Shown here one piece after another: positions 1 through 64,000 of a stretch of DNA of 64,000 nt (positions within the stretch are counted from its first letter, which is position 1; each line of letters begins with the position of its first letter). The stretch lies in assembly GCF_035582795.1 (NCBI RefSeq), contig NC_134365.1, positions 221,295,887 through 221,359,886 on the forward strand. The letters are read 5' to 3'. The notes beneath the pieces were generated by a model. That model saw nothing but the letters and a program-made list of their open reading frames with translations. It made no database searches and was not told the DNA's origin. The DNA comes from Mycteria americana (lineage: Eukaryota; Chordata; Aves; Ciconiiformes; Ciconiidae). The position numbers were made by a program, and so were the translations under genes.

Positions 1-308
1 CCCCAAAACAGAGCTGGGATCCCCAAGATTGGAATTTGGCATCCCAAAACACAGGTGGGAGCCCCAGGGTTAGGGTTTAGCACCCCAAAACAGAGCGGGG
101 AGATGCAGGATCAAGGTTTGGCACCCCTTGAAGGGAGCCAGGAGCCCCAGGGCTGGGGTTTGGCACCCCAAAAACAGATCAGAGAGCCCCAGGGCTGGGA
201 TTTGGCATCTGGACAGGCTTGGCCACAACTCCCCGTGAGAGACGAGACACAAGCGAGCAGCGTCCCCCCCTTCCCCACTCCTGGGGGGCTCATGCGGGTC
301 CCCCTCAC
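1..308 (-). other. P4HA3 intron 11 (partial) with degenerate minisatellite
   Basis: Sequence between the exon 11 donor (GTGAGG at 303-308 on the minus strand) and the window edge. Bases 1-210 hold several degenerate copies of a unit of about 40 bp, centred on AGCCCCAGGGCTGGGGTTTG followed by GCACCCCAAAA. Apparent open frames here come from the repeat. No other gene is seen. Confidence 0.75.
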
Positions 309-3300
309 CTTAACCACGGGCACGCTGAAGTTGGCGTAGATGAAGGCGGTGGAGCCGCCAGCCTCCACTGCGCTCAGCTGGAAAAGGAGCAAAAATATGA
401 GCCATGGGTCTTCTTCTCCCCCCTGTGATATGGCTGCTTTGCATGGGGAAACTGAGGCATGAAACCTCCCTGGGTCCTCAACCACGTTTCCCTCGCTACA
501 GCATGGCAGAAACTCTTAAAATACTCTACAGACGTTGGCATTTAACACCCCACCACGGTCTGATTTAGGGTTGCCCTCACCCATTGTTGCCCTCACCCAT
601 CTCAAACCCTGTTCACTCTGAACCCTACTGATGACCAAGCAAGTGCACTCTCTCTGGGCGTGGAAATGAGGGAGGACTCACGTAGATCATGACCGTGGCG
701 ATCCTGTTGCCTGACTTCATTCTGTAAAGGGGGCTCTTCCTGGACTGCCCCAAGAGCGAGGAGGTGGGGACGGTCAGTCCCTTGCTGACGCGGCTTGGCC
801 TGGAGGCACCTCACGCCCAACAGCTCCAAGCTGCCCCCAGGGAAATCCCACCCTCTCCCTTCTTTTCTCTCCCTCCCTCCTTCCTTCCCTCTTCCCCACC
901 TCCTTGCTCCCTCCCTCCCTTCCCAGGAATATCCCAGGCACCAACCCAGGGATCACCATCCCGGGACCGCTCGCCTCTCCCCTGAGGACCATCCCAGGGT
1001 CCACCTCAGGAACATCTCAGGGACCATCCCAGGGACCACCTCCAGGAACATTTCAGGGAATATCCCAGGGATCATCATGGGGACACCCCCAGGGACCATC
1101 CAGGGACCTCCCTTGGGCACCATCCCAGGAGCACCATGGGGAGCACCCAAGGGCCCATCTCCAGGAACATCTGAGGGACCACCCCAGAGACCAGCCCATG
1201 GATCACCTCCAGGAACATCCCAGGGACCACCCCATGGTCCACCTCCAGGAACATCTCAGGGACCACCCCAGGGACCATCCCAGGAGCATCCCAAGGACCA
1301 TCCCAAGAGCACCACAGGAACCACCCTGGGCACCACCCCACGCACCACCCCATGATCCACCCCATGAACCACCCAGGCAGCTCCCTGACCGTGGCGTGGT
1401 CGAAGTGTGGCTCGTAGTGGCCTCCCAACCCATAGTTGACCACCTGTAGGTACTCGGCATAGGGTGGCCGCAAGTCCAGGCCGGTGACGGCAGCGATGCG
1501 CTGCTCCAACGCCCGCACCACCGGGTCGGCCGTGTCCTTCAGCCAGGCGCTGCGGGAGCACCCCACCTTCAGCCCCCCCAAATTCACGCGTGGCTGGGTG
1601 TGGAGGACCCAGGCCTCCCCAGCATGGTGTCACTGCCACCTTGGTGGTGGCAATGGGGCCATGGTGGTCCCGCTGGCTGGAGGCCAAGGGATGGGGTGGC
1701 TTCTACCTCTTGCTTATCCGGTACTCGGCTTTCTGCTGCTTCTCCCCGGAGGCGACCACGGACCTCTGCAGCTGGAGGACACATGGTGGGGGTTGGATGT
1801 TGCTGCAGATGGGGACCCCCACACCAAGCAGGGACCCCAGTCAGGGTCTAAACTGGGGGTTATACCACCTTCCATCACCAAGGTGTCCCACCAGGGTGAT
1901 GGAAGCAGTGATAGCAGTTGGATCCAAAGCGGTTGGGTGTCACCAAGTCAAGCCTGGCTAGGAAGGGGTTTAGGTGCATGCATGGACCTGGTTTCTCCCC
2001 AAAATCTTTTGGGGGGGCTCAGATGGAGCTAAGATGGGCTCATCCCCCCCCAGGGTCTCGCTGCAGAAGGCTTTGGCTAAGCCCTGGCTTAAAACCCCTC
2101 CTATCTCTGCATGCTCAGGGTGGTCCACCCTGGACCACCAGCTCTTGGGGCACCCTCCTCCAGGAGAGAGACATCCCTGGGGACGGGGCCAGCTCACCCA
2201 GGGCCCTGCCAACCCCTTGATGGTCTCAGCCTCGGCATCACTGATGAAATCGTGGTACAACGCCACGTAGGGTCGGATCCGGACCATCTCCTTCTTGGCA
2301 GGCTGGAGAAGGAGGTAAGGGCTGCCGTTGGTCTCGTAGGAGCAGCTGAGGTGCGGGAGATGCTCTGGGGCTGGCTGGGGAGAGAGAGGACCAAGGAGGG
2401 TGTGAGAGGTGGGACAGCAGTGGGGTGGGGGACCATGGCACTCCCCCTGCCAGCCCCACCTGCCCCCCCGGGCGCTGGCACAGCTCCTCGTAGGCGTCAC
2501 GGCTCTGCAGACGGGTGCCGTTGGGGCGTCGCAGGGGTCCAGTGCTCACCGCCGTCCCCATCTCCAGCAGCTTCTCGTACTTGGCCACGTTCCTCACCAC
2601 CCTTTGGTTACTGGGATCTGCCGGAGAAGTGGTGTCACCCAAAACACCGTGTCCCCATCACCCCCCTTCCCTGGCATCGGTCCCTGGACAATTGCCCCAT
2701 GTGGGGGCAAGAAATGGGGTGAAGGAGGCTGGTGCCATGCAGAGGTGATGGGGACACCCCAAAACCTCTCACCTCCTCCTGCTGCATCCAAGGTTGCCCC
2801 ACGTACCGTAGTGGAGAAACTCCCTGGAGAGACTCAAGGCGTGGGAGATGTTTCCAGCCTGGATGGGGGGAGCGGAGCCCGTGAGCATCCCCCTGCCCAC
2901 GGTTCGGCTCCACCGGGCACCTGGGTGATGGGGATGGGCCTCACGGCCGTACCATGAAGTAGGAGAAGGCAAGATGGTCCAGAGCATCCTCCAGGCTGCT
3001 CCGGTCCTCGGGGTTCCAGCTGCCATAGGAGAGGCGGAAGAGGCCGACGGCCTCCTCCAGCCAGGCGATGGAGTGGTAGTAGTCGCCCGTGTCATAGGCC
3101 ACCTGCAAGGCAGCGCACCGCCTGTCCCCACCCTGTCCCATGCCATGCCGTCCCCTCCCCTCCTGTACCATCCCATCCCATCCCATCCCACCAACCCCCC
3201 ACCCTTATCCCATCCCGACCCATCCCATCCCCTTCTCATCCCAGCCTATCCCCATGACCATCTTCATCCCAATCCCACCTTTACCCCCTCCCATCCTGTC

Positions 3301-6050
3301 CCTACCCTGTCCTGTCCCATCCCCATCCCCTGTCATCCCATCCCATTGCAATCCCCACCCATCCTGTCCCATCGCATCCTGTCACTTTCCTACCCCCATC
3401 CCCTCCCACGCCATCCCCATCCTGTCCCATCCCTTCCTTTCCTGTCCCATCCTCATCCCCATCCCCATCCCTCCTGCTCCATCCCCATTTCCATCTCCAT
3501 CCCCATTTCCATCCCCATCCCCATCTCCACCTCCATCTCATCCCATGCCATGCCACGCCATGCCATCCTGTCCTGTCCTGTCCCATCTCAGAATCACAGA
3601 ATCGTATAGGTTGGAAAAGACCTTTAAGATCATCGAGTCCAACCACAAACCTAACAAACACTGCCAAGCCCACCACTACACCATGTCCCTGAGCACCACG
3701 TCTACACGGCTTTTAAATACCTCCAGGGATGGCGACTCAACCACTTCCCTGGGCAGCCTGTTCCAGTGCTGGACAACCCTTTCAGTGAAGTAAAATTTCC
3801 TAATATCCAATCTAAACCTCCCCTGGCACAACTTGAGGCCATTTCCTCTCATCCTATCACTTGTTACTTGGGAGAAGAGACCGACCCCACCTCTCTGCAC
3901 CCTCCTTTCAGGCAGCTGTAGAGAGCGATGAGGTCTCCCCTCAGCCTCCTTTTCTCCAGGCTGAACAACCCCAGGTCCCTCAGCCGCTCCCCATCAGCCT
4001 TGTGCTCCAGACCCTTCCCCAGCTCCGTTGCCCTTCTCTGGACACGCTCCAGCACCTCAATGTCTCTCTTGGAGTGGGGGGCCCAAACCTGAACACAGCA
4101 TTCGAGGTGCGGCCTCACCAGTGCCGAGTACAGGGGGACGATCACTGCCCTAGTCCTGCTGGCCACGCAGGACTAGGGAAGTCCTCATCCCATCCCACCC
4201 CACCCCACCCCACCCTGTCCCATCCTATCCCACGCTCTAACACTCCATCCCAGCTCTGCAGTTGACCCTCAGAGCACTCTGCCCTGAACACAAACCTCTA
4301 TCAAAGCACCCAAATCCCCTCCCAGGATTTACAGACCCCCTTTCACCCCCGGGCAGGGGCCGACCCCGTACCCATCCGGGATGCTGGGGCAGGAGGTCTC
4401 CCCCAGGCCACCGGCTTGGCTCTTCCCTTCCTCGAGCCACAAAGCAGCAAGAAGCCCCGTTATTTGGGTGAGAGCCCAGAGGCGATGGCAAACGGGCAGA
4501 TGCCTGTGGGCTGAGTCAGAGGGGCCCCTCCGCATCCGTGTGGGAAGAAAACCCAACGTCTATCCCTATGGAAGCAACATCCCGGGCTGGAAAAGCTTTG
4601 TGGGGGGCTGACGGGGTTTGCCCTCACCTTGCCCACGTGGAAGCAGTCATCGGCGGAGAGGGAGACGCGCCGGCCGGGGCTGTAGAGGGGTGGGGGGCCG
4701 GTGCCGGCTCGCTGGAAGATGCCGTTGGCCATGCCCTTGACGCTGAGCGCGTAGACGTCCTGCAGCCGCATCAGTGCCCGGGCAGCTCCATCCAGGTCCT
4801 CGGCTCCAGGCAGCTCCTGCTCCACCTCTTTGAAGCCAGCATGGAGTGCTGAGGGCGGGTAATGGGGTGCATGGAGGGGGATTAATGAGCTTTTGGGGTG
4901 CAATTGCCCTTACCAGCCCTCCTCCATTCCCGGGGACCCCACATGCTGCTCCTCCATCCGTTCCCCTGCTCCTCCATCCATTCTCCTGCTCCTCCATCCA
5001 TTCCCCTGCTCCTCCACCCATTGTCCTGCTCCTCCATTCATTCTCCTGCTCCTCCACCCATTCTCCTGCTCCTCCACCCATTGTCCTGCTCCTCCACCCA
5101 TTCTCCTGCTCCTCCACCCATTCCCCTGCTCCTCCACCCATTCCCCTGCTCCTCCACCCGGTCCCCGTCACCTCCCGGCTCTCCCCAGCTGACAGAGAGG
5201 ACACCCAGCCGGGCATCCCCCCCATACCCTGGATGTTCTCGGTGGCCTCGTCGCTGTAGACGACGTTGGGCCAGTCGGAGTGGAGACGCTTGATGAGGCT
5301 GAAGGCCAGCAAGGGGTTGTCCACCGAGGCCGCAGGGTCCTGGTGCAGCGCCTGGACCTTCTCATAAAACCTACAAGGCACCCACGGGGTGACACTTTGA
5401 GTGATGCTCCTGGCTGGTGACACCCCCGGGGTGGGGTCTGGGGCCTGAGCCCCCCCCCCCCCCCCATAGTTGGGCAGCTTTGCCCCAGCGCCCACTTTTG
5501 GCCAAGCCAGAAAGCGGGGAAACCCCCATGAAGGTGGGTAGACCCCATCCCTGGTGGGTACGTGGGGACGGCCCTCGGCGATGCTGTGACCCACATCCCC
5601 AGGCCCCACCCTAGGCTTTTGGGGACCCACATCCCCCGACATGGCTGGCGGGGGGGGGGGGAATGGGCGACGTCCGGGCTGTGCTCCTCACCCCCCCCCC
5701 CCCATGCCCCAAGCTCCTATTTAGGGGCACCCCCAAAAATTGGGTGCTTGGGGAGGTGGGTTACCCCCCCCCCCCCCCCCCCCCCGCCAGGGCAGCACCC
5801 ACCCGTGGGGCGGGGCGGTGAGGGCTGGGGGCGGCCGGTACCTGGCGAGGCGGCGCAGGCGGGCGCTCTCCTCCCTGAGGTAAGCTCGGAGCCGGCGGAG
5901 CAGGCGGCCCTCGGAGCCCAGCGCCCTGCGGACGCTCAGCATGGCCGTGTAGGTCTCGGCCGGGGCATGGGGCGGCAGCAGGGCCAGCAGCACCCCCAGC
6001 CCCAGCACCCACGGCCCCCCCGGCACCCCCGGCACCCCCAGCCCCCGCAT
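309..6050 (-). CDS. P4HA3: P4HA3, prolyl 4-hydroxylase subunit alpha-3 (exons 1-11; 3' end outside window)
   Basis: Catalytic alpha subunit of collagen prolyl 4-hydroxylase, which hydroxylates proline in X-Pro-Gly repeats in the ER lumen using Fe2+, 2-oxoglutarate, O2 and ascorbate. Exons read on the minus strand, all phase-consistent: 5842-6050, 5228-5370, 4628-4848, 2953-3102, 2807-2858, 2460-2617, 2198-2374, 1707-1771, 1390-1549, 682-744, 309-377. They sum to 1467 nt, 489 codons. Residues 1-31 form a signal peptide. The middle is the peptide-substrate-binding helical domain ([11 protein letters not shown], then [11 protein letters not shown]). The dioxygenase core includes [13 protein letters not shown] and the iron-binding HxD of HFDHAT (His440, Asp442). 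The distal iron His and the 2-oxoglutarate Lys lie in the last ~55 codons, before base 1. Alignment from memory to human P4HA3 (544 aa) is colinear and clearly better than to P4HA1 or P4HA2. No frame damage is seen. Two introns are filled by minisatellites. Confidence 0.96.
836..930. repeat. Polypyrimidine tract
   Basis: Almost pure C/T on the plus strand (CCTCCCTCCTTCCTTCCCTC-type runs) in P4HA3 intron 9. Low-complexity sequence with no coding value. Confidence 0.8.
950..1378. repeat. Minisatellite in P4HA3 intron 9 (unit ~12/24 bp)
   Basis: Tandem, imperfect copies of CCAGGGACCATC and CCAGGAACATCTCAGGGACC, runs of 12-bp subunits often paired as 24 bp. The array reaches to within about a dozen bases of the exon 9 donor at 1389. 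Frames without stops on both strands (rich in Pro/Gly/His or Met/Trp/Gly) are a by-product of the repeat. Confidence 0.88.
3125..3588. repeat. CATCCC-type simple/minisatellite repeat in P4HA3 intron 3
   Basis: Run of CCATCCC, CCCATCC and CCTGTCC words with no long fixed period, just upstream (in transcription) of P4HA3 exon 4 and abutting the 3' end of a CR1 element. Low complexity, non-coding. Confidence 0.85.
3590..4168 (-). mobile_element. CR1 LINE, 5'-truncated, minus strand
   Basis: A copy of about 580 bp of the 3' end of a CR1 non-LTR retrotransposon. On the minus strand it encodes C-terminal reverse-transcriptase remnants (e.g. [20 protein letters not shown], then [15 protein letters not shown]) and ends at the plus-strand left side with the CR1 3' octamer repeat, seen as AGAATCACAGAATCG. 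It is 5'-truncated, as most CR1 copies are, and sits in P4HA3 intron 3 in the same orientation as the gene. Two reading frames are needed to cover the RT region, so the copy is inactive. It is not a host gene. Confidence 0.95.
4148..4178. repeat. Perfect 12-bp inverted repeat at CR1 5' junction
   Basis: CCCTAGTCCTGC at 4148-4159 and its exact reverse complement at 4167-4178, with a 7-base spacer. The left arm is CR1 sequence; the right arm lies at or beyond the truncated 5' end of the element at 3590-4168. Confidence 0.85.
4940..5162. repeat. 20-bp minisatellite in P4HA3 intron 2
   Basis: About 11 tandem copies of a 20-bp unit, CTCCTCCACCCATTGTCCTG, with small variants. Because 20 is not a multiple of 3, every frame reads through the array with a 20-residue period, giving long spurious frames on both strands. 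It lies between P4HA3 exons 2 and 3. Confidence 0.95.
5371..5841 (-). other. P4HA3 intron 1
   Basis: Between the exon 1 donor (GTACCGG) and the exon 2 acceptor (CCTTGTAG). Holds several poly-C/poly-G runs (5450-5466, 5651-5661, 5692-5703, 5767-5785) and no other gene. Confidence 0.8.
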
Positions 6051-6130
6051 CCGGCCGCGCCGCCGGGAGAGGCCGGGGGAGGGCGGAGGGCGGAGGGCGG
6101 AGGGGCGGGGAGGCCCCGCCTGGGGGGGGG
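5786..6130. promoter_or_regulatory. P4HA3 CpG-rich first exon and promoter
   Basis: GC- and CpG-rich segment covering the P4HA3 start codon (complement of 6048-6050) and its upstream flank, with a GGGCGG-type Sp1-like box in the 6070-6115 stretch. No TATA box is apparent. The transcription start would lie a short distance above 6050; this is inferred from composition. Confidence 0.55.
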
Positions 6131-6189
6131 GGGGTGTGGGGGGAAGGGGGGTGCCCCGGATCCGCCACGCTGGCTGGGGGGGGGTGGGG

Positions 6190-7210
6190 GGTGCTGGTCC
6201 CCATCCTGCCGGTCCCCATCTTGTCTGGCCCCGTCCTGCCTCGGACTCATCCTGCCTGGCCCCATCCCATCCTCTCCCTGTCCCCGTCCCCTCCTGCCCC
6301 CATCCTGCCGGTCCCCATCCTGCCTTGGACTCATCCTGCCTGTCCCCATCTTCCCTGTCCCCATCCCATCCTATCCCTGTCCTCCTCCTGCCTGCCCCCA
6401 TCTTCTCTGGCCCCATCCTGCCTGTCCCCATCCTCCCTGTCCCCCTCTTGCCTGTCCCCATCCTGCCTTGGACTCATCCTGCCTGTCCCATCTTCCCTGT
6501 CCCCATCCCATCCTATCCCTGTCCTCCTCCTGCCTGCCCCCATCTTCTCTGGCCCCATCCTGCCTGTCCCCATCTTCTCTGGCCCCATCCTGCCTGTCCC
6601 CATCCTCCCTGTCCCCCTCTTGCCTGTCCCCATCCTGCCTCGGACTCATCCTGCCTGTCCCCATCTTCCCTGTCCCCATCCCATCCTATCCCTGTCCTCC
6701 TCCTGCCTGTCCCCATCTTCTCTGGCCCCATCCTCCCTGTCCCCATCCTCCCTGTCCCCTCTTGTCTGGCCCCATCCTGCCTCGGACTCATCCTGCCTGG
6801 CCCCATCCCATCCTGTCCCTGTCCCTGTCCCCTCCTGTCCCCATCCTGCCGGTCCCCATCCTGCCTGTCCCCCTCTTGCCTGGCCCCATCCTGCCTCGGA
6901 CTCATCCTGCCTGTCCCCATCTTCACTGTCCCCATCCTGCCCGGCCCCATCCCATTCTATCCCTGCCCCCATCCCCTCCTGTCCCCATCCTGCCCATCCC
7001 CCCCGCGCCTGTCCCCCTCTTGTCTGGCCCCATCCCATCCTATCGCTGTCCCCATCCCCTCCTGGCCCCATCCTGCCTCTCCCCATCCTCCCTGTCCCCA
7101 TCCTGCCTGTCCCACTCCTGCCTGTCCCCCTCTTGTCTGTCCCCATCCTGCCCTGGCCTCATCCTGCCTGTCCCTGTCCTGTCTTGTCCTGTCCCCATCC
7201 CACCTATCCC
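6190..7210. repeat. ~1-kb minisatellite upstream of P4HA3 (15-bp basic unit, higher-order pattern)
   Basis: Dense array of CCCCATCCTGCCTGT-like 15-mers. They are arranged in longer blocks that recur with the marker words CCTCGGACTCATCCTG and CATCCCATCCTATCCCTG, i.e. a higher-order repeat. C-rich on the plus strand and G-rich on the minus. Frames of several hundred codons are open on both strands only because the unit has no stop codons. Confidence 0.93.
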
Positions 7211-7640
7211 AGTGGGGTGAGGGTGGTGGGTCGGGGACGTCCCGCTGGGTTCCCACCAACACTGCGGACGCTTTCACACCCTGGAAAAACCCCTTTTTGC
7301 AGAAAACCTCATCGGAGCGGGCGCTCAAGTGCCCCATCTGTGGGGACAGCACCGTGATGGCACCCCAAAATACACCCCCCTGCCAGCCGAGTGTCCCCAA
7401 CCCTCAGCCCCCCTGGAGCCTCCCGGGGAAAACGGGCCAGAACCGGCTGAATTCCCAAAGGAAAGGCCAAGAGAAGTTGGGAAATGTGGGTGCACCTGCG
7501 CCAAGGGGCCGGGGGGGTCCAGCCCTGTCCTGCACCATGGCGGGGGTGATGGGTGCGAGGACATGATGGGTGCGAGGACATGATGGGTGCAGAGCTTGGG
7601 GCGAGCATTGCTCTGAGATCCTCCACTCCAGGGTCTGGCT
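7211..7640. other. Unique spacer between two minisatellites
   Basis: Non-repetitive stretch between the P4HA3-side and defensin-side arrays. Contains a short frame with a CPICG word near 7330, but with no start, splice or domain context. A 20-bp tandem duplication (GGGTGCGAGGACATGAT-type) lies at about 7551-7590. I recognise no gene. Confidence 0.55.
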
Positions 7641-7649
7641 GCCACGTTC

Positions 7650-8385
7650 CATCACTCAGCCATGTCCCATGTCCCCGTCACTCAACCATGTCCTTTGTCC
7701 CCATCATTCCATGTCCCATCGCTCAGCCGTGTCCCATGTCCCCGTCACTCAGCTCTGTCCCACGTCCCCATCACTCCACCATGTTGCACGTCCCCATTGC
7801 TCAGCCATGTTCCATGTCCCCATCACTCAATGTCCCACGTACCCATCGCTCAGCCATATCCCACATTCCCATGCTCAGCCGTGTCCCATGTCCCCGTCAT
7901 TCCATGTCACATGTCCCCATTGCTCAGCCGTGTCCCATGTCCCCATCACTCCATGTCCCATGTCCCCATTGCTCAGCCATGTCCCACGTCCCCGTCACTC
8001 AGCCATGTCCCACGTCCCCATCACTCCATGTCCCATGTCCCCATCACTCAGCCATGTCCCACGTCCCCATCACTCCATATCCCATGTCCCCATCACTCAG
8101 CCATGTCCCATCCCATTGCTCAGCTGTGTCCCATGTCCCCGTCACTCAGCCGTCCCACATCCCCATCATTCCTTGGGTTGCATGTCCCCATCGCTCTGCT
8201 GTGTCCCATTTCCCCATCACTGTCGCTTGTCCCCATGACTCAGCCGTGTCTCATGGCCCCATCACTCCATGTCCCATGTCCCCATCACTCAGCCATGTCC
8301 CACGTCCCCGTCACTCCATGTCGCATGTCCCTGTCACTCAGCCATGTCCCATGTCCCCATCACTCCATGTCATGCCCCATGTCCC
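7650..8385. repeat. Minisatellite 5' of the defensin-like gene (unit ~23-26 bp)
   Basis: Roughly 28-30 imperfect copies of a unit reading CATGTCCCATGTCCCCATCA plus a CTCAGC or CTC tail. It ends ~280 bp before the start codon of the beta-defensin-like gene at 8668. Open frames through it (Ser/Pro/His/Val-rich) are repeat artefacts. Confidence 0.93.
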
Positions 8386-8629
8386 CACATCACACCCCCC
8401 CCCTTCTTCCCCCCCCCCAGTCACCCCAAGAAGCCGGACAAACACCCCCCCCCCCAACTCCTCAACCTCCCTCACCCCCTGCCGCCTTCACACGGGGCCC
8501 GTCCCTGTCCCCTGGGTCCCCTGGGTCCCCGCTGGCAGCTGCCGGAGCAGGCCAAGCCGTCGCCCGTCGCTAAACCCCATCCAGCAGCACCCTCCACCCC
8601 CAAACCCCACCTCCCCGGTGCCAAACCCC

Positions 8630-8637
8630 ATAAATAC
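8630..8637 (+). promoter_or_regulatory. TATA-like box or 5' splice context of the defensin-like gene
   Basis: ATAAATAC sits 31-38 bp before the ATG at 8668. It could act as a TATA box with a very short leader. Alternatively, CAGCCCCAG at 8637-8645 could be a splice acceptor joining an upstream non-coding exon, the arrangement I recall for avian beta-defensin genes. Sequence alone does not decide. Confidence 0.4.
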
Positions 8638-8667
8638 AGCCCCAGGTGACACCGGTGTCCCCACACC

Positions 8668-8979
8668 ATGCCCGTCCCACGCCTGGCCCTGCTCCTGGCC
8701 CTGCTCCTGGCCACCGGCCCCCGGCACCCCACCGCCGCCATCCCCTGGGGACCCCCTGCCGATGCCGTCCCCACCAGCGCCCGCCCTTGCGCCCAGCACA
8801 CCGGCCGCTGCCGCCGCGTCTGCTTCGCCCACGAGACCCAGCGGGGACATTTTGGTTGTCCTCGGCGCTACCGGTAAGATGGGGACACCGGGAGAGCCCC
8901 CCCTCCCCTCCCAACCCCCCCATGACCTTGGTGGGGGGGTGTCTTCTTCTCTTCCAGGTGCTGCGTGCCCAAAATGTAG
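8668..8979 (+). CDS. Beta-defensin-like antimicrobial peptide, two coding exons
   Basis: Exons 8668-8873 and 8958-8979, joined across an 84-bp GT-AG intron (GTAAGATG ... CTCTTCCAG), encode 75 residues. Residues 1 to ~17-24 are a signal peptide (LALLLALLLA core). A Pro/Ala-rich pro-segment follows, then a mature region with Cys at 41, 48, 52, 64, 70 and 71, i.e. C-X6-C-X3-C-X11-C-X5-CC. It contains GRCRRVC, then GHFGCPRRYRCC. From Cys41 on it has seven Arg, one Lys, one Glu and three His, so it is strongly cationic. This is the beta-defensin six-cysteine layout; the conserved Gly before Cys4 is present. The ATG context ACACCATGC is favourable. Signal and most of the mature peptide share one exon, and the last exon carries the final Cys pair. 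Expected role: secreted host-defence peptide. By cysteine spacing it resembles teleost beta-defensins and avian ovodefensins as I recall them. It sits outside the known avian defensin cluster. A pseudogene or chance frame is unlikely, since splicing exactly restores the CC pair and a stop. Confidence 0.8.
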
Positions 8980-9096
8980 CAGCAGGATGGACCGGGAGGC
9001 GACGATGCTCGGGGCCATCCCATATCCTTCCCCAGCAGGGTCATCTCCCTCAGGATTTTCCCAATATTGGCTGGATTTCACCCGTTTTGGGAGGAT

Positions 9097-9102
9097 TTTA
9101 TT
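9097..9102 (-). terminator. Candidate NEU3 poly(A) signal
   Basis: TTTATT on the plus strand reads AATAAA on the minus, ~610 bp beyond the NEU3 stop. It is the only canonical minus-strand hexamer I found between 9,000 and 9,716. Confidence 0.4.
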
Positions 9103-9541
9103 TGGCAGCACCATGGGGACGTGAGGTCGCCGTCACCGTCGGGATGCCACAACCTGTCCCCTATGGAGCGGAGTAAACCCCCCCCAAGATCTGAGTGCTT
9201 TTTCCCATGGGAATATGGGGCAAAACGCCGCCTGAACCAGGAAACTGAAGAAAACAGAATTTAAAAAATGGTAAAAAAGGGGAATTCTCTCCCTGCCACG
9301 GGGGGGTGGAGGCAGAAATCGCTGATATTTTAAACTAAATCACTACTTTTGGGTATTCTTCCCCAGGGGACTGGCTGCTCTCAGTGGCACCTTCTGCTTT
9401 TTTGCTGCTACCGGGTGAAAAATGCTGATTTTTGGTGAAGCAGCGGCGTTTCAGATGCCATGCCGGCATCCCCCCCCGGCCAACCCACAGCAGATCCTCC
9501 ACCCCCTCCCCAGGTCACCAACAACATCTATCTGACGGGTG

Positions 9542-9569
9542 ATTAAAAACCAAGCGTTAATTAAATAAA
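9542..9569 (+). terminator. Candidate plus-strand poly(A) signals
   Basis: ATTAAA at 9542-9547 and AATAAA at 9564-9569, about 565-590 bp after the stop of the defensin-like gene. They could end its transcript, whose 3' UTR would then overlap that of the convergent NEU3. Confidence 0.4.
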
Positions 9570-9715
9570 AGCTACGTGATGCTGAGCCTGCTGCGCATCC
9601 GAAATGTCCCTGGTGAGGTCCCGGCATTGCCGCGCTCACCGGCTCTGGCTGCCGGTGGTCGGGAGTGACACCACCCCACCCCCACCCCCCCTCCCCTCCC
9701 CCCAATGGTTCCATT

Positions 9716-11174
9716 TTAAAAAGCTTTGAGGTTCTGCTCGCCGTGGTCGGAGGTTTCCAGGGTGAAGAGGCAGAAGGCGATTTCCTCGCAGGCGCTGGTT
9801 GTGCCGCACTCGAACAAGCAGCCGAAAACACCGCCAGGGCAGACGGCCAGGTCAGAATAGCCGGCCGGCCCTGGGTGCAGCACCCATGGGTGCCGCCACC
9901 CCGCCCCGTCCAGCGGCGAGGGGTTGAGATAGATGCCCAAATCACGCCGGCGGTGCCGGTCGGTGGGGTGGGAGTAGAGTAACCAAGTCGGTGCATCCCC
10001 GGTGCCGGTCGGCGCGGCGAAGCTCACCACGCTGCCCTGGCACCCCCGCGGCGGTTCGCCCAGCGCCTTGCACCGCGCCGAGCGCTCGAACCGCAGTCCG
10101 CGGTCGGTGCTGAACGCCACGGCCCGGCAACCCCGCAACGCTCGGGCGTTGCAGTAGAGTAAGGGCTGGTGGGCATCGCTCCCACCGATTTCGGCTACCT
10201 GGCACTCGCCGGTCTGCCCGCCGCCGACCAGGGCACCCTTGTGCCAGCTGCGCCCACCGTCGTCGCTGTAGAAGACGAGGGCGTGCTGCCGGGTGCAGCA
10301 AGGCAGCGGCACGACCCCGCACAACCACCCGTGCACGTAGTAGGTGTACGCCGGCACGACCAGGCGGCCCGAATCCAGCTGTACCCCGTGGCCCGGCCCC
10401 ACGGCGAAGGTGGCCCAACGGGACAAGTCGGTGCCGATGGCTTCGTCCGTCACGTCCCGCAGCGGGGTCCAGCTGTGGCCACCATCGGCGCTGGTGGCAT
10501 AGCAGAGGCGAGCGGCGCTGCAGCCCCTCCAGATTTGGCATCGCTCCGTCTCTCCCCGCTCGACGCAGATGCAGAAGAGGAAGACGGTGCCGCTCGTCGC
10601 ATCGTAGAGGGGACAGGGGTTCATGGTGCGGCGGCCGGGCAGCGCCAACGCCGACAGCTCCTCCACCGGACCCCACTGCCGGCAAGGAGGAAAACGGGGC
10701 TCAGCCGCGGGATGCACCGGTGTCGCTGTACCCCGAAGCCAGCCGGCGTTGCTCCCGGGGATGGAGGCCGCAGCTTGTTCCTACAGCCCAGACTGGTTTT
10801 TTACCTCGACCGAGGAGCCGTGCCGGTGGCCCCGCCGCAGCGCCAGGTACTTGGCGTCCTTGTCCCTGGCCGAGGAGCGCTTCTCGGCGAAGGCCAGGAA
10901 GGTGGCGGCGGGGGGGATGTAGAGCAGAGCCGGGATGCGGTAGGTGACCCCGCTCGCCTCCCGAAATAGCGTCTCCCGCGGGAAGATGAGCGGGGATCCC
11001 GGTGGCGGGGGGGGGGGGCTCTCCCCGCCATCCCCCCACTGCGGGCAGGGTGGGAAGGTCAGATGGTAAAGGGTTAAATGCTTGCAAAACTGGGGGGGGG
11101 GGGGCTTCATGCCCCCCCAAGATGGGGGGAGAGGGACGAGGACTCACCTTGAGGCAGGTGATGGCCTGGGACAT
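9716..11174 (-). CDS. NEU3: NEU3, plasma-membrane ganglioside sialidase
   Basis: Exo-alpha-sialidase that removes sialic acid from gangliosides at the plasma membrane. Three coding exons on the minus strand: 11148-11174 (9 codons, ATG in GCCACCATGT), 10805-11038 and 9716-10675, all phase 0, giving 406 aa against ~428 in human. Visible hallmarks: the YRIP motif (Arg43, catalytic triad), PGRRTMNPCP, HWATFAVGPGHG-equivalent WATFAVGPGHGVQL, and Asp-boxes SADGGHSWT and YSDDGGRSWH plus a degenerate STDRGLRF. RPRE-type surroundings and the nucleophile Tyr in GYSDLAV, then FGCLFECG, close the propeller. Matches human NEU3 from memory across the whole length, without the Ser-rich insertion the human protein has after the VVSF segment. 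Residues 10-30 are a Pro-rich run (six consecutive Pro) not conserved in human. The gene is very GC-rich. Start choice rests on the strong Kozak context and the following donor; an untranslated upstream exon is possible. Confidence 0.96.
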
Positions 11175-11269
11175 GGTGGCCTCCCCGAGGTCCCCGCTGG
11201 GGCCTGAGCTGGGTGGAAGAGGGGGGAGTGAGAGCGGAGCCCCTCGGCGGGGTCACACCCCGCTGTCCT

Positions 11270-12115
11270 GCCCGGCCATGCTGTCCCCATGTCCCTCTGT
11301 CCCTCTGTCCCGCAGGGGCTCCCCTCTGCCCACGACCCTATGTCCCCCCCAGTGCCACCCCCCAGGCTGTCCCCAAGGGCTCTGCACCCCCAGGGCCCCC
11401 AAGCCCCCATCCCCTTTAGCCCCCCCGGTGTCCCCAGCCCAGAGTCCCTGTGCTGTGCACGCCCCAGGCCCCGATCCCCCCCACGCACCCCCCCATTCCC
11501 CATGCACCCCCAATGCCCCCATGCCTCCCCTCCTGCCTGGATCCCCCCCTGCACCCCCCGTAGCCCCAGTCCCCTACACCCCTGCATGCACCGCCCCCCC
11601 CCATGCATCCCCCCATGACAGGGCCACCCCCCCGCGCATCCCCCCGCACCCCTTGTGTCCTGTGTCCCCCCCCACACCCCTGCAAGCACCGATCTCCCCG
11701 TGCACCCCCAATGCCCGGTCCCCCCCGGATACCCCCCCTTGCACCCCTATAGCTCCACTCCCCTATGCACCCCCCTTGCACCCCCCCGCACCCCTATAGC
11801 CCGACTCTCCTATGCACCCCCGTGCACCCCTATAGCCCGACTCCCCTATGCACCCCTCCTTGCACCCCTATAGCCCGACCCCCCTACACCCCTGCGTGCC
11901 CCGATCCCCCCGTGCCCCCCATGCCCGGCCCCCCCCATACATCCCCCCGCACCCCCCCAGCCTCACTCCCTGCACGTACCGATCCCCCCCGGTGCCCCCC
12001 CATGCCCAGACCCCCCCCCCCCGCACCCCCTTCCCCTACACCCCCGCATCCACTGTCCCCCCAGCCCCTCCGCACCCCCCCCCGCACCCCGCTCCCCCCA
12101 GCCCCGCTCCCCCCC
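11270..12115. repeat. C-rich minisatellite in NEU3 5' region
   Basis: Imperfect tandem words such as GCACCCCTATAGCCCGACTC and CCCCATGCACCCCC, with a period of roughly 30-35 bp in 11,740-11,890. It lies between the NEU3 start codon and a CpG island. Proline-rich open frames on the plus strand are repeat-derived. Confidence 0.85.
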
Positions 12116-12225
12116 GCTCCACCGGCCGCCGCCGCCGCGCCGGGTCCGCCCCGCTCCGCCCCTTCCTGGCAGCTCCGGCCCGGCCCCGGCGCTGGAGCGG
12201 GGGGGGGGGAGAAGCGATTTAAGGG
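12110..12225 (-). promoter_or_regulatory. CpG island, probable NEU3 promoter/5' UTR exon
   Basis: CCGCCGCCGCCGCGCC and CCCGCTCCGCCCC-type CpG-dense sequence about 1 kb upstream of the NEU3 ATG. It lies just before a sharp change to AT-rich sequence at ~12,290. Inferred from composition and position only. Confidence 0.45.
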
Positions 12226-12299
12226 GACTCCCTCCCCGGCCCTGAGCCGCGAAACACCCCAGAGATGCTCGGGAACACGTTTGACGTCTGTTCTTCCCT

Positions 12300-13012
12300 T
12301 TTATTGAAAAAAAAAAAAAAAAAGGCAAAACCCCCCCAGAATATTTTTTTTTTAGAAAACGTCATTTTATCAAGGGACGCGCGGGACGAGAGATGTCGAT
12401 AGGAACAGGCGGGGGGACAAAGAGGGACGGTCACAGCTCGGAAAAGCCCTTCGCTTTCCCTGTTTTCGCCTTGCAGATAAGCTTCGTGGCCGAACATACA
12501 GAAATAGGTTTGTCTTATCCCCCCCACAACACATAAAAGGCTCTTCTGTAACCCCCCCCATTAGATAAATACAAAAATAAAGAAAACTTGTTTGTGAGTT
12601 GTTTTACAGAAGGATTTTGTCCTGAATTCCTAACACAAAAGGGAAAGGTGAAATGCAAATGGTAGCCCCCCCCCCCCGACACTACATGGCACGGAGCTGT
12701 TTGGTAAAGCACCGCCAGGTAAAAACGGAGGAAGCTGGGGCAGCGTCGGTGACAAGTGTCCCCTCCCGAGGGTCCCCAGGGGCAAATCCTCCTCCGAGGT
12801 CTGCCCCGGAGGTGGCAGAACCAGCAAGGCAGGCACACAGGCCAAGGCTTACTGTAGTTTCCAAAAATCTTGGATCCAAAATTAAAAATCCCGCTTCTCC
12901 AAAATGGAATAGGATTTCAGGACAAAAACAGAGGCAAGGATTCACTTTCTTTGCTATTTTACTTTATTGGTGTTAATTTAGCACGTTCCCAGGAGGCAGG
13001 CGGTGTCAGAAA
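12300..13012 (-). other. SPCS2 3' UTR (inferred)
   Basis: Sequence after the SPCS2 stop. Minus-strand AATAAA hexamers occur at 12,963-12,968 (only ~45 nt after the stop) and 12,300-12,305, so long and short 3' UTRs are both possible. Base composition changes abruptly from C-rich repeat to ordinary AT-rich sequence at the distal site, which favours it as the end of the transcription unit. Confidence 0.5.
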
Positions 13013-16000
13013 TCATTTGGTTTTCCTCTCCAGGGCCAGACTATCGTGCAGCTTGGACACCTCCGGCTCGTAGGCCTCCATGACTAACGTCCCGTTGTTA
13101 TCGAAGAATTTTGCGATGGATTTGGTGAACTCGGCTTCCCTCTGCTGTTTGGTTTTCCCGCTGATGAAAGTCAGCTTCAGGGTGTACTTGTCATCAAACC
13201 TGCGGGAAGGGCAGAGAGATTTCAGAGCAGAATTTGTTAAGTCTGGCTCAGCTGAGACGCCAACGAAAAGCTGACGAGAAATCTTCATCTTTGTTCAGGG
13301 TTAACCCCCCGGGAGCGGAGGTCCCCACACACAGTACCCCAGCAGCCACAATACGCAGGCGTTAATTATAACACAATTAAAGATTTTTATACTCTTGATG
13401 ATTAATTCTCCTCCCCCCCCCATTTAAAGAGAAGTGAAACGTGAACATTTGCGGCAGATAACCACTTGCCATCGCTCCCGTTTCTAGACTGGGATGTCAA
13501 TTTTGATGGAGTGAAAGAGATTTGTAGGTATAAAAATAAAGGAAAATATTTAGGGTGATCCTACGGAGAGATACGGATGGCAATGGTGCACACAAGACCG
13601 GCGAGCTCGGCCACAGAGTAATAATATTCTGCGGTGAATATTAATCACGAGTTGCCTGGGAAGCCGCAAAGATCACGGCACGGCAGCCGATCCTTTGCAG
13701 AAAGCTCACGTCCCCGCTGCAGACACACCAGTATTGCAGAGACACCAATTTTTTCCTCCATTTTCTTTACGAGTTATCCGAAACGCAGCTTTTCTGCCCC
13801 GCCGTGGAGCGTGCGGTAGCTACAGGCGGACGCGGCACAGACAAACCGAAGCCGTGCCGGTACAGCACCGCCGCCGCACTCCCTAAGCCCGGGCTGCCGG
13901 AGCAAACGATACCGTTTGAGACTGGAGGAGAGCTGCCAAACGTCGTCGGGGTCCATCCCCGCGGGGTCTTTTCTGTGAGCTACGAGAAAAATACTCTTTT
14001 CTTTGTATGAGGTATAGATCGTCAGGATTCCCATCATCACAAAATATGTGCCAAAAAAAGTTAAGGAAATGAAGAAGTTGCAATTAGAAGTAGAAGTTAG
14101 GCAGAGAAATTGCTTGGATCCCCTCAGAGGCCATCGTTTAACCACCTCTCATGACATTACCATTCCAAACAGGATGCTTGGCTGATGCCTCGTTAGCATG
14201 AGAAATTAAATAATTATTGGGATGCTTTCTTAACTCTTTGCCGTTGCACAAGAGCATTAATCGATGCCTGGAAGGGGTGGGGAAAGCGACAGCTCCCTAA
14301 CACACTTTCCTGAAAGGGATTTCTCCAGCCACATAAAACGCTTCATTCATGAAACCATGAAGTAAAGCGGAAATCACAACAACAAAATACAGTTTTCAAT
14401 TATTTTGCTAAATTTTTGGAGCAACATCTGTTGGGAGATAGAGGGGAAAACGTGAGCCCAAACGAGCCACAGAATTAATCGCTGCGCATTCCTCCAAAGC
14501 GCAGATCAAGCAATTAATCTTTCTCATTTTTGGAATGAAATAATTTTTAAGTGCTGCAAGACAAATTATCTCAACGTTCGCGCTGAAAGCCAACCAAGAA
14601 CTGTAGCCTGGAACAACAAAATGACTAGCCCAAGATCACGCAGCCGTTAGCAGTACGGTGACTCCCAGGCTGGCAATAAGCTTCCAGGCTACCAGTTCAC
14701 GCTGCCTCGCTGGTACCATCAAAACCGCCCTTGAAAGCGGGCCCGTCGGCAGCTCTTGGAAAGCACCGCTCATCTGTCACCTACGTTTGGGTTATAAAAC
14801 CTCTGCAAGCATCTATCTTGCTAGAGGAGCTGCAGGGAAATCAGTGCCACGCTGACCCTCTGAGCCCAAACAGAAAAAAACCCCACCCAGCTGTGGTGGA
14901 ATACTGGAAATCTTAGAGTTGACTTCTAAATAGAGTGGACATCTAAATGTTTAAACCCTGATTTGTAGCGCTACGCTTCAAAATGCGGCGTCTGCTCCTC
15001 TTTGGCGGAGAATTACCTCCGTTTTACTCTTCACTCTTGGTATCTGATCTGTCATATTAGGAAAGAGCAGATGTCTCTAACCAGGCTATAGGTAGAATTA
15101 AAAAAAAAAAAATAACCAAACCACAATACAAATCCCCTAAAGCTTTCAGGGGCTGATCTTCAGTTTGAGATTAACACACTTGAGTGGAGAATTCTCTGCG
15201 CAGTTGGTGTCCGAGATCTGGGACATCACCTCAACGCAGTCAGGAGCCTGGGGAGCAGATCAGCTGCCCAGGGAGCTGCTGAGTCCTCTGACGTGAGCTG
15301 AATTGCCGTCCAGGCTTCCGCGCTGCTGCAGGGGAAGGCTGGACCCCCAGATCACCCACATTTAGGTGCGTTACACCCAGACAGGCAGGAATTTTGCCAT
15401 CAGAGTTTTCATGTGATTATCAGCTGATCTCCACACCATGGGCAGTAAAATTCCCACAGGGCTGAAAATGGGAATACAGAGAAGGGTTTTGTTGTGCTTT
15501 ATGGGGAAAATAAAACCCCTTTTGGTATAAATGAGACAACATCTGTAAAGGATATGATACAACACAAAAGGCAAGAACAGGTTTGGATTCAGGAAAAGGG
15601 TGCAGGTAATCCCAAATCAAAGCTACAATCGCGAAGAGACAAGAGATTGTGCAGATGATGAGGCGACCGTCGATCAAACGGAAATTTTCGACGTACTTGT
15701 ACTTCTCCAGGAGAACCTGCGGGAGAAACACGCAGCCGAGTTTATTTTGGGCTTTTCATACATTTTACAAACTGCTTCTGGAAAGGATTTAGATAAAACC
15801 ACCTCGATTCTACAGGAAAACTGAGCAGAAACTTTATACCAAGTTAATGTCTGCATCAGACGTCATAATAATTGCTGATACTCCGAGCCCAAACACTGCT
15901 CTAGCCACGGGAATCACAAGAGACGCTACAGAACCGGCATGGCTACGGGCACTTCACAATCAAACCAAAAAAGTCTACAGAGTTTTTAAACTCAACGTAG

Positions 16001-19000
16001 AAACCTAAGAAAATAAGAGTGTTTCCCAAGAGGGAGGAATCAGCACTCGCAGAACGTACTTTTTTGGCAGAATCGTCCAAAGAATTTTTCACAGCTGAAC
16101 CGTCCCATTTGTCAATTTTTACCGGCTTGTCGTCGATCTTCCACTGCAACGAAAACCAAACGGAGTTAAGAGAATTTGGCATGGGTTAGCCTTTCATTTT
16201 CACACGCTCGTTCCTGTCGTGAGCACAAAGATAGGAGGCGACCCAGAAACCATCTACCTGTTTGGGAAAACCTGATCAGAGACGGAGGGAATCTGGGGCC
16301 TGTTACACAGTTGTATCGCACCAAAAGTCACCTCAGCACCAACGTACCCGTTACCCTTGCAGATTTAAGCTTACACATCTTGTCAGGGGTACTGAAGATA
16401 CTTGGTGAAGTGACTTTTTACATCAGTTTTATCCTGATTTCGATTCCGTGTTTGCTGCTCCTGCTGCCATCCACAGAACCTGTCAGTTACGACTGAATTC
16501 TTTGAAGGTATTCACACTTTTCAGCCAAGCTGTTACAAACAGACTCTTTGGGGGTTGATGAGAGGAGGAAAATTTCAAGGCACCCGTAACAATCCGGGTA
16601 CAAGGGGAGAATATAAAAGCACGACCAAGAAATGAAGTTTCAGGCAGACCATCCTCCAGATTGAAACCGAAAGACTCTGTCACTCTTTTATATTCAGGTT
16701 TTCCTGATGATCTGTTCCTTCATCAATCATGAATCTCAGATGTAACGGCTCAGCTTTTCAAAGGGGTTAAATTTCCTCTGAATGATATGATTTTTAGGTG
16801 ACGCTATTCCTTCTGGCCAGAGAGTTTGAGCCCTGTGTATTCTAAGTCGTCGATTATTTCAAACAGTTGAGTGACTTGAGCTCAAATTTTACCTGCCATT
16901 AGAAGCGATTCGCAATTTCACTCGTGTTATTTCCTGCTCCTGAAGCTCACAAGTTGGATTTATTAACTACCTGTCAGAAGAGCTCATTTCCCTTCTCTGG
17001 CAGGAATGAAACCATTTTAATGTAAGATGTAAAACCTGATCTACTTCCCCTACACTCGCACAGGGAAAAAAGCCTGATTCTCCTTCAGGCTCTGCAGGTA
17101 TGAATTACCAGGTGCACAGTAAACGTCACGGTGCGTGCACATGCAGTAGCTGGTTTAGGAGGGACAAAAGCAACAGCCAGAAGCATTTAAAAGTCAGGGA
17201 CAACTGGGAAAGAGGCTCTCACATCAGTGTAAGTTACAAGATATTTTAGGTGGCTATTTTTTTGTAGCATTTTTTTCTAGGGTTAATTAGCACACATGAC
17301 AACTGAAAGCCAAACCTTTTACCATGAAAGAATACAGAAGAATTCTTTCAACTATTTATTTTTCCTTAGAAAAGCATCTACAACAGTTTTATTTATTTCT
17401 TGCCCTTTGGGATTTCCAAAGATTAAAGTATCAAGAGCTAGACTAGGGAGAGGAAAAAAAACACCTTTTTTTCCCCAATTAGTGAATTGGAAGTCAGAAG
17501 ACTCTAAGTAATAACACCAACACCCAATCCTTCCTTCCTTATCCCACAGATAAATCAAAAAAGCTTTGAAGAAACCCATTCGGACTTGACCTCACCGCTC
17601 CCAGGTGCGGCCTCCATTTCTCGCGAGGGAGAGGAAGGAAAGCCAACAAGCCTGTCGATGTGGAAACGTACTCTGCTTAGCAAACCCCTAAACCAGAGTA
17701 CTTTCCTGAAACAGCACCAGCTACTTCTGCGACAGAATTATTCTTGTAGGGTGCAGAAAAGTCCTGTTATTTTAAAGACAAAAATAGTGACGAGTAAGAC
17801 ACGTGCAAGACGCAGCGCAGCTGGATTTGCTGCTGGATACACCAGCAACCAAACCTTGAACTCAGAGATGTGACTGTGGGGAAATATTCTGGCTTTTATT
17901 GTACTCGTACAGCTCAAGCGAAGGCAAGCCTTACCCAGGAGGGACGGCGTCATTCAGCCTGCAGAGTTTATTTTTGTTACCGATAAAAATCCCTGAAAAG
18001 GCTCAGTTTTTATAGCTGGTCAATCCTTCCCCCTGCTGCTTTTTACAAATAATAAAGAACAAAATGAATGAGAAGTTTTTAATGCCACAAGGAACCTCTG
18101 CAGGCCATCTGAAGCCTTCATTCAGACCAGAGCTGCCTTTAAGTACAGTTGTGATTTTTTTTCCCCCAAAGACCACTAAAGGAATCATTCTGAAGTAGTA
18201 AAGAAATATATCTGAGCAAATACTTTGAATAAGTTTTCCACATTTCCAGGGCTAAAACAAGACAATCCGTAGTATAAAATACGACGGCGTTCTCCAGCTT
18301 GTTCCTAAGTGAGAGCAAGAATCCAGAGATACTTGAGAAGACATCACTCAAGTGATATTTTCGTGATAAGTTTTACGATTAAATATTTAATATTGGAATC
18401 TTTGCTTTTGGCAACAGCGTGGTTTACCTGGTGTTGCATCCATCCCATCATCAACGCTCAAGTTTTTAATCAATCTTATTATGTCTGGTTTTTCTTCCTA
18501 AAGCCCGTGAGTATGGAATCAAGGCTTACGCTAACATTTCTTCTCTTCTCCTCCCAAATAAAACCATCAGCTTTCTAGATATACTTGAAGACAGAATAGC
18601 TGGAAAACACCAATGAGAAAAGCTCAGGAATCAAGAAATAAATGAAAGTAAAGCTCAAGGCTTTTTTTTTTTTTTTAAAAAAAAAAAACCCTCAAGATTT
18701 TAAAGCTATTTTATAGGCACCCTGGAGGCACAGGACCGCTAACACTTCACTTGCAGAAGGGATTTGCACACAGGGGAATATCTGTATGTGTAACGAGTCG
18801 AGGCACTGCCATAACAACGTATATCCAGGAAGCCCGTGACAGAGCAAGAACTGGATTCTCATTTCTTGCTCTCTGTCCCGAACCACCCGACACTGGACTT
18901 GCCAGATAACATCAGTGATATTTAACTGATACCGATCTTTAACGGAGAACCAGCACTTTCAGGGGTAGATGTAAAGCCCACGACACATTTTTTGAAATAA

Positions 19001-22000
19001 AGCTGTTACTGGGGGGGGGGGGAACCAACCTAATCTTAGACTGTCTAAAGCTGAATCAGCAGTTCTTCAGTTCTTGTTCACGCTTCCCTGTGACTGAGGC
19101 TGGTCTGCTTCAAGACACTAACAGCTTGATAATCCCAGGGCGGTTCATATCAGAAGGGACCTTGTAACGGGGACACATCTGCGGTTTGGGACTTCAGCCA
19201 GGGAGAAGCTTTAGCCCTCCCTTTACCTGGGTCTTGATGTTCCCACGAGGTTACTTTTCCTAACACGGCACAGCACCGCAGCGCTGCTGCTGCTTCTCTT
19301 AATTCTTCCAGGCTGATCTGCAGGACCAAATAGCTAGGGAGAGGCTGGGACACTGCGCTGGCACCCAGAGTGCCAGTGCTGTGGAAGAGGAGCAGAAGGA
19401 GGTGCTCAAAGGAAACGATCAACACCCACGCTATCTCTGGTGTCCAGATGTGCACAGAAACATATGCACATCTGTACATTGATGTCTATATACCAGCGCA
19501 ACCCTGGGCAAACCCTCCGACTGCTGGCCATCCCCATGTTCAGCTTGGTAGAGAGCCAGAGATTCGGCCCCTGCCACCAAGCGCTCACCCTCAAACAGGG
19601 GGGAAAGCCTCCACCCGCTCTCGGGTCTGCACAACAGCCCCTTGCCTGTGCCTTGCCTGCACACGTTGGGGAGGGAAGGTGAAGCTGCACCGATGTGCTG
19701 TGGAGCCTGGCAGATGCAAACATGTCTGCTCCTCCAGCTAGTGGATGGTATTTTTCAACCAGTTACGCATTTTGAACACTTCGGGTGCAAGCTCCAAAGG
19801 CTTCAAAAAAAAAAAAAAAAGAAAAAAGAGCTCAGATTTTGTTCCAGTCTGATGCAGGAAAAAAAAAAAACCCAACCAGTTCAAAACAGTTTTTTAGTTT
19901 GGGTGTGATTTGACTCCTTCATTTTAAAACCCAAGTGAAACGTTGTTATACTTGTCCTGAATACATCCCAACTACAAATGGGAAGCAAATACGGTGTTCT
20001 ACAGCCAGGCACACCTAGGAAGTGGATTTGGTACCTGAGAGCGTACCTGTGTAAGAACAAGGCTTCAGAACAAAGGCTGAAATATAGCCAGCGGTTACCT
20101 TACTTAAAAACAAAGAAGAAAATCAGAGATGCAATTTCAGACAGCCGCAAAACCAACCCGACACTAGAAGCACACAAAGGCCGCAGCTCTTTACACCCAC
20201 GTAAAGATGCTGCCTGCCGCTGGATCGCAGCACGGCAGCAGGGGAGCATTCTGCTGTTAGCTCCAAAAAAAGGGACAGCAAGACAAGTGCTTGCTTTCAC
20301 AGCAGACACCGCAGGATCTGAGCGCTCTCAACGCTCGTTTGTCAGGCTATCACCCACCTTCATTTAAATCCCTTCACAAAACTCCCTCATAAGGAGGAGG
20401 CACGGAAAAATCCTACAGGAGAAATTTCAAGATGTTCACATCTCAGAAGAAAGACACGCACAAACGTAACCTTTTTTCCCCCTGCCTTATTCCTTCTGCT
20501 GCTACTGTCAGCGAGTTACATCATGTCCAATTTTAGCCTGTAACATCTTCTGGGTAGCTGGCTTGTCTCTTCGAATATCGCTCTGAAGTTTGCAGCGCAC
20601 TTTGGGTATTACAAACATAAATAATCAAGACGTACAGTAAAAAAAAAAAGATTTGTTGCTACTGCAAGAGAAGCACCAGTTGTAGACTATATAAACTCTT
20701 CAAGGGGAATAAAGTTTCTGCATCTAATCTGTGTTTTCTATTACAGGGATGAAAAGAAAGTAGCCTCCCCTTCCTAAACCCTACAATCAGAAACTCATCA
20801 AACCGGGACCCGCAACGCTGCAGCCAAGGGAGGCTGGAAGAGCCCCAGCAGATGATGCACATCGACTCACCCAAGGCACGCAGCAGCTGATTGCCTTTTC
20901 CTGTAGGTCAGGCTGCAGCCGACAGCAGCGACTCCCAAACCTCAGGTCCCCAACCCCCCAACATAAATTCTAAAATAACGGTGACATTGCACACCACGAG
21001 CCTGGCAGAAGCAGGATTTGCAAGTGGCAGAGTCCAGGGACACCTCGCTGCACATCATTTCCTTCCTCTTCTTCTTGAAGGAAGAGTTGTAGCAAACTCC
21101 AGCGAGTCAGCGCAGCCGTTCTCAGCTCCGACTAGCTCAGCCTCTGCCTTGGAGGAAAGAATTCTGGACCTCACTCTCCCCAAAGTACCAGTGCTGCCTG
21201 ACTGTACTCAGAATCAACGTTCCCCGGTCCCAGAGAGCTCCTCCTGGGGCAGTCGTGACAGCTGGTATTCAGGAAGCGGTTTTAGTCCCGGAGCTTGCAA
21301 AACCTTAGAAGGTTTTGCTCTAGTAGGGGCAGAGTGTGGTTAATAACTTAGTTTTGTGCTAAATGGGTGAAATCTCTAGTTCGAGAGGACTGTAGCTGCT
21401 GCTGCACGCCATTTTGAAGTCAGTGAGTGTGCACTCTTAGGTGCTCCTGGTTAAGTGGGGAGAGGTCAGGAGGAGCCACCTGATTTTCACAAACACTGAA
21501 AGAACATGAGAAGGACAAAAAAAAAAAGGGATAGTTAACATGCCAGTCTCCCTAAACTCACCCTGATTTTGCTTACTAGCGAAGTAAGAAAAGATACGCT
21601 AAACATGCAACCTGTCCTAAGACTTTAAAGCCTCGGTGATAACCCATTATTTTTCTGTTTGAGAAATATTTGAGCAAATTATGGACCTAAGACCAAAATT
21701 CTCCAGGTGACACCTCAGCAATATATACACCAGTTCGCAGAAACGACCAGATTTCATTTAAGTCACCCAGGGGGAGGAAATGAAGGCACAGAGATCAGCA
21801 TGGGGGAGAGAGGGAAAAGAAGACAGAACATTATCGAGTGTGTGTATGTCCTTCAGGTAGAAGCCCTGCTGAAACTATTCAATGGTTTCTCACTAAAGGA
21901 TTCAGCTCCCACGCCAACAGCGTATTTCCCTTACCAACAACTCCTTTTCCTTCTGAAATAACTACACCTCAGCATCCACAGAACGTGTCAGGAGGAGCGG

Positions 22001-23172
22001 GAACGCCTCAATAGCACGACACTTTCCAGAGTTCTTGAAGTTTAACCACAAAGCACCGTCATTTCAAAACCGAAAGCTGAGCGCATTTGTAGAAGATATC
22101 CAGAAATATTTCATTAGCACACCTTCCCCTAAAAGCATTCGCGCAACAACTTAATCGACTGTTCTGAAGAAAAAACCACCAAATTCTTAGGGATAGTAAG
22201 GTTAATGTCATCTCACACAGATGCATGAAAGCTCTACTCTTTAGAAATTATGAATATACGTATATCAACGAAAACCAAAGCATTTTCAGTTGCAGTCATC
22301 TGTATTTTGAAGTTCAGTGAAAGATGCCAAATACACCACTCTGAAGAGACACCCTCTTGCACCCAGAGATACAGACACGACTGTTTCCATCTCCTCGTGG
22401 GGGAAAAAAAAAAAAAAAAAGCCTCCAGGTCTTTAGTTTCAGCTACCAGACTGCCAAATACCGCAAAGAGCTGTGACACAAACACCTGACCGCTTAAAAC
22501 TGAGCCGAGATCAAAGCCACTCTACAAACGAGTTCCTTTAAACTACTGAGACAAGACTGGGCTTATCAGCAGACTTTGACGGCATGCTCTGCTCCACCTG
22601 ACATCTCTGCCATGCCCAGCCTCACTTTCCTGGCAAAACACCCACCGGGAGGAGCGCAGCTGTACCGCTAGCCGGGCTTTGGTCAGGACGGCTGGGCTAA
22701 AACCAGCCACGCTGGCAGGAAAGTAAAAAAAGAAGCGGTCTCACAGGCGGCTGCTGCTGCTTTCGCGGCCGGACGTGCTCGCCCGGAGCCGCGGCCCGGC
22801 CTGCCCGCGGGACGCTTCCTCGCTCCCCGCTCTCCTCCGGGGCCTCTTCTGCCATGTACTGCCCGGCTCCTACAAGGAGGCAGCAGCGGGTGGCCGCGAC
22901 GGGGCGCGCTGGTGCCGGGCGGAGGAGCTCCCCGCAGCCCCACGGCTGAGGCGGGGGAAGCCCCTCAGCAAGGCGGGGGGGTGGGGAGGCGGGCACTAAG
23001 GCCCGAGCTCGGGGCGGCTGCGGCTCGGCCCAGCGCCGGGACAAGTCTAGGGACACGGCCGAGGCGGGGCACGGCGCGGCCGGGAAGGGGAGCCCCGGGA
23101 GGGCCGGGCCCCGGGCGGCCCGCGGCACGGTACCTTGTCGAGCAGCCCGTTCCTGCCGCCTTTGGCCGCCAT
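13013..23172 (-). CDS. SPCS2: SPCS2, signal peptidase complex subunit 2 (25 kDa)
   Basis: Accessory membrane subunit of the ER signal peptidase complex, which cleaves signal peptides from nascent secretory proteins. Five coding exons on the minus strand: 23134-23172, 16060-16143, 15556-15716, 13913-14047, 13013-13199; 606 nt, 201 aa (human 226, the difference being a shorter Gly/Ser-rich N-terminus). The body is nearly identical to human: [20 protein letters not shown], then the first membrane segment at ~60-76, a short HPFPESKPV loop, a second segment at ~88-106, and a cytosolic tail with [20 protein letters not shown] and [13 protein letters not shown]. Exon 1 starts in the CpG-island promoter shared with XRRA1; ATG context is GCCATGGCGG-like on the minus strand. 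Intron 3 is a U12-type AT-AC intron. All junctions are in phase. Confidence 0.97.
14048..15555 (-). other. SPCS2: U12-type AT-AC intron (SPCS2 intron 3)
   Basis: No GT donor is available after the codons for CVVS, but the minus strand reads ATATCCTTTAC directly at the expected junction, the minor-spliceosome 5' consensus. At the other end, TTCCTTAAC (branch-site consensus) is followed by TTTTTTTGGCAC and then the exon. Splicing AT...AC joins TC + A to rebuild Ser95 and continue as [11 protein letters not shown], exactly as in the human protein. Confidence 0.93.
14615..14685 (-). mobile_element. MIR-like SINE remnant
   Basis: ATGACTAGCCCAAGATCACG followed by CAGCCGTTAGCAGTACGGTG matches, from memory, the reverse strand of the MIR/CORE-SINE consensus segment CTTGCCCAAGGTCACACAGC. 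Short, diverged, in SPCS2 intron 3. Confidence 0.5.
16144..23133 (-). other. SPCS2 intron 1 (~7 kb)
   Basis: Long first intron from the CpG-island donor GTACCG to the exon 2 acceptor TCGTTGCAG. Contains poly-A/poly-T tracts (e.g. 18,661-18,690, a T-run followed by an A-run; 19,804-19,822; 22,405-22,420) and one G-run at 19,011-19,021. I see no gene and no clear CR1 here. Confidence 0.75.
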
Positions 23173-23288
23173 CTTCTCACCGCCCTCCGCCCCCGCCCTC
23201 GCCGCGCGACCTGTTCGCTCCTGATTGGCCGCGCGCGGGGGCCGACGGGAGCGGGCGGGCGGAAAAGCCACACCTCCTCCGCCGCGTT

Positions 23289-23307
23289 GCACGCTGGGAA
23301 CTGTAGT
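23289..23307. promoter_or_regulatory. ZNF143/THAP11-type SBS element
   Basis: GCACGCTGGGAACTGTAGT matches the reverse strand of the known SBS consensus (ACTACAATTCCCAGAATGC) at nearly every position. Such sites are typical of bidirectional housekeeping CpG-island promoters. Confidence 0.75.
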
Positions 23308-23327
23308 CCGTCCCGCCCGCGTTCCCA

Positions 23328-23341
23328 GTTGCTATGGTGAC
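23328..23341. promoter_or_regulatory. RFX X-box-like palindrome
   Basis: GTTGCTATGGTGAC is a near-palindrome differing at two positions from the X-box GTTGCCATGGCAAC bound by RFX factors, which drive ciliary and testis genes. Its location fits the XRRA1 transcription start side of the promoter. Confidence 0.5.
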
Positions 23342-23455
23342 GGGGCGGCGCGGAGGGGAGGTGGTGGCGGCGGCGGCGGCGGCGGCGGCCGCGGTGCCGG
23401 GCCCGCTCGGGGAGCGGCGACGGGCGAGCGGCGGGGGCGGCCTCCGGCCCGCGGG
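23334..23455 (+). other. XRRA1: Candidate XRRA1 first exon (possibly coding) with GCG repeat
   Basis: CpG-rich exon candidate ending at the donor GCGGG|GTGAGG at 23,455/23,456. It contains (GCG)n encoding nine Ala in the frame of an ATG at 23,334. That frame runs open to the donor (122 nt) and, joined to the acceptor at 25,346/25,347, continues in phase into the conserved XRRA1 ATG. It may simply be 5' UTR: the conserved start is at 25,363. A second possible donor is at about 23,509. Confidence 0.4.
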
Positions 23456-23569
23456 GTGAGGGGAGGGCAGCGTCGCCCGGCCGGGCTGCCGGGGTCTGGG
23501 ACCTGGGGAGGGTGAGGGGGAGAGGCGTGCGGGGCCCCTCTGGGCCGTGGAGGACCGTGAACTCTATGG

Positions 23570-24560
23570 TCGTCGGGGGGAAGGTGGGGGGGGGTGAGGG
23601 GGGTGCGAGGGGGTGTGTGAGGAGTGGGGGTGTCTGTGGTGTCGTGGGTGGGTGTGCGGGGGTGTGTGTGTGTGCGAGTGGGGTGTGGGAGGGTGTCCAG
23701 GGGTGTCTGCGTGGGGTGTACGTGCGGGGTGGGTGTGGGTGTCCGTGGGGGGTGTGAGGGTGTCCGTGTGGGGGGTACATGGGTGTCTGTTAGCGTGGGG
23801 GGGGGGGGTGTCCGTGGGGGTGTGTGAGGGTGTCCGTGTGGGGGGGGTACATGGGTGTCTGTTAGCGGGGGGGGGTGGGGGTGGGGTGTGCGTGGGGGGG
23901 GTGAAGGTGTGCGTGCGTGTTTGTGTGGGGCGTGCACGGGTGTTGGTGTTTTGGGGTGTTAAGGGCGTGGGCTGTGTGCGTGCTGGGGTGTGCTGAGGAG
24001 GTGTGGGGGGGTGTTTATGCATTGGGTGTGCGCAGGGTGTACGCGTGCGTGTGAGCGGGGCGTGTGGGGGTGTTCGTGGGTGGTTTTGGGGGGGCTGTGT
24101 CAGTGGTGTGGGCTGTTGGGGGTGCTGGTGTGGGTGTGTATGTAGGGGTACACGTCAGGAGGGTGTGTTAAGTGTTTGCGTGTGTTCTGTGATGGGATGA
24201 GTGGGAGCGTGTGTGGAAGCGGGGCGTGTGAAGGCGTTCGTGGGTAGCTGGGGTGCGTGGGCGTATGTTGGGGGGGTGTAGTTACAGGAGTACGTGTTGG
24301 ATGCGCGGGTGTATGGACTCACGTGTGGGGCTGTATCCAGTATGTGTGGGGCGGTGTACGATTGGTATGGACGTGGGTGCTCACGTGAGGGTGTATGCGT
24401 GCGTATGTGCGGTGGTTGTATGTGTCGGTGTAGGGGAACAGGTACGGAGGGGGGTGTCAGGAGCGAGGGTGGTGCCTCTTCGCGATGGGGTGTGAGTGGG
24501 GTACGTGTGGGGAGCGTGCGTGTAAGGGTTGTACGGACGGGCGTAGATGTTGGGCTCTGC
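23570..24560. repeat. TG/GGGGT-rich repeat in XRRA1 intron 1
   Basis: About 1 kb of GGGTGTGTGTG, GTGTCCGTGTGGGGG and related words, strongly G-rich on the plus (non-template) strand, starting ~60 bp after the CpG-island exon. Includes two near-copies of a ~70-bp block (about 23,760-23,870) with GTACATGGGTGTCTGTTAGC. Open frames on both strands reflect composition only. Confidence 0.88.
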
Positions 24561-25362
24561 GTGTGTGTCAGAGGGTGTACCAGGACATGCAGGTGTGTTC
24601 CCTGGCCGGTGTCCTGGTGTACCCCGTGCCGCTGCCATCTCGGTGTACCGGCAGTGCCAGCATCCACACTGCGCTGAGCATCGCTGCGTGGTGGCGAAGC
24701 AGCATCTCGCCCGGCCGGTGCCGGTGCCGTGCCGTGGCAACGTTGCACACAGCTGCCCTCCCGCTTATATCGGTGCACGAACACACGGCGTGTGCCTGTT
24801 GCAGGGGAGAGCTACCCCAAATACCGGCACCGTGCGTGAACACCGTAGTCAAACTGTGCTGTAGTATGTCAGAGCGGTGTCCGAGTGTTGGAGACACCAT
24901 CAGATGGCACTGGGAGACCATCTCCTGCTACAGGGCACGGGACGAGAGCAAGGCAGCGCCTTCAAAGTTTATTTCTGAGGTTTGGGGAGCGGTGACCGGT
25001 GTGGTTCTTTTCCCGGAGCCTCCACAAGCGACAAGGGAAAGGAGACAGGGAGGAGAAATGAGGGGTAAAGCAGAAACCCCGTGAGTTGTCGTCCAAGCAG
25101 TCCTACTCACACACATGCTGGTGTCTGTGTTTTGCTATCTTGAGCTGGAAAATAATGTGCGTCCTCTTGGCGTCTCGTTTACTTCTCCGTTTTAGGAGGT
25201 GATGCTCCTTGTGTCCTTGACAATGTTCCTTTGCCCACAGGCTGACATTTCATTTGTGGCTCCCCGTGGGAAGAGCTGTTTAAAGCAAAGTAACATTAGA
25301 GCCAATGAAAATTTTAACCCATTTATTTGTTTCCTGCTCTCCCCAGGAACGTTGCAGTCAAG

Positions 25363-28300
25363 ATGGCTACGACAGGACTGTATAAAATGGGTGACGGAAG
25401 CAACTATGCAACTAACTGCTTCCCTGCCAGGAACATTTTACGTGCAAGTAAAGAAGGTGACACTCCTTTGAGTGCTCCTGGTGAAGTCTCCCTGCAGAAT
25501 AATGTCGTGTCCATAGGGGCAGGTCCACCGTCCACCCTGTTGTTGGGCCGGATAGAGGGTACATTCAGCTGTGGTTTCCTGTGTCAACGTCACAGCTGAT
25601 AACACAGATTAGCAGTTGATAACAGAACTTAAAACAGTGCCCAGAAAGTCTTAAAATAATTTCAAACGTCATTGAAATGAAGAGGGCAGGATGTCTAGGG
25701 CACCCATTAAACGAGGGCTCCAGCAGGCATCTCTGCATGATGGTAGGAGGGAAGCTTCAGGCAGGCACGTGGATAGCACAGCGTGGTTCTCCAGCAGCTG
25801 TTCTGAGCTAGAACTTCTCCTTTTTCACTGGGCTTTGAGAGTCGCATCTGTGAAAGGCTTAGAAATGGCAGAAATGTCTTCTAACATTTGAGAAGTGGTG
25901 GAGAGGTCTACTAGGCTGGTCAGGGGTCTGGAGCACAGGACCTTCTAGGAGAGATTGATGGTGCTGAGCCCGTTTTTTATCAGGCCAAGAGGAGTCCAAG
26001 GGGAGATTGTGGCTTACAGCTACTTGAAGGACAGCTACAAACTCTTAACAGTGGCAGACAGCATAACTAAGCCAAAAATTTCACCTTGGGAGGTTTAGGT
26101 TGGACGTTAGGAGGAACTTCTTCATAGGGAGGAGGTGCAGCCCTGGGCCAGGTTACCCTGGGAGGTGGTGGAATTGCTAGACAAGCCATGACTGACTGAC
26201 TGAACGTTGCTGATGGTCCTGCTTTGGGTGGGAGGTTGGATTGGAGATCTCCAGAAGGCTCCTCCAGCCCACGCTTCCATGTCTGCAACCTATGGCTCCA
26301 TTAGCATCTGTGAAGTAGCACGTTTCTCCTCTTCCATGGCTCTGGCTGTAGCTTTAATGTTCCCATCTTAAATTCATGGTCACCGATCATTTTATACTTC
26401 ATATTTCCCTGTATAGGGGATTTTAAAATGATGGATTTCAGTGTTGGGCTGAAACAGCAGGCAGAGTGCAGCTACTTTGAGAAGGGCACATTTGGAGGGT
26501 CGCGTGCTCACCTTGCCATCTCCTCTGCCTGGGTCCATCGTCGTGCCAGGGTCTGGGCGCTGGGTGCTGGCGTGCAGAGCTACCCCGAGGGCTTGGACTG
26601 AGAAGGGGACCACTGAGAAGACACCACAGCAGGGGAGAAAGCCCCCAGAGTCTGCCTCCATGGAAGAAAATAATGAAGACAATGTCCTGGATGAGCCATT
26701 TCTGGTGAGCGCAGATTTCCTCTGTTATTGCCTAAACTTTCTGATAGCGCTTTGCGGAGCTGCAGAGATCCTGCTGGTGGACGGACTCTGTAGCTGCCTC
26801 TCCCTCCCCATCTCCGTGCCACCTTCTCCCCCCTTCCCATGATCCAAGGCACCAGGTGCCCCCCTCACCTGGGGGCAGCCGAGGTCTGGTTTTGGGGCTC
26901 AGGTCCCAGGACACGACATACAGGATTGCTGTAGGACTCACCATTTGTGTTTCTTTTTTTTTTTTCCCCCCTCAGATGAAGCACCACTGTTTGAAGAACC
27001 CCTCTGACCTGTGCTCTGTGAACATAAGCAGCCAAAATCTGGTCTCTGTGAGTATCAGAGACTCAAGAAGTATCAGGGAACTGCCTTAAAAGTTGACAAC
27101 TTTACCACGTTAGTGGTGGCCAGTGGTGGCCACATGAGTGGCCAGACATCAGAGAAGACACACGTTAGAAGCAGGCATATTTCCTGCGCAGGAAGGTCAG
27201 CCAGCCAGCTGTGAACAGGCGTGGAGGATTTGTCCTACAAACTTTCAGATTGTGTCTTCATAACCAAATTAACTTGGTCTTCACTGGTTGTAGACCCTTC
27301 CCCACTTACATCCCCTGTTCTTTGAGTTTAGGGACGTTTATCTCAACTATGGTAGGAGTTCAACTTCAGCTTGAGAAGTGACTTTTATTTGGGTTCATGG
27401 CTAACTTGCAATGCAAAGAGAAAACGAGCTGAGGTGCTGATAGGTTTTTAGTGTCTTTTTAGGGTTCCCTCCTGGTGCTGTGGAGGACAGATGTACTAAA
27501 TCGTAGGGTGGCTACGTTTGCTGGGTCACACGTAGGTATGAGATATGGCCCAGGAGCCCTGCGACACGCGCAGGGGAGCAAGGTCAGCAGTGAGGACACA
27601 GAGGGGGCTTTGCTTTGGGGCTCAACTAATCCAGGTCTTCTGGATGTTGGTCACTGAGGCAGCTGCGCATTGAGCGCGTACTCTGAGGGGTGCTCTCCAT
27701 AGTCAGAAAAACAAATGAAGACCTAATTATGGGAAATGCTATGATTTAGGCATGCTGAGAAAAGGAGAGATCCAGTTGTTTCAGGTCAGTTTAGGGCTGG
27801 AGTGGAATGATTTTTTTTTCTTCTGTATTTTTCAGGCTAAAGAAGATGATTTTGAGAAATTTGATTGCGTTGCTTTTATAAATGCTGCTGAGAACCTGCT
27901 GACACTAGGTAAGGGATTGCGTTACCAAAAAATAGATGCTGCTTTTCAACCCAGGGAAGCTTATGCTTGTCTGAACACAGGTCTAGAGCTTTACAAAGAG
28001 GTTTAAGATACACATGCAGCACTTCTTTGCAGAATTGCTTCCTTCCTGTTACTGAGCTGAAATCCTTGCGCTAATTCCCTTTATTGTAACGATAATTGTG
28101 TGCCACTGTGGTATCCTTCTCATTATTAGAACACAAAGCTCTTCACAAAGAAAATCCCTATGTAATATATAGAAGCGTGGAATAATGAAACCACTTGTCC
28201 CAAAGGCTCAGGAGGTTAATGGTAGAGCTGGGAGGTGAATCCAAATCCAGTGCCATGGGCTCAGTTAATTTGAAGAAGAAAAAAGGAAATCCGTTTATAA

Positions 28301-31300
28301 CTAGTAAAACATATAAGCTAAATGTGCCATCAGTGGCTTCAGGCAATAATCCAGTTGGGGGTGGGAGCAAATGCATGAAAGCAAACCAGATGTCTAAGGA
28401 GCAGGCTGGTGGGGCATCATCTATTGTACAGAAAACCATCTAACTGAGCTGGCATTTTCTTTCAAACATGATAATACTAGTGCTCTCGTTCTTGCTGGTT
28501 TTGGTCCATTCCAGACCCGGGTGACACATGGCTTGTTCTGTTACCGCTATTCCTCACTTACTGGAGCGTTTCCTTTTCCAACCTTGCAGAGCCATTTCGG
28601 AAGTTTCCAGGGCTGCGGGAACTGGAACTTTCCTTGAATGGACTAAGAAATCTGAAAATCACTGCTGGAGACTTCCTGCATTTGGAAGTAAGATGAGGGG
28701 GATCTGAGACCTTATCCCTCTCCTCCAAACCGTCACGCTGAAGCCTACACGTAGCGTTGACATGTGTCCCTGCAGTGTGAGCTCTCTGAAACTGCAGGGT
28801 CATTCTCTCTTCCTGCTTCCTTCTGATTCTGGGATGTCCTTTCTGCTGTGTCCCTCAAGGACCTTCACATCTTGCTTCCTCCCGCAGAGCAATCCTTCAC
28901 AGATCCCCATTGCTCAGCCCCTTGCCACAGGACTCCTTGTTCCCCCTGTGATGAGCCACCCCCTTTGCTGTAGGATCCTCTCCCTGCAGTCTGTCAGTCA
29001 CCTGTGGCATCTCTCACCTCCCTGATGCCCTGGCAGATCCCCATCCTCCTCCACGCTGTGCTCTACCTCTTCGCATCCCGTCCTCCTCCTCTCCACATAG
29101 GCGTCTGCAGTTTCCCCAACTTATGGGCTCTGCCTTTCTAACACAGCAAAGGGGTCAGTTTGTTTTTTCTTTAAAAAAGAGACAAAGTGGATCCTAAGAA
29201 CAAGCAACTGTGCCTGGGGTGATGGCTTTAGTCGTCCTCTCCATCCAGCTTGGAGTGGGTCTCTGCCACAGAGAGCTCAGGCGCTGGCTTAGCTATACTG
29301 ACCTTATCTAGGCTTGCTCTCTTTGAGGAGGTGTCCTTGCCTGAATTTCTCTCTCTCACTGTACACATGGCTTCTGATTGCTGCTGGATATAAAGTTTCA
29401 TCTTAAAAGGCTTCTTTCTGCTTGTCTCATTCAAAGAATTGTTGGTGGCTCAGCTGTCAGCTCTGTACACTCGGATCCTGGCCTCCCTCCTGCCTGCAGG
29501 CTTTGGAAGGTCCCCAAACCCATGAAGCTCTCCCGTGTTTCTCCCATGCACTGTTGGTGACCTGCTCAGGCTTTGACTCAGTGGGCACGTGCCCAGGTGA
29601 TGGGGAACCAAATCTCCAAGGCTCATGAGGCCAGGGTTGATCCTGTCCATCCCTGTGTGTCTCTGTGTGAGCAGCCCTGTCACTGGCGTCAGCTACGAAA
29701 GGTGGGGATGGGACCCACCTAAACTCCCCTTCCTGCCATGCCCCCATGGATCCCAGCTTCATCCATGACCAATGTCCGGGATCTTGTTTGCTGACAGCCT
29801 GGAGAAATCAGCCCTGGGAAGGCTGATTGGAAATTTGTATTAAATTGATTTGGAAAGTGCTTTGAGCTCCTCCTGGGGAAATGCAGCCTATTGTAATGCC
29901 CCAGCAAAGCTATTCCTGTTCACGTATCCTAGAAACCCTTGTCCTCGCTCCCAGCAGGGTCTGCTCCCTGGCTTTCTCCTGGCTGTTCTCCCGTGAGTCA
30001 CACGTGTGAGAGGGGGACCAGCCCTGAGCACTCCTGCCAAGGTGCAGAGTCCCACCACTGGAAGTGAAGTCCCTGCAAGTCAGAGACGCTCACAGCATCA
30101 CCCCAGGGTGGGCGGTAGCATGACTGAAAGTCTCCTGTAAATATTTAATATCTACCTGGGGAAAGCCAACAGAGATTGTTCTTTGCTCCAGGGGATTGTT
30201 TCTTCTGTTTCCTTCAGGATCTGGATCTCTCCTACAATAACTTGTCCCCCCAGGACATTTGGACATTGGGAGATTTGTCCCAGCTCAAAGTCCTTCGCCT
30301 GACGGCCAACGGGCTTCGGTCTCTGCCTCCAGACCTGGCAGGCTCGTGGGAGTAAGTGCACACAGCAAGCGCTGCTTCGGCTTGGTGGGGAGCTGCCGGC
30401 ATGCTGGTGGGATGCAGCGGGCAGGCAGGCAGGGTGATGGAGCAGTGGGGATGGCAAAGGCAGTGGTGAGCGGCGAGGGTGGGCAGCCTGGGATTTATCA
30501 GTCTGGGCAGCAGAGCTCTTCCCTTGCAAACTGGAAGATCGAATAACCTAATGGTCGGTGCTGGCTGGCAGGGAAGTGTTATCCCAGCTCAGCCCCAGAT
30601 CACCCAGGACATCTGCTGTCACCAGCAGCTAGAGAGGAACCTCTGGACAGTGATTCAGCAGCCCTGTCGGGTGGCCGAGCCACGTGAGTAGAATGCTATT
30701 TATTCGTCGTTAATTAGACCCTTCACGTAGAGCTTAGCCACAGTCGCCGTGCCAAGGTATCCACCGTTTGCCATTGTTGGAGATAAGACGCTGAGCTAGA
30801 TGGTCGTTTGGACTGATTCAATTTAGCTGCTTTGAGGTAGGAAATCGGTTTTCTATTTAAAGAATGAAAACAGCCCCAGCCCAGTCACCCAGTGGAAACA
30901 TCTTCCCCCCGGTGACAGCAAATGATGTGTTTTTCACCTGTCTTTGCTTGAGCGTGTTATTAATGAGCCTCTTTGTATCTGCAGCTCTGCTCATTTAAGG
31001 TTTCCATCGCTGGAGGTCTTGTCGCTGGATGACAATCATCTGTCAGATCCGAGCGTCTTTGTGAGCCTGTCTCATCTCTGCAGGTAAGGAAGCACCTGGC
31101 AGCAGACGCCTCTGGTTTTTGGGGGCTGGCAGCTGCCTCCGTCAGCTGTTGCACAGTAGCAGGCTTAAAATGAAAAATAAAATCTTTGTGATTCACTCGG
31201 ATACTTCCCTGTTTAGTCTCTCTAGCATCGCAAATGGGACTGAACGGAAGCAAACAGCCTGCTGCAAAGCACGAGCTGGCCAAACCCGGCAGGTGGCTGG

Positions 31301-34300
31301 TAATTCAGCTCCTGCCCTGGGTGTTTGCTGATCTCCAGGTCTGATTTGAGAAATGGCAGTTGCCTTCTCCATTTTCCCTTCTTCGTCCCAGATTCGTCAT
31401 TATTTCAGCGCAGCAGCACTTGGAAAGGCTGCGGATCAGCTCCCTCTGTTTAATGTGGGCTTTTGTGATTCAGCTAGAGAGGAGTCACTAGGAAAGGGGG
31501 CAGCTCGCATGCCCCTCAGCTGGGCTGTGCTGGCCTTGGGGACAGCGCAGAGACCTTTTGACGTTCCTCTGGTGCTTCCAGTGCTGTGAACTGGAGGTGG
31601 GAATTGGGTCTGGCTCTGGTCTTGTTGCCCTGGCTCTGCCAAGACATTCCTGGAGGAAACTGCACATTGTCCGCAGTGTTCGTGAGAGAGGAGAGGGAGT
31701 GGGCAAGGTTTAGGCATGAGACTGCGGGGCTGGAGTGCAGAGGTTTGGGTTTCCGCTCTTCCCTAAGCTGTCTTGTGGCCTTGGGCAAGCGCATTGGTGA
31801 TGTTATACTTCCATGGGAAGGTGGAACATTGTTAGGGAATCCCAGTAGGACCGCAGCTCGTCAGAGCCCTGGGTGATTTAATGAACTGCCAGGGTGTCTC
31901 CTTGTCCATTAAATTCTCATCAAGAGGTGAACTTAGAGCTAGGTGACCCTCAGGCTGGTGTGGGGGACCGAAGTCACCGCCTTCAGGGGCGACGCCAGGC
32001 TGTGCCAAGAACTGAGCCTGTGGTTGGGGTTTGGAGAGGAGGGGGAACAGGGCAGCGAGATGCGGGTGTCACGGATGCCTCCGCACTGCTGCTGGGAAGC
32101 TCAGCGAGGAGGCAGGTCGAGGGCCAGCTCCCTGCCCTGCGGGTGCCGGAGCGAACAGATGGCCTGGTGCCTACACCGATCGCAATCATGGAGTTTCTCA
32201 CGCATTTCCTCTTCCAATAGCCTGAGGGAGCTGAATCTGGACAGGAACGGGATTTCGGCTGTGCCCTACCTACACCAAGCAGAGAGCAGGCAGTTCTTCC
32301 TCCACCCCGCGCTGGACGGCGACAGCTTCAGGGCAGAGTGGTACAAGTCCCTGAGCAGCCTCTGGCAGCAGCCCCGGCTGCCGCAGCAGGAGGACATGGA
32401 GGTGCCAGCAGAGCTGGAAGCGAAGAAAGGACAGCTTGAATATGTCGTGTTACAGAACGACAGGGATCCGGACAGGACGGGTGAGCAGCGCCTGCCTCTC
32501 CCGGCCCGTACTGAAACCATGGGGTGTTTCAGTGGGAGAGGGCTCAGTTATGTCAGGCTGAGGACATAACTATGGATGTTTACTAGCGAGTGAAGCAGCC
32601 TGACAAAATTAAAACAGTGAGGGAGGGATACATGGGACCATTTTAGACATCTGAGCTAACCTCTACAGACCCTCTATAATTACCGGGAGCTTACTGGACA
32701 TGAATCACCCTAAAGCAGACATCTCCCATGGTTCAGACAGAAGTGCTCCTTTCTCTCTCCTGGACTTCTCCAGGGTAGCTTGCTCCAAAGGAGACATTGC
32801 ATGCTGGCTGGGAGGAAAACTGGCAAAAATAGGGAAAAAATTCAGGTTGGGAAGTGGATTAGTGTGGATCCTGGACAAGCAGGGCGCAGGAAGGTTGTAT
32901 GAGTAGGTAGCCCATGCACAGGTCTGCATTTCTGGGGTAGGTAGGTCAGCTCTCCCCTCTGGATGTCCTTACTGAAGCGTGATGCACACACCATGCTGGG
33001 CCACGCGGTGGGATGGATCCAGAGGCTGCCTGGTGTCTCCTGCGTGGATGGGGCTGTGACGGAGGCTGCCGGTGGGGCTCCTCCAAGCACTTCTCCTGTC
33101 CCCTGGCTCGCTGCAGCGGTCCCTGTTCTTAGGTATTTGCGGAGCAGGCAACGGTGCAACTTCTGGTGCTGGCCTGGCGGTAGCAGCATGATGTAGGAAA
33201 GGCTTCGTGCTCATGGGCGAGACTCCAAACCAAAATCTACCTGCAGGGAGCTCCTGGCTGCCCTCAGGCCAGTAAGCAGGGCTTCTGCTATGTTTAAGGG
33301 ATGTGGACCTCACCTGCAGCGATGGGGCTGTCAGCAAGCCTGCTACAGTGGGTCTGATCCCCCCCTCACCTTGGGCACGTCTTGCCGTTGAGCCAGATCC
33401 TGCCTGATGCTGATTTGCTTTTCCAGGGTAAATCCAGCCTTGCCATGGCTGGGGCTGGCCCAGCGCTCGGCTTCACGTAGAAACCCTCACTTTGCTTGTG
33501 TTTCATTGCAGAGGTCGTTTTTAATTCTGGCTCTCGGGAACACCCAGCGCTGGTAAGAACCGTTAGCTGATCTGTGATTTGGGGTGTGAGCTCCAAAACT
33601 TTCCTTCCCCAAGCCTCTCAGCTCAGTTTCAATAAACCCCTGGGTACAGCCGGGACTCTGGGTGCCTACGAGGCTTGCAGTGAGTATTGTCTCTCATCAG
33701 GGAGATCAGGAGCAAATTTTCCCATAACCAAGAGACACCGGAGCTTTAACTTACACCACTTTCAAATAAAAGCTGAGTTGCTGCTTGCTCGTGACTATGT
33801 GCCCTCCCTGCATGGGGAATTGTGTTCTGCGGCTCAGGTGGGGACTGAAGCTCAGGAGCTGGGAGTTCATTCGTTCTTAGCACTGTAATCTTTTCCCCCA
33901 CATTTATTGACATGATGCTCTTTAGAATCAGATGTTTGAAGCCAAAGACCCTGATTTTTATTAAAACTTGAGTAAGGGGCTGAGCTTCAGAGGTGCTGAG
34001 CACTCGCAGCACGTTCTAGTGTAACACACACGTGCATGCACACTCCCTGAGAGCACGGCTGCTTCTCCCCGGGCCTGTGCACGTTTTCAGTGCTGGATGA
34101 TGGAGTTTGGTGCATTTGACATGATTCCCTGGTGGGCTCCCACAGTAACGCAGAGGCCAAAGCAAGCTGCCACGAGACAACCTCTGAAGCGGGTCTGAAC
34201 CAAAAGATCTTCAAATTACAGCTGCGTTTGGGCACAGGAGGGTGGTATCCTGCCACTGGAGGTGTCTCCTGCCACCGGAGCCTCCGGAGCGGTGTCTCCG

Positions 34301-37300
34301 CTCACGCTCTTCCTCCTCTCTTTAAGGTTGTTCCCAGGGAGGGAGAACCATCTGCCTCGAAGACTCTGCTGGCTCCCTCCACGCGCAGGGACATTCGTGC
34401 TCCCTTTCCTGAACTGAAGCGTCTCAGCCTGGCCTTCAACAAGGTGATTTGGGTCCTGTGGCTCCGGCTAGGTATAAAGGTTCAGCTGCCTGCGCTTGGC
34501 GTTACTGCCCTGGGAGACACCCTGGCCTTTAGCTGCCCCTGCAAAAGGGCATAGCTCTCCCAGGCTTCTGCATCCAGCTGCCAGCCCATGGGGATGTGTC
34601 AGATATCCAGGATCTCTCGGGTGGGACAGGACGCCTATTTAGGCAGCTGAATTGCACCCAGCTTGTCTAAACCCCTGCAAATTCGGGGATTTCATCAGAG
34701 AATATATGAAGGATTGCCCTCCCCCTGGACTGATCCTGTGCTGGAGCTGCCCTGTGGACAGTGATGTCTCATCGAAGACTTTAGTGCCAGGCTATACTTG
34801 TCTGCTGAGCCACATCGGGTTCTCAGTGTGCCCCAACGGACAAGAAACACACAACAATATTTAAGCTCCTCTTCCTGGTGCTTTTGGCTCCTGCCCAGGG
34901 CGTAACTCACGCTGCTTCCCAGCCGGGCGAGCTGACAGTGCCGAGTTACCGCTGCTCAGCACCCTGGGGTGTGATGGTGTGGCTCTGCCCGCTTGCAAAG
35001 TGAGCTCTGCTGCCGTTCCCCATGTGTCGTCACCCTGTTTTAGGTCACTGCCTTGTCGGTGAGCTGGTTTCTAGCTGCCGTGCCCTGGCCAGGCTGTGGT
35101 TTGGACCACGGGGCGGAGAGGCAGGACTTTTTTCCTGCTCTAAGCAGCTCTTCTGAGCCTTGGAGGCACCAGTCCTCTCACTGCAGCGGGCAGGAGGGAG
35201 AGAGGAGTGCTGCCTCTGCCCTCGATACTCACGTGGGCATCGCTGGTTAAGGGATGCCATCTTCCTCCTCCTCCTCCCCACTGCAAGTACCTGCCCAGTG
35301 CCAGGGTCCCCACGCATTGGAGGGACGCGCTTTGGTGGGAGGGTTGGGATGAAACTCCGCAGCCTCCGGCATGACTCAGTGCTTAGAAACAGTAAACTAT
35401 TTTATCTTGCAGATTGCAGATGAGACAGCTCTCTTACCCGTGGCTTTCTTCCTGTGCCTGAAGGAGCTGACGTTTCACAACAACCCTCTTACCACCACCC
35501 GCAGCGGTACAGTATGAGCCCGGCTCCGTGGGGGGACTTCTGCTTTGTCCCTCCTTCATGGTTAGCTCTCTGGGACAGGGACCATGTTGCCTTTCAGTGT
35601 TCGGACATTCCTGCCATGCTGGCCCTGGTCCAGGCCCTCAGGAAGGTGCTTTAATCATTGCTGCTCTCTAAAGAGCAACACGGATGAGCACTGCTCTTGC
35701 AAACGCTATTAATGCCCTGCTGCTGCTCCTGGCCCCATCGAAGTCCGTAACAGCCCATCCGTGACTGCGGCAGCGCAGTCTCAGGATAAATTTTGCTCCC
35801 CAAGTGGAGTTTATCCCACAAAGGGCTTGTCTGAAGCTGCTCCAGGTTTCCTCCTGCAGCAGCTTTCTGAGCAGGGGGGATGAACCCCAAACGTGCCCGT
35901 GGCCTCCACAGGCAACATTTGAAGGTAGCCAGAAGGACGCTGATGAAACGTTGCAATGGTGTTGCTCCCTGCACGAGCTATGCGTAGACTAGTAAATAAA
36001 ACAGGTCAGGACTGCTCTTCTGGCCTTGGTGGCACGTAGCCCAGTCCGGTGCGTGTCCTTAGGGCTAAAGCATCTCCCTACAAAACAGGGTGGCTTCTGC
36101 TCTGGTCCCTGGGCAGCGCCATGCTCTGAGCTGAGCCTGGGGTTAGTTGGCACAGTGTGCTGCCGGTGAAGGAGCAGGGCATGGGCTCTCCACCAGCTGC
36201 CTGAAGCTCTGGTGAACCTCTGCTCCTCCAGGGCAGCCGCCTCTGCTGACCCGGCTCCTCCAGCACAATCTGGGGATTAAACTTGTCCGACAGAAGAGCC
36301 CATCTGTGGAGAGGTGGCACTTCTCCATCCCGCTCAAAGCCAGCCGCAAGGTAAGGAGGGACGCGCCTCGGGAGCGCGGGCTTTTTCCTGCCTGAGGCAG
36401 GGATGAAACCCTTGCTGCAATACTCAGGGCAGGATTGCCCAGGAACCGACTTGCTGGGGAGCACGGGAAGAGCTGGTGGGACACACGGATCCCAGCGGGG
36501 ATGGAAGGACGGAGGGAAGGGTGGGAAGGATTGGAGGTATTTTGCTTGGGATGAGGCTGGGGAGTCCAAGCACCCCCTTATTGCTGCCCCAGGCAGGGTT
36601 TGTCCCTGGGTTTTTGGGTTCGGCCTTGCTCATCGGCCTTGGTTGAGGGATCCTATGGGACTGAAGCTGCTGCCAGGGTGTCCCTGAAGTCAGGGCTGCC
36701 CTGGCACTCCCTGTCCTGTAAGGACCAGGCTCCAGCCGCCGGACCCGACCCCACGCTGACACTTGTGGCAGCGTGCACGGACATCCATCGTGTCCCCCCC
36801 AGGTCACGTTGCGTCTCCCCAAAGTCACCAAGCGGCCGCTGATGCTGGAAGCTCCTGCCAAGACCTTTCTGCAGAAACAGCTCCCAGCTGTGGTGGAGGC
36901 TGCAAGAGATGCTGCACCTCCGAGTCCGGCCCAGCCGCTGCCCGTTGTCAGCTCCGTGACTCCAGCCGGCAACCAGTGGACGGCGCTGGGGGAAGGAGAA
37001 GATGACTCCAGGCCTCCTCCTGGCTCAGCCGAGGAGGACGTTGCATCCTTCTTCATGACACAGGTGAGGCCAGGCTGTAAACGTTTGGGACTGCAGGGCT
37101 TGTCCAGAAATGGTCCATAGACGGATCTTTGTTTCCTAAGTGAATGAACCGTGCGCACGTGCTGTGGGTGCCAGTGGTTATAACCCTCCTTTGACTGCAA
37201 GGGATTTAAGGAAGGAAGCACTAGCAAGAAGCACAAATGCAACGTTGTGACCGAGAATAAGAATTGGTGGCCTATTTCGCAGGGTGGCACGGGGCTGTGC

Positions 37301-39805
37301 TGGCTTGGTGGGTAGCCCCAACGGCAGGAGCTCATTAGTCCAGCATTGTCCCTGCAGCATCTGCTGGAAAACTCCCTCCTAGAGCTCACGAGGGCAGCTT
37401 TGTGACTTGATTTCCCTGAAAATCTTGGGATTATTAAGGCAAAAAAAGTCTGCACTGGCATGGGGATGGCCCCTCTCTCCTCTGTGCTCAGTCCCGCTGA
37501 GCAGAGATGGGATGAAATGGTGGCTGCGTGGCTCAGTGCCATCAGGAGAGACCTCTGTCCACAGCAGGACAGGCTCTGGCTGACTCCATCAGCTTGACTG
37601 GTAAGAAAGGGCTGCTGTGAATTCCTTTATTTTGCTGCTTTGAGGTGGAGGATGTGTCCAGACCCCTGCTGAGACCCGTGGCAGAGGGTGGGCTGGAGAA
37701 GAGGAGTGAGCAGAGGGGGGAAGGAAGCTCCCAGGTGGTTCCAGAGCGATACAAAGGCTACGAGGAGCTGCTCGGTGGAGACACAGACCCAGATTTTATT
37801 GAGCCAGTCGGTGAGTGAAGATAGCAGAGGGTTCTTGCTAGAAAAGCCTTGGCAGATTGATGAACAGTACGGTCCGCTGACCAAGAAAGAAGCAGCAAAG
37901 GCTTTCATTGGCCTGTTTTCTCTCTGGTTCACAGGGATACAGAAGAACGTGCAAGCGCTGTACTACATCCTGAAACACCCCCTGGTTTACCGGGACACAA
38001 AGCCACGACTGGACAACGTACAGAAGCCCTACGTGCCTCAGAAAAAGGTGAAGAGTCGAAGCTCTGAAGGGAAAATGGTTGTGTCTGTATCTGGATGAAC
38101 CCACGTGTTTGGATGGATGCTGAGGGCCTGAGCGTGGGCTTGGCCCCAGTTCCCGATCCCAGCACCTCCCTGTTCTCTCTCCCCCGTGGCGTGGTGCACG
38201 CAGCCCCCACGGGAACCGACCTGCAGGGATGGGGCAGCTCAGCACACTGGGGCTGGGAAACGGCCAAGAGCCGTGCTAGCCCCCGGGCAGCGCGGGAGGA
38301 ACCGCTTGCCACCGAGCTGGAGAAAGCCAGCCCCGTCCCACGGGAGGTGGAGGAAACGGCACCCGAGCTGGGTCTGCGGGGTGGGTTGTAGTAGAACTAC
38401 GGTCCTGGAATCCGCTGCGCTGCTCTGGGGTTGTGGAAAGCTGATCCAGTGTTGCTCAATAATTGTAAGTTGGTGTCTAAACCAGACCAGCTTCGTCCAA
38501 AAGAGACCGTCTCACCTACCTCGTGCAGGAGCACGGGCCCATGTTAGTTTAGGAGAGGGGGCAGGAAAAGGAGCTGGAGGATCATCGGCCTGGAGGGTGG
38601 AGGGGAGGCTCGCTGCAGCCTCCTGGTCTTCCTTGCAGCATGGGAGGATGCCCGGCCCTCCTGCCCGAAAGACAAAAGCAGAGGTCCTGGAAGGAATCCT
38701 GACGGCCATGAGAAACACCTCGACCATCACTGAAGTCCCCTTGGGTACGTTCCTGCATTCCCAGTCTCTCTCGTTGAGGGCACCGCAGAGGCAGGGGCAG
38801 GATCTGAGCATAAAGGTGTCCCTGAGCTGGCGGGGTCCTGGGGTACGGCTGAGTTGGGAACGGAGGGTCCCCCCGTTGCAGCAGCCTCACCCCATATCCC
38901 TGCGGAGAGGACAGGGGCTTCGCCTGCTGAACGCCCTCAGCCCACCACGAGGTTGGACCCCGATGCTCTGCCTGCTGGTTAACAGAGGGGTAAATGCAAC
39001 GCAGACACTGCTGGGGTCCCTTGGCATCCCAAACCCAGCTGGTGGGAGAACGGCCTTAGAATAAAAGTGGTTTTGCCCCTGCGATGAAGCAGGACTCGGG
39101 TCTCCGAGCACTGGCCATGTTTTATCTCCATCCCAGCCCCAATGGTGGTACAATCCTGAACTGCTAGTGCAAGCAGGACCCAGCTACTCCCTGGTGCTTT
39201 TTCTTTTCCCTGCACTGACCAGGGAAGAGCAGAGGAAGAGAGGCAAGAAATTAAGGAAACTTAATTTCCTTTCTGCTGCCTACACTAAGAGCCACTGCCC
39301 AGGCTTGAACCCAGCACATCTGTCTTCACTCTTGAGTCACTCAAGACCACCGGTGCCTTTTTGGGGCTCCCGTGTTTCACGCGGGTGCCAGGACAGAGCT
39401 GGATCCCCGCAGCCGCCTTTGTGCCCCTGCCACGGTGACGTGCCCCGTGCTGCGGGGACGGGAGGGCTGGGGCCGCTGGCAGGAGGAGGCAAGGGAGGGA
39501 AGATCAAATATTGCAGCCAAGGAGCCGTCCCATCGCTCCGCTCACACCCCTGGCCTTTTCCAGCGTCTGTTTTGCAAAAGAGGAAATCCAGCTCCAAGGT
39601 GCACCGGGAGGCACGGAGGCTGATGGAGGAATTCCAGGAGGTATTCGAGATCCCCCCTGCAACTGTCGGCGAGGAGGTGGCCAAGCCGTCGGATGAGGCG
39701 CAGGTGGTAAAAGCCCTTCTTGCAGAGGCAACATCCAAGCAGGGGAGCCCCAAAAAGCTACAGCTGCCAGGGAAGAGAGCGGCCAAGAAGGTGCCCAAAG
39801 TTTAG
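25363..39805 (+). CDS. XRRA1: XRRA1, X-ray radiation resistance-associated leucine-rich-repeat protein
   Basis: Leucine-rich-repeat protein of poorly known function, named for altered expression in X-ray-resistant cells. Coding exons: 25363-25456, 26550-26704 (start uncertain), 26976-27047, 27836-27908, 28590-28687, 30218-30351, 30985-31083, 32221-32480, 33512-33552, 34327-34443, 35413-35506, 36232-36350, 36803-37063, 37645-37810, 37935-38047, 38639-38744, 39564-39805. Phases agree and give ~747 aa (human ~792). The N-terminus MATTGLYKMGDG, then NCFPARNILR, and MKHHCLKNPSDLC align with human XRRA1 from memory. LRRs at ~125-290 (LRELELSLNGL, LDLSYNNL, LKVLRLTANGL, LEVLSLDDNHL, LRELNLDRNGI) and ~370-410 (LKRLSLAFNKI, LKELTFHNNPL). 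The C-terminus is basic (KRAAKKVPKV). Exon 2 is the weak call: its acceptor at 26,549 is in phase but the region is poorly conserved. An insert seen in human between the third and fourth LRRs was not found. Confidence 0.93.
25900..26290 (+). mobile_element. Old CR1 LINE fragment, plus strand
   Basis: Diverged 3' portion of a CR1 element in XRRA1 intron 1 (between coding exons 1 and 2). Recognisable CR1 words include GGTTTAGGTTGGACGTTAGG, GGAACTTCTTC, GGGAGGTGGTGGAAT and GAGATCTCCAGAAGGCTCCT. The terminal octamer repeat is decayed (CTTCCATGTCTGC), so this copy is older than those at 3.6 and 61 kb. Confidence 0.8.
28182..28258 (-). mobile_element. MIR-like SINE remnant
   Basis: ACCACTTGTCCCAAAGGCTC ... 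GGTAGAGCTGGGAGGTGAAT matches, from memory, the reverse strand of the MIR core (CTTGCCCAAGGTCACACAGC ... GGCAGAGCCGGGATTCGAAC). In XRRA1 intron after exon 4. Confidence 0.6.
28688..30217 (+). other. XRRA1 intron after coding exon 5
   Basis: 1.5-kb intron between donor GTAAGA and acceptor TCCTTCAG. Ordinary unique sequence; I see no gene or clear element. Confidence 0.7.
31715..31800 (+). mobile_element. MIR-like SINE remnant
   Basis: GGGTTTCCGCTCTTCCCTAA, then TTGTGGCCTTGGGCAAGCGC, match the forward MIR core (GGGTTCGAATCCCGGCTCTG ... GTGACCTTGGGCAAGTTACT) from memory. In the XRRA1 intron before exon 8. Confidence 0.6.
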
Positions 39806-39827
39806 TCCGCAGTATAGCCACGGGTTG

Positions 39828-39833
39828 AATAAA
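39828..39833 (+). terminator. XRRA1: XRRA1 poly(A) signal
   Basis: AATAAA 23 nt after the XRRA1 stop codon, followed within ~50 nt by GT/T-rich sequence (TTATTTTGTAACTTG). Implies a very short 3' UTR. Confidence 0.8.
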
Positions 39834-40820
39834 GCATCCCACACCTTGGTCCTCTTGGATAAAATGTACGTTATTTTGTAACTTGTTTGGAGCCATTTTT
39901 CCCCTCCTGCGGTTGGAAAATGGAATGCGGTGACAAGATTCATCTCAGGCTTTCAGGCAGCGACTTCCAGCTTGAAAGCACCGATACAGCCACAACGCTG
40001 CCATGACAGGACACGAAAACCATGCCTGCTCGCTGTTGTGCTCTGCAGTTCCTGGAAAATAAGGTGTGTGCTCACCCATCCCTGCACAAAAACTGACTTG
40101 TAAGAAAAACTGCTGCACCCTCTGGGCATTGCAGGGAGGTTTTGGCCAGCAATGAACAGGGCAGAGCGCGCTGTGACCGCCCCGTCCCGTGATGAACACG
40201 GCTCACGATGGGGCTCTGCCTGCGCTGACCGACGGGTCGTACGAGGAGGGCTCGTCGGCGCGCGGCAATATCACTACCATTAACGGAGTGGCAAGCTAAT
40301 ATGAGCTCCCTGGTTCTCTCAGCTCTTGCCCGCTGTCCCAGCATCGGTCTGTCCTGCAGCCAAGCGCTGCAGAAAATCCGTCTCGCGCCAGGGCAGCGCT
40401 GCCAGCGCTGCTCGTGGCAGCTCTGAGCACGGAGCCCCATCCCGCCGCAGGTACGTGCCCGCCCAGCCGGACCCGGGCGTGCTCGGGGAGCTGAGCTGGG
40501 CACAAAATAGTTATTAAAACCCCAAATCCATCCCCCAGTCTGGCACCCCTAAAAACAGTTGCGTCAGTGCAACCGGAGGGGTTGGGACAAGCGACGGGGA
40601 GCGACGGAGGATGCTCATCTCCCACTGGCTGCTTACCTGCATGAAAAATATGTCATTATACTCACCTTCACCTTTTTTTTTTTTTTTTTCCCCCTGCAAA
40701 ACATTAATCAACAACCTCATTCAGCCTGTAGCCCCTTCGGGATAGGCAGCAGTAGGATCCTGCTTGTTTCCAAGCCCAGCAACTTCAGCAGAAACAGGTA
40801 GTTCACTGTCAGAACCTGGT
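39834..40820. other. Intergenic gap between convergent XRRA1 and RNF169
   Basis: About 1 kb between the XRRA1 poly(A) signal and the inferred RNF169 poly(A) site. Contains a poly-T run at 40,673-40,690 and no recognisable gene. Confidence 0.6.
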
Positions 40821-40826
40821 TTTATT
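40821..40826 (-). terminator. RNF169: Candidate RNF169 poly(A) signal
   Basis: TTTATT on the plus strand is AATAAA on the minus, ~4.85 kb beyond the RNF169 stop. It fits the long 3' UTR known for RNF169 and is the most distal site before the XRRA1 end. Earlier sites may also be used. Confidence 0.5.
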
Positions 40827-43800
40827 CTGTTTTAACCTCGGCCTTTGTCCTGCAGTTAAAGTCCTCGTTGCTGTTAAAATGTACATGTTATTTGTACACA
40901 GTTGGCATATTTCTGGTTTGTGACAATTGTTTCACAAGCAGGATTTACTCTGTTCCAAATAACAGAAGCCACAACATGACAGACGCCTGCATGTCATTTT
41001 ACCCACACATTTTACACATGCAAGTCAACAGTCCTTCAGTAACCTCCATCGCTTTTTAAAACATTCGGATGAAGCCACGGTGGTTCAGCTGAGACCCAAA
41101 ACGACCGTAAGTCTTTTACCACCCCGGTGCTCCGCTGGCGAGCTGAGGAGAACACGAAAGCACAACGATTTAAAGCATTATCGGGAAAAAAAGTGTAGCA
41201 ACATCTAGATTTGTTTTAAACAGTCTGACAGTAAACACCAAGGAAACCAGGCATACACAAACCCCCTTTGTGACCAGCTGAAGGTTTTTCTGTTTGCATA
41301 GTGAAGAGCTAATTCTAGAGCTGACGCTTCGCGGTGTTTTACAGACACGGGGAAGAGAAAGGTTTGTGTCAGATGCGCGTGACACGGGGGGGATCATCCC
41401 AGCTTCCGCGCTGTAGTTCAAACCGGCGTCACGTCCCAGTTCCACCCAGCTGCCGCCCACGGGGACATGCCACGGGTCTCCATCACGGTGCCACGCGAGA
41501 CCGTCGCGTCCAACCGTCGTTAGTTTTCGTCTAACGGGTGAGAGTGGCCGGGTTTTCGTCAAACGCTTCCCCCCGCGCACGGGACAAGCTCCTTGCCGAC
41601 CTTTCGCCGGAAAACTGGGAGACGGCACAGGGCTGTTGGAGGGTCCAGGCGGAGCCCTGGGGTCTGTCCTCGGAGCATTGCTAAAGGCTTGTTTTTAAAA
41701 TCAGTGATAGTCTTTAAGGCTTCAACCTCCCCCTTTGCTTTCATCGAGAAAATACAAAGAAGCGCTTGTTCAAGCTACACTTCGTGACTACTGTGCACTG
41801 CATGTACAATAGCATTTGAAGAAAAATACTGACGATATAGAACAACATTATACAATCATCTGGCATGATCCCTTCTTTTGGCACTTTTCCTTCATTTATC
41901 TGATCTCACTGACTCCAAACACGGACCTTTCCGTACGGCTTTTCCCGGGCAGAGAGCTCCGGAGAGTCAGAAAGCAACTTTCCAGAGTCGGTGGCATCTT
42001 TGGCAGACACGGTCCTTCTGTCGTCAAACCAACCCCAGCCCCTCCAGCGCTACCGGCAGTGCAATCTCTTGACCTGTTTTTTTTTTCTCACAAGAGAAGA
42101 CAGCTTCACATTTTGGGAGGATGCTCGCACGCCTGCGCTGTCCCACAGCCGGCAAGGACTGCCTTCATCCCGGAGAGAAGGTGGCTGCAGAAAGGAGGAG
42201 GGTTAGAAATGACTTTCATAGAAGTGTAAATAAATACTTGGTTTCGTCTTAGAGCCTCTGCAGATCTTGTGCTGCATCCACCGTTCAGCAAGAGGTATTT
42301 TACTTCTCAGCTGGCATTACTTGTGGCAAAGGTAGCATCACACCTGACCTTTAAAGGATAGAGGCTGGGAATTCCTGCTCTTTTAAGTGTAATTATATAC
42401 AATTATTTTTTTTTGTGCAAGCTTACACAAACTTACAGAGTGTTAAATTAATAAAACATTCATCCTAGCTTCACATCGCCTCAAGTCTCGAACCCGCCGC
42501 CGCCTCGGGTGGATCGCAGCCGAGGGCAGGCGCGCTCTCGCTAGCTCAGGAAGAAGGCGAGAGGATCCAGGCGAGCCGGCTGGAAAACACCCCGTGTTTT
42601 CCCCAGTCCTTAAGCAACTAGATGGAGAAGCGAACGTAGAAATGCAGCCGGCAGCTTCATCAGGCTACAAACCTGTGGGCACACAGCGAGAAAAGATCGA
42701 GCCCACCCTGATGCTTTACTGAAAGCTGCAGCGACCGCAACCCTTCCACGACGTGATTGCGATGCCACGTCCAAAGGTCTCCTTCAATGCAGATGCAATG
42801 GACTGGGCGTGATGCTTAGGGAGCCGAGCAGCGCTGCCGGGACGTGGGCTCTCTGTTTTGGGGAGAGCCGGCTGCCCAGTGAAGGCAGGTTTGGGAAGCC
42901 GGGGGCGCGAGGGGTCCCATTAAGCTTTTTTTGGCTGGGGACGAGCTCCAGCTCAGGCATTGCCTCCTTCACTTCCGCCCAGCTCGGATTTAGAAAGAGG
43001 AAATTAACACACAAAAAACTAAATATTTCTGGAATCTTTTAAAAGGAAGATATTTAAGACACTGGCCTGGTGCGCTGGACTGTGAAATCTATTTTAAGAC
43101 GGGAAAGAAAGGATACATTCAGCGTGTAAATCTAGTTTTTTGTGGTGTAGGCTTGCTCAGAGAGCGCCCGCCAGCCCAAGCCTGGATGAAACCCACACGA
43201 GCGCCACGAGAAAGAAGGAAACCGTTTAGGGAAGTTTGATCCGGGCTCAAGAGATTAACCGTGGGAAGGGGCAGGGAGAAGGGGGCCTGTAAAAATAATT
43301 ATAAATCTAGATGCACTTGAGAAGTGCATGCTTTAGCTCAAAATGTTGGGAAAAAATGCTATGAATTCTGAGTAAAAGCTGTGGGTTTCCCTCCTCAACT
43401 TATTTCACTGCAAAGGGCAGATCCAGGCCATCGCTACTTCTCGCTGCGCTGCTCTTCTAGGTCCGGTCAAGGCTCTAATTACTTAATTTCCTTTCAATTC
43501 ACAGCTGGGTACAGGAGCAGGATTCAGTTTGGGTCCAAAGCGCCTGCTTCAATCAGCACCTCATGAGGCTGCGGCGCGTGAGAGGGCACGGAAAGCCATC
43601 GCCCACGAGCCGCAGCGGGTAGGCAGAGCAGGCCAGGTCTAGCCGGCCCTAGGTACGACTTTAAACATCCAGTAGTTTGTGTGTTAAGGAGATACAGAGA
43701 TAGATATATATATTACGGAATCATTGCTATAAGATTTCTCAAAACAAAAGTGTCAATCTGTTGAAATATAGTATTTAAAATATATAAATTTTATCCATTA

Positions 43801-45677
43801 AAATATAAGATTTCTTTTTTTAAAAAAAAATCCAGTTCAATTAGGAAAAATGTGCCAGGGTCCTTGCAGTTACACAAGTATGCCGGGAGAGAAAAAGAAA
43901 ACCAGTTCCCGTTTTGGTTTTTTTTTAACCATTTAAGATGGAGGGAGAAATGCAACCATTTTTTAGATAGAGGAAATCGGGCAACGACCGTTCTCTTCGA
44001 TCAGATCCATCTGTTTAAATGCACTGGCTGTCCTCCCTTCAAGCCATGGGTCACGGTAAGGTTGCCCCAGCACTGTGCTTCAGTGACATCCTGAAAATAC
44101 CACTCGTCATCCGGCACACGGGTCAGCAAGAGCGTTAACGCCGCAGCCCCCGCCCTGGACGAAGGTCCCTGCGGGCACCGAGGGTCCCCAGTGAATACTC
44201 TGCAAGGCAGCTTTCAAGTATCAAGTTGAGCCGATGTTTTTTTGAGCCCGATTATTGGAAATAATCAACGAAATTCTTGTGCTGTTAATGGATGATGGGG
44301 AAGAGCGTTACAAACACGAAGAGCCCAGAGGGTGGGCTGCTGCTGAAGGCCACATCTGGGCAGACAACACGTGCTCCACCAAGCCCAGGCTCCGAGCTAG
44401 CTCTGGTCCAGGCTGCCGTGCCCGACTTCATGCCTTTAAGTGGAAATTTTTAGTGCATCGCTCACCTGAGCTTTCTTAGTGGTTTGAGCCTGAAGACGGC
44501 TAGCTCGGAGCAGGGGCAGGGCAGGCTTGCATCGCCCTGAGCACCCACATCCGTGTGCCCGCGGGCTGGGAGGGCTGGGCTCCTGTCCCAACTCTACCGC
44601 CAACCCATCGGGTGTCTGGGAGAGAACGGCGATGCGTCAGATACCTCGGGATGCCTCCTCGGGCCGCTCTTGGACATGTAACGACAGGCCTTAGGTGTGC
44701 TGAGAGATCTCTTAACTGAGCAAGAACCTGCAGGGTACGTGTCAGCAGGGAGAACGTCCTTCCCGAAATCACCCAGCCAGCTTTTCCCTTTCTAGATTTC
44801 AATGTTAGTGGGAAGAACGTGAAACCCTCTTGCCTCGGAAGAGGCAGGGACCGGGAGAAAAGCTGCATTTGCTCCCTGGGTCACAGCGCCCAGAGCACGG
44901 CTCCAGCTGCTCTACTCGAGCTCTCTGCCGTGTCACTAACATGAATGTACAAGTTCCTATAAGGCTTTTCAGTAAAATCCTTATTTTATGTCTTTCTTCA
45001 CTACATTTGGCTTTCTACTTAAAGAAAGTAACCTATGATCTGTACTGCTGGTGCAGACAGTGAGATACATTCATTTATAAGTACTACGGGCGGATCTATT
45101 TGGTACTTCCTAGCAGAAATACGGATCAGCCTCCCTCCCCAACAACCCGCAAGTCAGGTCATTCCAACGCGCTGACATCGCTAACAGACTGACCACCACA
45201 GCCAGCTGCAGCGTAAGGAAGAAAACAGGGCAGGCAGAGAGGAGAAGACTGTTTCTAGGACAGAAAAAGCCTACTTTCCACGAGCAGAGCTCCGATTTCT
45301 CGCGGCACATTGAGGCGGTAAGGCAAGGAACGGACGAGGTCCTTATCCCATACCCCACGTACTGCTCACGCAACCCTCCCAGCTGGGTAACCCAAATGTC
45401 ACCGAATGCGTGTAGAGACGTTGCAGTGTATTCACGGGGACGGTGGACACTTCTTTCAGACCAATGGACCAGAAAGCTGGAGGATTTTTTTCTCTCTCTT
45501 TTTTTTTTCGTTAATCTGAAAGGACTCTGGCTTCTCTCTGAACTGGACCTACAAATGTCTTACCACCAAAATGAAAAAACAATTGTTGTGGGTGGAAGTA
45601 TGACAAAAAATAGTTTTCCTATAAGATAATCTGATAAACCTCATCGTCCTCTAGAAAGGCAACATCGTCCACCAGTG
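40827..45677 (-). other. RNF169: RNF169 3' UTR (inferred)
   Basis: No introns, no coding potential and no young transposon in ~4.85 kb after the RNF169 stop. AT-rich patches with AU-rich words (e.g. 43,690-43,830) would be expected in a regulated 3' UTR. A weak MIR-like segment (CCCAACTCTACCGCC) lies near 44,580. Extent is inferred from the distal hexamer. Confidence 0.5.
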
Positions 45678-48600
45678 CTACTTAGCACCCAGAGTGCTCT
45701 TCGACCGCAGCAGATACCGATCGACTCTGACTTTCCGCCTATCCACTGTCCTGTTCTCGCTGTCGAAAATCCGCTGCAGATGCAGGGCCAACCTCCTGTC
45801 CTCCTCCTCTTGCTGGAGCTTCTGCTCCATCTCCCGTACCAAGCGATCCTCCGGAGGCAAGCCCACCTCCCCTGCCGCGTGCCTCAGTCTTTTGACGGAG
45901 CCGTTGTGCTCCAAGTGCTTTGTTTTGCAGCGTCTCTTCCGGCCCCGTCTCAGCGACGGGGGCTGTTCCCCGATGATGTTCTCAACGGAATTGCAGGTGC
46001 TGTTCTGCACGTTGATCAATTCGCTGTTGTTCAGGTATTTCAACTGCTTTTTTCCCGATGTCTTGACGGGGACTCCTAGTGTGCTGTTGTCAGGCAGCGA
46101 TGCACTGACGCCCATGAGTCTTCTGCTCAGCATTTTCGGGCCAAGACTAAGACAGGATTTGTCCATGAACGCGTTCACTTTTAGGTCAGGGACTTCGGAC
46201 ACTCGTGTGTTTAGGGAGGTTACATTTGATCTCGCATCTGGTTCAGCAGCGCTGTCATCTGTTGTTAATGCCTGTGAATCTCTGTTCTTCTCACTCCCTC
46301 TTCCCAGCTTCGTTTCACTGATGGAAGGAAAGAAATCCAGCTCGGGGCGAGGATCTCCCGTCGTGTCAGGTGGAAGGTGATCATCCTGCACTTGCGGCTG
46401 CTCTTTAGTGCAACTGCTGGAGTTGGTGATGTCAGGAACTATAACGTCTTCCGCGGGCTCCGAAGCCAAGGACGTAAGGGTTGCTTTACAGAGAGTCTTT
46501 TTGATCTGGCGCTCCTGAAATATCTGCTCCCATTTTTTTAGTATTCTAGGACTGGCCTCGTAGGTGGTCGGCTTCTGCAGACTCCGGTTCAGGTTTCTCG
46601 GGGTGGACTTGATAATGAGAGGGCTCAGGACTCTGCCGTCAGGAAGCCTCTTTGGAGGAGTACACGGGGAGCAGACGATAGGCTTAAAGTGGTTGAGCTC
46701 TTCCGAGATGCTGTCATTGCTCTCGGGGCTGATGGATCGCTCTGGCTTGTGCAGGGCCGAGAGGGACGAAACGGGGTTGAGAACCAGGCGTTTCTCTGCT
46801 GTCAGGTCTGGGGCGGAGAGGCAGCGGTTGTTTTGGGTGGACGACAAAACTCCAACCAGCGGTGTCGACGTGCTGGTGACGGGTGGCACCTGCAAGGCAA
46901 GGCACCACAGCTCAAAAAGTTTGTCATTGAGAAGAATACGGACAAGCATGCGAGAGAACAGGAGAACAGGAGAACGTGTGGCTACCATGCTCAGCTCCTA
47001 CAGCAGACCAGCTGGAGAGCTCTCTGGAACAGCCGTGGCAGCCTCTGCTGGTCACGGCACGTTTCATGGCCAATATATAACATAAGCAGAGGACACCGGA
47101 GTCCAGCACGATCTGGGTCTCAAATTTCTTTCAGTGTAAGAGCTGTTCTTGCCACAAGCGGCAACCACTCCGATGGCAAAATGCTTGAAGCAAGGCAAGA
47201 CAAGGAGCAGCCAAAAAGCACCGCACTGCCATGGCTGAAGGAAGCCACGCTCTTCAAGGAAAATGATCTCCAAAGGATCTTTTGCTCCCTACCAAGCTGT
47301 AGGAGAGAAAGAATAAATACTTGGCCCAGGTTTAACACACAGCGCTGCAAAACGTCATGAGAAAAGGTGTGTATGTGCCTGAGGCAGACTGCTGGAACAA
47401 CCTTGATGAGCGGTCCCAGACCACACCGTGGCCACCACACCGGACGCTGCCTGAGACAGCCTCGAGCAGAGCTTAAGAGCAGCATTTCTTGTCATCTCCA
47501 AGACCATCCCCTAATGCTGTTACATTTGGAATGCGACAGAATCCAGCCACAAATCAGAAATAAAAGCTGCACATACACAATTGCAAATGATATTCTTCTT
47601 CTCTAAGATGAAATTATTTTATCCAGCAACTGGTTTGAGACAGCAATTGTCTTTCCCTGCTTAGCCCGAAAGAGAGTTGTTTCTACTAGCTTATTTTAGG
47701 GGCAAAACAAATCTGTGGAATACCCTGGTAGTGCAAGTCTTAATTGGCCAGGTCCATAAACCATCTACTTAAAAAAGCAAGTCCAGAGGAGGCAGGTCAG
47801 TCCAGCCTTGCTTTGAGCTCAGTCCAGCTCCTATCAGCTTCGATGGGAACTGGACCAGGTTTTTAGATACAGACTCTCTGACCATGGTCCATGCCCATAA
47901 CCTCAGAGATGTCAAGCCAGGTGACCACTGGGGTCAACTTAGTGCACCCAATGGGGATTTTACCATTTTCCAAGCAATATGCACCGACCAAACTGACCTT
48001 CCAACAGATTGCAGAGGCTTTTGTTCCTTATGGGATCTCTGGAATTGAACCCTCCCCTTCTCCATCTGGGATGAAACTGAGCCCAAGAAGGAGGGACGTC
48101 AGCAGAAGGAGGTGGAACGTCCTAGCAAGCGGCCCCGGTGGAGCAGCGCTGGAGCTGTTCCAGGCTGAGAACTCACAGCTCTCATGATTGAAGCTGCTGC
48201 TGCCAGCCCCCAGGATGCCACGGGCCAGAGAGGCACATCGGAAAGGAGGCAGAGTACGGCCTCAGAGACAGAGATTAGTACAAGAGCGAGCGTGCAAAAT
48301 TTGCATCTGCTGGCAGGGCCAAACAGAGGGGTCAGTGGTGCTGCCAGGCACGGCGCAAGGAAAGGCGTTTGTAAAGGTCATCTCCAATGAGTGGAAGGTA
48401 CCCAGCGGGTACTGCTGGAAAAGCCTGAAAAACCTCCGGCTCGGATTTTCAGCGGTGCTTCGTGATCACTGCTCATTTTGAACTGAACTGAAAAGTCAGG
48501 CCTGTTACACAGGTAATACGGTTAATTCACTTGGTCTGCTTGATGCGAGGGGAAGCAAGATCAGGCCAGCTCTTCCCGTAGCGTGGAAGTGCAAAAGAAA

Positions 48601-51600
48601 GTATCCTGACATCAGGAGAGCAATGAGTTTTGCTCTGTTTAAGCAGCTTTGGAAAGAACGAGAGAGAAAGGGGCAGGAAGAGAGGATTTTTTTTCTAAAC
48701 TTCTAAAAGATTTTTCTTTAATCGGCTGGGGATTCAGCCTTGAAAAGAAAATTAATTACAAAACAAAAGCATGATGAGTACCCTTCCAATTTCCAATTAT
48801 CCTCCCATGCTAACGAACAACTCTGTAAGCTGTCTACTTTTCTGCTCAGTAATTTCTAACCTAGCAGGTTTTTATTGTGAGCTGCAAGGAAGTGATTGGC
48901 CCCATGGTGATAACACAGCACCAGCAGCGCCACAAACACAGTATTTGATATCTCCAGATTACTGGCGCTGTGTAACCTCAGATAAGAACATTTACACATA
49001 GAAACCCTATGTTTCCAGACGCAGCTGGTACCTTTGTTTTGTTGGCTGGGGCTGATCTCTGCCTGCTCTTTGATCTCTCCTGAATGGTGTCGTTGCAGCT
49101 CCGACTCCTTTCCACCTTGGCGGTTAGGTTCCTGAAAAGCAGATGTGTGAAAAGAGGAGATTGCTCATGACCTTAGGAACAACCAGCCCAACAACCCTGG
49201 CAGCAGCTACCTGTGGGGGAGGCATCAGCCTTGGCAGCGCCCGGCTGTACGAGATGCCTCCTACGCCTGCGGAATAAAGGGATCCAGGAATCTTGGATCT
49301 GCCGCAGAGCCCTGGTCTGTGTTCAAGGGCTCCGCACTAAACACACTGACACCTCCACCTACGGCCTGTAACTAATTGAGGTCAGAGCTAATGATGATGC
49401 TATGGAAACCTCGGTGCTTCTCATGTGAAAACACACTTAGTTGCTCTGCCGCTTCCACTGCATCATGCAACGGCTTTCACTGATAACCTGTTTGGGGCTG
49501 ATGTTATCTCTTAATGTCTGTGCTGGAGAAGGACCCAGCACTCTTGAGTTCATCACGCAGAATGTTGTACTTTAATGACTTCTGTCATTTAAATCTACAG
49601 GCAATGATTTTTCTGCTTCATGGGATCGACACTAACTTCGTTAACCCCCAGGGTTTTATAACAGGTAGAAGGTAATCGGGCAGACGCTATATGCTACCAA
49701 TTAGTCTGTTCTAAAATTCCAGAAAAATTATTACTTATTTTGGATTGGAACAACCGTTTTAATTAAATTTAAAGCATCTCAGGTAGAACAACAGTCAAAA
49801 GAATGTGAGATTTACATCTCTAACGAACATTAATCAGCTTGAGTCAAGTCTCAGCATCTTACCCTGAAAGGAAAGCAAAGGAGTAGGCACTGGTCTTGGA
49901 AACAAAAGCCGACCGATGTGTTTGCTTGCCCTGGAACGGTTCTTCATTCTCTGAATCCGAGAGACGTTCAGGAAACTGAAGTCAATCAAGGAAGAGTTAG
50001 CTGACACGTACAACAAAAAGAATCACTTGGAAAATAAAGCTCTTTCTTGCAAAGATATTAAAGATTCCAAAAGCCCCCGTTCTGATTACACCTAGAGGAC
50101 GTAAACTGAGAATGCAACCTGCAAGCAGATACACATGCTCGTGCGGCTCTCTTCACTGGAGCTCTAACAGCTCAGAGGCTGGCCCCAAAAACGTAAATAA
50201 TGCAAAAATAAGCACGCAGCTCCTACGTATAGCTGTCAGTCATTGCAGAAAGTTAATTTATTGATCAAGGAAACGTGAGAAAATCCTACAAGAAAGGTAC
50301 TACGGGACGTTATTCAGTGCCCACATATCAGCCTATCAGTCTTTAAATCTTAAGAGCATTTCCTGCAGAGTCTCACAACTGAAATGAGAAATAGGCAAAA
50401 CTCAGCACGAAGCATCTGTTGGACTACAGTATCGTACTCCTACACTGCAGAAGATTCATGGAGGTACGTTCATGGAAATGCATATATGCCCGAAGACCAA
50501 GGATACACAAAGCGGAGTGGTTACGTCTACAGATTTAACTGATACGTTTGGAAGAGCTGCACCTTCAGTCATGAGTAAAGTAGGTAAAAGGGGGGACAGA
50601 AACCTCTAGAAGAACATCTGTAGTCATAACAAACCTTAGAGGACAGCTCTCATTAACGTGGATCTTTATAATCTGTATTTATAGTTGATATATTAGTTGA
50701 TTGACTTCTTTATAGCCCCTGATGGCTCATAGCCTTCAACGGCTATAAAGAAGTCAATCAACTAATCCTGGAAAGCTCCCTGTGTCAAAGGATGAAAGCT
50801 CCCAGTTTCAACGGGCAGAAACAGGAGATACTCAACTAGTCAAGGTCTTAAAAAAACCTCGTTCTTGTTCCAGGACTGAGTCTTAGCAGCATTTCACCTA
50901 CCAGTCAGTGTCTATGATGTGGACAGGAGAGAAGCACGAGCTTACTTACACACTCTTGGTTCACTTTAAGCACTAAAGATTCATCTTTTTTCTGCTGTTC
51001 TTCCATTTTTCGTTTTCCTACATCCATGTCATCTAGAATGAACTTGTGAATCAGATCCTCAGAAGCTTTTTCTTCTTGTAGTTTTTCTTCCCTCAGCTGA
51101 AAATAATGACAAAAGAGACAGAGTATTTGAAATGTCTTAAGTCCTACACTTGGTGCCCAACAAGTAATTTTCCAAGATTTTCCACATAATTTAACTTTGT
51201 GTCTTCATTTCTCTACTCTAGAGTAGAGCCACTGCCTCCCTCACTAGCAATAATGTGGAGATCGATTTGTTTCTGCAACGCTTTCATGTGCACTCTACAC
51301 AAAAACCATGGATATTTTCTTCTTTGCAAAACAGCAAAGGCACTGTCAGGTCCAGGGTTTGACAAAGACTTCTCTGCCACACCATTTTCTAAAATAGAGA
51401 GACAAAAGCTTTTGTCTACTTGTAGATAATCATACTACAAATAAAAATGTGCAAAACAGTAGTTTCATGCAAGCTACGACATTTCAATTGTAGTCTTCAA
51501 ACGGACTCCAACACAGTATACACAATTTGGCAGACATATAGACAGCATCGCCTAAATTAAAATTGATTAGACACAGCAATTCTCATGTTGAAACCTACAC

Positions 51601-54600
51601 GCTATATGAAATCTATTGTTTCACTGACGTGTTGGGACGGAGAAGATCCAGAGAGATTACCTAACCCTCCGATGGCCAACTGGAGGCCCAAAGCTTGAAT
51701 TCAGTTTATCACCTGAAGTGCAAATGCGGATGAGAAGTGCAAGTGAATGCCAGGATCGAGGACACAAGGTACATGGATCCACGGGATCCTGCCTGCTGGA
51801 CATCGAACAGCCGCTGCCTGCGCACCACGCTGCACAGACTTGCTTTTACCTCCTGGCTTCCTACTCTGCCCCGCGTAGTTAACCCCTTAGTGAAATCCCC
51901 TTGCTTTTTTAATACTTTCCTGCAATTTAAGAAGTCTGATCCAAAGGCGGCACCGAGCACTTTCAGCCTTTTTGGTATCACCTCCTATGAGGAACACTTC
52001 CCCTATACTTCCTTTTGTTTTTCTCCAATTCCAATGCATTCTTAGATGTTTTCTTGCTACTTTTTACCACCCTGGCTGGTGGCAATTCAAAAAGGCTACG
52101 ATGCAACGTTATTTTATCCACGTGCTGCACTACTGCATTTCACAAACCTGAAAGCTGCACAAGAAATCCTACAGAACTGCCAGGGCAGCCCCAAGCTACG
52201 TCTTGCTGCGCTTCCCATCCTCTTTCTGTGCTGAAGGCTTTTTTACTGTGCCTTCTAAAGTGTCCCTCTTCCATTAACTTCCATATACTCCTTTATCTTC
52301 CCTACCCATTCTTGAGCTTGTGGAATTCCAGTAATAAGGAAAGTGGGTAACAAGAAAAGTGGATTTCAGGGAAATGCAAACAATTTCCTTCCTTCCCTCC
52401 CTCCCAAAAGCAAAATCCATCACTTAGTGATCCCTTTTAACCAACCAAGGTCAATGTTTAGTGTCCACAAGCTCCTCCCAGCCAGGTTCTCCCTGCAGAG
52501 ACTTCTTTCTTCCTGAGCCAAAGGATTATCCCCAGCACGGTCCACGACCCCCATGGGCTGCCTGTCCTGCTGCATTATTTTGCCTCCCCTTACCTAAGGA
52601 ATCAAACTCCCCATTTCTGCCAGGACCTCTTTTCTCCAGACTTGCTACTCAAAACTAACAAACGCCCTTTTCTCCTCCTTTCCACCACCTTTTCCTGATG
52701 AACAGGCTCTGCAGTACATACTTCAGATAGCCCCATCCGATCGTCCCTGCCCAGGATAACATCACCCAGCTCCCTTCTCACTCGTCACCCAGCCATTCAC
52801 CCAGCTTGTCTCTCACCTCTTCCTCAACTTCAGACTTACACACAGGCCATGAATAGTCTACCTATATATGTATATATGTACCAGGTTCTTCCTTCTTCCT
52901 CCACCCTATCTCCATGCATAAGTTATCCTCGTCTGGGACAACAAGCCTGACCTTTGATTGACAGGTCTCCATCACGCTGATGAATCACAGCTATGGCTAA
53001 GGACTAAGAAATCAAATACTTCTGTTTATTCCTCACATTTGAGTGTAGGCGTCTCAGATGCTTAAGAAGCTGCCCTGTTACATTCCCTCCTATCTTCTCA
53101 CCCCGTTGCAGTTTCCCCCTCGCCTCCCGGGAGAGCAGTGCTGCGGGACCTGGTGCCCTCAAGGCATCCACGGGCAGCTGGAGCACTGATCCTACAGCAC
53201 TGCACATAAAGGCAGTGGGCGACGCTGCAACAACTCCTCACCCTTCCAAAAATATTTAGTATTTTTCTTCCCTGCTGCAGGGAGGGGGGGGAAGCATGGA
53301 CATGCGGATGACAAAGAAAACAGAGTTCATGATGCATTACATGAAAAGCACATCATGATTTTCAGACTGGGAAGGACCCGAATCCTCCTGAATCCGAACC
53401 CCCAGAGATGAGGAAGAGAGAGGTAGGAGGAGAGAGGGTAGAAACCAGGAACCCCCCGCCCTGTTTGGCTGATTATGGGTGTTTAGCAAATGTTTTCAAA
53501 CGCTGGTTTGACTTCTCGTTTAGAGCTGTTTTAAGATGTATCTTTAAATTCCTGATCTATTAATAATCTCAAGCAATGACTACAACACAGTGTCTGACTA
53601 ATATACACTATGGCCACATGATGCAGACATGATGAATAGTCTGCTGTACGTTTCATGAACGTTTTTCTGCACTGTGAGGAGCCTTTTTTAAGTGTCTGAA
53701 AAACAAGCTCACATCAAGATTTATCATAAAGATGACTCTTTTTGGGCGGCTGAAATACTACCCAACACTTGTGTCCCTTCCATATTTCTCACATGGAAGA
53801 AAGCTATATGGAAATCTTCACTTTTTTGTCTAACTTATAAAATTATACTCAATTCCCAAATCTAAAGCCACAGGCATATGTAACAACACAGAGGAATATT
53901 TAAGGATTTTAGGCCAACCCATGGCACAGTGCAAGCACAAGCTCTGCTGACAGTGAACAGTGAAAAAAGCAACAACAGGATCCTAATCCTAATTAACAGG
54001 ATACAAAAAAGAATTTAGGTCCAGAATTCAGGTTGCAAACAAAAGCAAACTCTAATGATAACATTTGTACTAATTAAAAAAAAAAATTTTTCAGCAGCCT
54101 AATGTAAATTAATGTAAATTATCTCCCAGAGAATTTACTTACAAACATGGCAATACTGTGCTGGGACATGAGGACTAGAAACTGAAACAAGCTGGTGTGA
54201 AACATCTACCCGGGGAGAAGTATCTTACGTTATCTGAGTAGCATCTTTGAAATACTGGATGCAGGACTGTCAGCTGCTATTAGCAGTACGGTTATCAGAA
54301 AACGCATTTGAACCTGCCTGTAGCCCTTTCGGATATCCCGTATGAAACTGCAGGAAAAAAATACTGTACAAGCAACGGCTAATTTTTTCCTCAAGAACTG
54401 CTCGAGAAACGAGAATTTCAGGAATATCATTCTTGATACTAACATTCATTTCCAGAAGTTTGGTAAACTCACGTTTGATATCTTCTCTTCACTCCATAAA
54501 CCGTCCGGGTTTGCTTGCTCGCTCCCCGAGCCTGCTCCGTCTACCCATGCCGCTGGAAAGCCGCATGTCAGCACATGCCTCAGGTAGGAGTTTCCCTCCT

Positions 54601-57547
54601 GATTGCGTGTGATTACAAGCAATAGACTGCTTGTGATAGAGAGACAGTTTAACAGGATGAGTTAGGTTTTTAGTACACAGAAACGATATCCTCCTTTGGA
54701 AAAATATAAAATACAAGAGCACCAAGTGCGCTGTGTAAAAGAGGAAAAAAAAAAAATCTCGCTATCCTGCACAGACAGCAAACGTTTCATCTTGTTCTGA
54801 AAGTCAGTTGAGAAAATTACATTACGAGATTATCCACTTCAAATAAAAATTCTTCAGTACATAATTATGGTAACTACTTTTGTTTTCAACTGCAAAAGGC
54901 GGGGAAGCGGGTCAAGAGCTAGGATTTATAAAACAACTCACATCTGGGAGATGTCAAAGCTTGTGAACGCTCCTCTCCCTTCCTCAGGAGGAAAGCCAGG
55001 TTACCCCCGTTTCATGGGCAGCGAAGCTGAGATGAAATCTCTTGCCTCGAGACACAGAGGGAAGCCCAGTTATACGCAAGGTTCGATTCCCAAACCCGAG
55101 TTCTCGTCTCCTCCTGCCTAATTCAGAAGTTCAGAGACACCAAGAAACTCTCACTAAGTGGCAACAGTCACAAATTTGCCTGGAATAAGGAAAAAGCGCA
55201 AGTGCAGCATCAGTTGCCATTTTGTCAGCTAAATTACATTGCCCTTTCCTCTTAGATGATGATTCAGAGAATCTCCCCCACACACCAGCTCTTTCAGACG
55301 AGGTTCATAAAAAATGAGTTTAAGTCGGCAGGGGAAAGAAACCTATCTCCCATCTGCTAGCGAGCAAAAAGGGGAAGGCAGCAGGCTGAACAGGAACGAG
55401 ACAAAAACATGCCCAAAATGCCAGAAACATGTTAAAGTATTTCCTTTTGACTGGTGGGGAAGTGACTGCACGTGGTATCTTTTTGCTGAAGTCAAGCAGT
55501 AGATGCAAAAACCTCTTCAGCTGCAGTCTGACTAAGCTTTAAATGTGTTTACTTGAACTTTATATGTAATATTTAAAGTCAGTAACGGAGTAATCGGGAT
55601 TAGCAAGCGGTGATAAAGTACCCACTTCGTCCTGCATGGATGCAATGCTCCTATAAAAGTTTTACGGACCATGGGAGAGAAGATGGTTTAATCCTTCCAG
55701 AAGATGCAGATATGCATCAGTCCGGAGGCACCTGGAAGAACCGCAGAGCTAAGATCCAGCCTCAGTGAACTCAGGCAGTTCCTGCTCCTCTGGACACCCG
55801 GGAAATTCTGGCCTTGAAGCTGGATTGAAGACATCAAGCAACAAGTCTGGCAGGATCAATGATGAGTTAGCTCCAATATCACCATGGAAAGCCTCCCACT
55901 CACTATTACGGAGTGATTTATAAAACCCTAGGAAGGTTTACAGTTAATACCTACATGGAAAGCTTTATTTCTTCTTTAAGCCAAAGACACCCCGAGTATA
56001 CTCATCCTGAAGGTTACAGTGAAAAAAAATTAAATTGCCAAATACAGTGATGCACGTTTAAGCTAATTAATAAACCACATTTTTATATGAGTAAGATTTC
56101 TGTGCGCTTAAGTCTTACGCTGCTGCCTAAACCAACTGCTTCTCAACAAAGCGTCTCACCATTGCTAAAAACGCCGCAAGTCACAAGACTTTACGCACAA
56201 AGCATGCTTGCCTGCCTAGCAAAAGTCACCTGCACCGGAGAAGAGTTCGCCTTTCTTAAGATCACTTAATGAAGGTCATAGTCAGCCAAAGTTATCCTAA
56301 TAACCTCTAGTGACATGCCCATCAGTGTCACTGCTAATTCCACACATGGAGAAGCAGGGGAGAAGACCCTTCCACATTTTTAATTGTCTCCTCACATATC
56401 TGCATTTCCCAGATGAGTTATTTACCTTAAATATCATCTAAGCAGTATTTCCCATTTCCCTACTTAGCATCACTCAGTGGACAAGGCTATTTTTCTAACT
56501 AAACATCAGCTTCCCAGCCATTTCTATGAGATCTTCAAGTGAAAACCCAAAGAAAATTCTTCAGCGATGAATAAACCCCTGTTCCTTTTCCCCAGCAGGT
56601 AAACTAATCAGCGAGAGGTTGGACCCATCTCGAAGCCAAACACCATCACAGAGATCAAGGCCTCGGGCGAGCGATTAAATCTATTGACAGAGACACCAGC
56701 AGCGGGGCAGAGTCCACATTTCGGCAGGACGGTGTGCAGGTCCAGGCAGAGGAAGGGACGACAGACGCAGGAGCTACGAGTGGCAGTGTGAATGTTTTAC
56801 CAAGTTACGGGCGACCCTTACAAGAGGGGTTGCAATGGAAGTCATTACCTGCTCGGCTACAGCGGTCATTGCTTTCACTGTAATGTTTCTCACTTAAAAA
56901 GCAGCCAACTTCCAGAAATGACTAGCCACTGGAGATATTTCAATGATTTAGATTAAGAAAAAATCCCTTTTTTAATGTAGAAAATATTTTCCCTGACGTT
57001 AACTCCAAAACAGCTGAAAAGCTTTTGTTCCCTTCTCAGTTTTTTGTCTTTAAATGCCATTTTTTTTCTTGCCTAAAAATAGACAGAAAGCTCTAGTTTG
57101 GAATAGATTGTTTCTGAGAGGGATGTTACTGCAGGAGATGCCTTATGCTGCAAAAGCCTTTATGGAATTACATCCACAAATACTGATGCTCTAATAAACC
57201 CTGTACAACCGAACAGTCGCTCGAGGTCCACCAAGGAAGGTACATTTCCATGTTCTGGAAGGCAGCCTAAGACAGCAAAATCTGGCTTCTACATACTCGA
57301 TTACTGCCAACATTTTCCTGAACTGGCTGAACAGCATAAAGGGAATAAATGACCTTTGTTACAGAGCAGGAAAAAAAAGCCCTTCAAGTTTCCTTATAGG
57401 CAGGATGGCATTCCGGCAGGAAATCCAAGTTATTCTCGAAGAAAAACCACAATTACACAGAATACCGTACCTTCCTTAGCTGGCTTTCATATTCTTCTCG
57501 GAGTTCCCCTGGTTTGCTTAATTTAATGGGTGCTCTGAATATAAAGT
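45678..57547 (-). CDS. RNF169: RNF169, ubiquitin-reading E3-family protein at DNA double-strand breaks (exons 2-6; RING exon outside window)
   Basis: Nuclear paralogue of RNF168 that binds ubiquitylated H2A at double-strand breaks and competes with 53BP1. Exons on the minus strand: 57471-57547, 50950-51096, 49863-49975, 49032-49131, 45678-46889; phases agree, giving 548 residues plus a stop. The first exon here (DFIFRAPIKLSKPGELREEY) starts in phase 1, so at least one 5' exon with the RING finger (~150 aa of human's 708) lies beyond base 64,000. Next come the UMI/coiled segment (LREEKLQEEKASEDLIHKF, MDVGKRKMEEQQKKDE), SDSENEE, and NLTAKVERSRSC. The large last exon ends with the MIU2 ubiquitin-binding helix (EMEQKLQQEEEDRRLALHLQ) and the LRM2 targeting motif (RRKVRVDRYLLRS), then STLGAK. 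Intact. Confidence 0.95.
46890..49031 (-). other. RNF169 intron before the last exon
   Basis: 2.1 kb between donor GTACC at 49,031 and acceptor TTGCAG at 46,890-46,895. A segment near 47,835-47,865 (CTTCGATGGGAACTGGACCA) resembles an old interspersed repeat common in sauropsids, by impression only. No gene. Confidence 0.55.
50693..50765. repeat. Perfect 25-bp inverted repeat (73-nt hairpin) in an RNF169 intron
   Basis: Left arm 50,693-50,717 and right arm 50,741-50,765 are exact reverse complements with a 23-nt spacer. Arms begin TTAGTTGATTGACTTC and end CTTTATAGCC. The spacer holds a further 4-bp complement (GGCT...AGCC, 50,724-50,734). Either strand would fold into a long hairpin; the RNF169 pre-mRNA (minus) carries it. 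Confidence 0.95.
51097..57470 (-). other. RNF169 intron (6.4 kb)
   Basis: Between exons 57,471-57,547 and 50,950-51,096. Mostly unique AT-rich sequence with a MIR-like remnant at ~55.0 kb, a short (TA)n stretch near 52,862-52,880 and A/T runs (54,066-54,080; 54,746-54,757). No gene seen. Confidence 0.75.
55000..55112 (-). mobile_element. MIR-like SINE remnant
   Basis: CCCGTTTCATGGGCAGCGAAGC, shortened here to its core GTTTCATGGGCAGCG, then AAATCTCTTGCC, GACACAGAGG and GGTTCGATTCCCAAACCC follow the reverse MIR consensus order (TTTTACAGATGAGG, AAGTAACTTGCC, TCACACAG, GATTCGAACCC) from memory. The longest of the four MIR-like copies. Confidence 0.6.
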
Positions 57548-60500
57548 CTGGAAAAAGAAGGAAAAAAAAAAAAAGGAAACACTTTTTAGTGTACGATGAT
57601 TGGGGTTGCCCATTATTTCCCAAAAAGGATAAGCTCTCCAGGGACTGCACAAGAGGTTCTGCAGCATTTTTGCAAGCACATATGTTTATATGACGACACT
57701 GCAATCAAAGCTCTGTTTAACATACAGAAACATTCGGAGGAGGATGGCCAAGTCGTACCATTTTGCACTTCGACAGTTTCTTTTGAGATTCTCAAGAGTT
57801 CTTGACAAGTAGTTAAGCAATCAGGGGAGTATTAGGAGGATGTAAACACAGAGGTTAATAACAGCCCGGAGATATCACGGGGAATCTGAGTCCTAGAAAT
57901 CTGCTCCAGCCAGACACCCAAGAAACACAGGCTGACAGCAGCAGCACAACACCCGAATTCACACCCGTGCCCTTCTGTCATTTAAACGAACACATCGAGA
58001 ACGCTCTGTTTTCTATATAAACAGTGTTTTTACTCCTCCACGTCCCATTCACCTGCACAGCCGTTCGCAGTGCCGTCCCGCTGGTCCGGAACTGGTCCGG
58101 AACAAACACAGCTTTTATTCTGCTTGCAACACGCTCCCCGAGGTCAATATTTCGAAGCCGGGTGGGCGGGCTGCTCCGTCCGGCAGGAATTCCCCATCCT
58201 GCTCCCGCTTCCTCCCTTCCCCCTCGGGAATTCAAAAACCAAAGGCATACTGGCATGGGGATGTAGTTTAACCTCCATCCCTGGAGTCTGTAACACCCCA
58301 AATGACTCCCTTCTTTATGTCGGCCTCAAAGCCGCCTCCCGCTTCCGTGCAGCGCAAGTCTGGGCAAGTCGCACTACAGTCGGAGGAGCTTGGATGGAAA
58401 AGGCAACAACCGGAATACAACAACAACCCCTGAACAACCGTCCTGGCTCAGCCCGTATCAGTACTCCAGGCAGGGTGCAGCACAGCTCATCATCCTGATG
58501 TGCTACGCTCGGGATGAAACGGGTACGAGCAAGTAGGGAAGCCCCGTATCTTCGCTCCCACCCCACCGGTGAGGGTGAGTGCAAACTCTGGAGCTTCCTG
58601 CTCGAGGAGCTCCGGAGAGGGAATGCTGCCAACGCCAGAGCTGAACAAATCACAAAGTATTTCTTTAATACTTGCTTTAAAAGGGGGAAAAAAAATCTCT
58701 TGTAATCAAACATCAAGCATGTAGATTATAAGGCTTTTTTTTTAAAAAAAAAAAAGAGCTGCTATTCCCTCTTACTCACACGCCTGTGCGAGCCAGGCTT
58801 GTTTTTAAAGGAAAACATCCAAAATGTCCCAACATGTGTGATAAAAATCCCGAGCGGTGGCGATGCTGGGGAGGCCAGGCTGCATTCCTCGCTCCTGCTT
58901 CTGCGCCTGCAACCGGCCGCGCTGGAAACCTTCCACCAGCTTCTCAAAATGTTTTTTCAATTGTGTCCTTGAGCAGCTCCAGTTCTTTGTGAATTTTATC
59001 AAGCTCAACTTCCACGGAGACAGTCCCAAGAGCAGCAGCAATCTGTAATGCGCCCGCAGCAACCTTCAATTACTTCTAAATGTTTAAGGCTTGTCTCAGA
59101 CCTTATCTTCATAGCTAAAAAGGTGTATTTTTTCCCTCCAGGGCAATAAAAGTGTATAAGCTAACCCGAGGGAAGCATGCCACAGTAAAGACAAGCCACA
59201 TAAACTGTTTTGTTGCTTACAGGGGTTCAGCAAGCCAGAAGAGATTTTAAATAATGGAACAACATTTATCTGTAAAGTTGTGCCGGGTTAGCTAAAGTGG
59301 TCCAACACCAGGCAGAGGCAATTTTATCTATGGCATCTTTACGCACCAACTTGTATATTTTATAGATGTGTCAAAAGAGAGACCCCAAACTTCTGTGTAG
59401 AAGAGATGAAACCAAAAATGTATGCACAACTGTATATCTATGTTACAACACTCCATTATAGTTTCTGGGTTAGAGTGACGCTGCACGGTGGCTGCCCCCA
59501 GCCAAGATGCACCCATCAGCACGGAACCGCTGCAAATCGAACCAGACCGGTCCTCGCACCGGGATGCAGCTGGGGAGGAAGGCAAGATGATCAGAGCACC
59601 ACGCACGTTCCTCCAGCACACCTCCGCGTGCTAATTCTGGATGTTCAGGTCCAGGACAAGCCTGCTCGGCTGTTTCGATGTGTGCTACAGCCTAGGAGAA
59701 CAACAAAATGGCTAAGATGATGGAAGAAAAGGCCTTTTACTTGATTTTGCAGCAAAACTCCTGCTTGCTCTTCCTCCTGAGTGCTCTGTGGGTCAACAGG
59801 AACGGTTTCTGAATGAAGCTGACTTGGAAGGGCTGTTGGGAAGGCTGGCACAGGGATGCTCCTTCCGAGCACGGTGTTAGCACTGAAGCAGTCGCAGCGG
59901 CAGGATCAAACCTGGCACCCTGCTCGTTTATGCTGGCAGACAAGAGTTTCATCCTATTGTGCTCAATCTTGAAAAAAACAATTGATTTCTGCACTATTTG
60001 AGAGGACAAAAGATTTTCTAATTATTTAACGCTGGTTCTCTTCAGAAGAGGCATTTGACTTGTAGCCTCAATCCCCTCGAATGACTCCGTCCTTTCAACG
60101 TTAGCACACAGAAGTGTGCATTACACACCGGCACCGTTAATCCACACTCCTGACCAGCAGATTTTATATTTACTGGCGAAAGATTCAGAAACATCCATCT
60201 GGTGAATTCAGCAACATGGATTGAATAAAAATAAGTTGAACTCAATTCAGAAACCCTTCGGTTCCCTGTCTGTTGTTCAGAGGCTCCTGGGTTTTGCCAA
60301 ACCGATGCCATCCGGCAAGTCAAAGCTCTGCCACCCACGGCAGCGAACCCCCCTCACAGCCAGCTTCCATGGAAACTTTCAGCAGACTTTGTAGCTTCCC
60401 TTTATTCCTGGCAGGGATAATCAAAACCTTGAGGTTTTCACTGTTTTTCCTTTTAACTTCCAGCAGTTAGTGTTTATACTTGCAGATGAAGATGAGATCT

Positions 60501-60645
60501 TAATGTTTTCAAAACACAAAACAAGAAGTTAGAAGTTTTCTGACTGCGGAGAGGTTTGGAAACAGTTTTCCAACAAGAGTAGTTACTCTAGTTCTTTTAA
60601 AAGGATGTTAACTAAATTACATGAAGATATGCCAATGGCATACTT

Positions 60646-60687
60646 CATATATATATATATGAATTATATATATATACACACACACAC
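60646..60687. repeat. (AT)n(CA)n microsatellite
   Basis: ATATATATATATGAATTATA followed by TATATATACACACACACAC, a compound dinucleotide repeat. Confidence 0.95.
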
Positions 60688-61229
60688 TTCGGCATCGGTG
60701 GATCGGGGCATATTTGGAAACAAGAAATTAAAACTCAGAACATTTTGGCCATAAATCTGCAACTTTTTTGTAAGTGGAAGAATCAGTAAGGTTGGAGCTG
60801 TAGGAAGACTTAGGGCTGTCACATGCCGGTAGGACAACACACAACATCGCCTGTCCCCTCCTCCTGCCCTGCCGCGGGCGGGCATCTGTGGTCACAGCAA
60901 ACCAGAGACAGAAATGGAGTCAAGCTAAGATCAATCTACCGAAAAAAAAAATGCAACCCTCCAAAGAAGTTTTTTCACCCCAAAGCAGCTCCTGTACCAC
61001 AACAGGCTCCAGATCAGTTCTCATGTACAGCCAAATGGGACAAAACCAGATTTAATCTAGTTCTGAGCCTGGAGTTCCAGCTGAAGCAGGAGATGACACT
61101 AGAAAAACGCTGATGTGGTTGATAGCTATTAACATACTGTCATTTCTCCGTCACTTACTACATCCTAAATAGGCTAGTACCAATTAATTTTAATAATCTC
61201 CCCGAGGCAAGTCTTCCCAACAGATTTTC

Positions 61230-61835
61230 ATAGAATCACAGAATGGTTTGGGTTGGAAGAGACCTTTGAAGATCATCTCGTCCAACCCCCCTTCCATAGG
61301 CAGAGACATTTAGTGGTGGACTTGGCAGTGTTAGGTTTATGGTTGGACTCAATGATCTTAAAGGTCTTTTTCAACCTAAATGATTCCATGATTCTATGAT
61401 CTTCCACTAGATCAGGTTGCTCAAAGCCCCGTCCAACCCGATCTTGAACATTTCCAATGATGGGGCATCCACAACTTCTCTGGGCAACCTGTTCCAGTGT
61501 CTCACCACCCTCATTGTAAAGAATTTCCTCCTTATGTCCAATCTAAACCTACTCTCTCTCAGTTTAAAGCTGTTGCCCCTTGTCCTGTCACTACAGGCCT
61601 TGGTAAAAAGGTGGCAGTAAGGTCTCCCTGGAGCCTTCTCTTCTCCAGGCTGAACAACCCCAACTCTCTCAGCCTTTCTCCACAGCAGAGGTGTTCCAGC
61701 TCCCAGATCATTTTTGTGGCCTCCTCTGGACCCGCTCCAACAGGTCCATGTCTGTCTTGTGCTGAGGACCTCAGAGCTGGACACAGCACTGCAGGGGGGG
61801 TCTCACCAGAGCAGAGCAGAGGGGGAGAATCACCT
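61230..61835 (-). mobile_element. CR1 LINE 3' end, minus strand, interrupted by another CR1
   Basis: Starts on the plus strand with the CR1 3' octamers (TAGAATCACAGAATGGTTTG) and continues with GACCTTTGAAGATCATC. After an interruption it resumes at CTTCCACTAGATCAGG and runs through TCTCTGGGCAACCTGTTCCA up to GGGAGAATCACC. On the minus strand it keeps RT C-terminal remnants ([20 protein letters not shown]). 5'-truncated, inactive, in RNF169 intron 1. Confidence 0.93.
61309..61401 (+). mobile_element. CR1 3' fragment inserted in the CR1 at 61.2-61.8 kb
   Basis: About 92 bp in opposite orientation: GTGGACTTGGCAGTGTTAGG, GACTCAATGATCTTAAAGGT, and the terminal ATTCCATGATTCTATGAT octamers. The host CR1 sequence GACAT/CTTCCAC is continuous if this piece is removed, so it is the later insertion. 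Confidence 0.88.
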
Positions 61836-64000
61836 AATTTTGCTTGATTTATGTTCCAAACGGAGCGACCCGGCTCCCCTAGCACTGATGCCAGGGCACA
61901 GAAAGCATTGCTTTCCCCTGCACCTCTTGTTCCTTTTCTTCATTTTCAAAAGCTTGGCCTGGGGAGCTGGGAAAAGGCGCACAAAGCCACCAAAAAGTGG
62001 ATCTAGACATGCATTAAAAGCAAGACAGAAAACAAAAAAGTCCATTAGTTAATGGGAAGAGGGCAGAGAAATAATTGACGCAGTGAAAGCTTAAGTGTTC
62101 AGAAGAGTGATGCTTTGGTGTTTACCAAAAATTAACTGTGACCAGGTACTTTAAGAAACAGGACTGCAGAAATAAGAAGTAAATAAAGATGGCACAAAAA
62201 GTGCAAAGGAAAAGTATTTCAGAAGAACTCTCTTGAGTACTGTTTCTCATCCACGTGAATGATCTGTCTTGCCTTGTTTCTATGGACAGCTAACAGTGGA
62301 TGCAAGGCTGCGGGTTTCACACGATGCACATACAGTAAATAGATGTTATGATAGGATTTATAAAATTTGTGAGTCGTACAGCAATATAAATAGATGAAAG
62401 GCCATTTAAGCCAAAAGGAATGTATGAAGTTCAAGAATACAATAGACTGTAAATGGAAAGACCTCTCCAGGGACGTGGCCGAGACCCGGTCGATGCCTCT
62501 GCATGGTGTGCTGAGAGCCAGTCTCGGCGAAGATGGGAGTTGTTCGAGCCATATTGGGTATAAAACCGAAAGATGTGTTCCTGCTGGTAGCAACCCCTGG
62601 GAAGAGGCTTTGAATAAAGGAAGATGGAAGATGGAAGATGGAGAGGCTGTCTGGGGATGCGAGAGGGAGAGAGAGAAGAGGTGGCTTTAGAAAGCTGGTG
62701 AAATCCCCCTTGGTAAGTTCTGAACTGTTTGTGGCTATCTTTGAGGCTTCCTGGAGCAAAGGGGTTTTCTTTAAGGTCATGGAGAAGCAGGAGAACAAGA
62801 GGGGAAGCAGCTACTTGAAAACTGTAAAACAGCAGGCTTAGTTTCAATATGCGAATGGGTGCTACCACCAATTGTTAGTTCATTAGCAAGTATCTAGAAG
62901 GTAAGAGGCAGGCGACAAACTAACACCAGCTCTGTGACTGAAGTTTTTGTTTTTCAAAACAAAACTTATTTTAAGCAAGAACAACTCGCATTAATTCAAT
63001 CCAATCTCCTTCTTTGATGGGATAATTAGGGGACAAGGGGAAAATGAGTAATATGAATTCATCTCTTGGGGGTGAGAGGGTATTTTACCTGCTGTAGAGA
63101 CCAAGATACCCACAATTTTTCTTTACAGGGAGAGTTAAGGACTAGCAGGATGCGCTGTGTTAGGGGTCAGCCACGTACTTTTGAGCAGCCCATGCAGGAA
63201 CTGCCTCCTGCACTGTCCAAAACTTGCTCTGGACAGAAATGCCTAAGGAAATAAAGCAAGAAAATATGAGAGTAGGAACCACTGCAAAGGAACTCAAAAT
63301 CCTGCCCTTATGCCTACGTGGAGAAAGGAGGAGAAGAGCTGGGTGGGGAGGTAGGAGTGCGGTATGAAGGCATCGGAGGGAAGAAGCTCAGAGTCCTAGA
63401 TGGAGAAGCTGTAAGGAGTGGGGCAAGGAGCGATAGCTCTTAACCTCATGAAGACAGGTTAAGAAATTTTGCTAGATACAGTTTAGTGCCAACGCCCTTT
63501 GGGCTCATGGAGACCATTTCAGCTCAGGCACAGCACTGCACAAACACAAAAGCTCACGTGCTCTCCTGGAGCTGCCAGAGACACACATGCAACCCTGCAG
63601 AGCTGCCAGGTTGGGCATAGCAGGGCTGGTCCCGAGACGGAGCTGAAATTCCGGCAGACACAGGCTCATTCCGTGAAGCTTCCTTGCATGCCGATTCCCA
63701 GCTCACCCTCTACTTCCCGTATTATCTGGATATATCCTTGTTTTGCAGGATAACCCCGTCCTCAGCAGCCTGAGTAACAGTACGCCACAAATATTTTGTC
63801 TTTTTCATTTGGAAGCACATAAAAAAAACATTCTTAGAAGCACAGCGAGGAAAAAAAAAGCTAGTCTAGGTATAACCAGTATTCAGATGGATGCACAACT
63901 AGCTGAAAAATTATTTTGCAAGAGTTAACGATCCACTGCCATGCCAGGACAGCCCCTCATACTGGCCACTGGGGCAGCCTCTGGGTCTGGTCCTAATCAC

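Follow-up and report, generated by a model that had tools for sequence, protein, structure and literature searches.

A probable fish-type beta-defensin gene outside the AvBD cluster of Mycteria americana

Beta-defensins described in birds and fish

Published characters are given here as they stand in the available parts of the papers cited. Two clusters of avian defensins are described, which in the chicken both lie on chromosome 3 (PMC9363672). A survey of 53 bird genomes, which used chicken queries first and profiles afterwards, collected 714 beta-defensins, named after chicken AvBD1-14, with the consensus C(4-7)C(3-6)C(7-10)C(5-6)CC (PMC4571063). Ovodefensins have the spacings C-X5-C-X3-C-X11-C-X3-CC (5-3-11-3) and C-X3-C-X3-C-X11-C-X4-CC (3-3-11-4), and the same paper quotes a relaxed beta-defensin consensus, C-X4-8-C-X3-5-C-X9-13-C-X4-7-CC (PMC2846878). 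CpoBD13, an AvBD13-type defensin of a crocodile, uses histidine and arginine to bind phosphatidic acid, and it is most effective in acid (PMC9977887).

In fish (cysteines are numbered Cys1 to Cys6, shortened to C1 to C6 within motif formulae), the listed features are GxC2, GxxGC4, a conserved glutamate (E44, four after Cys3), an arginine or lysine after Cys2 and, in group 2, PRRY/LR; a glycine stands directly before Cys4, whereas in human and bird defensins it often stands two before (PMC8116387). The motif CPRRYK/R between Cys4 and Cys5 is kept across fish beta-defensins generally (PMC4690011). In type 2 this stretch reads CPRR(Y/L/F)K, and the basic motif characterizes types 2 and 3 of fish, except in one flounder (PMC8231796). 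Cod Defb has its cysteines at positions 31, 38, 42, 54, 60, and 61, that is, a spacing of 6-3-11-5, with conserved glycines at 36, 50, and 53 (PMC3636224).

Sea bass BD2 has exons of 58, 112, and 22 bp, with cysteines at 30, 36, 40, 52, 58, and 59 (PMC8231796). In cod, as in several other fish, Cys1-Cys4 are encoded by exon 2 and Cys5-Cys6 by exon 3 (PMC3636224), and a paper on grouper likewise places Cys1-Cys4 in exon 2 and Cys5-Cys6 in the last exon. A phase-1 intron between leader and mature peptide is common to beta- and big defensins (PMC7203481), and the division of bird and fish genes into three exons has been ascribed to species-specific intron insertions (PMC8231796).

Gene model and chromosomal setting

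The window analyzed here is a 64,000-nucleotide stretch of Mycteria americana DNA (C1:221295887-221359886, the prefix denoting the contig) in a genome of 1.35 Gb, whose AvBD cluster lies on another contig, C3. A preliminary description had placed in it a two-exon gene for a 75-residue, strongly cationic precursor with a signal peptide, and the two exons, their splice sites and the cysteine positions were exactly reproduced (Table 1). Joined at CG|G, the exons encode an intact product of 75 amino acids (MPVPRLALLLALLLATGPRHPTAAIPWGPPADAVPTSARPCAQHTGRCRRVCFAHETQRGHFGCPRRYRCCVPKM) whose frame has no internal stop or frameshift; the splice context is CCG|GTAAGA ... TCTTCTCTTCCAG|G, with a pyrimidine-rich CAG acceptor. 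The cysteines occupy residues 41, 48, 52, 64, 70, and 71, giving C-X6-C-X3-C-X11-C-X5-CC (6-3-11-5), which falls within the relaxed beta-defensin consensus quoted in PMC2846878. By hydropathy alone the leader is signal-peptide-like (maximum 3.2, mean over 10 residues), and about 16 residues separate its putative end from Cys1. The estimated charge also agrees with the earlier account: a simple calculation for a 38-residue mature form, with a predicted start, gives +7.9 at pH 7.4 and +10.3 at pH 5.5. As weak support for the gene, CpG is largely preserved in exon 1 (22 observed against 26.7 expected) and depleted in the intron (1 against 8.8). An alternative upstream leader, spliced to an acceptor near 8782, was set aside, as the junction would be in phase 2 rather than the usual phase 1 and an in-frame ATG with a leader is already present.

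Table 1. Features of the defensin locus in the window (position 1 is the first nucleotide of the window).
Feature	Position	Strand	Remarks
P4HA3 exons	1..5687	-	TPR_P4H at 2944-3204; P4Ha_N at 4463-4909; outer limits from ORFs only
TATA-like box ATAAATA	8630..8636	+	about 30 bp 5' of the ATG; consensus match only, putative promoter
Coding exon 1, 206 bp	8668..8873	+	signal-peptide-like leader, pro-segment, Cys1-Cys4
Signal-peptide-like segment, residues 1-24	8668..8739	+	from hydropathy; end and cleavage site predicted
Defensin core of exon 1	8788..8871	+	C41 (8788), C48 (8809), C52 (8821), C64 (8857), then PRRY
GHFGCPRRYR-encoding segment	8845..8873	+	final codon finished by exon 2; 9/10 against triggerfish fragment
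Intron, 84 bp, GT-AG, phase 2	8874..8957	+	splits the codon directly before Cys5; teleost position
Coding exon 2, 22 bp	8958..8979	+	Cys5-Cys6, VPKM, stop
Poly(A) signal AATAAA	9564..9569	+	consensus motif, putative
NEU3 coding exons	9719..11143	-	BNR_2 (E 4.2e-30) on 9719-10780; 10784-11143 assigned by eye, without Pfam match
SPCS2, three ORFs		-	Pfam SPC25

The location between NEU3 and P4HA3, as first proposed, is backed by Pfam matches on the minus-strand ORFs: six of the eight neighboring ORFs submitted were given a family, the other two (10784-11143 and 1973-2545) having none, and a piece of 1078-1629, in the P4HA3 region, has a weak prolyl 4-hydroxylase match (E 0.028). The defensin gene and NEU3 are arranged tail-to-tail, and P4HA3 lies upstream of the defensin gene in divergent orientation. 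An AATAAA on the minus strand at 9097, a possible NEU3 poly(A) signal, falls within the likely 3' UTR of the defensin gene, so the 3' UTRs of the two genes may overlap in antisense. Between the putative promoter and P4HA3 are GC-rich minisatellites at 7649-8387 (units of about 26 and 49 bp) and at 6277-7186 (143 bp). An Rfam search of the window gave no match. In human 11q13.4 several genes lie between P4HA3 and NEU3; in the Mycteria window P4HA3, NEU3, and SPCS2 are adjacent within positions 1-16000, which points to a rearrangement in the interval relative to the human order.

Against Pfam the predicted protein scores 14.5 bits with PF13841, below the cut-off of 22.2, and the match covers positions 2-30 of the 30 in the model; PF00711 is not among its matches. 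In searches of the genome of the bird itself with PF00711 and PF13841, which proceed exon by exon and thus without the CC pair, the gene in the window is not among the matches. For a fish group-2 member, too, the Pfam-A match, to the defensin-beta-2 family, was below significance (PMC8116387). NCBIfam gave no match. Among 21 sequence matches in the PDB, all weak, the best five are to defensins, with big defensins from E 0.021 and beta-defensin 104 at E 0.033, and the sixth is to a non-defensin. A paralogue search of the same genome (E up to 10) returned 10 matches including the gene itself, and the cysteine frame is in none of the other nine. Scans of viral and prokaryote contigs revealed no related gene, as expected. 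At E up to 10, PF13841 matches the genome 15 times, and one match, at C1:147531535, exceeds the cut-off. This match (CLLSTGSCKTSCFEDNIYVYLCILPRDSCC at C1:147531535-147531624, minus strand) has a 6-3-9-6 six-cysteine frame that is not cationic and has no visible leader; it reaches 24.4 bits with PF13841 as a protein and E 0.127 in the genome search, and it may be a chance frame or a remnant.

The expectation by chance was assessed with a loose frame, defined as a signal-like start, four spaced cysteines and CC, the latter contiguous or following a plausible intron. The real window holds 18 four-cysteine cores, one of which, that of the defensin gene, passes. Dinucleotide shuffling of the window gave 6 passes in 9,731 shuffles; this rate, near 6e-4 per window, corresponds to some 13 per 1.35 Gb and may understate chance about threefold, because the shuffles average 5.6 four-cysteine cores against the 18 of the real window. 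Since about 13 chance frames are expected per genome, the cysteine frame alone is insufficient proof of a gene. The matches to fish defensins at the level of residues and intron do exceed chance.

Fish-type characters and alternative origins

Five features taken from PMC8116387 were scored: GxC2, an arginine or lysine after Cys2, a glutamate four after Cys3, GxxGC4, and PRR[YLF][RK] after Cys4. The fish side of the comparison consists of a 10-residue fragment, these listed features, cysteine positions and exon lengths. The predicted peptide has all five features, GxC2 being scored without regard to the hydrophobic middle residue noted for fish (here x is arginine). Of 500,000 shuffles with the cysteines fixed, none had five and one had four. 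Its GHFGCPRRYR shares 9 of 10 residues with GHHGCPRRYR, a group-2 fragment from triggerfish, a likeness reached in 4 of 2,000,000 shuffles, and the pattern CPRR[YLF][KR]CC appeared in 193 of 2,000,000. All shuffles preserve the composition of the peptide itself; the counts represent strong support rather than exact probabilities, because the scoring was chosen after the motif had been seen. The 16 AvBDs of the same genome have at most three of the five features (the AvBD13-like gene at 4156539, and 4166063): GxC2 is found in 14, the residue after Cys2 in 3, the glutamate in 3, and GxxGC4 and PRR in none; CPRR[YLF][KR]CC is likewise absent from all 16. A glycine stands two before Cys4 in 15 of the 16 and directly before it in none. 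The string CPRRYK is also present in human beta-defensin 2, between Cys3 and Cys4, so the CPRRY motif can arise elsewhere.

The intron provides a character of a different kind. From the published lengths, the last intron of the sea bass genes is calculated to be in phase 2, splitting codon 59 of BD1 (before C60) and codon 57 of BD2 (before C58) (PMC8231796). The intron of the Mycteria gene is also in phase 2, splits codon 69 directly before C70, and thus lies at the fish position; this gene and sea bass BD2 both have a last exon of 22 bp. The AvBD cluster was scanned for frames divided by an intron of 60-3000 bases with a pyrimidine-rich acceptor. Of its 40 four-cysteine cores, 16 have a contiguous CC in the same exon and none is joined to a CC by splicing; the intron is therefore at the position of fish genes and not at that of AvBDs. 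Counting against a fish-type reading, the leader and Cys1-Cys4 share the single open exon 8668-8873, so that the leader-mature intron is absent and the gene lacks the three-coding-exon layout of teleosts.

Searched exon by exon at E up to 0.001, PF00711 matches the genome at least 9 times, always at C3:4.156-4.290 Mb in the AvBD cluster, and 16 contiguous six-cysteine frames occur in 160 kb of this contig, spanning C3:4156539-4290110. The gene at one end, C3:4156539, is AvBD13-like, its 31 residues all aligning with crocodile CpoBD13 (E 5e-9); the gene at the opposite end we take to be AvBD14-like. In 10 of the 16 AvBD exons a splice donor follows five bases after the CC, in 4 an in-frame stop follows it, and 2 are otherwise; the AvBD13-like and AvBD14-like genes have their stop within the same exon as the CC. 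An HMM of the 16 AvBDs scores the window peptide at 7.6 bits, which 231 of 2000 shuffles with fixed cysteines equal, and therefore indicates no specific AvBD similarity. The preliminary description had considered the gene an isolated beta-defensin rather than a standard AvBD, and closer to teleost beta-defensins. The first view is borne out by its position outside the C3 cluster, by its Cys3-Cys4 spacing of 11 against the 7-10 of the AvBD1-14 consensus, and by the division of its cysteines 4+2 between exons instead of their confinement to one. The second is strengthened by CPRRYR, GxxGC4, and the teleost intron position, all noticed since.

Four other origins were weighed. It is unlikely that the gene is a dispersed and diverged AvBD13 copy from the C3 cluster that became fish-like through convergence. 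Among the 16 AvBDs the nearest is indeed the AvBD13-like C3:4156539, which shares X6, X3, and CRRxCF and has three of the five fish features, and the alignment score of 61.0 is reached in only 13 of 1000 shuffles with fixed cysteines (in 40 of 1000 if the highest score among the 16 is taken). However, this gene has a spacing of 6-3-9-6 and not 6-3-11-5, its glycine stands two before Cys4 with neither GxxGC4 nor PRR, and its six cysteines lie in one exon that ends in CCR and a stop. A distinctly improbable origin is an intact-looking defensin relic whose expression has ceased or whose counterparts in relatives are pseudogenes; the lone copy, the missing leader-mature intron and the Pfam score below the cut-off would suit it, but the frame is uninterrupted, the splice sites are canonical, a TATA-like box and an AATAAA are in place, and the motif is still close to that of fish.

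Still less plausible is an ovodefensin that has moved from its usual place and is produced in the oviduct for the egg. The resemblance to ovodefensins noted in the preliminary description stands in part: X3 and X11 are shared, and the gallin genes, like this one, are described with two predicted exons and putative TATAA boxes. The part that does not stand is the Cys4-Cys5 spacing, which is 5 here and outside the published 3 or 4 (C4-X3/4-CC; PMC2846878), and the published ovodefensins lie on chromosome 3 near the AvBDs. Finally, a chance open frame within a GC-rich stretch, for which one could cite the further frames open here, the 13 or perhaps more loose frames per genome and the leaderless frame at C1:147531535 as a possible parallel, is very unlikely, its probability being negligible beside five of five fish residue features, 9 of 10 identities in the fragment and the intron position.

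Interpretation and comparison with known systems

The best explanation, in which we have good confidence, is that the window contains a working gene, apparently present in one copy, that encodes a secreted fish-type beta-defensin and in this bird lies outside the AvBD cluster. It is a real and probably functional gene, at a new avian locus. The leucine-rich leader would direct the precursor to the secretory route, after which the leader and a short proline-rich pro-segment would be removed. The remaining 37-38 residues could then fold into a three-stranded sheet with disulfides Cys1-Cys5, Cys2-Cys4, and Cys3-Cys6. The arginine-rich segments GRCRR and CPRRYR (with a charge of about +8 at pH 7.4 and about +10 at pH 5.5) would be expected to bind anionic microbial lipids and permeabilise membranes, and the peptide might signal to leukocytes. 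As to origin, the gene would descend from an old fish-type gene of vertebrates and would have lost the leader-mature intron; it may represent an ancient line of defensins that has survived unnoticed.

The preliminary description had suggested that such a gene was previously unlisted, and the literature text and the available parts of reviews and surveys contain no prior description; this novelty concerns the literature text alone and not sequence databases, which may hold a machine-annotated entry for the gene. In the literature text, CRRVCF, TGRCRRVC, AQHTGRC, and GRCRRVCF were not found, and GCPRRY with five variants was found solely in the triggerfish paper (PMC8116387). CPRRYK, among the matches listed, belongs mostly to papers that by title concern human defensins. 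CPRR and GVCR are absent from PMC3978493, and PRRY, CRRVC, CRKVC, and PRRF from the main text of a Komodo survey. Searches of the literature text for beta-defensin with NEU3 or P4HA3 yielded nothing relevant by title, the NEU3 of one avian paper being a fragment of a DOI; no paper joined a defensin with two of XRRA1, SPCS2, and RNF169, and a synteny search likewise had no defensin paper among the matches listed. The survey of 53 genomes could have missed so different a gene because chicken AvBD queries started it (PMC4571063).

There is about an even chance that a fish-type orthologue, in single copy and separate from the AvBD cluster, is retained in birds and perhaps in other sauropsids, and that its CPRRY(R/K) and the intron before Cys5 date back to the ancestor of bony vertebrates. 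If so, such long retention would suggest a constrained role, for instance with a fixed target or receptor, and not an arms race. With a fish-type gene at a third locus, the count of avian defensins would change, and the AvBDs and ovodefensins could be rooted with an outgroup. Such a gene would also make testable whether the difference in the last intron between fish and birds reflects two lineages that coexisted in their common ancestor, and a bird gene with the fish intron position bears directly on the view that introns were inserted in a species-specific manner (PMC8231796).

Among known systems, big defensins (oyster, PDB 6qbk and 8bgk; E 0.021-0.023) resemble the predicted peptide locally, over CAxxxGxCRxxCFxHE, but it lacks the N-terminal hydrophobic domain that defines them (PMC7203481). 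AvBD13 and CpoBD13 share X6-X3, a RRLC/RRVC-F start and a cationic, histidine-containing sequence; in contrast, their second half is 9-6 and not 11-5, PRRYR is absent there, and the AvBD13-like gene of this bird has all its cysteines in one exon within the C3 cluster. In an alignment by eye, R17 of CpoBD13 corresponds to R50, R9 to A42, and H21 to A54, with H55 adjacent. The core has three histidines and its charge rises in acid, and a pH switch like that of CpoBD13 is only a partly supported lead, because the equivalent of H21 is missing.

The closest likenesses are to the two teleost groups, as described in the available text of the papers concerned. With group 2 (On-Def of Odonus niger, PMC8116387; sea bass BD2, PMC8231796) the gene shares X3-X11-X5-CC, GxC2, the basic residue after Cys2, the glutamate four after Cys3, GxxGC4, and CPRRY(R/K), as well as, by calculation for sea bass BD2, a phase-2 last intron before Cys5 and a 22-bp last exon that encodes CC and four residues. 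It differs in having 75 residues rather than 63, with a longer segment before Cys1, in lacking the leader-mature intron, and in the arginine before Cys2, which is hydrophobic in group 2; it is not filed in this group because its first spacing is C1-X6-C2 and not X5. With group 1 (cod Defb, PMC3636224; sea bass BD1, PMC8231796) it shares the identical 6-3-11-5 spacing, the three conserved glycines of cod (36, 50, and 53, corresponding to G46, G60, and G63) and the last-intron position, calculated for sea bass BD1 and agreeing with Cys5-Cys6 in the last exon of cod. The PRRY/LR motif, however, is described as absent from group 1 (PMC8116387), and the Mycteria gene is not filed there either because, despite X6, it has this motif as PRRYR. 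As far as its predicted sequence goes, the peptide thus mixes the marks of both, the X6 of fish group 1 and the PRRYR of fish group 2.
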